The notes under the pieces: model-generated
Databases searched by the model: none
Told to the model about the DNA's origin: nothing
Seen by the model: only the letters and a program-made list of their open reading frames with translations
Position numbers and translations under genes: made by a program
Assembly (NCBI GenBank): GCA_949361645.1
Contig: OX442430.1
Coordinates: forward strand, 2,527,856 to 2,591,855
Direction of reading: 5' to 3'
Source: Spongilla lacustris
Lineage: Eukaryota > Porifera > Demospongiae > Spongillida > Spongillidae
DNA length: 64,000 bases
In this document: positions 1 to 64,000 of the stretch, piece after piece
Numbering within the stretch: position 1 is the stretch's first letter
Layout: every line of letters starts with the position of its first letter

Positions 1-602
1 ATGTGGAAGTCATAAGGACTAGCGGTAGCGTCCAATAGGAATTGTACACTGTACAATTGTAGCGTTACGCAACAGATGGCTTTCAAGACGAAGCTACGTC
101 TTAATACGTATGTACAACATGTATAAGCTACGAAGCTTCGCGACACCTATCATCAGTATAATGGTTTTAGTTGCGTTAGAAAATTCCCAGACAATCGTTC
201 TAAAGTTAAATCTGGGCCATAACAATTAAACGTCACGCGCGCGCATGGTGTATTTAGAATGCCAAGGATAGACAACAAAACGAGACGGAGGGTGATTAAA
301 AAGGGTACAGTGTACGATGTATTACGGAAAGGTTGCTGGAGGAGGGGCTGGCTATCACGATAATGCGTAGGTGTTTTAATCGCTGGTAATTGTTACATAG
401 ATCAGATAAATATCAGATCTAACTAGTAAGGACATATGGGCAATAGCCACTTAGATTCCGTACAGGCCACACGCAACATTACCGAATGTGGAGAAAAACA
501 AGCAAAACAAAAAAGTGCGCGAGAAACAGAATACCACGTCCATTGTACAGCTGCTATGTTGTATATCATTCGTGCCGTAAATTATAAATGAATATTCCAC
601 GT
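1..602. other. Left-edge non-coding stretch
   Basis: No coding region, RNA gene or paired terminal repeat was recognised in the first 600 bases. The stretch is AT-leaning with scattered CpG and ends where the 22 bp minisatellite begins. It may be intron or flank of the KRBA2-like gene on the minus strand, whose 3' exons were not found and could lie beyond the window edge. Confidence 0.5.
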
Positions 603-1130
603 GAGTGCTTCGCGAGCGCCACGCGAGTGCTTCGCGAGCGCCACGCGAGTGCTTCGCGAGCGCCACGCGAGTGCTTCGCGAGCGCCACGCGAGTGCTTCG
701 CGAGCGCCACGCGAGTGCTTCGCGAGCGCCACGCGAGTGCTTCGCGAGCGCCACGCGAGTGCTTCGCGAGCGCCACGCGAGTGCTTCGCGAGCGCCACGC
801 GAGTGCTTCGCGAGCGCCACGCGAGTGCTTCGCGAGCGCCACGCGAGTGCTTCGCGAGCGCCACGCGAGTGCTTCGCGAGCGCCACGCGAGTGCTTCGCG
901 AGCGCCACGCGAGTGCTTCGCGAGCGCCACGCGAGTGCTTCGCGAGCGCCACGCGAGTGCTTCGCGAGCGCCACGCGAGTGCTTCGCGAGCGCCACGCGA
1001 GTGCTTCGCGAGCGCCACGCGAGTGCTTCGCGAGCGCCACGCGAGTGCTTCGCGAGCGCCACGCGAGTGCTTCGCGAGCGCCACGCGAGTGCTTCGCGAG
1101 CGCCACGCGAGTGCTTCGCGAGCGCCGCGC
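603..1130. repeat. 22 bp minisatellite, 24 copies, CpG-dense
   Basis: Exactly 24 head-to-tail copies of a 22 bp unit (first half GAGTGCTTCGCG, second half AGCGCCACGC) fill 528 bp. Only the last copy shows a change (CCACGC to CCGCGC). Each unit holds several CpG sites, so this short island carries about a hundred. Since 22 is not a multiple of 3, each frame reads the unit with a 66-nt period, and several frames on both strands stay open. The long ORFs here are therefore artefacts of the repeat, not genes. Near-identity of the copies suggests recent expansion or ongoing homogenisation. Confidence 0.97.
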
Positions 1131-1183
1131 GAGTACCAATTATGTTTACAACGTGTGATTGCTCGCGAGCGCTCGCTCACCAC

Positions 1184-2784
1184 TCACTCGCAACTTGCGT
1201 GTGACACGCTGGCGAGTGTAAACTTGTGGGTGAGCGGTACTGTAGCTGTATGAGGATCGTCACAAGTTGATGTTATTGGTAGGTCTTCTTCATCTACACA
1301 ATGTTTTTCAGCTCCAGGAAAGATACCAACCGGAGGGTATCTACCAAATACAACACAATAGGGCAAGTCCTTTATGCCTTCATGTCGTTCACAATTCATG
1401 GAGAACATGATGCGAGGTAACCATGAAACCCAATGATATTTATTTTCTCCGTGCCCCTCATCTTGTTTCATGGCTGCTATCTTCTGCTCTACAGTGCGAT
1501 TTCCTCTTTCTACTAGACCCTGTGACTGGGAGTGACGTGGACGACCACTAACAAAGGTCACATCACCACCCCACTTCTCGAACGTAGCACGAATCAGATT
1601 GTTGACAAATTCTCGTCCATTGTCAGAGTGAAATACCTTCGGTGGGCCCAAATACGCCAATACACGTTCTTGTAACATGTATGGCACTTCTTCTGCTGTC
1701 TTCCTCTTCAAGGGAAAAAGCACATGAAATTTGGAGAAATGGTCCATAAAATGACCTATGTAGTGATACTCATTGTCGGGACTGTGTCTCATATCTATGA
1801 GATCTACTTGAACTCTATCCAGAAAGTCCTTCTCAATTATTGGATGAAATGGAGGCCTTGTGTTTTGTGGCTGGCTTAGCTGGCAGACAGGACAGTGTGT
1901 GCAAAACTCCTGCACAAAGCCTCTTGTTATTCCAAAGTAATGACGCTGCACCTTCATAAGGCAAAGTAATGCATGCCATAATGAAATCCAAATTCAGATC
2001 AAAGCTGTTGTGAAGCTTACTAGGTCTCATTTACCTATAGTCCTCCCACATGCACATTATAAGTACTATATGCAATTACAATTACAATCACTGTAGGACT
2101 AATCAACATTATACTGCAAGTAAATTCTGTGTAAGGAAAATGTTATGTTCTCCAGTAACTATACTACCCTCACCTGTCAGGTGTAACACTACGGCTCGAA
2201 TGTTACCTACCAGCTATCAATGTGGTATTGTTTATATTTTTCTAAATTTTACACTCCCTCAGTCAACCAAATCTACAAATTAAGTCTGAAGGGACAGATG
2301 AAAGTCATCCTAACATATAAATGCAAGTTCTTAATATCAACATTGTTAACACGTTTACGAAATCTCGAGGATGCACTTACATAGTCTAACACCTTCTTGT
2401 AGCCACTATGCTTCAACTCATCTGCATGAACAGCCTGAACGATGTCACATAGCTGATTTGCATGTACAACACGCAAAAATTTCACACCATCCTCCTACAA
2501 TGATAGGTTTAAAGTTACATACAAGTTTATGCAACTGTACAAACCTTGTTGTTCCCTTCATTTGGAATTACAAGCACCTTGAAAAGTCCCAGTCCAGGTA
2601 GATCAGCAAGTTGAAATTTTCTACTTTTAACCCAGTGCTTGAAATGGGGATCAACTTTGTCTTGTGGGGACGATAGATGGTGGACGATGGCTTCGAACCT
2701 TTCGTGACCTAAAACACAGCTCTTAGTCGAGGCTGCTTTGGCGGTAGCAATAGCCATCATGCGCTCCTTGAAAATCGGATCCAT
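1184..2784 (-). CDS. KRBA2-like integrase-domain gene, intron-bearing, 3' end not seen
   Basis: Three minus-strand exons join in phase 0: 2784-2545 (80 codons from MDPIFKER), 2494-2381 and 1951-1184. Splice signals are GT-AG (for example ...GACTAT|gtaagt). The second and third exons carry an HHCC zinc-binding motif ending in CTHCPVC. The third exon carries an rve integrase core with all three catalytic acids: D in VDLIDMRH, D in HSDNGREF and E in GLVERGNR. This order matches the KRBA2/SCAND3-like integrase proteins of animals, which derive from mobile-element integrases. The acidic linker and Cys-rich tail of that family, seen in the second copy near 55-57 kb, are absent. The third exon instead runs into unrelated sequence toward the minisatellite, so the gene is truncated or continues past position 1. 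It could be domesticated or part of a mobile element. Confidence 0.72.
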
Positions 2785-2879
2785 CGTAACACGAAGCGAT
2801 TGTAGCGAATGAAGCAACTGGCTTCAAGTAATGCCAACTGAAGTACTGTTTCACACCAAAGCACGTGCACAAATTCCAT

Positions 2880-3035
2880 CCATCGATCGTGCAAGCGCAG
2901 TATTGCGCGATCGATTGATGGTTGCGCGATCGATCGATGATTGCGCGATCGATCGATAGGTGCGTGATCAATGGATCCATCGATCGCGCAGCGCAATCGA
3001 TGGATCGCACAAATCCATCGATCGTGCGTAACATA
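2880..3035. repeat. GATCGATC-rich imperfect tandem repeat
   Basis: A roughly 20 bp imperfect unit alternating GATCGATCGAT and TTGCGC recurs about six times. It is strongly self-complementary (GATC palindromes, TTGCGCGA). It lies just upstream of the KRBA2-like first exon on the opposite side from the kinase-like gene, so it could sit in a shared promoter region. No function is shown by the sequence. Confidence 0.7.
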
Positions 3036-3176
3036 ACCATTTGGAAGTAATAACAATTCAACCATTTTTGTAACATGTACGCATCCATCCATCCATCATG
3101 GCTATTACTACTGCTGCATGGGTCCTCTGTTTCTTTACCTAATTATTTACCTACATGTAGCTCTGGCTAAGCAGGT

Positions 3177-5119
3177 ATGTCAACATGTAATGTGCTGTCA
3201 CGCTGTCTGTATGGTCATCATCTATTGTCATCATCATCTGGTGTGGTTATCATCTTATATGCAGAGAGCACACTTCCGGCAGTGAAGTATCACTCTTGTC
3301 AAATACAGAAATCATCACAGGGCTTAAGTATGCTTCCAAGAAATAGAACAGCCAATCTTCCTTCAAATTCTGTTCCAATGACAGCAATTTCGCACATGGT
3401 CACAGGATTGGTGATACCTCAGACTCGTCATTACAAATACAGTCTATGTGATTTACTTCAAAAACTTGATTGTTATCAACATTGCAAAATAGACGGTTTA
3501 AGTTCACAACAACAGTGCTATTTTTTGCTTGCTCATTATATCCAAACATTCGAACAAGTTGCACTTACATTAGGAGGAAGCTTCAAGAAGTTGAGGAATT
3601 TGTGTTCTTTATGCTTTGAGGGAAGAGATTCATTAATAGATGTTGCAGTATACAATATTGGATGCGTTGACACAAAAGTTAGGAATCGTGTTTCAGAAAG
3701 TACTTGCAGCAGCATTGAAGTCCACGATTCTTGTTTAGCATGTCAAAGAATCAAGTCACTTATAAAACATTCTGAAGGCAAGAACGTATTTGAAGCAAAT
3801 ACCACATGTGAAAATGGTATGTTGAATTTGGTAGTGGAACACCATAGTAAAGGTTTAACGAAGAAGGATGAGGAGTCATTTGAAAGCACACTTAATCAGG
3901 CTGTTTATTTAGGTGTAGATATTCTGAGACTTATGTTGACCGTACGTGATGTTCGTACGTGTACAGTTTATTATTTCCCATCCAATGACGTATTTTTTGG
4001 TGTGGTAGCAATCAAATTATCCTTTGTGGTTCAGCTTTTGCAGTTTCAATGCACGTTTGAAGAGATATCAGCGGACAAAGTTGAAAATCACATCAAGTCA
4101 ACAATTCAATGTCATCAAAAAAATTACTTGTCTGTATTTAAAGATTTAGAACATAATGGCAACAATGTTCGTTATAACACTGCTGTATGGTTGGAGCACG
4201 ATGCCATTAAAGAGGAGATTTTAATTGTTTTTAGAGCTCATTATTTTTTCCATGACTGGACATCCATTAAAATGACTCAGTACCAATCTTCTTCATCGTT
4301 TATCTTCTTGCTTTCTTCGGAAAATGGCATGCATGTATTTGCTAAATGCCCTATTTATCCTAGAGTTAACCATACCAACATACATAGTGACTTGAAAAAT
4401 CGTATGAAAACGTTGAGCAAAACCAAACAATCCACACTCATGCACAGTCCTGTGTACAACTTATTGGAAACAGTGAAGTTTGGTGGCGACAAGTTTTTTT
4501 ACTTGTATCCACGACTTCATGGACCACTTTCACGTGAAGAAGCAAAGAAGTATTTGGCAGATTTCTTTTGTTATACTGTTGATACACTGAAATTGTTGCA
4601 TTCTTTGAAGTATTATCATTGTGATGTTAGATTGGAAAACATTTGTTTCAGTATTGATAATCCATTTCGGGCTGTTCTGATTGACATTGACCATTTTTAT
4701 GACTCAGAAGAAAAAGACTGGCAAAAAGATTTTAGTGACTTGAGTAAAAAAAGCTGTTTGTACTCTGCAGATCCTTCATTTGATCCTAATAAAACTGACT
4801 GGAGGCAACTTGGTTACACACTTGTTTGGATCTTGTGTCCAGGTAGTGCACTTACTATTCATGAATTGGAATTGGAATCATTTAGCGATAGACTTTGTAA
4901 AGTTGAGAACCTGACTTTGTCTGCAGCAACGTTCTGGGGTGTGATTATAACAAGCCTTATTCAAGGTGAGGTATATCAATTAGATGAATAGCATAGATGC
5001 ATTGATCTCATTTGTCTATCCTACCAGGGAATGAACCTAGCATTGAACATTTATCATTGGTACAGAAGGAGAAGGCATCTGGATGTATTTTGGAATCATA
5101 TTTTTGTGCTAATAGCTAG
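3177..5119 (+). CDS. Protein-kinase-like domain protein, two exons
   Basis: Exon 1 runs 3177-4965 and exon 2 5028-5119, with a 62 bp intron (CAAG|gtgagg ... ctaccag|GGAATG) that joins in frame and ends at TAG. The product is about 626 residues. The first 350 residues match no family I recognise and are Cys- and Ser-rich. The C-terminal third has kinase-fold landmarks: a candidate beta-3 lysine in VFAKCP, a catalytic loop HCDVRLEN (HRD-like, with D and N retained) and LIDID in place of DFG. The Arg of HRD and the Gly of DFG are replaced, so activity may be altered. The 1.9 kb frame is intact despite surrounding repeats. It may be a host gene or a mobile-element cargo protein. The start codon is the first in frame and could be wrong if an upstream exon exists. 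Confidence 0.6.
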
Positions 5120-5360
5120 GTACCTACCTAAACTGCGTTTTTTGTGTGTTGTAAATATGTATCTGTCTGGAATTAAAGGATACCAAGTCTGTACTATTTA
5201 CCAAGTAGCAATAGCACCTTAGTTGGAGGTAGTACAGCTCTATCTATGCAGCGTTGAAACGTGAAACCAAAGTGCATTTCACCAAAGTGTCAAGAGTCTG
5301 TACTCTTTACCAAGCAGCAATTGATAATAAATAATAATAGCACCTTAGTTGTAGGTAGTA
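5120..5360. repeat. Imperfect direct duplication that served as TE target
   Basis: A segment reading CTGTACT-TTTACCAAG-AGCAAT...CACCTTAGTTG-AGGTAGTA occurs twice, at about 5188-5235 and again at 5291-5360. The first copy continues uninterrupted into CAGCTCTAT...GCGTT-AAAC. The second is cut after GGTAGTA by the element starting at 5361. Its continuation, CAGCTCTATGAAGCGTTCAAAC, resumes at 10400. The first copy therefore acts as the empty site proving the insertion. Confidence 0.8.
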
Positions 5361-6256
5361 GGGAAGGAGTGGGTTAGTTGAGCCACTTTTTAGGTTTTGG
5401 TTTATACTGCCTCTGAGGCTTGGTATTAAGCAGAGGTTAATAGTCTGATGTAAAGGGGCATCACTTGGGTACATGTCGTAGGAATGTTAGAGACTGGGGA
5501 TGTACGTGAGAATAGGGACATTATTAAAAATCAACAGGTGTCAAATGGCACAACTAACCCAGCCAAGTGGGTTAGTTGTGCCAGGTACATGGGTCAGTTC
5601 AGCCATATGCTGCCTTCAGCCAAAGTTAGTTGCATTGCACAATAATTACTAACATAAGTAGGCCTAGGCCTTACGTTGTCAAATCATTGATCAAAGCAAA
5701 TTCAAACACTAATGCATGACACTTTTTCAATGAGAGCTCTTGAAATTGATCGGCAAGTGTTTTTAACGTGATTCATAGCCATTTTTCCTTTTAGAAATAA
5801 AAACAGAATGCTTCTGCATGAGATTGCTGCCGGCATAGCCAAATAAGCATAGCTCACTAATTCTGTTACGTGAATCAATAAATCATTTAATGTTTAATCT
5901 CCCGGAATCCTTAAGATGGCCATCCTTAAATAAGGATGATGACCACTTTCTAAGAGAATGATGCACACTTGGTACTTTATTTTAGATGTGTGATTAGTTG
6001 GATTCAAGATAAGGCAGATTAGCGTTACTGCCGCGATTACAACAGGTTTGACTTGCTCAAAAACCGGTATTACAGTCTCGTTATGGCGAAGCCGCCATTT
6101 GCCGTTGGCGATATACTAGTAGTACTAGTGAGCCAATTAACTCAAATCGAAGGAAGGGCAGGTTTCTGAAAGCTGAAGGAGTAGAATGTAGACTGTCAGA
6201 ATCAGATGGACTCGCATCTGTGGAACAATATCCACCGCGATACGCTGGCTCACGAC

Positions 6257-8969
6257 TAGGCTTTATATCCGTCGACAAGTTTATTATCCGGATACCGAAT
6301 ACCGCTTTAAATACGAACGGATTCCGAAATCCGGATAATTCGGATTTATCCGGATAATTCTATGTGGTATTGTTAATTTGCGCTATATTGCCTATACATA
6401 AAATTACACTGATAAAATATGGATTACATCAATTTACATCAAATTACATGAATACTCTAAATCACAACATGCATGCTCAGTAGTCAGTACACAATAACAC
6501 AATACACTCATTTCCAAGTGCGATTACTAGCGAGAAATGTTATTGCATCAGCCATGATGGGATTCATGTGGGCTCTTTCCCTAGCACAAACTCGTCCAAG
6601 CTTTGAAAATACTCTTTCTGTCGGAGCACTCGTAGCAGGAGTAGCAAGAACCACTCTTGCAACCTTGGCAAGCTCAGGGAATCGTTTTCTTTCTACTCTC
6701 CACCAGTCAAGAGGGTCATCCTTAAGAGGTTGTGCAGCAATCTTTGAGTATTGGGCCAATTCTTTAGTCAAATCTCTTGAAGCATCAACCTTAGATGTTC
6801 CAGAACTTGAACTTCCTTCGCCTTGATAACTCGTTGACATGAAAGTGGCGAAGTCATCATCAGCTGAAGACACATGTTTTGCCCTTTTTGAAAGTGGTTC
6901 AGCTATGCATGATTCAGTTGGTAGTACTTGATCCCGTTGTAAAAGGCTCTTGTGATAGAGCTTTATGTTCTTTTCTGCAAAGGTAATTGAATCTTTTCGA
7001 TCGCTTACATTAATAAAAGGTTCAAATGACTTAAAACGTGGATCTATATATGCTGCAGCAAATAGCAAGCCATGTGTAAGGTCATCTAGATCATTGGTGT
7101 CCATATACAGACTTACATAACGTTGGTATATGTCATCTTTACATACTGCCTTTGCTATTGCGATGCACTGTGCATCTGAGGGAATAGGTAAGAGAGCTTT
7201 TTCTAACAGATACTTTACCTTCGGCATTGCAGTTGACAGAGTAACATAATGTTCCCCTTCAACAGAAAAAATCTGTTTTGCAATAGGAGCAAGATAGGAT
7301 TCAATCTGTACTAACAGATGTTTGTCACTATGAGTTAGAGATAATACATTAAAACCCCATTGTTCACTATCCTGCAGCATGTCACAAGCAGGTTTCAGCT
7401 CTAAATATCTATGTATCATTTTGCTTGAGTAACCCCATCGCCACTTTACATTCACAACTAACTTTTCAGGAGCAGGCTGGTCAGGATGAAGTGTACTTTT
7501 CAGTTCTAGCTTGCGAACCATTAGCGCTAACTCTTGCGATGCAATGTTGCTTTTTTTAATATGATTCACTCCTTCACTAAGTACTGCTACAGGTTCTTTA
7601 ACACCATCCGTTTCTAGGGAGTGCCCAATAGCCTTGTGTAGTATGTGTGCCAGACATCGAAGACCAAAAGTATTATCTTCGTCATATAGCACACGTCTTA
7701 CCTTGTCCATCACAGTCGGTCCATCAGCTGTCATGCTGAATGCTTTAACCCCAAAGCTGCTCAATATATTCCGTAGAAAAACAATAATTGTATCAGCATC
7801 TTCATGTACAACTTCATCTTTATCATTATGCAATACCTCTAATGCAGCAGCAGCTAATGTTACTGACCTCATATGGAAATCTTCCGTTATCCAATGCGCA
7901 GTAACACCAAAGAACCCCTTTTGATCTAACCTGGACCAACAATCAATTGTTGTAGATACCATTTTCTGATCATGAATGTTACTTGGGCACTCCAATTGCA
8001 ATGCTTTGCACACTCGTTCCTTCATTGCAGTGTACTCACGAAGAATCTGAGCATTAATTGTTATTGCATTTGGTATGCAAAACCTGGGGTCCATTACAGC
8101 ACAAAACTCTTTAAAGCCTTTACCCTGTGCAAGATTTATTGGCCGCATATCAGTTGTCAAAAATTTGCACAAAGCAGAAAATTTACTCTTCCATGCTGTA
8201 GATTCCCTAGCGTAAGATTTTGAAAAAAGCTCATCGCATTTCTCTTGCCGAACAGACTTGGAACTAGCCGCAGAACTTGATGCAGAGGAAGACAATCCTT
8301 GCTGCAAACAAATTCCATGTTTCGCACTTAAGTGATTAATCATGGAACCGGTGCTAGCAGCAGTAACGTTTAAAGCTTGGCTACACTGTTCACCCTTCTC
8401 GTTCTGAACGCAGCAATAAGTGATACGTTTCAAAGTATCCTTATGCACAGGCTCAGTGAAATACGCCCAGCACGCTGATCCTCCACCTCGCACTCCTTTT
8501 GCCTTCAACACCGTTGTTTTTCGTTCATCAATCGGCCTCAGATCACTTTGAACAACCCCATGAGACATTGACGGTTCGCCATCTATCAATTCACTGACTA
8601 GAACTCTATCTTTTCTTGTCAGCCAAAAAACATCCCATTTACCGTTGTCGCTGCACTTACCGAGGCGCGCAGGTAACCACTTCTCTGAGTTCTCTTCAGA
8701 CTCTTTTCCTTCATCGTCAGCGTCACATTCGTGACATTCCCATTTGCAAAGTACGAAATCACCTGTCTTGAATACTTTCACTTGAATCCCTTCATCCGCC
8801 ATTTTGGTTTTCGTTTGAATACCTGGAGTTTTAATAAGCGGTTTTAATTTTTATCATTTATCCGGATTATCCGGTTTTGAAATTACCGGATACCGGATTC
8901 CGAAAAGTGGATAAAATAGTCGGTATCCGAATAATCCGTACTTTTACAACTATCCGAATACAAACCCTA
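6257..8969 (-). mobile_element. Complete hAT transposon with 8 bp target duplication
   Basis: The octamer CTCACGAC is present at both sides (6249-6256 and 8970-8977). The termini read TAGGCTTTATAT on the left and, inward from the right, TAGGGTTTGTATTCGG. Both ends carry dense subterminal copies of TCCGGAT(A/T), a pattern usual for hAT transposase-binding regions. The element is 2713 bp with one intact transposase gene on the minus strand. Perfect duplication plus an intact ORF suggest recent arrival and possible activity. Confidence 0.93.
6508..8802 (-). CDS. hAT-family transposase with BED zinc finger
   Basis: A 764-residue uninterrupted ORF. Residues about 1-95 (GDFVLCKW, WLPARLGKC, DVFWLTRKDRV) look like a small beta-barrel of Tudor/PWWP type; this assignment is inference. 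Residues about 125-165 form a BED-type finger (YCCVQNEKGEQC ... HLSAKHG). The RNase-H-like core follows, with candidate acids in TTIDCWS and FSMTADG and the hAT signature LRCLAHILHKA. The C-terminal dimerisation region has DPLDWW and PATSAPTERVFS. The enzyme should catalyse cut-and-paste transposition leaving 8 bp duplications, which is what flanks the element. Family members are usually about 600-700 residues; the extra length is the N-terminal region. Confidence 0.93.
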   Translation of the reverse strand: MADEGIQVKVFKTGDFVLCKWECHECDADDEGKESEENSEKWLPARLGKCSDNGKWDVFWLTRKDRVLVSELIDGEPSMSHGVVQSDLRPIDERKTTVLKAKGVRGGGSACWAYFTEPVHKDTLKRITYCCVQNEKGEQCSQALNVTAASTGSMINHLSAKHGICLQQGLSSSASSSAASSKSVRQEKCDELFSKSYARESTAWKSKFSALCKFLTTDMRPINLAQGKGFKEFCAVMDPRFCIPNAITINAQILREYTAMKERVCKALQLECPSNIHDQKMVSTTIDCWSRLDQKGFFGVTAHWITEDFHMRSVTLAAAALEVLHNDKDEVVHEDADTIIVFLRNILSSFGVKAFSMTADGPTVMDKVRRVLYDEDNTFGLRCLAHILHKAIGHSLETDGVKEPVAVLSEGVNHIKKSNIASQELALMVRKLELKSTLHPDQPAPEKLVVNVKWRWGYSSKMIHRYLELKPACDMLQDSEQWGFNVLSLTHSDKHLLVQIESYLAPIAKQIFSVEGEHYVTLSTAMPKVKYLLEKALLPIPSDAQCIAIAKAVCKDDIYQRYVSLYMDTNDLDDLTHGLLFAAAYIDPRFKSFEPFINVSDRKDSITFAEKNIKLYHKSLLQRDQVLPTESCIAEPLSKRAKHVSSADDDFATFMSTSYQGEGSSSSGTSKVDASRDLTKELAQYSKIAAQPLKDDPLDWWRVERKRFPELAKVARVVLATPATSAPTERVFSKLGRVCARERAHMNPIMADAITFLASNRTWK

Positions 8970-8977
8970 CTCACGAC

Positions 8978-9303
8978 TCACGTACATTGTACGTACCGCG
9001 CGGCCAGTATACAGGTACTGATTGCATACACTCGAAAGTGTCAAACTATATAGCTAAGCAACCCTGCTTAGAGAAAACGACGGATGTAATTCCTCAGTAT
9101 GGATGGGGCTTACATGTAGGCGGGCCACTAAGTCTATATACATGTTGTATACATGTGTAGCTAGGTGACCGTACTGAATTCCATAATTCCATAATCTATG
9201 GCGGCAGCAACAGTAGGCCTAGGCAATGACATGCATATGGTCCCCACGAGTCTGATTAATTGGGGCTACGAATTGGCAACGCTTCCTACATCTCCCGTAA
9301 ACC

Positions 9304-9335
<32 letters not shown>

Positions 9336-9890
9336 ACCATGCATTGTACATGCCCGGGTACTGTATGCATGAAATATGAAATGATAGGAATAGAAATCAC
9401 ACTCAGTCTGTTCAATGGAGCGCAACCACATGTAGTGCACGTGGTCATGCACTGGTCTCAGCGAGGCTATAGGGATACATCCACGCTGGCGTTTGACCAG
9501 AAGAGAGCATCTACATCAGTACACGTACGTGTCATTATACAAACGCTTGAAGTGTTATGATGTAAATGCTCATAACTTATTAACCACAAGTTATTTTTTC
9601 AACGAATCAGGTTGTGAGTATAGCTGGGTTAACTGACTATCAGAGAAAATCAAGAGTTTTAAAACCACTATGGTTTTTGAGGTCAATAACCTCTACTGTT
9701 GTGATCCTTATTTAAGGATGGTGTCAATCCTTAAATAAGGATGTGCCACTTCATCCCTGTTTTAAAATATGGACATTGATCATATTGACATCATTTACAG
9801 TTTGTTATGGAGGCTAATCAGTATACAGTTGACCAATAGCATTTATATTATCTAATTTGCTTGGTTAGCAAAAGTATGCAATGCAAAAGA
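8978..9890. other. Interior of the TA-flanked element, no gene recognised
   Basis: No ORF with family resemblance was seen. A run of 31 C lies at 9305-9335; the ORFs that cross it on both strands are low-complexity artefacts. ATCCTTATTTAAGGAT-type palindromes begin near 9705. Confidence 0.5.
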
Positions 9891-10465
9891 CGATCCTTAA
9901 TTAAGGATAATGACATCCTTAAATAAGGATTTTTCCCTGGAGATTAAACATTAATGCCATACAATTGCAGCTAAAGTGTATGGCTCAACTAACCCCCTTT
10001 GCAAATGGCTCAACTAACCCCACTACTAACTTTTCCTGTAACTACCCAAGTTGTATAAAAAGGAAGCAAAGTATAGAATTCATTATAAAGCTGCATACAT
10101 GTACTTTCAAACACCCAAGACTGAAACAAGAATATAGTCATTGTGTAGAAATTATGAGCGCACAAACCGTAAAAACAGAATTTCACTCTGATCATCAAAA
10201 TTCTTATTTTTGAATTTCATATTCTGATGAATACTAAAACAAAATCCTAAAGTAGGACAAAAAGCTAGTCATAACACTTAATGCCAACATATGTTAACAT
10301 AATTCAATTATGTTTTTTCATGACGCTAAAACAGGGGGTGGCTCAACTAACCCAGTGGCTCAACTAACCCAGTGGCTCAACTAACCCACTCCTCCCCTAC
10401 AGCTCTATGAAGCGTTCAAACCGTCTTCCTAATTAGCAAGTCAGTCACGAGATATAGTCTCATTA

Positions 10466-12286
10466 GGCCAAGCAAACTTGATTGTTAGTTTCTCGTCCCC
10501 GCCCGCATACTTCTTTGGAGCCCCGCACCAAACTTCATTTTTTTTTATTATTCATGCAATCACCACGTGACAATATAGGACGTACATATTTATTAATTTG
10601 AACGTTTCACGATTCAGGGGCGCATTCAAGTGGAGACAAGTCTGACGTTTACTTCACTGTTTTCTAGAATTGTCGCCGGAGCTCATCCTCGTCTTGTTGT
10701 CGATGTAGTCTCGCAAGCCATACCTACGTACAGTACTTCGATCAATAACGATGGACTGGGGACCAGAAGAAGTAGGTCTCGCCAGTGTGACATTGCGTCA
10801 TCCACAAGTCAGTCATACATTGAAGACGTACGTGCATGCTAGCGCATGCTAGCAATGTTATTTAATAAATAGGGCTAGCAAATAACCGCAACGGGGCCTA
10901 ACTTCATTGTCACATGCCTGCAATCCGCCAGAAATGTGGCATCATAGATAATAGAATAAAGGGATTGGAAACGGTAAGGATTACGGGATTCATCCGCGTT
11001 TCGTAATTCCGTAAATTTGTGTTCCTAAGGCAGCGTTGATTGTCTGCTACAGACGATCCTTTGAAGCGCTATTTTGATGACGAGAGAGGAGTTAGACACT
11101 CATAGAATGAAGCTGTCTAAAAAAACAGCCAAAGTCATACATGTACTTGACCCAAGTGCCAATGACCACCGTGATGGCTAGCTAGAACAAGCGCGCACGA
11201 AAGCTTTGCAGAGAAAGTAGATACAAGCTTTATGCTCTTTAAAACACTTTCTTTGAAGGCCTCCAGTTTTTTACGATTCCCCATTGATTTTGTTGCTGTT
11301 GGAATTTTCTCTTCCTATTCTTGCGCGATCGACCCAACGAAGCTTGCTAGGCATTTGCTAGCTACTGTAACACATACACAACATACAAGAGATATTGATC
11401 ACGCCACTCTATATGTATGTCTGATTCAATATATGCACTCAAATACTCTAGAATCTAAACCACTTTTCTGGGAAAATTACACAAAAGGTACGCTTTTTGG
11501 ACATCATAAGCGGACAAATTCCCTATTTACGACGTCAAACCTCTTCATTGAGACTCCTAAACATTACAACGCCACACTACCTACTACATACTCTATATGT
11601 GAAGTCATAAAATGGATTTACAATGTTGCTAGTGTCCAGGAAAATCACACAACCACTACCCGATAAGGTTGCAGCTACGATCGCTGTCTGCCTCAGCTGA
11701 GACGTCTGTAAAAGAATAGCTATATGCTTTTTGGGTGTCAGAAAGGTTGTTCTCATACAGAAAAAGTTTAACAACACTAAAGAAGCTCTTAAAGTAAGGA
11801 TGCTCAATAGCTCACACGCCCACTACAAGATTCAATGCGAAGCACGGTCATGTAACGGAACGTGACGTCACGTCACGTAAATGTATATACCGTTTCCAAT
11901 CCCTTTATTCTATTATCTATGGTGGCATCGCGCACGTAAACCTACTTCTCCTGGTCCCCAGTCCATTGTTTATCGATCGTCAATGCATGTAACAAAGTAG
12001 GGGTCTGGCTTGTCGATGAAGAACTGTCACATGCGTTGTCATGCAATCATTCCTATAGATAAGGTTCATGATCATATTGGCCTTACGAGGGATTCGTTAA
12101 GCACTGTGGATGAGCAGCTCAACGTCGACGATGTTTGCGCAATATTTGGTCAGCATGTTAAGTTCATTGTGTCACAGACTCTGGGAAGACAGCTCAAACA
12201 ATAATGAATAATGAATAATTACCGCCCGCCCGCGTCCTTTTTTGAAAATGGGCGGACGAGAAACTAATAATCAACTTTGCATGGCC
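10466..12286. mobile_element. Harbinger-like non-autonomous element, 3 bp TTA duplication
   Basis: The left end GGCCAAGCAAACTTGATT and the right end read inward GGCCATGCAAAGTTGATT are inverted repeats that continue into TAGTTTCTCGTCC on both arms. Both sides carry TTA (10463-10465 and 12287-12289). The intact target, TCTCATTAAGG, is visible in neighbouring tandem copies near 12455. Arms of about 300 bp pair again at GACTGGGGACCAG (10755) and CTGGTCCCCAGTC (11950). A TTA duplication with GGCC ends fits the PIF/Harbinger superfamily. No transposase is encoded. The interior is occupied by a second insertion. Confidence 0.8.
10943..11921. mobile_element. 979 bp element with 34 bp perfect terminal repeats, nested
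   Basis: CATAGATAATAGAATAAAGG opens a 34 bp terminal repeat that is perfectly mirrored at the right end. The flanks repeat GTGGCAT (10936-10942 and 11922-11928), a 7 bp duplication. The next base also matches, so 8 bp is possible if the ends are offset by one. It sits inside the Harbinger-like element. A 144-codon ORF (11232-11666, +) has no resemblance I recognise and is probably not a gene. The superfamily is uncertain; hAT is the nearest by duplication length. Confidence 0.82.
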
Positions 12287-12835
12287 TTAAGGTATATGGT
12301 ACCAATTCAAAGTGGAGATCTTTTAGATCCAGGACAAAACCAACTAGACATGACTTGTACAGAGTGGGGGGCAATGCGTATTGAGGAAAGGTGAATACAT
12401 TAGGAAAATCTTTTACCGTCTTCCTAATTAGCAAGTCAGTCGCGCGATAGCCTCATTAAGGTATATGGTACCAAATCAAAGTGGAGACATTTTGGATCCA
12501 GGACAAAACCAACTAGAAGTGACTTGTATATACCATTCATGATGCATTACAGAGTAGGGGCAATGCGTATTGAGGAAGGGTGAATCCATTAGGAAAATAA
12601 TTAGCAAGTCAGTCACGAGATAGTCTCATTAAGGTATACGTATATGCTAGCAATTCAGAGTGGAGACGTTTTAGATCCAGGACAAAACCAACTAGAAGTT
12701 ACTTGTATCTACCGTTCATGATGCATTACAGAGTAGGGGCAATGCGTATTGAGGAAAGATGAATACATTAGGAAAATCTTTTACCGTCTTCCTAATTAGC
12801 AAGTCAGTCACGAGATAGTCTCATTAAGGTATACG
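12287..12835. repeat. Tandem repeat of about 170-195 bp, three units
   Basis: Units start at about 12287, 12457 and 12628 with TTAAGGTAT(A)... and contain TTTNGATCCAGGACAAAACC, GGCAATGCGTATTGAGGAA and TTAGCAAGTCAGTC. Units differ by small indels and substitutions. The partial unit left of the Harbinger-like element (10425-10465) shows that the array was interrupted by that element. Confidence 0.85.
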
Positions 12836-12955
12836 CTACTGAATTTCAACTTATTTAACATTCCCCCTAACTGGAAAGAGAATATTATGGAGGCAGCATT
12901 GCCCCTTTGTACAGCTACTGAAAGACGTTGGAGAAAGTAGCTGTAGCTTTCTGTG

Positions 12956-13230
12956 TCACCGGTTGTGGCTGAGAGCCTGTGACCTTAGCTCCTTCAGGAA
13001 GATTAGGGAAAGAGGGCCAACTACACCTGATGTTTCATAGGCAATATAGGGGTGTCCCTCCAGATAGGAGTATTTGGCCTTTTTCCAGTCCTCTGCCTGA
13101 CTGGCGGTAGCACCGGCTGCCATAGACCAAAAGGTTCCCGTTCTTCCATGGGACCATTGCGATGCCATCGGGACGTTTCCCATCAGAGCGGTCTAGGCCT
13201 GTGGGTTCTAATCTTATAAAATTCTTCATT
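12956..13230 (-). pseudogene. Relic of a retroelement PD-(D/E)XK-like endonuclease domain
   Basis: Two overlapping minus-strand frames give a continuous resemblance: GLDRSDGKRPDGIAMVPWKN in one, then AEDWKKAKY and IAYETSGVVGP in the other. This order (SDGKRPDG, then KYxxL, then FETxG) is typical of the C-terminal endonuclease-like segment of non-LTR retrotransposon proteins in cnidarians and sponges. A frameshift near 13120 and a stop at each end make it non-functional. Family assignment is from memory of the motif order and is moderate. Confidence 0.5.
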
Positions 13231-14836
13231 ATACAAATGGCTGGGTTTTTGAGGAGGCAGAAGTTGCCCAGACATTTATTTGATTGGACACTTCTTTGCA
13301 CTGTTTTGTATTCTGTATTTAATATAATTGTATACATGTGTACATGCACTCTATAATGGAAATGGAGTGGTATGCTTCCTGAAACACTGTTGACACACAC
13401 TATATGTATTTGATCAGTTGGAGTCTTTAACTGTAATAACAAGTTATCCTATAGTCCCTTTAATTTGGAATAAAAATTGGTAGTTGAGATGACCTCCTCC
13501 CCTGATGGCTGAGCTTAGCCACGAACTAATCAACAATGACAGGTGCATGTAAAATCCAATAAAGGAGCCACATATATATTGATACCAGAGAAATCAATAG
13601 TAGGTTACTTAACAATACAGGTACTTTCAATTCTTGTTGTTTGTAAGGATTGGGAGTTGCAATTAACATATCACTTCATGCAACTTTTGGAATAATACAG
13701 TACAGCTTAGACAATAGACAGTTGTATATGGCAAATTAAATGTTGTCTTCATGGGTTTTGTTTATTGTTATAACATCAGTCAAGTCATGATCACTTACAC
13801 AGTGATGGTATAGCCAACTTGGGCTGTGATTCTACTGTAATATATATAATATTTATACTTAAACCGTGTAGTGGAGTTACCTGCAGCAAATATGCAAAAC
13901 TATATGTAAAACTACATGCCTATTTAATAATAGTCCATGCTGTTTCAATCACATGCATAGGGCTGACATGATGTATATGTCACATTACACAACTAATGTC
14001 AACTGATGAAATAGCTCCACTTAGGGATCAGCATAAGCTAGTATATGTGGCATTATTTATTGTGTTACAAGCATTGCCCCATCCAGCTGCAATTGAATTT
14101 AACACATTTATAACTTTGATAGTAAAGTAAAGCACAGTGCCTGAAAATTTGATTTGTATGGTGTATGAATTATTATACAATATTGATAACCCTGACACGT
14201 TATCGATATCAAGTATTATACAACAAGTGATAGTGGTTCACATAATGAAGGAAAAGTAAGTTATTTAATGTTAAATTTGTGCTAAATGTTCAGAATGAGA
14301 TGCTTATACATGTATATTAAGTTCTATAATCAACTACAATCGATCAATTTTGAACAACATGTATAAATAATTATACAAATAAACAATGCATATACACTTG
14401 TACTTACACACAGAAGGAGTTAACATATCAGTAGTCCATCAGGTTATAAATACATGAATTTTCATCAATATGTTATCACAGAATCAACAGATATAATCAT
14501 GAATAAATCAATGATTCTTGAATATATAAGGTTGCTGTAGAAAAGGAATTATACATATAACGTGAAATACACACCTTATAAGTGTAGCAGTACTTACACG
14601 TGTACCCACCCATTAATGGGATTACCAAACACTAATCTCCCACTGGATTGCCCATTTGGGCTTCTCCCTCTCTCTAGATCTCCAGGCCCATTACCTTATA
14701 GACTCCATGGTATGTTACCATACCACATCACCACACTAACCACACCTCTCCAGCTGCTAACTACACTCCACAGACTCACTGGACTGATGACCACTGGTCC
14801 ACCTCATGGTGGTATGTGAGGGGTGTGGTGGCCGGG
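13231..14836. other. Non-coding stretch downstream of the A1CF-like gene
   Basis: AT-rich, many TACATGTA-type words, no recognised exon. A proline-rich ORF at 14562-14819 (+) has no clear homology. One candidate microexon on the minus strand, ending at a gtgagt donor near 14775, could not be confirmed. The last exon or exons of the A1CF-like gene may lie here. Confidence 0.4.
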
Positions 14837-15476
14837 TCAATATGATGTTGTGCCGGAGATGTGACCCATAGCCATACCTGCTAGCAGGAAGCCAAATTGT
14901 ATCAGGGTGTATTCAGCTGTACTTGTTTTACCTTCATTCACACTGGGGCTAAGCTTGGAGGGTAGGTAGGCAGTGCCCAGGGATGCCATGGTAACCTTGT
15001 ACTGGTACAGCTGGAAATAGCCATCTTTGGTGCCATAGAGGGAGTACAGCGGTGGGCCCCAGTTATTCCTTTGGCATGCCTCTTCTAAAACCTTTTTCGT
15101 GAAAAGGGAAGATGGCACATAACAGTCAACATATTCACACTACTACCTTAGTGTACCCAGTCCCACCCCCCCACCCACCTACCTGTACAGGTGACTTGTG
15201 CAGACTGTGCCCAAAGGGATCCTACCAAGGTTACCATGGCAACCATTCATTTATATAGTATGGTCACAGCACAAGTTTACCTCAGATAACATTGTCTTAG
15301 GATCATAGTAGCCCCCCTGGGAGTAGAATGAATGTCTCACAGGGCTAGGGGGGATCTTTGTGGGACCTGCATCTACCCACATAGGAAGTGTGTAGGCTCC
15401 TATACTGTTCCTGGGTATGTACCTACGGAGATAACATCGGTAGATCTATGGTTAATAAATAGTCTCAACATTTGAA

Positions 15477-15515
<39 letters not shown>

Positions 15516-16013
15516 ATATATCAGAGTCAAACATGCATGCACTTACTTTAGAGTCAAATGATACGTGTGGTTGCCTAAAGCAACAGCTATATGTGGTTTG
15601 GGACTTCTGATACAGGTGTCTTTGTCAACAGGTTTCACCCCCAAGAGGGCTCCTTCTATCATGTATCCTGTCAAACCACACAGGAAGTGAATCATTAGTA
15701 CTTAGTGCATGACCTAACCATTCATGGCCTGCATAGCTTGGAGTGCTCCCTCTCTACTGAAAAAATGGACGAAGGCATAGTCCCTTATCTTCTTGACCCT
15801 TTCAACGGGTGCATGCTTGGAGAAGGCTTCTTCGATGGTACCCTCAGTGGTGGACAGCATCAGATTCCGAATGTATAGCACCTTTACCTAAGAAAAAGAT
15901 GGATTAAAAGGTAACCAAACACATATTTTTTGTTTACAATTATTATCTACCATGCACCATAGGAATATCCCCAGACCACGCAGACCCAGAAGCTATGACC
16001 ACATCATCATGAC
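14837..16013 (-). CDS. A1CF/RBM46/RBM47-like RNA-binding protein, C-terminal half
   Basis: Five minus-strand exons join in consistent phase: 16013-15958, 15887-15719, 15667-15547, 15422-15281 and 15091-14878 (or on to a stop at 14837). The second encodes an RRM with RNP motifs: [17 protein letters not shown] as strand 1 and [13 protein letters not shown] as RNP1, the signature of RRM3 in A1CF, RBM46 and RBM47. The last encodes the DND1-type double-stranded-RNA-binding domain ([16 protein letters not shown] ... [10 protein letters not shown]). Such proteins bind RNA in the nucleus and cytoplasm; A1CF is the targeting cofactor of APOBEC1. RRM1 and RRM2 are missing: upstream is only repeat-rich DNA. 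The gene is therefore either interrupted by a large intron or a 5'-truncated relic. The splice sites argue against a processed copy. Confidence 0.85.
15479..15513. repeat. (AC)n microsatellite
   Basis: About 17 uninterrupted AC dinucleotides lie inside the intron between exons four and three of the A1CF-like gene. Confidence 0.95.
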
Positions 16014-16025
16014 CTATGGAAAACA

Positions 16026-18077
16026 TACAGCTCTATCTCAGTAACATATAATTAATGAACAGAACAAATTTGTTGCCAAACTAACAAAAACACATAAATA
16101 TAATACCGAGTGTCCACGAAAAAACGCAATGCTTTTGAACGGGAATAACTTTTGATAGGAGTATGCTAATATACAGCTTGAGGTTAGGCAAATGTGTTTA
16201 CATCATTTTACTAACAATGCTTAATTAATAAACACAACAAATTAAAAAGGGAAACCATGTTTAGACACACGTTTCGAAGCCAAAAACAAAATGATCCCAT
16301 ATTTTTTTCACCTAGTAAGAGGCAAGAACTATCTATTTCACCTCTGTTACGGATGCGCACTAGTTACACTTCATTGCATACGCAGGTCCCGTTCCAAGAC
16401 TAGTGATGCAACCACGTATCCGCTCCACCCCCTTCAACTTGCACATTATCACGTGCCACAGAGCCCCACCCCACATTCGTCCTGCTTAATTTTTAATTGT
16501 TTTATTCAGCAAATAGCCTAATAAAGATCTAAAGCTATCCTTGTGAAATCATAGATACTACCGTACCTGCGGCTGCCGTATTACTACCTCTTCGTAAAAG
16601 AAAACATACACCCGTCGTAGGTCATTCGTACGGGCGATGCGCACCAATTAGCGACGAGATCGAGATTGTCATGGGAGTGCAATATGTTAATAAATTTCAT
16701 GGTTAACTAACCGGTAGAGACACGGTACGTACTGAGCATTCGCTTTAACAAAGGTCCTATTAGTTGTGAGTGACAAGCGAAACGAACCACACGAGTATCC
16801 GAAGAGTGAGTAAAAAGGCTGAGCTATCTACGCCGCCATACTAAGCTACAAACTGTTTGTTGAAGCGCACGCACTCGACTTAAGGGAATTGGAAAGTCAT
16901 GCCCGTTACGCTTCTCCCGTGCTGCCAGCGCTGGCTGTTGCCCTCACTGCCGCGTTGAGTTTGTAGCATTTTGCTTTTAGACAGTGTCAGTATGGCGGCG
17001 AAGCTCCGCCTTTAAAAACTCTCTCTCCTGTCCTTCGTTTAGCTTGCCACAAACTTATAGGACCTTTGTTTAAAGCGAGAAACACTGTTACACAGCTACA
17101 GTACCGCCCTAACAATTAGTTAACCATGTGACTTATTAACATATAGCACTCGTATATGTGACGTCACGGGTGCTCTGCATTCTGATTGTACGCCTAAAAT
17201 CTGGCGGACTCAGAACGACTTTGGTTAGGCATTTGACCAGACCCTCTACCACGTAGCGGTGATGTAATCCATCCGCAGCTGTGGTAATCAGGGTCTGGGT
17301 ACGAGACTAGCGAATATCTGTGTGTGCGGATCCGGAGAGAGGGAGGATCGAGGCAGTGAGACTGAGAGAGGCTGAGAGAGACAGGTATTCAAACAATGAA
17401 CAGAGCGCCGACGTAGCCCAATTATTAGTGTTGTGTGCAACCTCTCAAACACATACAAGAATTACCTAATAAACTTTGCATGCCTTAAAACAGATCACCT
17501 GATACCGAAACACGCGTGGGTGGACGGGCGCAATTTGACCGGCTATTATAATTTCCAACCGTACATGGGGCATTTGATTTAATAAAGGCCAAATCCCGAC
17601 ATTGGCCCCAATTGGGGAGGGGGGGTACCCATATTACAATGACAGGCGCATAGCTGATGGTCTCATTTATAGGTCCATACATCGAAGGAGAAAGGGTGCG
17701 CAAATAAAGCTTGGTGTGATTATTGCCACAAGCCGTTCTCCAGGGAACACACCACTCATTCTAGACACACGCATTGAACGGCATCACAAGAACCAAATGA
17801 AACCAGAGATAGTATCTATACTATCTCTGATGAAACGTGCCGAAGTCTCAGTAGTTTGTGCTAAACAAGCTAAGAAAGGTCCATTTTAAACAGTCAAGAA
17901 ATCGCAGCTCTAACAGTATCGTACATCTCAAATACCGCCTCTCACAAAAGTGGAGCATGACGAAGCCATGAAACCCTTAGCCCATGTTTAATGCAAGACT
18001 CGAGGTTCCTTCAAAATAGCTACATAATTTAAATAATAAAAGTGTAATGTATTCGACCGCGCATGCGTGTTTGAATT
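16026..18077. other. Repeat-rich stretch upstream of the A1CF-like exons
   Basis: No exon was recognised. An imperfect inverted repeat pairs 16672-16843 with 16988-17157: ATATGTTAATAA, CATGGTTAACTAA, CGCTTTAACAAAGGTCCTAT and CGCCGCCATACT each have reverse complements in the right arm. This indicates a roughly 490 bp fold-back element with unclear ends. A fragment at 17235-17310 (GGTGATGTAATCCATCCGCA ... GGGTCTGGG) is related to the hairpin MITE at 33289-33392. A 95-codon ORF at 17602-17889 (+) was not recognised. Confidence 0.55.
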
Positions 18078-18192
18078 TATTGCGTACATATTCGAATACA
18101 CATATGAACTCATTATGTAATGCTATGTCACATAATGTAAATTAGGGATGATTATTAAATTATATTTTCTGGTCGCATGAAAGCACGTCACA
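18078..18192 (+). repeat. 5' LTR of gypsy element A
   Basis: Starts TATTGCGTACATATTCG (canonical TG mutated to TA) and ends ...GCACGTCACA. It matches the right LTR closely except for an indel of about 11 bp after GATGATTATT. At 104-115 bp these are unusually short LTRs. Confidence 0.9.
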
Positions 18193-18208
18193 TTGGTGAC
18201 CCTGACGT
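18193..18208 (+). other. Primer-binding-site candidate of gypsy A
   Basis: TTGGTGACCCTGACG lies immediately after the CA end of the left LTR, where reverse transcription is primed from a tRNA 3' end. TGG would pair with the CCA tail. Identity of the tRNA was not determined. Confidence 0.6.
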
Positions 18209-18226
18209 TCATCATATCTATCCATC

Positions 18227-21200
18227 ATGAGTCAACAGGAGTCTAATCAAGCGGCTACAGTAAGCACCGTCGGCGTCAAGCTACCGCCTTTTTGGCCAAA
18301 CGACCCCCGCTTGTGGTTTGCCCTAGTAGAGGCACAATTTCACACCAGAAATATCACGGCTCAGATAACCAGGTTTGACTACGTAATAGCTTCACTTTCC
18401 CCAGAAATTTCTACAGAAGTACGTGATTTAATTCTGCAGCCGCCAACTAACAACCCCTACGATACGCTCTGACAACAACTCATTCGCAGAACTTCCACCT
18501 CTGAACAAAGTCGTCTACAGCAACTCTTAGCGGGGCTGGAATTGGGCGATTCGAGGCCGACCCGTTTGTTACGTCGGATGCAGGCTTTACTTAGCGGTGA
18601 CACTTCCACCACGGACAGCACTTTATTTAGGGAGCTATTTTTACAACGCCTTCCATCGAATGTGCGGATGGTTGTAGCCTCGTCTACAGATTCTGATGTC
18701 CAGCAGTTAGCAGAGCTAGCTGACAGGATCATGGATGCATTCACTTCCAACTCCTCCATCACCACAGTTGCAGATTCCCAGAATCCAAGCCTGCAAGCAG
18801 AGATCAACTTCGGGCAGGTGTTAGTGACTTAAAGAAGTTGCTGGAGGACCTTTCTGTTTCACAACATGGTAGTCGTGGTGCAAGAAAGCCAGATTCCGCT
18901 TCACAGCCACAGACAAATCTGTGTTGGTATCACTTCTGCTTTGGTGATGCAGCCAAGAAGTGCAAAGCTCCATGCTCTAAGGCGGGAAACTTCAAAGCCG
19001 GTCACTGATGGCGACTGCAGGGACTGGTGTGAACCATTATTTTAGTCGCCTTTTCTATATAACTGATCGTGGTACAAATCGTAAATGTTTAGTGGATACT
19101 GGTGCAGAAATTAGTGTAATACCACCCTCTACAACTGATCGATCAAACCCACAAGACATGGTCTTACAAGCTGCTAACAATACTTCAATTCTCACCTTTG
19201 GGAGACGCTCAATAACTCTAGACCTTGGACTTCAAAGGCAGTTTCCATGGATTTTTGTTATTGCAGATGTTAAGTTACTCATTCTAGGAATTGATTTTTT
19301 GCGGCACTATGACCTAGTTGTGGGAGTGAAGCAGCAGCGATTGTTGGACTCAGTCACCCGATCTCAAGTTCAAGGAATTGTCTCTCATAGGCCATCGATT
19401 CATCTTACCTTGTCACCGCTTACATGTATTAATCCATTTGAAGCCATTCTCAAGGACTTTCCATCAGTGATACAGCCTTTCAGCGAGCACCTCCCAGTCC
19501 GGCATGATGTTACCCATCATATTGACACTACAGGCCCGCCAGTGTATGCTCGCCCACGACGACTGGCACCGGAGCGTCTCAAACTGGCACGTAAAGAATT
19601 TGATCATTTGATCTTCAACTAGGCATTGTCCGACCATCCTCTAGTAGCTGGGCATCCCCACTGCACATGGTACCAAAGAAATCTACTGGTGACTGGCGCC
19701 CTTGTGGCGACTATCGTGCTTTTAACAAGTCTATCATCCCTGATCACTACCCCATTCCCCACATCCAAGATTTTGCAACTACTCTACATGGTGCCACAAT
19801 ATTCTCCAAACGTGACCTTGTCAAGGCATACCATCAAATTCCAATTGAAGCCGCTGACATCCCAAAGACAGCTGTTGTCACTCCATTTGGTCTGTTCAAA
19901 TTTGTGCGCATGCCTTTTGGCCTTCGCAATGCGGCCCAGACCTTTCAACGATTTATTGACGAGGTGCTTCGCGGTCTTCAGTTTAGTTATGCTTATGTGG
20001 ATGACATTTTGATAGCTAGCGCCACCCCAGAGGAGCACAAACAGCATCTTCGTTTGGTCTTGGAACGCTTTCAGAAGAATGGAATCGTTGTCAACCCTTA
20101 AGTGCAAACTTGGTGTTGCTACACTACAGTTTCTAGGACACAAGGTCTCAGAGCATGGCATTGAACCACTGCATGGAAGAGTGTGTTCAGGCTCTGCAAC
20201 AATTTCCACTGCCTGATACCCAGCGCAAGCTGCAGGAATTTTTGGGGCTGATCAATTTTTACCATCATTTTGTACTGAACTGTGCCGGCATTTTGCAACC
20301 ACTCAATGCAATGCTCTCTCACTCTTTGGCAAATGACAGAGTGCTATCATGGACACAGCTAACCACAGACGCTTTCAAACAGGCTAAGGAGATGTTAGCA
20401 TGAGCAACGATGCTATTTCACCCCAAGCCAGATGCTCACACATCCATTATGACGGATGCATCAAACAAGGCCGTTGGAGCAGTTCTGCAGCAGAAACTTG
20501 GGGCAGATTGGCACCCCATATCCTATTATTCAAGGAAGCTGAATGTAGCAGAAACCAAGTACAGTGCATTTGATCGAGAGTTGCTAGCGGTTTTCCTTGC
20601 CATCAAACACTTCCATCATTTTGTTGAAGGCCGGCCGTTTCATGTGTTAACTGACTACAAACCTCTGACATATGCTCTATCCTCCAATTCCACTGAGTAC
20701 ACACCCAGACAGATCCGCCATCTGGACTACATCTCACAACTTACTACTGACCTCCGATATGTGAAAGGTGGTGACAATGCTGTTGCTGACGCTCTGTCTC
20801 GTATAGATGTGCACGCCTTACAGCACCAAACAGGAACCATTGACTATGTGGAGATGGCATCTGCACAGAGTACAGACCCTGAGATTCAGAGACTCCAAAA
20901 CAGTTTGACTACAACCTCTCTGGTTCTGAAAGCAATTCCACTGGAAGGTTCTAATTTAACCCTCCTTTGTGACCCTTCTACTGGTGTTTCACGGCCAGTG
21001 GTTCCTGGAACCTGCCGTCGGTCAGTGTTCCACGCATTATATTCCATGGCACATCCCGGGGTGCGGGCAACTCAACACTTGATATCTGCTCGATTTGTAT
21101 GGCCTGGCATGAACACTGATGTCCAAGAATGGTCTCGAACCTGTCTACAGTGTCAACGATCCAAAATCCATCACCATACTGTTACCCCACTTGCAACATT

Positions 21201-21290
21201 TGCTACTCCAGACTCTCGGTTTGATATCATCCATCTGGATCTGGTTGGACCTTTACCACCTTCAAAGGGTTTTTCATATCTTCTCACCAT
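18227..21290 (+). pseudogene. Gypsy A gag-pol, 5' portion (gag to integrase N-terminus)
   Basis: Gag-like start at MSQQESNQ with [19 protein letters not shown], then stops at 18470 and 18830. The protease has CLVDTGAEISVIPPS near 19090. The RT, in another frame, shows [14 protein letters not shown] and the catalytic box YAYVDDIL near 19990, with stops near 20100. RNase H (TDASNKAVGAVLQQ, TDYKPLTYAL) reads from 20410. The integrase zinc finger (H...H, CLQCQRSK) and the first catalytic Asp (HLDLVGPLPPS) follow. The reading frame is then captured by the gag of element B at about 21290. At least four frame breaks make it non-functional. Confidence 0.92.
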
Positions 21291-21293
21291 CAC

Positions 21294-24200
21294 ATTCAGC
21301 CTGGTGTCTCCCGAAAAGCCGGCCGACAAGACTTTCGAAGAAATTGTGAAGTTGGTTCGTGACCATTTGACACCACCATCTTCGTGTATCGTGCGACGGT
21401 TTTATTTCAACTCTCGTTTCCAAAAAGAGACTGAGACAGTGGGGCAGTTTGTCGCTGAGCTTCGCCGTCTCTCCGAGTACTGTGAGTTTGGGGGTTCGCT
21501 AGACGAGATGTTACGGGATAGGTTGGTGTGTGGGTTACGTGATGTTCGAGTCCAACGCAGGCTTTTCGCCGAACCGAAGCTAACATTCACGAAAGCGTTC
21601 GAGCTGGCGCAGGCGGCCGAGCTCGCCGAGAAAAGTTCACAAGATATTTCAAGGGCGGGTACATCAGTCAACGCTCTGGAACCAAGGAGGGCGACAGCTG
21701 ATCAAAAGGCCGACCATCCTGCTCTTTGTTTCCGTTGCGGAGGTAGACACAGTGCTTCAAAATGTCGTTTCAGGTCTGTGGAGTGCCACAAATGCGGTGA
21801 AAAGGGGCATCTGGCAAGAACGTGCCGCAGCAAGGAACAAACAGTTAAAAAACAGTTCGGTAATAGAGCTGGAAAACAGTCGACAAATCTGCTCGCAGAG
21901 CCGTTAGAGAAAGACGAGGACGTGGAAGACATGTATACCTTGTTCAACGTGAGCGATGTTTCCTTAGCGCCGTTCAGAGTTCCAATGGAGATTAACAAGG
22001 CTAGTCTTGAAATGGAAGTTGATACAGGTGCGGCCGCGTCGGTTATCAGCGAGGTCACCTACAAGACGCTTTGGAAAGAAAAATGCAGTGAGCGGCCTCC
22101 CTTGAAACACACCAATGCGTTGCTCCGTACCTATACTGGTGAAAGACTGCGAATTCTGGGACGAATTTCAGTGCAGGTGCGTTACCAGAAACAAGAAGCC
22201 ACTCTGGGCTTACTGGTAATTGGGGGAGATGGGCCGTCCCTCCTGGGGAGAGATTGGATTGGTAAGTTTCGGTTTTCATCTTGTCTAAATCGTGGAATTT
22301 TCCATACCAGCAGTCAAAGCACCTTGCAGGAGATACTGGGCAAGCATAAAGAGCTATTCAAGGATGAGTTGGGTCTGCTGAAGGGCACTCTGGTCAAGAT
22401 CCATGTAAACGAGACCGCTACTCCCCTCTTTTTCAAGCCGCGAGCTGTTCCATATGCTGTCAGGGAGAAGGTGGAAAAGGAGCTGGAGAGGCTTGAGAAA
22501 CTTGATTGAGGCCATACAATTTTCAGAGTGGGCCGCTCCTGTTGTACCGGTGGTGAAAGGTGACGGCAGCATAAGGCTGTGTGGTGATTATAAGTTGACG
22601 GTCAATCGTGTAGCTAATCTGGAATGTTACCCTCTTCCTCGCATAGACGATTTGCTGGCATCCCTGGGAAAGGGTAAAATGTTCTCGAAGCTGGACCTTG
22701 CAAATGCATATCTACAGTTGGCACTGGAGGACGAGTCAAAGAAGTACGTCACGATTACGACACACAAAGGCCTCTATCGCTACAACAGACTACCTTTTGG
22801 TGTCGCATCGGCGCCAGCTATTTTTCAAAGGACAATGGAGAATCTGCTGAGGGACATAAGCAATGTGGTTGTTTATCTGGATGATATTCTCGTTTCAGGT
22901 TCAACTGAAGCTGAGCACCTTCACACGCTGGATCGTGTCATGTCGCGTTTGGAAGAGCATGGACTACGCTTAAAGCTCTCCAAATGCGTCTTCATGGCTC
23001 CTTCTGTTGAGTACCTGGGCCACCACATCTCAGCTGATGGCATTCGTCCAGCGGAAGGGAAGAAACGCGCCATAGAGGATGCTCCGAGACCTCAGAACGT
23101 TGGGCAGCTGAGATCGTTTGTGGGTCTCCTGAATTATTACGGCAAGTTTTTGCCCAACATGGCTGACATACTCGCTCCACTGTACAGGCTGCTCCGGAAG
23201 GGTGCTGCGTGGTGCTGGGAGGCAGAACAGGGTGCGGCGTTCAACCATGCAAAGCAGCAACTGTCCTCCTCCAGCCTGTTGATCCACTTTGATCCAGAAA
23301 AGGAGTTAATCCTTTCATGTGATGCTTCACCCTACGGGCTTGGAGCAGTTTTGTCTCATCAGCTGAAAGATGGATCTGAGAGGCCGATCGCGTATGCGTC
23401 CCGTACCTTAGCACCTGCCGAAGCCAAATACTCTCAAATAGAAAAGGAAGGCTTAGCGATCGTTTTTGGGGTTAAAAAGTTCCATCAGTACCTTGTGGGC
23501 AGAAGCTTCACGATTTACTCCGATCATAAACCACTACAGTATCTCTTCAGTGAGACACGCCCTGTACCACCGATGGCATCATCAAGAATACAACGGTGGG
23601 CGTTGACTTTAAGTGCCTACAATTATCGTATTGTGTTTAAGTCTGGTGATTCTCAAGCAAATGCCGATGCTTTCAGTAGATTGCCACTTAGTGAGAGTAC
23701 TGCAGATGTGCCTGTTCCCGGGGACACCATATTCATGTTGGAAACACTCAGAACAGGCGACTCTCCTGTGACCGCTGCCGAAATAAAGTCCTGGACGGAT
23801 AAAGATCCTATTCTGTCCCGTGTCAGAAACATGGCTTTGACTGGATGGCAGGCTCACGCTAGTAACGATGCGACTTTTCGTCCATACAAGCAGAGAGAAT
23901 GCGAGCTAAGCGTGCAGGATGGGTGTGTATTGTGGGGGCATCGCGTAGTTATTCCGCCTGCTGGGAGAGAGGCTGTGATGCGTACTCTGCATGATGCTCA
24001 CCCTGGGATCACGCGTATGAAGGGACTAGCTAGAAGTTTTGTTTGGTGGCCTGGGATTGATGCTGACTTAGAGGGCAAAGTAAAAGGTTGTCAAGCTTGT
24101 CAAGAACATGGTAAAGCACCTGCGGTGGCCCCCTTGCACCCGTGGGAGTGGCCAGCCAGACCATGGTCTCGACTTCATTTGGACTTTGCAGGCCCGTTTT

Positions 24201-25093
24201 TGGGAAAAATGTTTATGGTCGTTGTGGATGCGCATTCAAAGTGGTTAGATGTAGCTGTGGTAACAACACCTTCTCAACAGGCCATTAAAGTATTGAGAAA
24301 CCTTTTTGCCACGCATGGTCTACCAGAAATGATAGTTTCAGATAATGGTTCCGCATTCACTAGTGCTGAGTTCCAGACTTTTGTTAAAAGAAATGGCATC
24401 AGGCATGTGAGAAGTGCTCCTTATCATCCATCATCTAATGGACAAGCTGAGAGAGTGGTCCAGACCTTCAAGGAGGCCATTTTGAAAACCACTGGAGATC
24501 TGGATACAAGGCTGGCCAGATTTCTATTTCAGTATCGGCTTACACCACACACAACAACTGGACTTTCACCTGCGGAGATGTTGTTGGGTCGGCGGCCACG
24601 ATCCCACCTGGACCTTTTCCATCCAGACATCTCACCCAAGGTGACTCAAAGACAGGAGCTGCAGAAGGAAGCCCATGATCAACATGCCAAGTATCGCAAG
24701 TTCCAGAATGGGGATTTGGTGTATGCACGTAATTTTCATGGTTCGCCCACATGGGTCCCAGGAGTGGTCACCGCTATGTCTGGTCCTGTGTCCATGGTGA
24801 TACAGCTGGAGGATGGTCAAGCTGTGCGTCGTCATACAGACCATGTAAAGGCTCGGTCACCCACACCTGAGCTGCAAGTCCCTAAGAAGACTACAGCAGC
24901 CCAGCAGGATGAAGTAGTTGACCTTCCAGACATTCAGGAGGAGGCTGCAACAAGAGATGAGGAAAAACCACCCATGGTTCACATCTCAGTACCTCTAGCT
25001 GATGCTGTAATCCAGGCAGTTCCTGAACCCATTCCAAATCCAGTTCCACTCCGTCGGTCTACCAGGGACCGACGCCCACCTGATCGGTTGTAG
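21294..25093 (+). pseudogene. Gypsy B gag-pol, nearly intact, one frameshift
   Basis: The gag domain (KTFEEIVKLVRDHL ... FVAELRRLSEYCEFG) starts without its N-terminus, followed by two zinc knuckles (CFRCGGRHSASKC and CHKCGEKGHLARTC). The protease has VDTGAAASVIS. A single frame break near 22505 separates this from RT ([16 protein letters not shown], box [10 protein letters not shown]), RNase H ([23 protein letters not shown]), the HHCC finger, and integrase with catalytic D in HLDFAGPF, D in VSDNGSAF and E in NGQAERVVQ. The tail [13 protein letters not shown] then TAG is typical of the family. No chromodomain. It is much better preserved than A, so it inserted later. Confidence 0.93.
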
Positions 25094-25120
25094 CAGCAGC
25101 CTTTGCAAGGAGGGAAGAAG

Positions 25121-25341
25121 TGTAATATTTGTACTGTTGACTATGTCTAGTCTCTTTGTCCTTCTCTGTCTGTCATTGTGCATGCTCTATAGATGACGTC
25201 ATAGTTGCCAGTCAGTCTGTCCATCTGTGAATTCCTATATAAGTGTATTGCTTGTGTGAGTACGCACTTTTGAACATAGCCTGCTGCCCGTGATTGGGCT
25301 GCACCATCCAGTCTACTGACAATACGCGTGTAACGTGTACA
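25121..25341 (+). repeat. Single LTR of gypsy B
   Basis: Begins TGTAATATTTGTACTG directly after the polypurine tract and ends ...GTAACGTGTACA, a canonical TG...CA pair. A TATA-like CTATATAAG lies inside at about 25235. No second copy occurs at the 5' side of the insertion. Confidence 0.85.
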
Positions 25342-25349
25342 TTGGCGAC

Positions 25350-26188
25350 ACTACACCGGTTCACTAGATGGCCTGAAGCTATTCCAATTCCGGATATGAC
25401 TGCTACCATTGTCGCTCAAGCATTTATCACCGGGTGGGTTTCACGTTTTGGAATTCCTTCCTCTATCACCACAGATCGTGGAAGGCAATTTGAATCTAAA
25501 TCTTTGGGCCGAACTCATGCATTCATTGGGTACTGTTCGACTTAGAACAACAGCTTATCGCCCCATAGCCAACGGGTTAGTGGAACGCTTTCATCGGCAG
25601 CTAAAGGCTGCCCTCAGAGCCTGTCCAGATCCAGTCCAATGGGTTGACACCTTACCACTTATTCTGCTGGGCATCAGAACCACTCTGAAACAGGATCTTG
25701 GATGCAGTGTTGCAGAATTGGTATATGGTACAACTCTCCATATCCCAGGAGAGTTTTTTACATCTACAGCATCCACAGGTGTTGATGCAGCATCTTATGT
25801 AGAACAGTTGAAGGCAACAATGCGCCACCTGCAGGCTACCACACCTTGAGTAAGTGACAAACCCAAGGTGTATATCTCTAAGGACCTCACTTCCAGTTCT
25901 CACATTTTTGTCCGGCATGATGCTGTGCGAAAACCACTGCAACAGCCTTATAATGGCCACTTCAAGGTCCTTCTACGGTCAGACAAATACTTCACTCTTG
26001 ACATCAACGGCCGCAAGGACACAGTTTCGGTAGATCGGCTGAAACCAGCATATTTGGAGGAGCCACTCAACGACACCACAGAGTCCTCTTCAACCCACTC
26101 AGCTGCAGTTCTTCCAGCTACACCTACTACTCGTTATGGACGCCATACTAAGCCTCCAGATCGTCTTCAGTTAGGCGATCCTCACTAA
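25350..26188 (+). pseudogene. Gypsy A integrase core and C-terminal domain (continuation)
   Basis: Resumes with RFTRWPEAIPIPDMTAT, then the second catalytic Asp in TTDRGRQF, a frameshift near 25510, and the third acid in ANGLVERFHRQLKAAL. After a stop at 25849, another frame gives a GPY/F-like segment (QPYNGHFKVL ... VDRLKPAYLEE) and the end GDPH before TAA. The canonical Gly-Pro is degenerate. Together with 18227-21290 this completes element A's pol. Confidence 0.9.
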
Positions 26189-26216
26189 GGGGGGGAGGGG
26201 GGGGGGGGGGGGGTAC

Positions 26217-26320
26217 TGTTGCGTACATATTCGAATACACATATGAACTCATTATGTAATGCTATGTCACATGATGTAAATTAGTGATGATTATTTTTGG
26301 TCGCATGAAAGCACGTCACA
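26217..26320 (+). repeat. 3' LTR of gypsy element A
   Basis: TGTTGCGTACATATTCG ... GCACGTCACA, preceded by the polypurine tract AAGGGGGGGAGGGG that includes a 17-G run. It keeps the canonical TG start lost in the left LTR. Confidence 0.92.
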
Positions 26321-27540
26321 CATTCATGTTTCGGACTGCTAACCGGTTTTACCGGTTGTGTAGTATATAATGTGTGCGCACATGTTAACTGTATGTGGCT
26401 TTTTGTCCCAGTGTAATGAACCCATGTGAGTATCTAGCGTACATCACATAAAGTCACTACTTCTGCTGTGGGATATATATTATGTGATATTGCAAAGGAA
26501 AGTGGGGAAAGCAAAAATACTATACCCTGGTAATCATTTCAACCTCTCTGTCTCTTCACTGGATGGAAGTTAAGGCGTAGTAATGGAGCTAGAACAGAGA
26601 GATGCTATTTTCTCATTTGTTTTACCTGGTAAGTATTTGTGCTACATACTGTCAAAAACTCTGACTTCTCCGAAACTAAAAACAATTGTTGAGACAGTTA
26701 TCCAGACAGTGACTTGATGCCACATTTAAATGTGTCTATTTTCTCAGGTTGAAAGGCTTGCACTTACATTGCATGGCCTGCACATAGATAGTCTCGTTCC
26801 CATGTTTGTCTTTCCGTATAGACCCTATGCACACGCATAAATGAATAATTATCATCACGTGATTCGCTTGTGACTTCTTTAAGACTGACAGTTTTACGAG
26901 GTAAAGGAGAGTACTTTTGAGTTGGAAATCATTAAAAAAAACTTTCAAAAAAGAATAATTATGTGAGTTCTCTGTTCAACGTGTTGCTCTGGTGTTTTGA
27001 TGGCCGCTGTACGCCTTGTTTTCCCTCTGGAGGTCGGTAGAAGTGATTAAGAATATAAGTTTTAGAATAACCAGCATATTTATCATCCGTAGAGTGCGCC
27101 AAAAAAGGTTTTACTTTACCTGCATGTACTAAGCGAATGGGCATAATTCAATTTTGTTGTGGATGTAATAGGGCAAATTGTGCTCCCTTTTGCCACTTGT
27201 ATTCAATATGCATTCACAAATATCATTCTAGGAAGGTTCTAAATTGCGCATCATCTTACAGCACTTTTGGATCATGTTCTGTTGCAGAGTTACATGTATA
27301 ATAAATTCTATTTTGAATTCCATCGATGCCCCGAAATTGTAAACTTGCACTGAGACCAAAATGGAAGCGATATCATTCATAAGGGAGTTGCTCTGATGAT
27401 GTTTCAGTTGACCCTGCTCCAGTCACTATTGCAAGTTGTGAAACTGTCTTTAGTCTAATATGACATATAGGTTTGGTGTGTCTCATTCACTCAGGTAACT
27501 GTTTCATGCCTCTTCAGTTAACAATTGGTCCTCATTATGC
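26321..27540. other. Stretch without a confirmed gene
   Basis: A possible first exon begins ATGGAGCTAGAACAGAGAG at 26583 and meets a gtaagt donor near 26629, but no partner exon was found. A sequence AGACCCTA(T/C)GCACACGCATAAA at 26820 recurs in the same orientation at 28943, bracketing the transposase relic at 27541. The two could be remnants of a repeat flanking it. Confidence 0.4.
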
Positions 27541-27935
27541 ATGGTTCAGAGGAGTCTGAGCCCCCCCCCCCCCCCTTATATTCACTGGCCTAGTAAAGTG
27601 AAGAAGAGTATGCCACAAACATTTTTAAAAAAGTTTTATGGTAGATGCATTTATGTACTTGACTGCACAGAGATATTCATAGAGAGACCTATTTATCTTG
27701 TTGCAGGCCAATATACCATGCATTTCTTATTGCTATATTATCCCTGAGGGCACTTTATTTGTCCCTTCAAAACTTGGAAGAGCATTTATCCAGCGAGTAC
27801 AGAGCAATGTGGCATTTAAAAAAATCTGTTGCATGGTGACATCACATTAGCTGATCGTGGCTTCACAGTAGAAGACACAGTGGGTCTTTATTGTGCTCAA
27901 GTTGTTGCTCCTCCTATCAGTACTATAGGTAAAAA
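27541..27935 (+). pseudogene. DDE_Tnp_4-type transposase relic
   Basis: After a run of 15 C the frame reads WPSKVKKSMPQTFLKKF and YVLDCTEIFIERPIYL, the first catalytic block of DDE_Tnp_4 transposases (usually I(I/V)D(G/C)TEIFIERP). A stop at 27747 and frame changes follow. Then [15 protein letters not shown], the second-Asp block, and [11 protein letters not shown], a conserved downstream segment, appear near 27830-27935. It is non-functional. In animals this family often pairs with a THAP domain (ISL2EU group); a THAP-bearing element lies at 42-44 kb. Confidence 0.65.
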
Positions 27936-29359
27936 AAAATCTGAAGGCTGGTAAAGGAAAATATATATCACATGCAAGAATTCATGTTGAATTTCTCTCG
28001 TATATACCACCATTCTGAACGACATTATGATGACTGATTACACTTCTAAAAAACAATAGAAATGATTGGCTGTACAATTGGCTGCAATAGCATCACACTT
28101 CAGTTATATATTCCTCCTCTGCTGCAGATGAATTTGTGTTGCTGCTTTTTGATTTGAGTACCATTTCCCAAGGTAAAAGGTTTGTACCTTTATTTGTGAC
28201 TGTGCTTAACCTGAGAGATAGATAAGTTTAAAAATTAAAAAAAAAACTATAAACACTACATTCAACTGATTCAAGGCAATGCCGCTAGGCCTAGCTAATA
28301 CGGCATCTTTTGGGCTGGCTTTGCTAGATCAAGGCAAATGTTTAGCTGTTTGATTTGCAGCAGCTTTATGTCGACGTCACTTACGTAGCCCGCTGAAAAG
28401 TACGTCCGAACTTCGGTACTTCCATATAGCCATATAGCCTTATAGGCTTTCAACTCCTCTTTATGTACGAACTGGGAAAAGGAACCAAACAAAATTAAAT
28501 GCACATGTACTTATGTAGAAAAAAATCTACTGATATGCTGGATCCTGGCATCAATCAGATCGCTCGACAAACAATGCGTCTTCCTCAATGAAGCACATAT
28601 AGATTTGGTTGAGAATTGCCGGCCAGTTCATTCCCACCAGGTTCAGCAGCAATGCAGGCAATAGTTCAGTAATGATGCAAAATATCAAGAACTAGGCTGC
28701 GTTTGCATCCCTCATGATCAGGTGGTAGATTCGTTTGGATTTTGGAGTCAGAAGGTCAACATAGAGACTGCATGGAATATGTCAACGGGAGGTGATATCG
28801 TGATCAGAAACGTTCCTTTAGACAGTACGTGGTATTGCTCGACTTGCATATCCACGATTCTTTCTTGCATGCGGAGGTTCGGAATTGCGGCGAAATAAGT
28901 AATCTTAATAACATATACAATGTATATAGTACTATATAGTACAGACCCTACGCACACGCATAAAAGGGCATGGCAGTCATGTGACATGACACAATTTAGT
29001 GCGACGAAGAATCCGATGTTTACAAGTAGCTAGACACTGCGGGGAAGCACCGCGCTGCATGCATCAAAGAAACTAGCGAAGTCATGCGAAGATGTATTTA
29101 TTTAGCGAAGTCATGCGAATAATGGTCAACATGACCGTTGGAAAGGATGTCAGCAGAAGTCATCACAGACAACCTTGAGCTGAGAAACTCATGCACCTTG
29201 TATAGTACAAATGAACTAGTAAGCTTAATTAAGGTTGCACGCGCAAGTGCAGCTGCTGTTGGGTGGTATTATAATCAACACATGACTTTGAAAACGACAC
29301 AACCCCAGCCCAGTCCCTCCACATAATAGTAATTATTTATCACAAACGATAATACAGCA
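27936..29359. other. Stretch without a confirmed gene, upstream of the receptor's 3' end
   Basis: Coding-like fragments at 28560-28790 (CVFLNEAHIDLVEN, CVCIPHDQVV) have stops between them and were not assigned. A direct repeat AGCGAAGTCATGCGA occurs at 29074 and 29103. Nothing else was recognised. Confidence 0.4.
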
Positions 29360-30274
29360 TCAGACAAATAGCGGTTCTCGCAGTAGTGCTAGTTGAATGA
29401 TGTGCTTGTACATCGGTCGACGTCTTTTTGCACGTCGATATTTGGCTACACATACATGAGCTATTAAGGTTATCCCTGACGTTATGCTCCACATAGGGAC
29501 ACATACAGAAATGGTAAATAACAGAGGTATGTTCGGTGAGGTGGTTGAAGATGAATATCTATCGACGTTAAATACAAAAACTGGTATGAAGAATATAAAG
29601 AACAATAGTGGAAAAGCAGCCAACGGAAGGAGTTGTTGAAGTGCCTTCCAAAACGGATCACGATCTGTGATTTCTTCGTACCGTGATCTCAAATATACCG
29701 TACGAGCCAGCTTTATCACCATAACAGCCATGGCAGAGGACGATAGTAGAAGAATACTCATCGCTGGTACGTCCCAAAGTACTCCATTTTCGATGAGATA
29801 CGTAGTATCGTTTGGAGCATAAATATAGCACGTGCCTATGGAATATTGATACGTATTTGTTATCAGAGGTACAACAGCTATCACCGCTGGTAGTAGTAGT
29901 GACGTCACAACGTACATCACTTCTAGCTTCTTCAGGTTCCTTTCGAGTACCGCAAAACAGAAGAGATGAATGGTTACCCACATTGTCAAGAGGAGCTTCA
30001 CCCACTGAGAGTATAGGCCAAACCAACCAATGGCTTTACATAATCGATCATACAGTTTTGGATTGCTGTTGTAGTTTATGAACGTAACCGTCTCGATGAT
30101 ATCCATTAATGCTAAGAACAACGAAGACAACACATGGTAGAGAGCCAGTCGATAGACGACCGTTTTGCACAGCCTAAAACCGAATACCAAGATGGCTGCC
30201 AGCAAGCACAAGAGTATAGCGAGGACATTGAGCGAAACGTATACATTCCCTGGAGTGGTAACGATATCATTCAT
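29360..30274 (-). CDS. Seven-transmembrane receptor (GPCR), single exon
   Basis: A 304-residue intact ORF with seven hydrophobic segments: about 12-33, 40-62, 88-112, 122-142, 168-190, 218-240 and 250-272. Conserved extracellular cysteines are visible at the start of TM3 (RLCKAIGWFG) and in loop 2 (SIGTCYIYAP). Charged cytoplasmic loops include RSRYEEITDRD, and the basic tail is KYRRAKRRRP. It should be a plasma-membrane receptor coupling to G proteins; the ligand is unknown. The DRY motif is not evident, and TM4-TM7 lack rhodopsin NPxxY, so it may belong to a sponge-expanded or cAMP/adhesion-like group. N-glycosylation sites are few. No introns, as is common in lineage-expanded receptors. 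Confidence 0.8.
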   Translation of the reverse strand: MNDIVTTPGNVYVSLNVLAILLCLLAAILVFGFRLCKTVVYRLALYHVLSSLFLALMDIIETVTFINYNSNPKLYDRLCKAIGWFGLYSQWVKLLLTMWVTIHLFCFAVLERNLKKLEVMYVVTSLLLPAVIAVVPLITNTYQYSIGTCYIYAPNDTTYLIENGVLWDVPAMSILLLSSSAMAVMVIKLARTVYLRSRYEEITDRDPFWKALQQLLPLAAFPLLFFIFFIPVFVFNVDRYSSSTTSPNIPLLFTISVCVPMWSITSGITLIAHVCVAKYRRAKRRRPMYKHIIQLALLREPLFV

Positions 30275-30899
30275 TTCTGAAGCTCGTGTTTGAAAATGCG
30301 ACTGAACTGTAAAATGGTGAAGTTATTTAATAAAACTATTTCACACGCCGGTGCACGTGACGGGACGTACTTGGATTGCTTTTTTAAACGCGCTAAATGA
30401 TTCATGTAAAAGGGAAAGTGCATAATTATTCTACATGTATAGTCTAACTGATATATCGGTCGATCTGTGTGCGTGTTCAGCAGTATTAAGATCAGAAATC
30501 ATGGGCTTGGATCAAGCACACGTAAGCATATGTTCAAGATATAAGCGAAATCAAACAAATTCAACATTTTTCAAGTTCATGAATGCATAAAAGAACTTAC
30601 ATTAATAATTAGACCATGAAAGATCAAGCAAATGAATAGCTTGATCTTCAGTATCACGAGCTGCATGGCTCAGTTGGAGACAAACAACACTTTGGTTTGT
30701 GTGTAGCGGCGAGCCACGCAAAAAAGAGGCATAATGGACTCCCACTACCCCGGCTATAAAGGTGTAAATTACTCCTAGGATCCTAGGCACACACGAATTC
30801 TATAAACTACGCGTAGCTTAAGTAACCTGTTGAAGTGAGAAAGGAAGCTTGCATGGATAAGGATGAATTTGATCAGTTGTAGTAATGTGGAGGACTCTC
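30275..30899. other. Region upstream of the 7TM receptor
   Basis: This would contain the receptor promoter (minus strand). No TATA box at a convincing distance was seen. No other gene was recognised. Confidence 0.4.
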
Positions 30900-31140
30900 C
30901 CTGGTTACCCTCTTCCCTGGTTACCCTATCCCTGGTTACCCTATCCCTGGTTACCCTATCCCTGGTTACCCTATCCCTGGTTACCCTATCCCTGGTTACC
31001 CTATCCCTGGTTACCCTATCCCTGGTTACCCTATCCCTGGTTACCCTATCCCTGGTTACCCTATCCCTGGTTACCCTATCCCTGGTTACCCTATCCCTGG
31101 TTACCCTATCCCTGGTTACCCTATCCCTGGTTACCCTCTC
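30900..31140. repeat. 15 bp minisatellite, 16 copies
   Basis: The unit CCTGGTTACCCTATC is repeated 16 times; the first (16 bp, ...TCTT) and last (...CTC) units are variants. Because 15 is a multiple of 3, all frames give five-residue repeats (VTLSL, WLPYP; VTRDR on the minus strand). The predicted repeat proteins are artefacts. Copies are otherwise identical, suggesting recent expansion. The unit is reminiscent of TTACCC telomere-like words but is not a telomeric repeat. Confidence 0.97.
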
Positions 31141-31387
31141 AAGTCTCACTCCCCAACTAAATGTCCTTGCGTGAGATTTGCCCAAGATTACTCAAGCTTG
31201 CCTTCTTGCAAAAGACTTGCCCAAGATTACTCAAGATCATGCCTTGCGTAAGATACTTTAAATTCAGCACACAGGACAATGTTAATTTGTTAACTTTGTT
31301 GCCCACTTTAGTGAGTTTAGTCAAATTTCTTCATGCTATAGATTACACTGATGCAAATTGCATTTATGATGTCAGCCCAGGTTTGAG

Positions 31388-31512
31388 CCGGTGTCACATG
31401 CACAGGCATGTGGGTCCACCCCCCATTTTGGGTCCAGGGGTACCCATATGCCTAGGCAACTGGGTCCCCCCCTCCCGGACCCATATACCTAGGCAATAGG
31501 GTCCGGGTAATT
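31388..31512. mobile_element. CTAG-palindrome element E1 (GGGTCC type)
   Basis: It begins CCGGTGTCA and holds repeated half-palindromes around CTAG: ATGCCTAGGCAA...GGGTCC and GGACCCATATACCTAGGCAA. It shares its terminus and layout with elements at 46.4, 50.5, 52.3 and 52.6 kb but has its own middle sequence. The right end is uncertain; a G-rich stretch follows at 31538-31562. No coding capacity. Confidence 0.55.
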
Positions 31513-32160
31513 ATTTGTACATCCAGACATCTTAGTCCGGGTAGGGGGTGGAGGGGGGGGGGATGACCGAGTTTCCTGATGCGTTTACGATAGACACATT
31601 TTTTCAGTTTTACTGTCTCAACGGCGTCCGTCAGCCGTTACACTGTAACACAATAAAATAAATAAATAAATAAATAAATAAAAATAAGTTGAGCAAATAC
31701 AAACAATGAATGGGTCATGTTCAATAAGTACATGCGCAACTGTTTCTTCGTAGTATACAGGACTTAATGATTGACCTGTCGATCCCAACTGATGCAATTT
31801 TGAGACACGCTAGGAAACTATCATCACTGCATGTGCTCAGCCGGGTAATATATACATCTGTCATTTGCATCCAGGGCTCTGGAGGCAACTTAGATCAACC
31901 AGGGAGAGGGCCCTCCCGCGCGAGGCGCGGAAGCTTTCAGTGCAGTGGAATATTCCTACATGAAAACCACATGCAGTTTCATAACAAAATCAGTGCTTCC
32001 GACAGCACTATAATAAGTACGCATATAGTTTTGAAGTAACAAGCAAGCCATCGTTATTGAATGGCATATATATAATATTATAATAATGATATACCCACTC
32101 AACGAGCGATATACAATTATACCAGTGTAACAATTTCTGATATCTAACTATTATCCTTGC
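31513..32160. other. Stretch without a recognised gene
   Basis: It contains an (AAAT)n microsatellite at about 31652-31684 and a G-rich tract near 31540-31562. ORFs here show no family resemblance. It may be intron or flank of the duplicated-exon locus that follows. Confidence 0.45.
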
Positions 32161-32214
32161 CTTATATGCTTTGAATGGAAGAAAGCGGTTATGGGACACC
32201 AGTTGAAGGGATTC
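32161..32214 (-). CDS. 54-nt exon, copy 1 of a tandem exon duplication
   Basis: Encodes ESLQLVSHNRFLPFKAYK on the minus strand, preceded by the acceptor AAATTAAAG and followed by a GC donor (AAG|gcaagg). It is the same length as copy 2 and 13 of the 18 residues match it or are close. The length is divisible by 3, so inclusion or skipping keeps frame. The parent protein was not recognised and no other exons were assigned. Confidence 0.5.
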
Positions 32215-32259
32215 CTTTAATTTCCATGAGTGCAATGATTACATCTCCCTGCATGTATA

Positions 32260-32545
32260 TATACATATTCTTTCCACTACCCTTAGCTTACTCTTCCTCC
32301 TACATGTACCTACCAAAACCCATACTCCTTACTTCACATACTGCTAGCACAATTCCTCCCCTTACCTACTACTACCCCTACTCCACCCCTTACATGTACC
32401 TACTACTAGCCTCACTCCTCCCCTTACCTACTAGTACCCTACTCCTCCCCTTACCTACCACTACCCCTACTCCTCCCCTTACCTACTACTACCTGTACAT
32501 GTACTCCTACACTTACCAACTAACACCCTAGCTCCTCCCCTTATC
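32260..32545. repeat. Pyrimidine-rich CCTACTACTACC low-complexity repeat
   Basis: Degenerate repeats of CTACTACTACCCCTACTCCTCCCCTTAC fill this interval, and similar sequence recurs at 32940-33045. Both follow the downstream side of one 54-nt exon copy, so the duplication unit (about 660 bp) includes exon, intron and this repeat. Confidence 0.75.
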
Positions 32546-32823
32546 TACTACATGACCAATTCTTACGCTACCTGAATCAGATCAGATATCCAACGGTAAG
32601 ACTTAATTTCTCATGGAATCCAATAGTATCTGGAACAAGGTCTTTACATTTCAGGAAATTAAGCCCGTCTCATGACTGAATCACACCACCTTTGGGTAGT
32701 GGATGTGATTCAGGTAGTGCAATAATGTGTACAACCCTAAGTCCTCCCCTTTACTAATACCACACTCCTCCCAGATGATGTCCATATGAGATTGCCAGTG
32801 TGACTGCTAACTATTACCCTTAC

Positions 32824-32877
32824 CTTGTATACCTTGAATGGATCAAAGTAGTTATGGGACACCAGTTGAAGGAATTC
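32824..32877 (-). CDS. 54-nt exon, copy 2 of a tandem exon duplication
   Basis: Encodes EFLQLVSHNYFDPFKVYK, flanked by an acceptor (GTGATTAAAG) and a canonical GT donor (AAG|gtaagg). The intronic bases GGTTATGGGACACCAGTTG-type context and the flanking repeat are shared with copy 1, showing a segmental tandem duplication. It could provide alternative or additive exon use in an unidentified gene on the minus strand. Confidence 0.5.
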
Positions 32878-34220
32878 CTTTAATCACAAATAATTAAATT
32901 AACAATGACTGCTTGTCTTACACCCCCTTACATGTATTCCTTCCACTACCCCTAACCTACTAGTACTACAACTCCTCCCATTACCTACTACCTCTTACCT
33001 ACTACTACCCTTATACCGGTATACTCCGAACCAACTCCTCCCCTGACCTACTGTTTTAAAAGGCATCGTTTTAATGAAATTCATCCGAAAATGGTACCTT
33101 TTTTAAAGCGGTAGTTGTCCAATTTACAAGTTTGATCAACGATCGCTGAAGTGTTTGATTGTTTCTCATTAGATTGAGAGTGATAGGCAGACAGTATTGA
33201 CGAATTCACGTCCCTGATCACTTACGATGATCAGATTCGTACCTATTTGGAAGTGTTTTTCTCATGAGAAGGCCAAAGCTAGTGTTAGCCCCAGACCCAA
33301 CGGACGCAGCTGCGGATGGATTACTCACCGCTATACGCGTGACGCGTAGCGGTGATGTAATTCATCCGCAGCTGCGTCCGTTGGGTCTGGGGTCGAGACT
33401 TGGCCAAACTGCGAACCAGCCAGGTATATAATAAACCACCGCCCATGCATGCAGCTAATCAATTTTGTGTACATGTATACGCGAATCTAATGAAAATGTT
33501 TAACCTTAATTCTCCAGGTCCAAGTCCTACGCGTAGGAACAATATTTGAAAATTCATTATAAATAGAAATGCAGTTTTTTGGCATCCATTTCTCTACTGT
33601 TGTGTGTCTATCATGCTAAATTTACCAATTGTCAGTCTATTTTTTAAATCACACCCTTGGTTACACGATGCAAATAAACAGATACGGTTCTTCAAAATGC
33701 ATTATGTAGAGAATTTAATTGTCACAGAAAAAAGTACGACAAGTACAACTTTTTTTGAATGTTTTTTGAAGCATGATGTGTGGGCTACTTTATACAATTT
33801 ACGAGTGTTTTTACTCTATTTTATTTTGCCATTTTTACCGAAAACGCACTGTACGTTTTCAAGATTTTGTCCATTCACTTGGCTATTCCCGCAAAATGCG
33901 TCTGACAAATATCTATCGTTCATAAGCTTGTGAAGCTAGCAATTTCCAAATCTATAAACAACGTACTTTTTTATATGCTTAGTACAAAAGACCTGTCCTA
34001 CTACCCCCTTCTTTTAAAATGATGCTCTGATCTTCCCAACATTACTTTTTGGTACTTAAGTTGCTTTGCAATTTACCGCAAACACGTCTTTTAGCAATGC
34101 GGTACAGTGTATTGATTATATATAATTATTATTATTATTATTTTCTATATATGAAACCTCACAATACATGTTAAACACAAATTTCAATGTTTAACTAGTA
34201 AACTATGTAACTATGTATGA
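32878..34220. other. Stretch without a recognised gene, holding one hairpin MITE
   Basis: Apart from the MITE at 33289-33392, no gene was recognised. The 109-codon ORF at 33604-33933 is AT-rich and without resemblance. GTCCTACGCGTAGGAAC, a perfect palindrome core, lies at 33523 and recurs twice at 36246-36282. Confidence 0.45.
33289..33392. mobile_element. 104 bp perfect-hairpin MITE
   Basis: CCCCAGACCCAACGGACGCA opens an arm that is mirrored to TGCGTCCGTTGGGTCTGGGG. The arms include CAGCTGCGGATG and TAGCGGTGATGTAA, with a small centre near TATACGCGTGACGCG. No target duplication could be assigned. Relatives are at 17235-17310 and about 51155-51225 (GTCCATCCGCTGC, GGGTCTGGGGATGCGAC). A transcript through it would form a hairpin of about 100 nt. 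Confidence 0.85.
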
Positions 34221-34228
34221 GTCAACCA

Positions 34229-36113
34229 TCTAAGTAGAGGTCTGAGACTTTAGCACGGGGACCTGCCCTTGCAAGAAATGCTCTGGCATTCGAGCGCACA
34301 AGGGAAAGGTTTAGTCTGGAATAAATGCTGTCCAGAGTGGTGGAAGTGGAGGAGTTAACCTGAACTGAAAGGCGGGAAGCAAGTTTCTTGAAAGTGTCAC
34401 GCAGAGGCAAGTTGGCCCCAGGCCCCGAATGATTCAACAACAAGGGGTATGCAGCTCCAGCCTATAGTTCTGCACAAATCCCTGAATTTGCTAGTATCTT
34501 TCGCTGTTCTGTGGCAAAAGCTGCAGAGCCTGCTGTGTGTCCCGCTTCGGAAACTATGTCAGGTTTTAGCAGAGACGACACAGATAGGTCGAACGCATGC
34601 AGCAGGTTTGCCATTGATTTGTCAGTTGTTAACTAGAATGTCTGCTGGTCTAGATTGTTTCTGGTCATGACCAAGACCACTGCCAGCTTCCAGCTTAGGG
34701 TTGTATAAGGCTTTCTTGAAGAGGTGATGCAAGGTGTCGCGAAGGTTGTTATGACGCGCAATGACATCACTACCCCTCTTGCATGTTAGAGCGTGGTGAG
34801 CCTCAAGGGCTTTGGTCGGGCAAAGGGCACACACAGAGCTGGGCTCACATAACTGAATACCAAGCCACCATTTGATGGCAAACTGACATTCGGAAGGTGT
34901 TAGATGCAAGCCTAAGGCTGGTGATGGGGTGACACGCAACCAAGAGCTAGCATGTGGGGATGAGACGGAAAGAAGTCGGGCTCGATCAGCCAGGGAGCTG
35001 CTTTGCAAGAGGGATTGAAACGGTTTGTCTTCAAGATTCTGTGACAAAACATGTCGATTGGTGTGGATGGAGTCAAAGGTTGATGAAAGAGCTTCATTGG
35101 GAGAAACAAGGGCATTATAAATATTGATGGCCTCGGGTGAATATATTGTTGTGGTCAGGGAAGGAGGCACTAATAGAGCTGATGTATGCAGCAGAGCAAT
35201 GGAGTAAAACAGATCGAAGGCCCAAACCGCCATGGGATAAGCTCAGCGTGGCTTGCTTCCAGGCTGGGCAGTTAGGTGACAAGTCAATAGCAGTGCAATC
35301 CATGAAGCAAGCTCTGACACTATCATCAAATGTAGCGAGAGCGGATTGAATCAAATTTGGAGGTGTGGTACGTGCAATGTGCGTGAGCTTGCAGAAGGCA
35401 GCACACTGGCGAAGGAGAGTTAGGGCAATCTGGGGATCCTCTAGTTTCTGCAGTTGTTGGTGCAAGATATTAGAAGCCCTGATAGCTGATGATGCAAAGT
35501 CTTCACAAAAGCTTTTATTTCCTATTGGTGACCCAAGAAAGACAAAATTGGGAACATTTGAGCGTGTAGTGATAGCATCATGAAAGTCAGGTAGGGTTTT
35601 TTTGCAAAAAAGTTCACATTTGCTGAAGTGAGGAAATAGGCCAAGTGGGGGCCCCTGATTATTCAAGATAGGGCCTGATCGATGCTAGTCTTGGACCCAG
35701 CCAGAGCACCATCATCCAAGTACAAATAGGGACTCACAAGCATTCTCGATTCCAATGATGACAGGGTGAATAACGAGAGAAAATAGAGGGGTGCCAAGTG
35801 GATCACCTTGCTGCACGCCTGAGGTGGATGACAGACTGCCCAGTGGATGCCAAACATTTGTGGGATGGCTGTAGCACCATGACACCCATGGGAGGAGCAC
35901 AGGGAAATGGGAGTGGCATTGATCGAGTACAGCTTGTCTTGAGACATTGTTAAAGTCATTGCGGAGATCTACCTTTAGGACTACAAAGTCGTCATCTTCC
36001 CAATGACGATCAACACATGCTCGTAATGAGTGGACCATGGTTTCGGCTCCACCTGGGCAAGCTACTCCGAGTTGGTGTGGGCTGAAGTAATCAGCAGCCT
36101 TGCATTTAACCAT
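34229..36113 (-). pseudogene. Non-LTR retrotransposon RT plus restriction-like endonuclease (decayed)
   Basis: Successive minus-strand frames give an RT: FVVLKVDLRNDFNNVSRQA, SGVQQGDPLGTPLFS, YLYLDDGALAG (YLDD box) and NFVFLGSPIG. A C-terminal region follows: a Cys-His segment (CALCPTKALEAHHALTC), then NPKLEAGSGLGHDQ, RPADILVNN, and further on CIPLVVESFGAWGQ with DTFKKLASRL. This order is that of retrotransposons with a C-terminal restriction-like endonuclease (PD-(D/E)XK) rather than an APE-type nuclease. Stops and frameshifts occur near 35660, 35115, 34620 and 34450. The 5' end is truncated at about 36113. A second fragment of the same family is at the right window edge. Confidence 0.85.
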
Positions 36114-37090
36114 GTATATGATAATCTTTGAAGAATTGCAAGAAAGTAAAAATATTTTCTGAATTAATAACCATTTCTACAGTACAATGAGATTTTGGTT
36201 TAATTTTTGATCATATGAGTTTGCTAAAAATTAATTTTACCTTGCGACCTACGCGTAGGACGCTAATCCTACGCGTAGGACGACGGGAGATTAAAGGTTA
36301 ATTAGCTTCTAAAGCAGAAAGTTGTAGTTCTAGATGGCAATCATTACCAATTAGCGTTTCTATTTTTTCCCCCTACATATATATCGTTGTCTTTGAGTTT
36401 CTGAGTACACTGTATATAGTAGCGCTGTCTGGAAAAGCGTCCCCCCCCCCCCCCCCCCCCCAACTTTGAATTGCCTCCGGATGGCATGGATTACATCACC
36501 GCTACGCAAAAAGTGGTATGCACCAGGCTGGGGATGTGGATTTACATGCACAGCGATACCGTGGTATGGGCCACTCCCTCTTATTGTGCTCGTACCCATG
36601 ACAATACATGCCAATTATAGATTACTATCGAGAGTTACGGCAGTAACTCTCATATATAGGATTTGTGCCGTATCATGAATATCATTAAAAAAACGCGATC
36701 CGCGTATAACTCACGAACCGAGAAACGGATAGTGTAGCTCTTTATTGCTATCGAGCCACAATGAAAAGACGATCATTTTCATGTTTTGTTCAAGTCGCCA
36801 AACCGTTTACTTTAAGAGAACAAAAAAGGTCGTAGTTCTCGTTCCCAGACCGTAATTTGTCCATAGTCGTCGTCGTCGTCTTTATGGGTGAGTATAACTC
36901 GAGATAGGAAAGGTTTTAAAGAGCGCCAGTTACACCAAAAAAACTAGAAAAATCCTACCGACTGCCCCTTGATGTCAGATATACATGTTTGGTATGAAGC
37001 AATAAATACGTCCGAGTACACAAGCGTTCCCATGACAATACCCATACGTATAATTAGACATTTATGGTACCATTACTGGCGTTGTCAAAA
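36114..37090. other. Stretch without a recognised gene
   Basis: It holds two copies of TCCTACGCGTAGGAC near 36246-36282, a run of 21 C at 36441-36461 and a MITE-like fragment GGATTACATCACCGCTACGC at 36487. GTACCCATGACAATAC near 36590 recurs as GTTCCCATGACAATAC near 37027. No coding region was assigned. Confidence 0.45.
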
Positions 37091-38650
37091 TGGGACAAGA
37101 GGAATACGTCCTAAATCGAGACTATGAATTAGAGTCCTCCCGAGTTCGGTACGATGCTGATGCTGAATAAAGGCGGGCGTCTGCTCGTGACATGTACAGA
37201 GCAAATCTGAGCTTATAAGAGGCGGCGCCAAATTCTGACGAGATTCGAGCTTTTAAGAGGCTAAAGATTCAGGCGAATCGATAAACCAGTCGGGCTTCAC
37301 AAAGGAGTCTATATTGGAGATACTGTTCTGCTGCGCGTACAGCGAAAAGGGCGCAATTCCAGAAACGTAAGCGTGAGGCGGAGACAGCACGCTACAACGG
37401 AAATACAACTACCGCCAAAAGGTGAGTTGTGCATGGAATATTATGGTTTGGCGTGCTTTACACATTGAAGTGACATTGTGTTGCTAGGTGATGACATGTA
37501 CAGCTGGATTTTGTCATGCTGCATAATGGGTGTTGCTAGTTGGGCGTGGCCTCCCTGTTATGTAATATCCTTTGTGAATATCGTTATGTTATTGCTCATT
37601 CGGGTAGTGATTATTGAGCGTTAGATTACGTGTGATATGCGGTTTGTGTGTCTGCAGAGTACATGTATTGCTTCGGGTGCGGTATCGATTAGTTGGGCAT
37701 GGCCCGCCCTTCGCATTGTTGTTCAGGCTTCATAGTAGCAGGGCAGCGCAACTCTTTAGCTGCCTCTGTAACACATTCGCAAACAAAAGCAATGTTTGTC
37801 CGCTCCATGAAAATTCATATACATGTAAGTTAAATGGAAGGAGCAGCTGCCTATCATTACCTCACATCAGCCGCTAATTGGGTGATAATGGAACCCACTT
37901 GAACGCTGCAATCCGATTGGACTGCAATCCCCGTTGCAGCAGAACAAATCCAGGTATAGGCTTGCAACCCGACCATCCGCCAATACGCGAAGGGAGGGCC
38001 ACGCCCAACTAGGGTGTTGCTACACGGTATTCATATTATTGATATAAGATGCACTATTTCTGTTACAGTTATGTTTATTATGCTTTGCAACACAGTTCAA
38101 GCCACTTTTAATGTCACCCCTTGTATAGTACACACAAATAATGCATGACATGGGGTAGACATTATTATGTGGTTTTTACATGTATTATCAGTGTCAAAGT
38201 AAATTTCAGTATTGTCTGCATGCTTCCATCTCCTTAAATCATTTTAGCTATTCCCTGTATGAACCCAATGATAGTGTTCTAATGGAGTATAAAGGTGCCC
38301 TTGAAAAGGCTATTCTAAGCAATAGGACATTGCTAGATGAGTTAAATGATGCCTTTTGCCAGACCCATCCATGGTTAGCACAAAAGGTTACCACTAGATC
38401 TGCACATGCTGCTGTTAGCAAAGTTAGTGCAGATGCTAAGGCACTGAACATTCGAAGAACAAAAGCAGGGGGATTGTTAAAAGATGTTCGTGCTATTAAT
38501 GCAATGAAATTATCAGAAAATAATATTTTAGCTGGGGTAAGGCATCATAGTGCTGCCTTAGAACCCTATTTCTATGATACCTCTTACAATCACACAAAAC
38601 AATATGGGCCTATACCAGTAGACCTCAATGGTAGGTGTGTTATCAGATGA
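37091..38650 (+). pseudogene. Arg-rich, Helitron-accessory-like coding relic in two parts
   Basis: Part one (37091-37420) reads MGQEEYVLNRDYELESSRV followed by Arg/Ala-rich repeats (RRASARDMYRAN, RAFKRLKIQANR, RAQFQKRKREAETARYN) with several stops, ending at a possible donor (AAAG|gtgagt). Part two (38228-38650) reads SLYEPNDSVLMEYKGALEKA ... FYDTSYNHTKQYGPIPVDLN to a stop. Arg-rich repeats followed by an EPYFYDTSY-type segment recall N-terminal proteins encoded beside Helitron helicases in marine invertebrates. That assignment is from memory and tentative. The intervening region was invaded by the element at 37537. Confidence 0.35.
37537..38011. mobile_element. 475 bp element with 9 bp target duplication (Mutator-like)
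   Basis: Terminal repeats TAGTTGGGCGTGGCC at the left and its mirror GGCCACGCCCAACTA at the right, flanked by GGGTGTTGC on both sides (37528-37536 and 38012-38020). A further internal copy of the terminus, TTAGTTGGGCATGGCCCGCC, lies near 37689. A 9 bp duplication is typical of MULE/Mutator elements. There is no coding capacity, so it is a non-autonomous derivative. Confidence 0.88.
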
Positions 38651-39150
38651 TTGTCTAAGCAGATTCACTTGCCTAAAATAGGCGACAATGAGTGAGATTG
38701 GGCCTCATGATACCCTCCACCTTGAGTGGATAATACATATATGTCTGAGGCATATATGGGGGACCTATCCTCAAAGGCAATTGAATAGAAGGTAACCCCA
38801 GGAGTTTATAAGTTTGATGTTTGCTTCCATATAGTCAGAAACAAACCACAAAACATGATGTTGCTAGGCCTAGGCAGTGACATGTTCAGTGTTGCTACAG
38901 CTGGACATCAGTATGCATAGCATTTTGGTGGGTACTTCTGTACAGCTAGTATAAATGGCTGATCCTTTTCTCTCTACCACTAATGGCCCCTCACCCAAAC
39001 AAGTGTCTATCACATTTCTGAGTTACATAAATGTACATACAAGTACAGGTTCTGATGAATGCACTTACCTGTACTAGAGGGCAGGTACACAATGTCACAA
39101 AGGTACCTGGTTATACTAAGGCAACCCAATGTAAAAAAAAATGAAGGGAA
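38651..39150. other. Stretch with dispersed GTTGCTAGG repeats, no gene
   Basis: CCACAAAACATGATGTTGCT at 38844 recurs at 39554, and a related word with ACAGCTGGA is near 37480. These are fragments of an undefined repeat. No gene was recognised. Confidence 0.45.
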
Positions 39151-39439
39151 CAAGATATAAAAAACATTCTCTCTGAGAAAGTTAGTGGTATATAGGATTT
39201 GACGGCAATGGTGGTGTAAAAAGGAAGGGAACAAGGAAGCAACGATGATACGAATTTTTTTTTAACAGTCCTATATTTAGCAACGAAAGATGTACGTACT
39301 ACAAAAGTGCTAAATATAGGACTGTTAAAAAAAATTCGTATCATCGTTGCTCCCTTGTTCCCTTCCTTTTTACACCACCATTGCCTTCAAATCCTATATA
39401 CCACTAACTTTCTCAGAGAGAATGTTTTTTATATCTTGT
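39151..39439. mobile_element. 289 bp hairpin MITE, copy 1
   Basis: Nearly perfect inverted arms from CAAGATATAAAAAACATTCT to its mirror at 39420-39439, including GTTAGTGGTATATAGGATTT, GGCAATGGTGGTGTAAAAAG and AACAGTCCTATATTTAGCA. The loop is about 30 nt. No target duplication was assigned. A second, rearranged copy at 42434-43990 contains another insertion. It has no coding capacity. Confidence 0.88.
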
Positions 39440-40014
39440 ATATTATAGTTTACACAACTGTACTATTGTGTTAAAAATTAATGTACGCACCATATACGTG
39501 GTACAGTAAGCAGCTGTAAAGCTTAAGCGTTTGCATTGCATAAGGTCAAACAACCACAAAACATGATGTTGCTAGGCAAAGGACATGATGTTGCTAGTCT
39601 GTGTAACAGCTGGATCTTCTTACCACTCCAGCAGCATATCTATATGCAATGAACTTATATATGCATCTTCTCAGCTTTGTATATTATAAAGCGCAAAATA
39701 GTGGTGGGTACAAAAAAAAAAACTAGCTTTTTTTTAACACTGGCGAAAAGGATATTGGCGAAGATAAACATTTGCTTGTTACTTAACTGCAAAAGGGTCT
39801 AATTTGGTTGGGTAGCAGCTATACAATTTAATTGTTTATTTGAGCTACATTCATGAAAATGTGAACACGTTTCAGCATATAATAAAAAGTCAAAAGCAAT
39901 ATGAACGTAAAGCTATAGCTATAACATGTACAATTATTTCAAACGCCAGCCTATATATGTGGAGATGATGTGGCACATGTATAGTATGGTCCAGTTCCAG
40001 CGCAGTCCTGTGTT
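39440..40014. other. Stretch without a recognised gene
   Basis: AT-rich, with one GTTGCTAGG-type repeat fragment at 39560-39620. No coding region was seen between the MITE and the Cys-rich gene. Confidence 0.45.
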
Positions 40015-40644
40015 TTATATGTATTCGCCATCAGTACTAGTGGCATCACAGTGATAGCACGGTAAGCCTGTCAGGCCTGCAAAGTAGTGGTTACCACACA
40101 CCTCACAGTGGCTTTCGCGGTAGTCTCCGATGCAGTACCCGTATTTTCGATGCTGAGGGCAGTGATTGTGCGACTTTCCAGAGTCAAACGAGGGCTTTCC
40201 TGTACACATCTCGGTAATGTAAATTCCGTCACAGTGCTGTTCAACTGAACGGACGCATCTGAAAGTTGCGCTACAGCCGCCATTCCCGTAATCAAGCCCC
40301 GCGTAGTCTGGTTGGTAGAGGACGTCGCGCACATGACATGTTATCTTCTTGCCGCATGTGTGGCACTTTCCATCCACCAAAGGCTGATCCAAGCCCCATT
40401 TGCCCTCCGGATCGCACTTCGGGTCTTCTAGTCTTACATATCCCTTTAGGATGGCTGCCTTGAGGCATTTGCTTACTCTTTCCACGTCCGTTACTCCGAG
40501 GAGCGCCAGTAGCTCGTTCATCCGTTTCTCTGTCACGCCTGGCATCGTTTTAAAGTTGCCACTACGTGCAGTGGTGGTCGCACGGGTTGACTTTCTCTCA
40601 GCAGATGTAGATGCCTTGGATCTCTTTGAATACGGTACATCCAT
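40015..40644 (-). CDS. Cys/His-rich protein, copy 1 (complete, 209 residues)
   Basis: The ATG at MDVPYSKRSK is chosen because it is shared with copy 2, whereas the upstream residues differ. A basic Ser/Thr-rich head (about 1-35) precedes a helical segment (VTEKRMNELLALLGVTDVER) and a long Cys/His region: CHTCGKKITC, GGCSATFRC, HNHCPQH, HCEVCGNHYF and CYHC, at least 14 cysteines, suggesting several zinc sites. I do not recognise the family. The ORF is intact. The surrounding 0.8 kb is duplicated at 52.9-53.66 kb, and copy 1's upstream region took two later insertions. It may be a nuclear zinc-binding protein or a transposon-carried gene. Confidence 0.6.
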   Translation of the reverse strand: MDVPYSKRSKASTSAERKSTRATTTARSGNFKTMPGVTEKRMNELLALLGVTDVERVSKCLKAAILKGYVRLEDPKCDPEGKWGLDQPLVDGKCHTCGKKITCHVRDVLYQPDYAGLDYGNGGCSATFRCVRSVEQHCDGIYITEMCTGKPSFDSGKSHNHCPQHRKYGYCIGDYRESHCEVCGNHYFAGLTGLPCYHCDATSTDGEYI

Positions 40645-40763
40645 GTCGAGTACATGTACATGCACCTATTAATTTAAAAAAAAAAAAAAGTCAGTTACGA
40701 GCGCTTTTCTTAATCACTCAATTAACCGCTATTTCGACTCAGCAATTAATTAATTAGATTGAA

Positions 40764-41478
40764 CGAGGGGGGGGGTTGGGGGGGGGGGGGGGGGGGGGGG
40801 GGCAAGAAAAACTGTATGGACCCCATCATCCAACTTTGTAGAGCTTAACGAGAGGATTACGAATCTGCTTTCAAAATAAAAATCGGACGTAAGAGAAAAA
40901 AGATACAAGGGGTCAAAAAGGGGGGCGTAGGGGGTACCTACGCCCATTATAATTTCACGTGTTTTTGTATCTTTTTAGTTTCGTTTCGGATTTACACGGG
41001 AGTAGCATTGATATAAAAGAACTTCACTGCGATCTCACACATAATCGCTAGACACTTGTAAAACGGGCAGTGAGAGATTTAACGTTTAACCCCCTAGTGG
41101 TTATTTCCTATTGCTAACCGAAATAGGAAATAACCACTAGGGGGTTAAACGTTAAATACCTAACTGCCCGTTTTACAAGTGTCTAGCGATTATGTGTGAG
41201 ATCGCAGTGAAGTTCTTTAGCTGGGAGGAATATATCAATACTACTCCCGTGTAAATCCGAAACGAAACAGAAAAGATACAAAACCACGTGAAATTATAAT
41301 GGGCGTAGGGTGGTACCCCCTACGCCCCCCTTTTTGACCCCTTGTATCTTTTTTCTCTTACGTCCGATTTTTATTTTGAAAGCAGATTCGTAATCCTCTC
41401 GTTAAGCTCTACAAAGTTGGATGATGGGGTCCATACAGTTTTTATTGCCCCCCCCCCCCCCCCCCCCCTCCCCCCTCG
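40764..41478. mobile_element. 715 bp near-perfect palindrome with 8 bp target duplication
   Basis: CGAGGGGGG opens the element and CCCCCCTCG closes it, flanked by AGATTGAA on both sides (40756-40763 and 41479-41486). The two arms, each about 350 bp, are almost exact reverse complements meeting near 41115 (CACTAGGGGGTTAAAC). Each outer end has a G/C homopolymer (25 G at 40778-40802, 21 C at 41448-41468). The duplicated copy at 53.45 kb lacks the element, confirming insertion. It encodes nothing. A transcript would fold into a hairpin of about 350 bp. Confidence 0.92.
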
Positions 41479-41537
41479 AGATTGAACCAGAAATATAACG
41501 GACATGAATTCATAACTTTGGGGTTGAATGTGCTATA

Positions 41538-41764
41538 CAGTGCTCCCTCGATTATACGGAAAAGTATTACCTCGATTGTACGGAAAATAAGGCACATTCA
41601 TTGGGTGTTAGGAAAACTATCCGTGTACTTAGCGGTAAGTTGTCTAAACCGGCTTAGACAGCCTACCGCTAAGTACACGGATAGTTTTCCTAACACCCAA
41701 TGAATGTGCCTTTTTCCCCCGTATAATCGAGGTAATACTTTTCCGTATAATCGAGGGAGCACTG
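41538..41764. mobile_element. 227 bp pogo/Tigger-like MITE, TA duplication
   Basis: Ends CAGTGCTCCCTCGATTATAC and its mirror, flanked by TA at 41536-41537 and 41765-41766. The inverted arms span about 100 bp each with a loop near GTTGTCTAAACCGGC. CAGTG termini with a TA duplication fit the pogo/Tigger branch of Tc1/mariner. The paralogous segment near 53500 reads TGTGTTATATTAAACC without the element, giving an empty site. Confidence 0.9.
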
Positions 41765-41950
41765 TACTGACTAAACCATTGTTATTCATGTTGCCATAAA
41801 CTTTAAATCAATTAACTTTTTGGGGGCAAAATTTAAGTGTTTCTCCAGTGCTTTGAAATGTAGCATTAGGGGCCGTTCATAAATTCCACCACGCAAAATG
41901 AGGATTACGATGGACTGAACAGATGTCACATGTTGAACTAAAATTCATTG

Positions 41951-42433
41951 TCATGGGTATTATACTGTTCAACAGGGAATATATATGGTGAGAGTGTATT
42001 TAAAATTGTCTATGTGTATTTAACGGTTAGTACACCTGAAATGAGGATTGAAACGGCTATGCATGTCTGTTTGCTGAAGGAGCACCATCTGTGTGCTTGC
42101 TGGCGAAGATGTAGGATGTATCGACATACCTGCGCGTAACGAATTTCTTCTTTAGGCATGTAAATTGTAGCTATCGAGAGTTTGAACCCGATTGTGGATG
42201 TCATTAAAAAAAATGAGATCCGAGCAAAATTAAAGCTGGCATCCTGCCCGAACTCGTGACACCTACATTGTATAGCAACAGAGTACATCCTGAAATAAAA
42301 AAAACAACGTTTGCTCGTGACAGTTAGCATGCAAATTTTGAATCGTGAGAAGGCAGTGCATATAGAATATTACGAAAAGCTTCTCGCGTGAGTTTTGATC
42401 TAGAATAGCTGCAAAGGTGACATCATTGTCAAC
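41951..42433. other. Stretch without a recognised gene
   Basis: It begins where homology to the segment at 52.9-53.66 kb ends. No coding region or paired repeat was identified. Confidence 0.4.
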
Positions 42434-42465
42434 TAACATTCTCTGTGAGAAAGGTAGTGGTATAT

Positions 42466-43767
42466 AGATGATTTCGGTGAGAACCCGCGCGTCACGTGAG
42501 AGTCATGGGAAATTTTTATGGAGGGCAAAACATTATTGAGACGTATGGTAAATCGTGATGGATCGGCAGATTTCAAGCGAAAGGTGCGTTGCAAACAAAA
42601 ACTGGAGTCGGTGGGGTTGACACCAAGCGATAATCTTTTCATAAAGCGATAATCTTTTCATGAGGGGTGATGGTCGTCGTTTCGGCGATGCTATGTCGTT
42701 GTGGCAGCGTATAGAGTATGGCAATATATTTGGCTATTTTATCGATCGCCCGGGAACTTTAAGCCTACAACTAGTTTCAATCGGGCTCTGTGAGGACTGT
42801 GTTTGTGGTGTGTTTCGGCCAAGGCAACCAAAAGTGCAGACCAGGCCCACGAAGCGTGGATTAGGGCCTATTGCACGGTCATCTGGCTTGATCGTTGCCG
42901 ACTGCACTAGCTTGCTAAGTTAAGCTTATTTTTAGAATGCACGGTGTACATGTCTACAGACCTATCTGTAATCGATAAGCTAGGTCCATACATGTAGCAA
43001 GTAGCTATAGCCAGTAGGCTTATAGCAATCGATCGGCAACAGACATCTTTATCCTCCGTCATGTAGGCCTATAGCTTTTGTAGGCTGTAGCCAAAGGCAA
43101 AGCAGGGCAGCATGACAGCACACATCTCATCATCGTTGCTAAGATATAAGCAGATCCAGCTATTGGTGCAGATGGGGTGGCTATTCCAGACATGGGGGCT
43201 GCATCCCTAACCTCCCATACTGATGATTTCTGTCTTTGTTGCGAGTCCTGCGTGAACTAGCAAACGACCCTCTACAGCTGAAGCAGAGATAATATAAAGC
43301 ACACCTCTCCTTTTCTTCTTTGCCCCGCTTTCGCCTGCCGCGCTTTCACTGCCATCATTTTGATCAAATACTTCCTCTTGCATACCATCCTTGAAAGAGA
43401 ATCGTGAAGAGACATAGGCTTAGCCACATCACTGGGTTCGTCAACAGGCTTGCCTACAATAAAAACAAATGACTCCCTCACTCAATTGTGACTTCCACAC
43501 TTCTAACGAAATGGTCGCCACAGATTCGCGAGTACTTCGAAGGCTGCCAATCCTCTCTACGGACCGCTTGAATCCACCTTCGCAGTCTGCCTTCATTTTT
43601 GAATGGAAACCGATAGAAACCTAGGCCCAAACGCTGACCACCATGATTTCTACAGCCAAAAGCACAACACCTCCATACCATTTCACGTATACCTTGCCCT
43701 CCACTTCAATTATTCATCGTTTTAGGTCACGCGTTTCCAGGGAAACGACTTCTCACCGAAATCATCT
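42466..43767 (-). mobile_element. THAP-encoding element, AT duplication (ISL2EU-like candidate)
   Basis: Perfect ends AGATGATTTCGGTGAGAA and its mirror TTCTCACCGAAATCATCT. Comparison with the uninterrupted MITE (GTATATAGGATTT) shows AT duplicated at both sides; a 4 bp TATA duplication with shorter ends is also compatible. The only recognised gene is a THAP domain. A 2 bp AT duplication with a THAP protein fits the ISL2EU branch of the PIF/Harbinger group. No DDE transposase remains, so it is an internally deleted copy. The terminal word GATTTCGGTGAG also occurs twice at 46188-46260. Confidence 0.72.
43272..43681 (-). CDS. THAP-domain protein, short
   Basis: Exon 1 (43681-43501) starts MVWRCCAFGCRNHGG and gives a C2CH THAP zinc finger: CCAFGC, the aromatic/proline core FYRFPF, W in RRWIQAV, and CGDHF. 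Exon 2 (43453-43272) joins at a GT-AG intron (AGAA|gtgtgg ... attgtag|GCAAG) and continues KPVDEPSDVAKPMS, the usual post-THAP segment, then a basic tail to a stop. The product is about 120 residues. THAP domains bind DNA and occur in transposases and in domesticated regulators. Here it sits within a transposon and probably represents the N-terminus of its lost transposase. Confidence 0.75.
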
Positions 43768-43990
43768 ATAGGATTTGAAGGCAATGGTGGTGTAAAAAGG
43801 AAGGGAAAAACTCGGGATTGGAGATATGATAAACACAACTTCATATTTAGCACTTTTGTAGAACAGAATGATATTTTACATTTTGCTATAACTATCTACA
43901 ATTCCTTGTTCCCTTTTACGCCACCATTGCCTTCAAATCCGATACATGTATATACCTCTAACTTTCACAGACAGGACGTTTTTATATCTT

Positions 43991-46326
43991 CTTTCATCGA
44001 TTTGTTTTTAGTAGTGGCTATATTGCACAACCCATATGTAGGTACTGCGAAGGTTTGTATGACAATCCAGCCCTTGTACTGTTGATTCCCAATCTGAAGC
44101 TAAAATCCAGCCCATTATCAAATAGGATTGATACTCATTTAATATTTTCAAAATGTTCAGTACATTTCCCAAAGTATAAAAAATCAATGCGAAATCAAAC
44201 ACAGATAAATTGCACCTGAAAATGAATCACACAAAATGAGATTTTAAATCTTAATTTGATATATCAAATATATCCATTATAAAATCGTACTCACAATCAA
44301 ATAAGATTTGACTAACTAAAGGTATATTACTAAGGCAAGTAAGTGGCAAGGGAGAGGGTGGGCACCAGGATGGTTTTGGTTGAATGAATACAGTCTCTCA
44401 CTATATGATGCATGTATAAATAGTCCGTTTAATCTATGCGTTAGCTGTTTTAATCAATCTTCAATTGTGCGCTTTAGAAAATGAGAGCTTCATATTTACT
44501 ACGATGTTGGTGCCATGTATAACACACTCTTAAGCAAGCAACTATTTCCAAGGTCAATAAATCTGCCACCTCTATCTCTGATAGCTCAAATCGTCGGGCC
44601 TACACCAGATGAAGTGATTACGAGATTCAATTGGGATAGATGATCTACAAAAAATTAATTACTTAATTAAGAATTGAGATAAGGAAGATTATGGAATTAA
44701 GACAAGTAATAATGTTTCATATGTTGTCATTGTTTTCGTTTTTGTTTATCAGTATACATCAGTTGTATGTACCCACAGTCACACACAGCTGACGATTCAT
44801 TCCACAGATCACACTCTGCTGAGATCCAGCCGCACCTTCATATACACCCCCAATTTCCCACACCATGCCATCCTTACATTGATGTACATTTCTAAGCACT
44901 TCAATTCATATTTATAAATGACACACTCTGCATGGATCTCATTCCACAAAGCTGCAGAAAGATGTATTTACGTTTCAAGTATATGAACTTTCCATGCAGT
45001 TTGTTGACTGCCTATGCTTGAAATTGATCATCGAATGATGTCAGCCTATCATCCACAATCTAATTGATTGTGTGAAAAAATGAACCAAACAATTATAAGG
45101 TACCTCATATACACATATAATATTCAAATTATAATTGGACAATTTACATGAAAATTGCTCTCTTTTAATAATATTATTTTTATTAATGAAGCACAATTAT
45201 AGTGGAAACTGTTCCAATAATATAATGGTTTCTTGCTGATTGTCTAATGCACTTCCATTCGTTCATGTATGTGGCTGATACACTGTATATGGCTTCCATT
45301 TAAGTTGTTGATGTCTCTTCAAAATGTGTGCTAATATATGATTCGTATTTTGAATCAATTCAAGGCAAAACATTACAAATAATCAGGTATCTTAATAGTG
45401 ATGGTACAAGTATTGTATAATGTTTTTTTGTATCAGTTACTTTCTGCAATGTGTACGATGTGAGGACTGGGAAATAGAAGGATTTTTGTGGACCATTTCA
45501 CTTCATACTGTATGTCAGAGTGCACGGGGTGAATGCTGTATCACGTTAATGCCATATTATACATGTAGGCACCAGAACTAAAGCAAAAGAATCAGTCAGA
45601 CTGCAGCATCTTTGTTTGCAAGGTTGTATTATACCACAATATGTCCAAGAATGCCATGTTGAAATTTTCTTACCTGATCAGTGAGTGTGTAGCAGAGAAT
45701 TTGCCTTTGAAATTTACTGTGTGTGTTATTTCACCAGCTAAATGTTGTGATTCTAAACCCACAGTATTTAAATCTACAGACAGACAGTTCTGAGCTTTGG
45801 TCTTGGCTAGCAAAACGGCTTCTGCAAAGGTAAGCTATAAAGCACACAAGTAATAATTGTGCTAACACACATTCAACCCCAACAGCCCACATGTCACATA
45901 TTTTAATTATAAGGCTATACATCGAGTCAAAGTCACTGTCGCCACCAATTAAACATCTGATGTCGTGAAAGAACTTCTGTCTTGTTTTTAAATTGCTTTC
46001 ATCATATCACTTCTGTCTTGTGTTTAAATGATAAATTAGCTATTCACTATAATATATACATTAAACATCTGATGCCATGAAAGAACTTCTGTCTTGGTTT
46101 TAAATTATAACTTCCAAATTATCAATTAGAACTACTGTTCTGTGTAAACATTGTTCTCATTATAAATTTGTCTGCCTTAACGGTTTTGATTTCGGTGAGA
46201 ATCGTAGTTATAATTACCAGTGGTTGTCAAACGCTAACGGTTGCGATTTCGGTGAGGATCGATTTCTTTTTTTAATTATACACGCTATGATTACCAGTGG
46301 TTGTCAAAATCAAATCTCCTTTCTGT
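43991..46326. other. Long AT-rich stretch, no intact gene
   Basis: At 45024-45105 (+) a degenerate fragment DHRMMSAYHPQSN followed by a stop and CEKMNQTI matches the integrase block (usually SAYHPQTNG.xE..NQT), so an integrase relic exists here. Two tandem-like segments ending GATTTCGGTGAG(A/G)AT with TACCAGTGGTTGTCAA lie at 46180-46310. AGAACTTCTGTCTTG is repeated three times near 45970-46100. Nothing else was recognised. Confidence 0.45.
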
Positions 46327-46413
46327 CAGGGAATTGAGTCCGCCTCCTCCCCCGGACTGTATTCCCTGGATGTACAATATTTTACACGGACCATGTTCCC
46401 TAGGGAGTTGGGT

Positions 46414-46450
<37 letters not shown>

Positions 46451-46519
46451 CGTATTCCCTAAAGGAATACGGTCCGCCGGACCGATAATTGGTCTGGATC
46501 GTATACCCTATGACACCGG
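46327..46519. mobile_element. CTAG-palindrome element E2 (GGACCGTATTCC type)
   Basis: Reading on the minus strand it starts CCGGTGTCATAGGGTATACG and contains GGACCGTATTCC ... GGAATACGGTCC palindromes, a CTAG-centred CCCTAGGGA, and a run of 33 G (plus strand 46416-46448). The same words occur in E5 at 52507-52722. No coding capacity; target duplication not determined. Confidence 0.65.
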
Positions 46520-46934
46520 AACTGGCCGTACGAGACAAAAGCAGCAAAATAAAACATGTCAAGGCCAATGTATTTCTCTTTGGCACTGAGGAGCTAAAGT
46601 TCTGCTTAAAAAAAAGGAAATGTGGTAAAAGGCAGACCACTACACCATCGCTATGCCTATAGACTCTTCTCAACAGCTGGCTACTCCAGCAGCCTCACCA
46701 CCATCACTACAGTCCAGTCCATCAGCTGGTTTTTGTACAAAAGTGTCATATTTCCACAAATCTTTGTCATAACAAGATTGAACGGTATACCTGGCTGGCT
46801 ATGGCTGGGGTACATGCTTTGTATGCAGCTTTTAAGAGTATGTTTAAACAGCCTTCCGCTCCGTCCATGCAGCAATTACCTTTTCTGCATGAAGTAATTA
46901 GTCTTTGTCCGCTTGTATAACAGCAGCGTAGGGC

Positions 46935-47140
46935 TAAATTAGGCAGTCTGTTTTGGTCCAAGGACCAAATCCGGCTGCTTGCTAAGCTTAATTTTGTCCA
47001 CCTGCATGTATAGGACCAAAATGAGCAGCGTATAAGACCAAATTAGGCAGCCTATTTTAGTCCGCCGGACCAAAACAGGCCACCTGAAATGGTCCTACGA
47101 CCGTTTCAGGATAGGACAAAATCAGCCGTGACAGACCCAA
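46935..47140. mobile_element. CTAG-palindrome-family relative E6 (GGACCAAATTAGGC type)
   Basis: Contains repeated GGACCAAA(A/T)...GGCAGCCT...TTTAGTCC half-palindromes and TGAAATGGTCCTACGACC. It resembles E7-like words at 52035-52135 (GGACCATTTCAGGAC, GGACCAAATCAGGCAGAGCC). Ends are unclear, and membership in the family rests on the GGAC/GTCC layout only. Confidence 0.4.
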
Positions 47141-48080
47141 TGCTATCGTCGTTTAGCACTGGACAAGTAGTATACTGTATATTTCACACCACTGCATGGT
47201 GTTTAGTACTTATGGTGGATTAGGTCCTGCTGCCAAAACCTTCTGTAAGATCGAGGCTTGCGTCACTTATTGCGCAGAAAAGCACGATCAGCCGTAAAGC
47301 CTAAGTCTGTTTAGGTTTCGTGTCAAATTGAGCTTTTAGTTGCTACGTTCTGCAATCATGTGCCTTCGTGGCAAAAAATCGTCATACCATCGAGGTGCAC
47401 GCTCCCCACTTGACTCTACCATTGATCTGCCCTGCTCAGCAGGTAATGTTTTGTATGTATGCCCTTGCTCATGTCAGTGATATAATTATATCTTGATCAT
47501 TAAATTTATCGTTCCACGCAGTATTAAATGTCGGAAAAACAAAAAAACTAGGTAATCTTTGGCAAATAAATAGTTCATTCATCGCCAAAAAAAAACGATC
47601 GGTTTGCAAGTTGTTATAAAATCGATTGGGCTTTTTTCAACAGTCGAAATAATCGATTTTGTTTAAAAAGGTTACACATGCACACTAATACCAAGTATAG
47701 ATTAGCGTGTAATGTACAAACGGTACACATGCATGCAATGTTTTATGGTATTACCCCCACATTCAGACCGACCTATACAGCGCGCTATATTTTATATGAC
47801 TGTACTGCATTGTGCTTGTATGCTATGAAATAAACACCAATGCACGCCGACACTGAATAAATGAAATGGTACAATCTACAATAGTCTATAACAACCTAAC
47901 ATTGTAATTTAACATGTCCTTGCTCAGTCTGTACTATGTACTTCCTACATAAGAAGAGAAAAGGAAGTATATAAATATAATGCATACCTGATCACACGAC
48001 GACTATCAGTAGATATGCCAATGCACGACCATGCATTTGAAGGAGTTCCACACTTACCGCGTGGCTGCATGTCTTGGTCC
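47141..48080. other. Stretch without a confirmed gene
   Basis: A possible short first exon starts ATGTGCCTTCGTGGC at 47357 and meets a gtaatg donor after TGCTCAGCAG, but no following exon was found. The remainder is AT-rich without recognised content. Confidence 0.4.
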
Positions 48081-48719
48081 CTATACATTGCGAATGAACG
48101 CAATGTCAAGGTTACCCCCCTGGTTGTTTCTGGCGGAGCGCTGCACGTTGCAAATGGGCTCCCTGTTGCAAAACTCCGGGCGCCGCCCGGTCTCCCGTGG
48201 TGGATGGTCCGAACTGATGCAGTTGTCACAGCTGTATGGGAACACCCCCACTATGCCTTTGTTCTTGTCATATTCCTTGCTCTCAAATGACTTGACCTTG
48301 CTCTTCCCCCCGTTGCTGGTCCAGTCGTTAGCGCTTACCGACATGCTGATTATCGTATTGGCGCCGGTTACACCCGATATGTCTATCGTTTCCTGCCCAC
48401 CAGGTTGGAAGCCATTGTTGATGATGAACTCGCCAAGACTAACGCCGTGGGGAAAGCCTGGAGAGGGTCCGTTCAACGGCGGAGTGCCGAAGGCGATGTT
48501 GCCGTTGATGCATTTTCCGGGGGGGTTGGGAACAATTTGGGTAGACTTTCTTGCCGGTAAGGTGAACTTGCCCATCAGCTGACCCATTGGTGTGATTCTA
48601 ATTGAAGAGTCGCTCAAGCGCAGGTCGGAGATTCTCACACAGCCCATGGTAGCGCCAAGAGTGATGAACGCAACAACAGGATTATTAGACCTGTTAGTTA
48701 CTGACAGCGTGGTCGGCAT
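48081..48719 (-). CDS. Unassigned 212-residue intact protein, single exon
   Basis: Starts MPTTLSVTNRSNNPVVAFIT and ends at a stop after FIRNV. It is rich in Gly, Asn, Ser and Thr with predicted beta character: GNIAFGTPPLNGPSPGFP, GVSLGEFIINNGFQPGGQE, TIDISGVTGANTIISMSVS. Paired cysteines cluster late (YSCDNCISS, EFCNREPICNV). I sense a thaumatin-like or other secreted beta-sandwich organisation but cannot assign a family. No signal peptide is evident, which argues against secretion. A TATA box lies about 65 bp upstream of the ATG. Higher GC than the flanks and absence of introns are compatible with horizontal transfer, though this is only inference. Confidence 0.55.
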   Translation of the reverse strand: MPTTLSVTNRSNNPVVAFITLGATMGCVRISDLRLSDSSIRITPMGQLMGKFTLPARKSTQIVPNPPGKCINGNIAFGTPPLNGPSPGFPHGVSLGEFIINNGFQPGGQETIDISGVTGANTIISMSVSANDWTSNGGKSKVKSFESKEYDKNKGIVGVFPYSCDNCISSDHPPRETGRRPEFCNREPICNVQRSARNNQGGNLDIAFIRNV

Positions 48720-48779
48720 TTTCCTCTTGTAATTACAGTTCTCTCAAGAGGTTTACTACATGAATGCACATGCATACTG

Positions 48780-48791
48780 CCCTCTTTTTAT
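48780..48791 (-). promoter_or_regulatory. TATA box upstream of the 212-residue ORF
   Basis: On the minus strand GGTATAAAAAGAG lies about 65 bp before the ATG at 48719. This position suits a core promoter with a 5' UTR of 30-40 nt. No promoter assay can be inferred from sequence. Confidence 0.5.
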
Positions 48792-50052
48792 ACCGCTAGG
48801 TTTAATGTACATGGGATAAATGTGTTAGTAAATATGCATGGTGTAGCCGTGTAGGTGACATCAACACCGTCGTAAATATAAAGTTCTTCATTTACAATAG
48901 CGGTATAACACATTTCCGTCGCACTAATAATGAATTACCGTGGGTACCTTTATGGTGAATTAATCCTGAGCGTCTATACCATTATGCATGCACGTTCAGT
49001 TGTGTACATCGACATTAAAAAACACTCTGCCGTTGCATGCACGGGCATATGCGGGTTTGTCACGACAAAAATTATCCTACCTAATATTTATCCTATAGAA
49101 TAAAGTTTTGCTGCCAAAAAGTATCCCATGGGATTAAAATTTTCAGCTAAAATGTATCCTTGGATGCCAAATGATTTTCCGGCTACCCCACCAAAAAGTG
49201 TCCTATGGGGGATTTACACCGTCAAATTCCATGAAATAGTGTACTGTGCCCTCTCCGGTTAAGTTTTGCAAACGTAGGTTATTTTTCACTCCAATTATAG
49301 CGCATCCATGCATGGGCTTGAAGATATGAACCTTCTCATGAGACCATGAGTGAAATCCCGGCCCCTCCATCCCGCGATCCTTTATGATGTATATGATGCA
49401 GTGACCTCCAGTCAGGATACAACACCGCGGCTGCATGGGAACGGCATGAATTCTATTTTGTATTGGGGAATCGGTTTTGTTTGTCATAGCGTGCATGTAT
49501 ACTAAGTTCTAAGTGCATTTCGGCCTATTGATGCAATGCTTAGTAACTAATATCGCTTTCTCCCAGCACCAGCTTGCAGTACAGCTCTCGCATTTCAAAT
49601 TTCTTAGATCTCAGCCGAATGCACAGCGGATACACGCCGGCTGTCTTTTAAATACAGATGCACATCAGTATAGTCCACACTTCCAGCCGTATCCTTGGCT
49701 CACTATCCACATGCATGTTGGCTACACGTACAAGTTGCTGAACAATAAGAGATTTAATAGCACCTGCTGCAGGTGTTCAGTGTGCTATTTCAATCACGTA
49801 GCCAGCTTGCAGGATGTCTGGCGTGGTGGAGGGAGGGGGGGGGGGGGGGGGGGGGGGGGGCTCCTTGCCAGTTGGCTATGGCTCTCCCTTCCCCCCATCT
49901 CCATCCCATTCTCCCGAACTCCCCTGGCAACGGGCTTGCATGTACTCTAGCTGTGGGACAAAAAATGGCAGGGTGGGATAATTTCTTGCAGTTTGGAATG
50001 TTATTCTATTTTGGACTCGGGAGGACCCAAATCCATCAGTTACCAAAGAACT
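48792..50052. other. Stretch without a confirmed gene, left of the assembly gap
   Basis: A 97-codon minus-strand ORF (49203-49496; HAVPMQPRCCILTGGHC, FHSWSHEKVHIFKPMHG) has a coding-like composition but no recognised family. It could be a fragment. A run of 26 G lies at 49835-49860. ORFs across that run are artefacts. Confidence 0.4.
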
Positions 50053-50252
50053 NNNNNNNNNNNNNNNNNNNNNNNNNNNNNNNNNNNNNNNNNNNNNNNN
50101 NNNNNNNNNNNNNNNNNNNNNNNNNNNNNNNNNNNNNNNNNNNNNNNNNNNNNNNNNNNNNNNNNNNNNNNNNNNNNNNNNNNNNNNNNNNNNNNNNNNN
50201 NNNNNNNNNNNNNNNNNNNNNNNNNNNNNNNNNNNNNNNNNNNNNNNNNNNN
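50053..50252. other. Assembly gap (200 N)
   Basis: Exactly 200 unknown bases, a conventional scaffold-gap size. Sequence on either side need not be truly adjacent. Confidence 0.99.
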
Positions 50253-50512
50253 TAGGACTTCGTCAATAATTATTGCAAACAACTGCCACAGGGGAGGAAA
50301 AAGTTAATCTACAACGTTGAACAAGTAATGAGTTGTTGTATCCAAGGGATACAGTAGTTTGCTGCATGCATGGACGACAGGTTATTAGCTATAGAGCCAT
50401 ATCGATATCTTTCCTTGGTAAAACGTTAATCGTATCCCATAATTATGTGTAAGCGCTTTGTTGCGTTCCTTTAAATGCGCATCCAATTGCTGTATAAAGG
50501 GGTAAGTTCAAG

Positions 50513-50652
50513 CCGGTGTCGGAGCAGATTCTGTCCCCCCGCAGATTTTGTCCCCCCGGACATAATCTGCTAGCGGAACTTGTCCCCCACGGACGTAATC
50601 CGCTAGCAGATATTGTCCCCCTTCCGCAGAAATTGTCCCCCCCCCCCCCCCC
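50513..50652. mobile_element. CTAG-palindrome element E3 (GCTAGC type)
   Basis: Begins CCGGTGTCGGAGCAGATTCT and carries repeated ATAATC(T/C)GCTAGC units between GTCCCCC blocks, ending in a run of 16 C. It is the inverted counterpart, in sequence type, of E4 at 52206-52419. Confidence 0.65.
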
Positions 50653-50789
50653 TTTTCCCCGTTCGATACTCCAATACGTATAGCCTTTCCTGTACACTGT
50701 AGGTGTCAACAGTAATCAGTACAGGTGATCGATACTCCGCCTTTCGTAATATGTATAGCCAGGGCTGCTAGCTGGGAGTGAGATATCAA

Positions 50790-51627
50790 CAGTGATGCCG
50801 CGGCCAGCAAGGACCGTCCGTGACCGTATTCATTTGACGGTTTTTGACGGCCGACCGTGACCGTGACCGGGAAGCACGTGATTAAACCGTGAAAAATTAT
50901 TGGCCGTCAAATTTATTAGCTGGCCGTCCGTGGCCGTCAGAACTTTTGACGGTCCATTAAGCCCATTCACGTCACTAGCGTCACGTGCAGTGGATTTTTT
51001 CCCTGCGTGGCAAATGTTGTCTTTCCAAGAACCTTTGTTGAGGATAAGCCACCTGATAGCGCGGTGAAGTTAGCAGCAAACCCACCCGACTGTCACCAAT
51101 ACGTGGTTATGGAACAATTTTATTATTTACGTTGTCCCCCTCGCCATGACATAGTCTCGTCCCCAGCCTGACTTGTATTCACGATGTTAGTCCATCCGCT
51201 GCTGCCGAATGTGGGTCTGGGGATGCGACTTGCCGCCTTATCGCGTGGATTCCACGTGCGAGCGAGTTTTCTCCCAGTTGAGACTCATTGTGAAGATGGA
51301 GGATGGATCCAGCCAGGATTGAATCTGTTCTCTTTCTCAGCTGCAATAAAGCCTTTAGTTAATTGAATCTGTTCTTTCACACTTGTTTTGCTATGCCCAT
51401 GCATACCGTTCATGAACCATTTTTATTGATACGTGCATGCCAAACTTCTATAGCATAAATAATGACCGTCCGTGACCGTATTAAAATTTTGACGGTTGAC
51501 GGCCAGCCGTGTACGTGACCGTATTGAAATCATACGGTCCATCTTTGACCGTGAACGTGACCGTCTATATCCAAACGGCCAGCCGTGAACGTGACCGGAT
51601 TGTCAAAAGCTGGCCGCGGCATCACTG
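50790..51627. mobile_element. 838 bp non-autonomous hAT, 8 bp duplication
   Basis: Terminal repeats CAGTGATGCCGCGGCCAGC and mirror, flanked by GATATCAA on both sides (50782-50789 and 51628-51635). Both subterminal regions are filled with GTGACCGT and GACGGCC words. The interior holds a relative of the 104 bp hairpin MITE (GTCCATCCGCTGC, GGGTCTGGGG near 51190-51225). No ORF. Its own flanks, GGGCTGCTAGCTGG and GCTAGCAGCCCC, are inverted relative to each other, so it probably sits in an older hairpin. Confidence 0.93.
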
Positions 51628-51635
51628 GATATCAA

Positions 51636-52201
51636 CCCTCCCCCCCCCCCCCCCCCCCCCCCATGGTATATTAGGATCAGGTCGTATAAGCTAGCAGCCC
51701 CGCCCGCTTTTTGCATCGGGTCCCAGACATACAGTATCCTCCATTCCTTTTCGTATCGGGCCCCGAAGGCTATTAGCAAAATACCCGACTCGGGTATACT
51801 TCCCCTACCCAGTCCCGCAGTCCTATCAATCGATCACCCCGCCAGACTTCTTGCCTCTCTGGTGCGTTTTGCAGCTGCTAGCTTTCAAAAGACATGAAGC
51901 CATTGAAGGCGGCCGGGTACGACAGCCACATAGGTGTCACATGTATTATAAAATTTATAGTGGAGATCAATCATCAATGGTATATAGTGAAATTTCCTTA
52001 TACACAGCTTGTAATGGTTCTATAAGACCGTCAAAGCCTATTTCTATCGGCTATAGGACCATTTCAGGACATTGGCCGTGAGTCGGCCCGTGACATGACT
52101 TCAGGACCAAATCAGGCAGAGCCTGGGATTTAGGATATACATGTGTATCGGTCAGACTATGCACACGAAGCTGCGCTAATAAACACAAAGGGATGGGGAA
52201 G

Positions 52202-52205
<4 letters not shown>
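51636..52205. other. Stretch between hAT and E4, no gene
   Basis: A run of 23 C at 51640-51662 and a fragment of the GGACCAAAT...GGCAG family at 52035-52135 (designated E7). No coding region was recognised. Confidence 0.45.
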
Positions 52206-52233
<28 letters not shown>

Positions 52234-52419
52234 ACATATTCTGCGGAGATGGGACAAAATCCGCTAGCAGAATGTGTCCCCCCGGACAGAATCCGCTAGC
52301 GGATTTTGTCCGGGGGGACAGAATCAGCTAGCGGATTTTATCCGGGGGGACATAATCCGCTAGCGGATTCTGTCCGGGGGGACAATAATTGGGGGGGACA
52401 GAATCCGCTATGACACCGG
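52206..52419. mobile_element. CTAG-palindrome element E4 (GCTAGC type)
   Basis: Starts with a run of 28 G and ends, on the minus strand, with CCGGTGTCATAGCGGATTCT. Between are four to five palindromes with the layout GGACA(G/T)AATCCG-CTAG and its mirror, ending TGTCC and separated by G blocks. No coding capacity. Confidence 0.75.
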
Positions 52420-52506
52420 TATACACGGAGAATTGAGCACTTCAACTGTGTAATTTGAAAAGGTGGCTTGCATACTGACGTGCACTGCCCCAAGTGTGTA
52501 TAGATG

Positions 52507-52722
52507 CCGGTGTCATAGGGTATACGGTCCGGGGCAATTTTAGGCCCGGGGGACCGCGTATTCCCTTAGAGAACACGCCCCCCCCTCCCGGACCAAAATC
52601 CCTAGGGTATACGGTCCCCCGGACCGAGTTCCCTGGTTGTACAAAATCAATTAACCGGACTCAATTCGGTTTCCCTATAGGGAATACAGTCCCCCCCGGA
52701 CCGTATTCCCTGCACGGTATAC
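52507..52722. mobile_element. CTAG-palindrome element E5 (GGACCGTATTCC type)
   Basis: Begins CCGGTGTCATAGGGTATACG like the minus strand of E2 and contains AATCCCTAGGGTATACGGTC, TTCCCTATAGGGAATAC and GGACCGTATTCCC. The right end is unclear near CGGTATACATC. It lies about 90 bp right of E4's CCGGTGTC terminus in opposite orientation. Confidence 0.72.
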
Positions 52723-52723
52723 A

Positions 52724-53365
52724 TCATAAAATACACGTATATACCGCGCGCGCGCATGCAGGTAAGGGCTGGCACCTTTGGTTCGATAAGCTGATACATT
52801 CCATAGAGTTTACGGCCATGCATGCAGTTCGGTAAGTTCGGGGCCGCTCCCACCGCAGGTCACAACCGGACCACTTTTTGTACGGCGGCGCCGGCCCTGC
52901 AGTGTCAAACGAGGGCTTTCCTGAACACATCTGGGTAATGTAAATTCCGTCACAGTGCTGTTCAACTGAACGGACGCATCTGAAAGTTGCGCTACAGCCA
53001 CCATTCCCGTAATCAAGCCCCGCGTAGTCTGGTTGGTAGAGGACGTCGCGCACATGACATGTTATCTTCTTGCCGCATGTGTGGCACTTTCCATCCACCA
53101 AAGGCTGATCCAAGCCCCATTTGCCCTCCGGATCGCACCTCGGGTCTTCTAGTCTTACATATCCCTTTAGGATGGCTGCCTTGAGGCATTTGCTTACTCT
53201 TTCCACGTCCGTTACTCCGAGGAGCGCCAGTAGCTCGTTCATCCGTTTCTCCGTCACGCCTGGCATCTTTATAAAGTTGCCACTACGTGCAGTGGTGGTC
53301 GCACGGGTTGACTTTCTCCCAGCAGATGTAGATGCCTTGGATCTCTTTGTATACGGCACATCCAT
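52724..53365 (-). CDS. Cys/His-rich protein, copy 2 (3' end replaced)
   Basis: From MDVPYTKRSK to GKPSFD this is nearly identical to copy 1 at 40015-40644: same helical segment and CHTCGKKITC, GGCSATFRC block. At about 52905 homology stops: copy 1 continues with its Cys/His tail (HNHCPQH ...), whereas copy 2 reads unrelated TAGPAPPYKKWSG to a stop at 52724. The last zinc-binding modules are therefore lost. The breakpoint follows a GC-rich CGGCGGCGCCGGCC patch. Homology with copy 1 also covers about 300 bp upstream of the ATG (to 53662). It may be a pseudogene. Confidence 0.6.
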   Translation of the reverse strand: MDVPYTKRSKASTSAGRKSTRATTTARSGNFIKMPGVTEKRMNELLALLGVTDVERVSKCLKAAILKGYVRLEDPRCDPEGKWGLDQPLVDGKCHTCGKKITCHVRDVLYQPDYAGLDYGNGGCSATFRCVRSVEQHCDGIYITQMCSGKPSFDTAGPAPPYKKWSGCDLRWERPRTYRTACMAVNSMECISLSNQRCQPLPACARAVYTCIL

Positions 53366-53662
53366 GTCGAAAGGCAGTACATGCACGTCAGTTTTGCGCG
53401 CTTTTCTTAATCACTCAATTTACCATCTATTTTGACTCAGCATGCAATTAATTAACAATATAACGGACATGAATTCATAACTTTGGTGTGTGATGTGTTA
53501 TATTAAACCATTGTCGTTCATGTTGTCATAATCTTTAAATTAATTAACTTTTTTTGGGGCAAATTTAAAGTGCTTTTCCAGTGCTTTGAAACGTAACATC
53601 ACGCAAAATGGGGATTAGGAACTTAGGATGAAGTGATGTCACATTTTGAACTAAAATTAGCT

Positions 53663-54379
53663 CAGTGATATGCTGCAGCCTTTGGTCAAGTAAGGATTTC
53701 ATTGTACTGCAATAGATGTATGCATATGCACGAGCAATCTGGAGATAGTCATTGTGGGCCTTTTGTTATTGCAGCTGCCATTGCATGATTGCATCTGCAA
53801 TGGACAAGATTTTTGCATGCTGGAATTTCAAATGTGGAAACCATGCTGTCTTTCATAATACAGCGAGAAATCCCATATAGTCTTGAAGGAAGAAATGATG
53901 AAAGATTATGTTCGCGTGTCTCTCCATGCAAGCCTCACTAAGTGGTACTGCATGTGTTATAATAATTACCCTGTTTGTTCTAAAACAGTTTGAGTGCAGT
54001 AAATGCTGTCGTATATACTGACAGTCAAATAGGAGCAACCAATAGTTGAGATGGTTATCCAATGCAGAATGTACAACCTGGACAAATTCCTCCCCTCCAA
54101 CAACTTCATAGTAGTTAGCAGTGTGTTTTGAAGGCCAGGGGTGTTATATCTGATTTTGAGGAGATTCTGAGCAGCATTATTATCCTGTCATTTAACCAGG
54201 AATCTTTGTTTTCAAGAATAGCCCTATGCCAAAAGTAAAAAAAAAAATTAACACAAAAATCATGCACAGTAACATTATATTAGTTTCAGAATGCTGCTTT
54301 ACCTGTCTGACTCATACAAATGCACCTCAGCACACACAAGCCATAACCTATCAGTGCATCCTGTGTCATCAGTGGCAGC
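53663..54379. other. Stretch without a recognised gene
   Basis: It starts where the duplicated segment ends (TTTTGAACTAAAATTAGC). No coding region was assigned. Confidence 0.4.
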
Positions 54380-55180
54380 ATTGTCAAATTGTGGCACATA
54401 TGGAAGTACAGGTGGGTTCAGAAGTTCAGCATCTTTCTGATTCATGTACTTCTTCTCTCTTGTAGCAAGAACCCATTTACAAATCTCATCTAAGTTAGAG
54501 TAATGAAGTAGAAGGTATTGCTTAATATCAAACAAATGCACAATAGACAAAGCTGAAGACTGACTGGATGTGCATGCTTGTTCCAGTAATAGAGCAATGA
54601 TCAGGTGATGGGAAAGATGCCACATACATGTGTGTAGGTATCAAACTCTTCTTGTAAACTCTCATTTACAATGATTAAATTGAACACTTGCTGAAGTGGA
54701 GGCTTGTTCTCATAACTACGAGAATCAAGCCAAATAGAGACATGTGTGTTGATGAAAAGACCATTACTCATTTGGATTTTTAAAACATATTCTGAAATCT
54801 AATATGTAAGACTATATTGGCATTCTGAACAAAGAAAATAAATAGCTCACATCCATATCTTCATCCACACAGCCCTTGTTGTACTTGCTACTTCCTGATT
54901 GCATGAATTTGAAATGTGTTGAGGAAAAGAATTGATCCTTTAGATCTTTGCAATCTGCATGTAGGCAATGAAACATGAAGATAGTAGTTGAGAATAAATA
55001 TGTGGTGGTATATGTTGTAACACAGCACACACATTTCCAATCATTCTTGTACATTTTAAATCATCTAAAACATTTGTCTGCAACTTTTCCACTGAATCAG
55101 ATGAACATGTATCTTTCAGAGGACCCTTCAGATCTGAAGCTTCACTGTCAATACTACAGGCTTGGCTGCAAAATATGTTA
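54380..55180 (-). CDS. Unrecognised multi-exon gene or relic
   Basis: Plausible minus-strand exons: about 55180-54976 (CSIDSEASDLKGPLKDTCSS ... LQHIPPHIYSQLLSSCFIAY), 54960-54854 (DCKDLKDQFFSSTHFKFMQS, ending ...DEDMD|gtgagc), about 54797-54645 (acceptor tttcag, EYVLKIQMSNGLFINTHVSI ... EEFDTYTH|gtatgt) and about 54580-54380 (VHLFDIKQYLLLHYSNLDEI, REKKYMNQKDAELLNPPVLP). Codon use looks protein-coding and junctions are GT-AG, with one 50-60 bp intron. I do not recognise the protein. It lies just downstream of the KRBA2-like copy 2 on the same strand and could be its 3' extension or an independent gene. Confidence 0.35.
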
Positions 55181-55225
55181 CATCACTTCCTGCGAAAGCA
55201 CAATACTACCTGAAATTTACCTGCT

Positions 55226-57852
55226 GTTGCAACAAGGTATGATGGACTTATGAAAGTGCATTTGCATTTTGATATTTTGTCTTACGCAGAGACATTTTTG
55301 ATTGATGCAGCCAGTAGTGCACTTGCAAGCATTGCTCACAAAATGGTTCCAGGGTGCTTGTTGCCTTGCTGCCTCTCTTAAAGAGATGCTGAGCATATCA
55401 CACTGTCAGAACACCATGTTGAACACCTGCAGAAATGAAGGATATTGAAACAATGAATCAGATATGCACCTCAAACGATATAGGGTCTGGTCACCACCCA
55501 CTATTTCAACAGCAGTGCAGGGCAAGCTGGAAAGGTCTAAACTGGCACGATCAATGCGAGGAATTCTGAGTAAGACAATTTCACCAATTAAGAAGGATTG
55601 AATTTTTTTTCCTTTAAGGTACCAGACGCTAGGTACTTCATGTCAGCTTTTTCTCTAACCTGTAACAACAGAAAGTGACAAAAATGCTATAAGGGTTGCA
55701 TTTCAGCTTACATTTCTGTGCTTCAGTGATGTGGCCAGTGGATCTACATGAGACATTTTGATGAGCCGTTCACTATGCATGTTGTCAATCTTCCTGTCTC
55801 CTTCCTGGTCGTTAACTTGTGATTCTTCAGGCCTTGAACATGTAACTTCTACCTCCTTTTCTTTTTCCACATTCCTCACCTCGTTACCACATACTTTGGA
55901 ATGTTGAGCTTCGATTTGTTTATCAACTCCATTCTCAGTTAGAGATTCCTTTGGAGTTACATCATCATTGGTGGGCATGTTGAACTGAATTCCCTCATCT
56001 TCAAGGTCCTCCTCTAGCACCATTGACCTTTGTTCTGTTGGAAAGAAAACTGCCCGGCTCTCTGACCAAACATATCATGTACTTGAGTATTCATTGCATC
56101 TATAAAACCCTATAGTATATGGGAAAGTTTACGAGAAAAGGGACCTAGCGTGTATTATAAAAAAGTATAATAAAAATGCATTACGTTTGATTTGCTATAA
56201 CTTCCGAACAGTTAACGCTATCAACTTCCAATTTCCAACACTTCATACTGCACCATTTCTCTATGGTAAAATATATTTAGGAGTCTTGCACTTGCTCCGT
56301 GTCAGTATTGCAACGTTCGATACCCCACTGGATTCAAACCCGCCATAACTTTCGGTAGGAGTAATCAATTCGCTTCAAATTCGGTTTGTAGATAGAGAGG
56401 TCCTATACCTATCGATTTGTTCTGTTCGTTAATTTTTATGCCATCCGTTACGGAGATACAGTTGAACAAACTACGTGCACGTTTTCCCGCTTGATTCGCG
56501 CCAATGTTATAATCCCCGCCTCCCCATACATTGAGCGGAACGCAATTTGCCCAAATCATTGGCGCGAATCGAGCGCGAAAACGGGCACGTAGTTTGTTCA
56601 ACTGTATCTCCGTAATGGATGGCATGAAAATCAACGAACAGAACAAATCGATAGGTATAGGACCTCTCTACCTACAAACCGAATTTGAAGCGAATTGATT
56701 ACTCCTACCGAAAGTTATGGCGGGTTTGAACCCAGTGGGGTATCGAACGTTGCAATACTGACACGGAGCAAGTGCCAGACTCCAAAATATATTTTACCAT
56801 AGAGAAATGGTGCAGTATGAAGTGTTGGAAATTGGAAATTGATAGCGTTAACTGTTCGGAAGTTATAGCAAATCAAACGTAATGCATTTTTATTATACTT
56901 TTTTATAATACACGCTAGGTCCCTTTTCTCGTAAACTTTCCCATATGGCTTTACATGTATATATCCAATACATGATAAGACTGACTTACATATTATCCTA
57001 GGCAACCATTCACTCCAAGGTGATGCTTTCATCCCTCTGGTGCTAATTTCAGTAGCCAATTTTTTATGCAATGTCTGATGAGCCCTGTCAACTAGTCCTT
57101 GACTTTGAGGATGTCTAGGACGACCACTGATCAACTGAATATTAGAATGCCATTCCTTTAGCAAGTTTACAATAATATGATTGATAAATTCTCGACCATT
57201 GTCAGAGTGCAAAATCCGTGGCACATCAAAGTAAGGGAAGATGTGTACAGTTCTTAGAATGTCATCAACATTTCAGCTGTTTTACTGTCCAAAGCATATG
57301 CGAAATTGAATTTTGGCCAATGGTCAAAACAGTATAATCCACTTCTTTGTTCCATGAGGGAGATGTCTCATGTTAAGTCAATCTACAAAAGAATGCAATC
57401 TTTGTCCGCATTGCGTACTTGTAAAATAACATATACCTGCAACCGACAAAAAGAGCCATGAGCAATTATTGGTCTCAGTGGACCACTAGAGACCTGTGGT
57501 TTACGCAACTGACAGCTTGGACACATAGAAACAAATTTTTCAACTGCACTTCGTGGAATTCCATGATACATGCTATGCAACTGAACACAATAACCGTTAT
57601 CAACGTTAGAAATTTTCAAACTATTCTCCAATCTTATATTACCGTGACATGTTAAATGTCTTCTTGTAACCGCATGCAGGAACTCCTTTTCGTACATTTC
57701 CTGGATAAGTCCGTAGAACTCTTCAACAAATGCCACTCTCCTATTCTCCCCAAGAGCTGTATTGTCTTCCAATGCCTATATTACACAACAAATTTTTGTA
57801 CGCTAACCCGGCTAGCGAGTGACATATACCTGATGTTTAGCTGGTATGACTA
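55226..57852 (-). pseudogene. Second KRBA2-like integrase gene, decayed and interrupted
   Basis: Order on the minus strand: RRVAFVEEFYGLIQEMYEKE with the HHCC finger (VSMCPSCQLRKPQ) at 57772-57430; a broken core (MRHLPHGTKK ... HWPKFNFAYA with stops) near 57380-57250; PRILHSDNGREFINHI and SQGLVDRAHQTLH at 57224-57010; an acidic linker (EDLEDEGIQFNMPT) at 56029-55714; a strand-rich segment (GEIVLLRIPRIDRASLDLSS) and SISLREAARQQ near 55590-55370; and a Cys-rich tail (NACKCTTGCINQKCLC, IIPCCNSR) at 55350-55226. The glutamate of the third catalytic block is replaced by D (LVDRAH). Stops, frameshifts and the palindrome at 56120 make it non-functional. It supplies the C-terminal half missing from the copy at 1184-2784. 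Confidence 0.75.
56120..56943. mobile_element. 824 bp palindromic element inside the KRBA2-like copy
   Basis: TGGGAAAGTTTACGAGAAAA and its mirror bound two arms of about 400 bp that are nearly exact reverse complements (TTACGTTTGATTTGCTATAA, CCTCTCTACCTACAAACCG and others on both). The centre is near 56530 (CCCCGCCTCCCCATACAT). Flanks are TA/TA; ATAT/ATAT with ends shortened by one base is equally compatible. No coding capacity. The two arms differ by few bases, so it is young relative to its decayed host gene. Confidence 0.88.
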
Positions 57853-58131
57853 ACACATCGTGCGCTCCTAGGCTTGTGAGATTAAGGATCTTGCGTCTTT
57901 ACGAAAAAGCGCAGGTTTTTGTCGACCGCCGGCGATGAAGGATCCTTTTAGAGCCACTATGATCTTTTCTCCGAAATCTTTGTGGAAGACCCCGCTTGTT
58001 CCTCAACTGGAGGAAGGGAAACTTCTCTGCAAGATAGGAATTCTATTTCTGTCTTTTTTGTCCATTTGGATACTTAATGCCAAAAAAAAAATCGAATGGC
58101 TCCCTCTCTTTTGAGACCAGCAAAAGGGAAG
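57853..58131. other. Short stretch upstream of KRBA2-like copy 2
   Basis: No feature was recognised. It may carry the 5' end of the decayed gene. Confidence 0.4.
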
Positions 58132-58159
58132 GGTGTGTGTGTGTGTGTGTGTGTGTGCG
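58132..58159. repeat. (GT)n microsatellite, left half
   Basis: About 13 GT units. The array resumes on the other side of the inserted element at 58596-58606, so the microsatellite was the insertion target. Confidence 0.9.
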
Positions 58160-58595
58160 CAGGGCCGGTGAGAGCCGTAGTGAGTCCCGGGGTAACATAT
58201 CGTTTGGGGCCCCCGTAGGCCCTGGAAATACGAGAGGAGGGGGGGGGGGGGGGGGGGGGAGCCCTCGAGATTGGCCAAAAATAGGAGCGGGGGGGGGGGG
58301 GGGGGGCCTCGAGATTGGCCAAAAATAGGAGCGGGCCGGGGGAGGGGGGTTCCCCTTTGAGATTGGCCAAATACCAGTTTTTATACATCCGTAATACACG
58401 TACATTTAAACTGCATAACCACTGTTTAGCCATAATACAATACAATTTTAATTTGGACCGCGGGCCCCCTATTATACCTTGGGGCCCCTATTATACCTTG
58501 GGGCCTCTATTATACCTTGGGGCCCCTATTATACCTTTGGGCCCGGGGTAGGTAACCCCCGCTTACCCCCCCCCCCCCCCCTCTCACCGGCCCTG
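58160..58595. mobile_element. 436 bp hAT-like MITE inserted in a (GT)n array
   Basis: Ends CAGGGCCGGTGAGAG and mirror CTCTCACCGGCCCTG. Flanking octamers TGTGTGCG and TGTGTGTG match at 7 of 8 positions, consistent with an 8 bp duplication of microsatellite sequence. The interior holds two tandem families: GAGATTGGCCAAAAATAGGA (three copies, separated by G runs) and CCCTATTATACCTTGGGG (four copies). CAGGG ends fit hAT. No coding capacity. Confidence 0.82.
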
Positions 58596-58603
58596 TGTGT
58601 GTG

Positions 58604-60226
58604 TGTGGGGGGGGGGGGGGGGGGACATTGCTCCCCTGCCAGGACACAACTGCAGTTCGCATTCATTTGGTGAACGCAGTGAAATATAACCGTGGATGGA
58701 TTACATCACCAGCCCAATGTGCTGGAAATTAATTTCTTGTGCAGGAAATTAAGGCAGTTTTAATTATGACGTCAATAGCGTACCAGAGCGCAATAACTGT
58801 TCCTGTTCCTCCTACATGTGTACGTGTAGTGCTCCTACCCATGCAGCTAGGGGGTATGGGAGAGCGCTAATAGTTCCCCCATGGGGGTCTGCAGGAGCCA
58901 ACGCTTTTTCGATACATTGCAGTACAAAACATAGTGAATTATTTTATTTCCATGTATGTGGATGCCTGTGGGCACAGATGCTTATATCCAACTAGTGTAA
59001 AGGTTTTGCATTTGCAAACAAGTCAGAACCAAGCAGACGACAACTGTAACAGTCTTTTTGTATGGAGTACTCTATAAACTAAATGCTGCAGGAGGGAATG
59101 CCGGAGTTGTTGCACTATCACTTGGTACTTAATACAGCAAACTGATTGGACGTTTGGAGTATGCTAGATAGGGGCCTGATACACACATGATGCCCTGTTT
59201 CGATCTGTAGCCATCTTTCCGATTCTACATTTGGCCTGGATTGGTATATACTATTGTTAATATATTCATTTAACTATTCATGGTCCGTTTGTCTTGGGTG
59301 AAGAATCTGTAACATTTTTGCATATGTTCATAGTGAACGTGCAACAGAGCAGAATTGGCTAGATATTCTTACTCCATTGATCAGTTCATCTATCTGTTGT
59401 GACGTCGGCACTCTGCTTACATTCAATTTCAAAAGATGTCACGGGAATTTTTATATAGCAAGCAAGTTGCAGCAGAATTAATTCTAATATTGGGTACAAT
59501 TCAGCATTGCACTGAATCCCGTATGCTGATGAAGGTAATTGTTCAAAACGGAATTATATACATGTATAATGCACTGTTCATAGGATTAGTTCCATAGGTT
59601 TTGGAGAAGGAAGGTCATCTTGTTCCAGACAGGTTGATTACTTTAGAATGCATTAAAACATATAGCTATGATTGGTAACGATGAACTGAAACCGTTAATT
59701 TAGCCATGAGGATGAGCGAAGAAGGTATCAATGGTTCTTTAAGTTTTAATTATTAGTGCTGCACTAATGCAGTACTTAATTTTCAGTGTTACGCTATACT
59801 GAGCTAGAAGTGATGATGATGCGCTATATGTATTAAATTTTAGCTAATCAAAGCTCACTGGTTTCATATTTCTGCAGCAGCGATTGCCACTGCTGCTGGC
59901 TTATATATATATCGATGTCAACTGTCCTTTGTTGAAGAGATTCCACCATATAGAATAGACTAATAGCATGCTCTTAGCAACGACTCTTGTAATTTCTTTT
60001 CCTGTTCCCGTTATTCAGACGTCACCATATTTGATCCCGTACCAGTGCTCTTACTTGCACACGTACACAATATACATGCAGACAGCTGGCAGTTCTCTGC
60101 ATTAATATGTGTAGAACTGTAGATAGCACTGGAAAGTCTAGAATAAACAATTAAGTGAATAATATTAATAGCCTGCAAGCGGACTTTGCATGCGTCCAGT
60201 GAGGGGGTGCAATTGCACCCGTTTGC

Positions 60227-60265
<39 letters not shown>

Positions 60266-60380
60266 CTACGGGCTTGCTGGCTGTACTTTCATGCAGTTAA
60301 TGAATTTCATGATGCCTAGGCTGCTGATCACGTGCTTGGGTGTGTTTACCACTTGAGCCATATATATATTGAATATAGAA
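58604..60380. other. Intergenic stretch upstream of the transporter gene
   Basis: No gene was recognised across about 1.8 kb. A run of 18 G is at 58607-58624 and a run of 35 C at 60229-60263, only about 120 bp before the transporter's ATG. A fragment GGATGGATTACATCACC at 58693 is related to the 104 bp hairpin MITE. TATATATAT lies 20-30 bp before the ATG (60360-60369). Confidence 0.45.
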
Positions 60381-63084
60381 ATGCAGCCGATACATTGGTG
60401 CTGTTCCAAGGAGAACTTGTCACCTGCTTCGAAAGCGCCAAAAACTATCAGCATAGGTATCGGGTTCTTTTTTTTCATCAACAGTGTCGTTGGGGTGGGA
60501 TTCCTTGGTATTCCTAAGGTCTTTAGAGAAGCCGGTTTCCTCACCGCTCTCCTGACGCTTCTGGCCATTTCGCTGCTGGCTTGGACAACGATCACATGGT
60601 TGGTCGAGGCGATGGCAAGGGCTCAGGTGGGTTGCACATGCATGCACACACATCGTGCAGTCATCTTTGTGTCACATTATAACATTAAGCATGCGTATTA
60701 AACTTTATACAAAAGCTGAACTCACTACTTTTGTCCCTCTGTGTTCGGTAGGCCATTGAAGACACCAAAAACCAATCTGTTAGCGAGTGTACTCGTATTC
60801 CTAACTTCCGGTTAACAACAACGAGAAAATTTGAGCAAGCTGAGATGTGCGAGATTTTCGTTCACAAATGGCTGAAATACTTCTACACGCTTGTAATTTC
60901 GATCTCCCTACTCTCTGCTTTATTGGCGTACTGTACCGTTGCTGGCCAAGCATGGTCCATAAACCTTCCCCTCCATTTTGGACCGTTCAATGCGTGTGTT
61001 AATAATACCCTTTTCAATAACAGATACGCACCCGAGGATGGCGGGTGTCTGGCTTCGTACCGCTTCTGTGTGTTCCTTTTTGCCGTGATAGTAATCCCTC
61101 TGTCCCTGCTGGACCTCAAGGAGCAGAGCATTGTGCAGATTGCACTGGGCTTGGCCAGGTTCACACTGATAGGGTCCATGGTGCTCTACTGCATTGTCAA
61201 GATGATACAGGATGCATGTACGCCTGATTCGCCATCTCAAAGTAACTGCACGAGAATAGACACTTATTCTCTTACGACGTTTGATTTTAAAAAATGGCTG
61301 GCAGCCATTCCTGTATTTTTGTATGCTCAGTCCTTTCATCCTAGTGTTGCTGCACTTTCACATCCAATTAAGCAGAAAAAGCAGCTGGGATGGTTCATGT
61401 TGATTGTTTTACTAACAACAACGTTCCTGTACACCATCCTGGGGACATTGATATCTGTGTGGTTTGGCTCTACCACCCTTGGCACAGCTACACTGAATTG
61501 GGTAAGTGCATGCACATGCATGGTGTGCTGTGAAGAGTATGCAATAAGTGTGAGCACACTCTAATAAACTTAGTTATTTTTGAGGATCACACGCCATTAA
61601 TTTAACTTGATACATCCTTGTAATAATAGTTCCACCAGTTTGCATACATGTTTCAGTTAGATGCCAGTTTTGTTTTGCCGTGTAAGTAAATGAAGCCATT
61701 TACACGTTATACTTATTGCAACATGGCAGTCTATAACAATATGCACAGCACAATTAGCCCCACTTTTCATAATAAATTAAATTTTGACCATGTACATGGA
61801 TGTTGTATGTATTAGTCTAGCAATCACCCAGCAACAGCAACATGAATCTCTGCTTTCCAATCTCCTCAGCAGATCGTATACAAATTGGATTAAAATAAAG
61901 TGGTCAATAAATACACACAATTCACTATTTTGTTACATGTAGGTAGAGGCCTGCACATTTGCCATATTGGAAGCTTGCAGTTCTCATCAAAACTGCATTG
62001 CCAAAGTAGCAATAAATAATTGATGGAACATTAGAACAGATATGCATTGCACATCTAACCTGAGAGAATTTATGTATAGTTTCGTTATTCCACCCACCAA
62101 ATTCTAATAACTTGTACGAAAGGGTAAGGGACGTGGATCTTGAAATTTATTTATTCATCATGATAAATTCAAACAGAGACTCATTGCAGTTTCAGGAAGC
62201 ATGTCACAGTAATTTGCTGCATTGTCTAATTAGTTTAAGTCGAAAAGTCAGGTAATGAAGTACTTGGCTTAATGATGAATTCTTACTACTCATTTCATGC
62301 GCTGGTACTTTACACCAGCCCATAACTCAATTAAAATGTGAGGTTTCTTTTTATGTGCATCCTTGTCTGATAGAAAAGCACAAAAAATACATGTATGATC
62401 TTTGCTTTTTCCCAGTTTCCTTTTACAAAGCCTGGAAACTCCATTCAACTCCGCATGCTCTCCTATCTCATCATTCTCTTCCCTTCTCTTGATGTATGTA
62501 CCAACTACCCGCTCCTGGTCTACACACTAGTGAACAACCTCTTCTTGATTGTCATGGGGAGAGACACCTCCCAAGCTACACATGCGTATGAGTGGTGGAT
62601 CCGCCTTGGCATGAAGGCAGTGATAGCTGTGCTGCCCATCACGTGCGCCATGTTTGTTGCAAACCTCCTCTCTGTTTTGACCTATGGTGGCCTCATTACA
62701 TTCTTTAACGTTTTCTTCTTTCCTGCCGTGCTTCAACTAGCTTCACAAAGGAAGTGTGTAAAAATGTTTAGGAAACTGCACACCAAGTTAGATCATGGTA
62801 TCGAGGATAAAAGAACATCCCTCTTGGAGAATGATGGTGGTAAAAAAATATCCCACTTGAATGACAATGAGTTTGAACATAAACGTCTCATAGAGGATAC
62901 AGAGGGTGAAAATACACACTTCTCGGTTGGAGAGAAAGCTGATCTACTTATGAATTGTGGTCATCCTTTGTACACCACACCTTACTCAATCCCAGGGCTC
63001 AGTCACCCCATTGCAGTGGTGATTATCGGTTTTGTGGGTCTTGCGCTATTCACTATGGCAATGACTGGTGCAATACTGAATTAG
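60381..63084 (+). CDS. TMEM104-like amino-acid transporter family (Aa_trans) protein
   Basis: Exons 60381-60626, 60752-61501 and 62416-63084 join in phase 0 (CAG|gtgggt, TGG|gtaagt, ttcccag|TTTCC), giving about 554 residues. About 11 membrane segments are visible. The first has the Aa_trans entry motif (FINSVVGVGFLGIPKVFREA), followed by LLAWTTITWLVEAMARAQ. A Cys-containing luminal/extracellular loop (NACVNNTLFNNRY, GGCLASYRFC) and the mid-region FLYAQSFHPSVAALSHPI match TMEM104 in layout. A hydrophilic loop of about 80 residues (LLENDGGKKISHLNDNEF ...) precedes the last membrane helix, which is unusual. Expected to be a membrane transporter of the SLC32/36/38 superfamily, probably lysosomal or plasma membrane. 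Intact, host gene. Confidence 0.85.
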
Positions 63085-63550
63085 TATAGAATATGGAATG
63101 TGTTATGGACTTTGTTGTACTTATGCAGAGTGGGGTTTTATATGCATATCATATTGAATCAATGATGATAAATATTCAGCATGAAAATGTTGTGGGTAAA
63201 ACATTCCATACACATCTCATGCTGTATCATATCTTCCTTGTGCCACGGAAGGCGGCAAGTACAGTACACTGGCACCTTTATTGTGTTCAGAATTTTAAAG
63301 GTGGTACACTGTACACAGCTTTTGTCCTCTGCAGCAGAAGAAGCTGGAAAGGCTGACATAAGTGCCTTCAAAGCACTGAAGGAGATGAAGGTGCATTTAT
63401 TTCTGATTCCAACACCGGCCTGCTTGCTCATCTCTCCTCTGCACAAAGATGTTGCACATGCTATTGCATACACCCTACATGTGCAGACACATCCATTAGC
63501 TGTTATTGCAATTGCATGATATTGACAGTCAGTTCAGTTTTACAAATAAC
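63085..63550. other. Downstream flank of the transporter gene
   Basis: Probably 3' UTR and intergenic DNA. No clear AATAAA signal close to the stop was identified. A minor ORF (SAAEEAGKADISAFKALKEM) was not assigned. Confidence 0.4.
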
Positions 63551-64000
63551 CTTAAGTGTTGGCTGTCATTTTCATTACGTTTTCTGTGCTCAGCCACCTT
63601 TGCTGAAACACCCTGGTTGAATTAAGCTGGGTTGTAACAGTGATGTCAAAGGCAGCTGAGTTGCCACAATTGCAATTGGTAACTAGGATGTCTGCAGGCC
63701 ATGTTCTGGAATTGTCATGTCCCCATCCACAGCCAACCTCAAGGTGTGCAGATAAACCAGCTCGCTGAAAGGTGCTGTCGATCACGTTTCGAATACTGTT
63801 GTGCCTGGTTGTTACTTTACCTAATCTTTTGCATGTGACACAGTGGTAACCCAGAGAGAGTCAAGTGCACAGCTGGGACATAGAGGACAAACCATTGGAT
63901 TTCCATCCAAATTCAATGAGGGATTGACTCCCAACCATGATCATTTCACTGCTGTTTGAAACTCACTCGGATCAAGGTGCAGTCCCAAGCTGACAGAAGG
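63551..64000 (-). pseudogene. Non-LTR retrotransposon C-terminal fragment (restriction-like endonuclease), cut by window edge
   Basis: Minus-strand frames read PSVSLGLHLDPSEFQTAVK, VCPLCPSCALDS, a Cys-His region with stops, then TTRHNSIRNVIDSTFQRAGL and the endonuclease block HLEVGCGWGHD ... WPADILVTN, AAFDITVTTQL. This parallels the fragment at 34.6-35.2 kb (ALGLHLTPSECQFAIKW, RPADILVNN) and is the same family. It is interrupted by at least three frame breaks, so it is non-functional. Confidence 0.8.

Follow-up and report, generated by a model that had tools for sequence, protein, structure and literature searches.

We consider it probable that the palindrome arrays in this stretch of Spongilla lacustris DNA belong to non-autonomous DNA transposons of the cut-and-paste kind. 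Several families are represented, and their most likely type is Ginger1. The arrays lie at the transposon ends and are putative transposase sites. The whole stretch, 64,000 nucleotides in length, is referred to as the window. Within it, the terminus CCGGTGTC occurs at positions 31388 (+), 46519 (-), 50513 (+), 52419 (-) and 52507 (+). These are all five places (E1 to E5) predicted to share a terminus; shuffled versions of the window contained a mean of 1.0 and a maximum of 4. Eight 28-mers of the form GGAC-N8-CTAG-N8-GTCC were present in the window, and all adjoin the five CCGGTGTC ends.

A genome-wide pattern search had been proposed with the original prediction. In the 248.6-Mb genome it returned 3,928 such palindromes, compared with 4 for the reversed pattern. 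Termini of the form CCGGTGTC-N-TAG-N8-GTCC numbered 553, against 0 for the control, and at least seven distinct cores were found among 100 terminus places listed. Family-specific cores within the GGAC/CTAG/GTCC frame, and C or G runs between units, were also confirmed in the genome. The proposal of one palindrome design stood for the constant frame and variable core but not for the pairing of units in the window. All eight 28-mers are imperfect, with 1–4 mismatched pairs of 14, and only those at 52284 and 52348 have a single mismatch. In E2, the GGACCGTATTCC unit (46447–46475) has CTAAAG, not CTAG, at its centre. Counts of perfect palindromes exceeded shuffles for E4 and for the left sides of two integrase loci (L053 and L055). 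They could not be told from chance for E1, E2, E3, E5, the right side of L053 and the region that precedes the integrase of the window. The signal is the conserved frame rather than perfect pairing.

Each end starts with a terminal half-site: TGTC, then NTAG or GGAG, N8 and GTCC. Usually, a second short half-site and then full palindromes follow. Up to five full palindromes were seen per end, linked mostly by short C runs. Neighbouring palindromes were spaced by 31–33 bp in 46 of 67 pairs. These spacer and spacing counts derive from the collected terminus set described below, with overlapping loci kept in the C-run count. A spacing of 31–33 bp is approximately three helical turns and fits the expectation for arrays of dimer sites.

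The five places had been described as micro-elements. Instead, all five are transposon ends, E3 and E4 being the two ends of one element (Table 1), and the transposons measure ~1–6 kb. E3 and E4 are inverted copies (50513–50621 versus 52419–52313, 84% over 110). The element that they bound is 1,907 bp long, hAT-type insert included, and the 1,061-bp locus L067 has the same layout. E1, E2 and E5 each represent one end of a partial copy. The main aligned pieces of the E2 copy match L027, L021 and L014 at 84–96%. E5 matches the ends of L010, L014 and L027 at 80–81%, and those of L011 and L013 at 86% over 207–208 bases. No right end of the E1 copy was found within the window.

Table 1 Transposon ends and elements in the window
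Feature	Position	Strand	Details
Complete non-autonomous family-B element, contains E3 and E4	50513..52419	+	CCGG target-site duplications 50513-50516 and 52416-52419; ends TGTC...GACA
E3, left end, family B	50517..50652	+	Terminal half-site TGTC-GGAG-CAGATTCT-GTCC, second half-site, full palindromes 50558 and 50591, C16 run
E4, right end, family B	52206..52415	-	Terminal half-site TGTC-ATAG-CGGATTCT-GTCC, palindromes 52252, 52284, 52348, inner G28 run
hAT-type element nested in family-B element, outside palindrome system	50790..51627	.	19-bp inverted repeats CAGTGATGCCGCGGCCAGC, 8-bp duplication GATATCAA
Partial family-A copy, E2 the surviving end	44762..46519	-	Terminus 46519; array 46327-46515 with G33 run
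E5, one end of partial family-A copy	52507..52791	+	CCGG 52507-52510, followed by TGTCATAGGGTATACGGTCC and palindromes
E1, left end and part of interior, family-C copy	31388..32070	+	Matches L074; palindrome 31477-31504

Element boundaries were located using empty sites. For the family-A insertion L013, 23 empty-site places were identified (22 exact), with a single CCGG. For the family-D insertion L070 there were 25 (18 exact); 23 had CCGG and two read CTGG. A third empty-site pattern search, with insertion L015, yielded 0 matches. The single CCGG at empty sites of two families identifies CCGG as a 4-bp target-site duplication and shows that the elements run TGTC...GACA. Hence, CCGGTGTC is not the exact boundary, as had been supposed: CCGG is duplicated target and the element begins at TGTC. 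The sequence MCGK precedes TGTC at 648 termini (reversed control, 1). This was CCGG in 553 instances and CCGT, ACGG or ACGT in 95, the minority forms being counted at single ends of copies. In family A, ACGG accounts for only 2 of the 13 termini without the initial C, and is therefore not more frequent there than the other altered forms. At L057, CCTG stands ahead of the left end. Collected termini of families A–C and E–G, and the right end of D, begin TGTCA or TGTCG. The D copy L080 has TGTCT, and the family-D left ends of L057 and L070 have TGTGG.

Facing termini define whole elements. On contig C1, 26 same-family facing pairs lie within 10 kb, spanning 952–4,498 bp. A 27th pair (5,015 bp) was rejected as a single element; it joins D and F termini. 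We fetched 20 two-ended family-A copies of 2.9–5.8 kb. Their terminal repeats, 106 bp including CCGG, are 96–99% identical in the three copies measured, and L014 matches L010, L011 and L013 from end to end at 93–95%. Family-B terminal repeats are ~110 bp and 84% identical. Paired elements of families other than A on C1 are 0.95–2.7 kb. Between different families, interiors hardly align at all. Members of a family have their cores in common, and at least seven families can be told apart by core.

These properties were compared with known transposons. hAT elements have an 8-bp duplication and CAGNG-like ends; CACTA elements have a 3-bp duplication and CACTA/CACTG ends. The 4-bp CCGG duplication and TGTC ends rule out both identities. 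Similarly, piggyBac (TTAA target, CC..GG ends) was ruled out, as empty sites hold CCGG and no TTAA. Both hAT and CACTA elements carry several short subterminal transposase-binding motifs near both ends, and the sponge ends also carry multiple motifs, putative binding sites, near both ends. Herves reportedly provides a case of subterminal transposase-binding repeats. To our knowledge, hAT and CACTA motifs are short, and do not form complete palindromes in which a constant frame encloses an exchangeable core.

The closest match is to Ginger1 DNA transposons (Bao, Kapitonov and Jurka 2010; PMC2836005). In hydra, these target CCGG (75%) or CCGT/ACGG (24%) and have 5' TGTNR ends. Likewise, the sponge duplication is mainly CCGG, with the CCGT/ACGG minority at single ends, and the sponge families have TGTNR ends. 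Ginger1 terminal inverted repeats are about 40–270 bp, a range that includes those of families A and B. Full-length Ginger1 elements are about 2.6–7 kb (PMC2836005); the 20 fetched family-A copies fall inside this range, while the other C1 pairs have the shorter lengths given above. Non-autonomous Ginger1 copies with common ends are known (PMC2836005). A word search of the main text of that paper found neither "palindrom" nor "subterminal". In the open-licence literature, no paper on palindrome arrays for Ginger1 was found by title or abstract. The constant-frame, variable-core end design seems to be undescribed.

The Ginger1 transposase is integrase-like, with H2C2, DDE and GPY/F regions, usually accompanied by OTU or Ulp1 (PMC2836005). 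Using integrases from the window and L053 as genome-wide queries, we scored and listed the best candidates. The genome has many Ginger-type integrases, with 149 and 151 matches among the best candidates listed, the weakest of which are probably Gypsy. On C1, none of the matches lies inside a paired element (0 of 30 for each of two query lists). The queries did not match the 20 family-A copies, in which open frames reach at most 152 codons, and the four frames of 133–152 codons had no Pfam match. Long family-A pairs (~8.3 kb, ~9.1 kb and two of ~18 kb), compared by eye, contained no listed integrase match. Three fetched integrase-bearing loci, L053, L054 and L055, were rejected as the autonomous partner; no CCGGTGTC ends pair around the integrase. 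Briefly, the L053 integrase has rve and PHD domains and a sub-threshold Ulp1. Its terminal repeats contain palindromes (CCGGTTACGTAACCGG), and the flanks are TATA, not CCGG. At L054, two right ends of family F lie 4.6 and 6.2 kb away from the integrase; no left end turned up in the sequence fetched.

Unlike in Ginger1, no integrase was found in the copies checked, and none of the many integrases found in the genome was linked to these ends. Lack of an integrase is as expected of non-autonomous copies. Since no transposase was found inside the elements checked, Ginger1 membership is likely but unproven. The same observations, including the three integrase loci without paired ends, would fit a helper from an undescribed or other DDE superfamily that targets CCGG, with convergent likeness to Ginger1 at the ends. 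We think this unlikely. Among the groups compared, Ginger1 alone jointly fits the CCGG duplication, the CCGT/ACGG minority and the TGTNR ends, and the genome is rich in Ginger-type integrases.

We propose that an integrase-like transposase is supplied to these Ginger1-like elements in trans. Its DNA-binding part would act as a dimer and occupy palindromes on one helix face. The fixed GGAC/CTAG/GTCC letters may be contacts common to all families, and N8 family-specific contacts. The lone terminal half-site would position the catalytic domain on TGTC. Alternatively, the arrays might function as DNA secondary structure, as hairpins spaced by G runs, or as sites for a host or regulatory protein, rather than for transposase. 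Palindromes and G/C runs could extrude or stall replication, and the regular 31–33 bp phasing also fits a host factor. However, the units in the window are palindromes of conserved frame and imperfect pairing, and the terminus itself has a matching half-site beside the presumed cleavage point. Furthermore, each family has its own core, which is unexpected under a common host factor. Hence, we consider these explanations improbable.

The original prediction held that terminus and internal cores change together. We collected 83 distinct termini and dropped four with no internal palindrome in the next 276 bp, leaving 79. E1, E2 and the L074 left end, in which spacing or GTCC differs, were not collected. 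The set is non-random: 20 family-A loci were chosen as facing CCGG pairs, and other families are the first listed C1 places. Between seven families the prediction held; the true pairing of terminal and internal cores was the best of 5,040 permutations. Mean similarity was highest within the own family for five of the seven, with A slightly nearer to E (5.11 versus 4.95) and G nearer to A (4.62 versus 4.29). By best-match similarity the own family ranked highest in 7/7, with ties for F and G. Conversely, no tracking was detected within the four families in which two or more terminal cores occur (P = 0.98, 0.56, 1.0 and 0.83 for A, B, D and E), where few distinct cores give low power.

The word after the terminus was also said to equal the inner half of the element's own repeat. 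Of the 79 ends measured, only 8 showed exact identity; agreement over the first two letters was seen in 73, and over the first three in 25. In family A, GGTATACG is present at 47/49 termini but internal cores are mostly GGAATACG, GGAATTGA or GGAGTTGG, a difference retained in nearly all copies. L064 is a mixed copy, with a G-type terminus and E-like internal cores. Gene conversion or template switching between arms, the copying mechanism originally suggested to keep terminus and internal cores alike in each element, could account for covariation between families and for arrays that look rearrangement-prone (irregular unit numbers, adjoining G/C runs up to 33), but is highly improbable given the low-powered absence of covariation within families, the rarity of exact identity, the fixed family-A difference and the mixed L064. 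Inheritance per family suffices, so no copying mechanism is needed. Under the transposase-site interpretation, the terminus would resemble internal sites because both have to be bound by the protein of the same family, and the set would be inherited jointly in each family.

No named class with a constant frame and variable core had been recognised, but this overlooked bacterial REP palindromes with RAYT. REPs have a short fixed head and a lineage-variable palindromic core that co-evolves with the transposase, and many copies lack a transposase gene (PMC2817692). The sponge ends may be likened to these in logic only: a fixed part, a variable palindromic core and many transposase-less copies. 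REP/RAYT systems are bacterial and use tyrosine transposases, with inverted REPs on either side of the RAYT gene. We know of no CCGG duplication or multi-unit terminal arrays in REP/RAYT.

More tentatively, the sponge elements could form a lineage of eukaryotic transposons whose recognition code is modular, a counterpart of REP/RAYT co-evolution. In this doubtful but possible scenario, a protein fold reads the constant frame and an exchangeable part reads N8. New families would arise when the core switches in all sites, and would no longer share transposase with relatives. If so, L064 and other mixed arrays would represent intermediates of such a switch, and the very dissimilar palindrome arrays at other Ginger-like elements (L053) would be products of this same process, only further removed. 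This touches on how families escape each other's transposase, and how a protein and its scattered sites change specificity jointly. In this single genome the end architecture exists in seven or more parallel versions, with fixed frame and swapped core, totalling several hundred termini. Hence, frame-reading and core-reading contacts could be separable by comparison and simple binding assays. The pattern CCGGTGTC-NTAG-N8-GTCC is also a practical signature for non-autonomous Ginger1-like families that gene-based searches would miss. The letters GTAG, common to REP and sponge ends, are probably a coincidence.

The sequence CCGGTGTC occurs at all five places (E1–E5) for which the original prediction claimed a shared terminus; shuffles of the window gave a mean of 1.0 and a maximum of 4. 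Eight 28-mers of the form GGAC-N8-CTAG-N8-GTCC, in which N8 is the core, adjoin these places. The pattern is real and well built, and most of it can be put down to the ends of a known type of transposon. The proposed class of micro-elements does not survive; E3 and E4 bound one element, and E1, E2 and E5 align to copies elsewhere. A hAT-type element inside the E3–E4 element has an 8-bp duplication, GATATCAA, read off the sequence, and at least 40 other genomic places (40 of 879 candidates scored). Left of E1 is a 15-bp tandem array (TCCCTGGTTACCCTA, 15.9 copies; 30898–31137). A 97% identical repeat pair (40179–40665 and 52900–53386), with one copy just past E5, has a cysteine-rich open frame without a Pfam match.

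Transposon features in the window
Feature	Position	Evidence
Element bounded by E3 (plus) and E4 (minus)	50513–52419	Ends are inverted copies, 84% identity over 110 bp
hAT-type element inside E3–E4 element	50790–51627	838 bp; 19-bp perfect inverted repeats
Family-A copy, E2 as surviving end	44762–46519	Aligned to full-length copies elsewhere
E5, opposite end of another family-A copy	52507–52791	Aligned to full-length copies elsewhere
E1, left end of family-C copy		Aligned to family-C stretch

We searched the eukaryotic assembly (248,560,934 bases, 51 contigs), in which the window occupies C17:2527856–2591855. The palindrome pattern has 3,928 places, each counted once per strand, and its reversal has 4. 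Similarly, CCGGTGTC-N-TAG-N8-GTCC has 553 places and CCGGTGTC-GGAG-N8-GTCC has 170, with no matches to either reversed control. Terminal cores were taken from the 100 listed among the 553 places, and define families A (GGTATACG), B (CGGATTTT), C (GCATACGG), D (TGCACAAT/TGTACAAT), E (TATATATT), F (GCATGGTT) and G (GAAATTCT), with minor variants. Copies of B, E and F with both ends known have NTAG after TGTC at one end and GGAG at the other. Match lists indicate the same split for G. In family D the other end reads TGTG-GGAG, and family A has ATAG at both ends. Among 14 representative stretches from the seven families, cross-family alignment is confined to the end arrays; the lone weak interior match (60%) is between two group-G members.

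The usual order from the end inward is a terminal half-site, a C run, a short second half-site ending GTCC and then full palindromes. For palindromes less than 75 bp apart, the distance to the neighbour is 31–33 bp in 46 of 67 pairs. A pure C run of 3–5 bases separates GTCC from the next GGAC in 69 of 84 cases. Most long G/C runs adjoining E2–E4 look like expansions of these spacers.

Two-ended copies were evident elsewhere. The sequence CCGGTGTCATAGNNNATAC has 213 places genome-wide, many being facing pairs ~4.4 kb apart. Twenty such pairs, fetched as the family-A sample, are 2.9–5.8 kb long. Their terminal repeats are 106 bp and 96–99% identical in the three copies measured, and one copy (L014) is 93–95% identical over its full length to three others (L010, L011, L013). 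On one contig (C1), each of 26 facing pairs is of a single family, at 1.7–4.5 kb for A and 0.95–2.7 kb for the others. Lone ends also occur, since a pair of identically oriented family-F right ends lies within the fetched stretch L054 (7585–9289), separated by 1.5 kb, and that stretch has no left end.

The fetched ends had been selected for CCGG preceding TGTC. Hence, CCGG there proves nothing by itself. Empty sites were sought for three insertions within repeated, gag-like sequence. The joined flank with a single CCGG was found at 23 places (22 exact) for L013, of family A, and at 25 (18 exact) for L070, of family D, where two inexact matches have CTGG. The search with L015 found none. Hence, in these two families, CCGG is the target duplication and elements span TGTC...GACA. 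Genome-wide, M-C-G-K precedes TGTC at 648 termini (CCGG, 553; CCGT, ACGG or ACGT, 95), against 1 for the reversed control. Thirteen family-A termini lack the initial C (four GCGG, two ACGG, two TCGG, five others). A family-F left end at L013 5614, ~0.5 kb past the family-A element, has ACGG.

Covariation of terminus and internal cores was assessed with 83 distinct termini, 79 having an internal palindrome. Between families the claimed covariation stands. With termini grouped by their core, the pairing with internal cores of the same family scored highest among the 5,040 permutations on both measures, mean and best match, though mean similarity for A and G was slightly higher to another family. 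Inside families it was not seen (P = 0.98 for A, 0.56 for B, 1.0 for D and 0.83 for E). Little variation among terminal cores left this comparison with low power; F and G each show a single terminal core, and C has too few. The terminal core was said to equal its own repeat half, and does so exactly at 8 of 79 ends. One locus, L064, combines a G-type terminus with E-like internal cores. Covariation is therefore shown at the level of families, where at least one exception occurs, and the suggested copying machinery inside each element is not needed.

The arrays would probably serve a dimeric transposase. The terminal half-site would adjoin the cleavage end, with full dyads behind as putative binding sites. 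The DNA helix makes one turn per 10.5 bp. The half-site at the end, the dyads, phasing of about three turns and family-wide site matching all fit such an array. A swap-in recognition code, the strong form of this reading, is a testable hypothesis.

Passages of PMC2836005 describe Ginger1 DNA transposons as having 4-bp duplications (CCGG, 75%; CCGT/ACGG, 24%), TGTNR ends, repeats of 40–270 bp and lengths of 2.6–7 kb. The target duplication, ends and terminal-repeat lengths seen here match this profile; the 20 fetched family-A copies also fall within its length range, whereas pairs of other families on C1 are 0.95–2.7 kb. A search of the copies for the defining protein found none. The longest open frame in the 20 family-A copies is 152 codons, four frames of 133–152 codons have no Pfam match and integrase queries matched none of the copies. 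Among the matches on C1 listed from two integrase searches, 0 of 30 and 0 of 30 lay inside the paired elements there. Hence, we file the elements as probable, not proven, non-autonomous Ginger1-like members. The main text of PMC2836005 contains neither 'palindrom' nor 'subterminal', and titles and abstracts of openly licensed papers gave no description of such arrays. The modular end architecture is apparently undescribed. The nearest published idea found is REP palindrome/RAYT co-evolution in bacteria, as presented in passages of PMC2817692.

A Ginger-like element at another fetched locus (L053, 3228–6938) encodes an rve integrase core together with a PHD finger, and has a Ulp1 match below threshold. 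Its identical 181-residue integrase stretch at seven places, among the matches listed, suggests recent spread. The terminal repeats carry CCGGTTACGTAACCGG palindromes, of which only those on the left differ significantly from shuffled sequence, and a related half-site, seen by eye, near the tip. This is a partly independent parallel to the array design. The element is unlikely to be the helper supplying transposase in trans, since its flanks are TATA, not CCGG. The window itself has a Ginger-type integrase frame (1184–1993, minus strand; N-terminal piece, 2542–2736; rve, Pfam E = 7.7e-10), adjoined by a 22-bp tandem array (597–1134). This frame has relatives elsewhere in the genome, and named relatives include Ephydatia muelleri, Nucella and Pycnogonum proteins. 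A second, broken Ginger-type integrase gene (55238–57775, minus strand) contains a foldback element with 390-bp arms (56117–56946).
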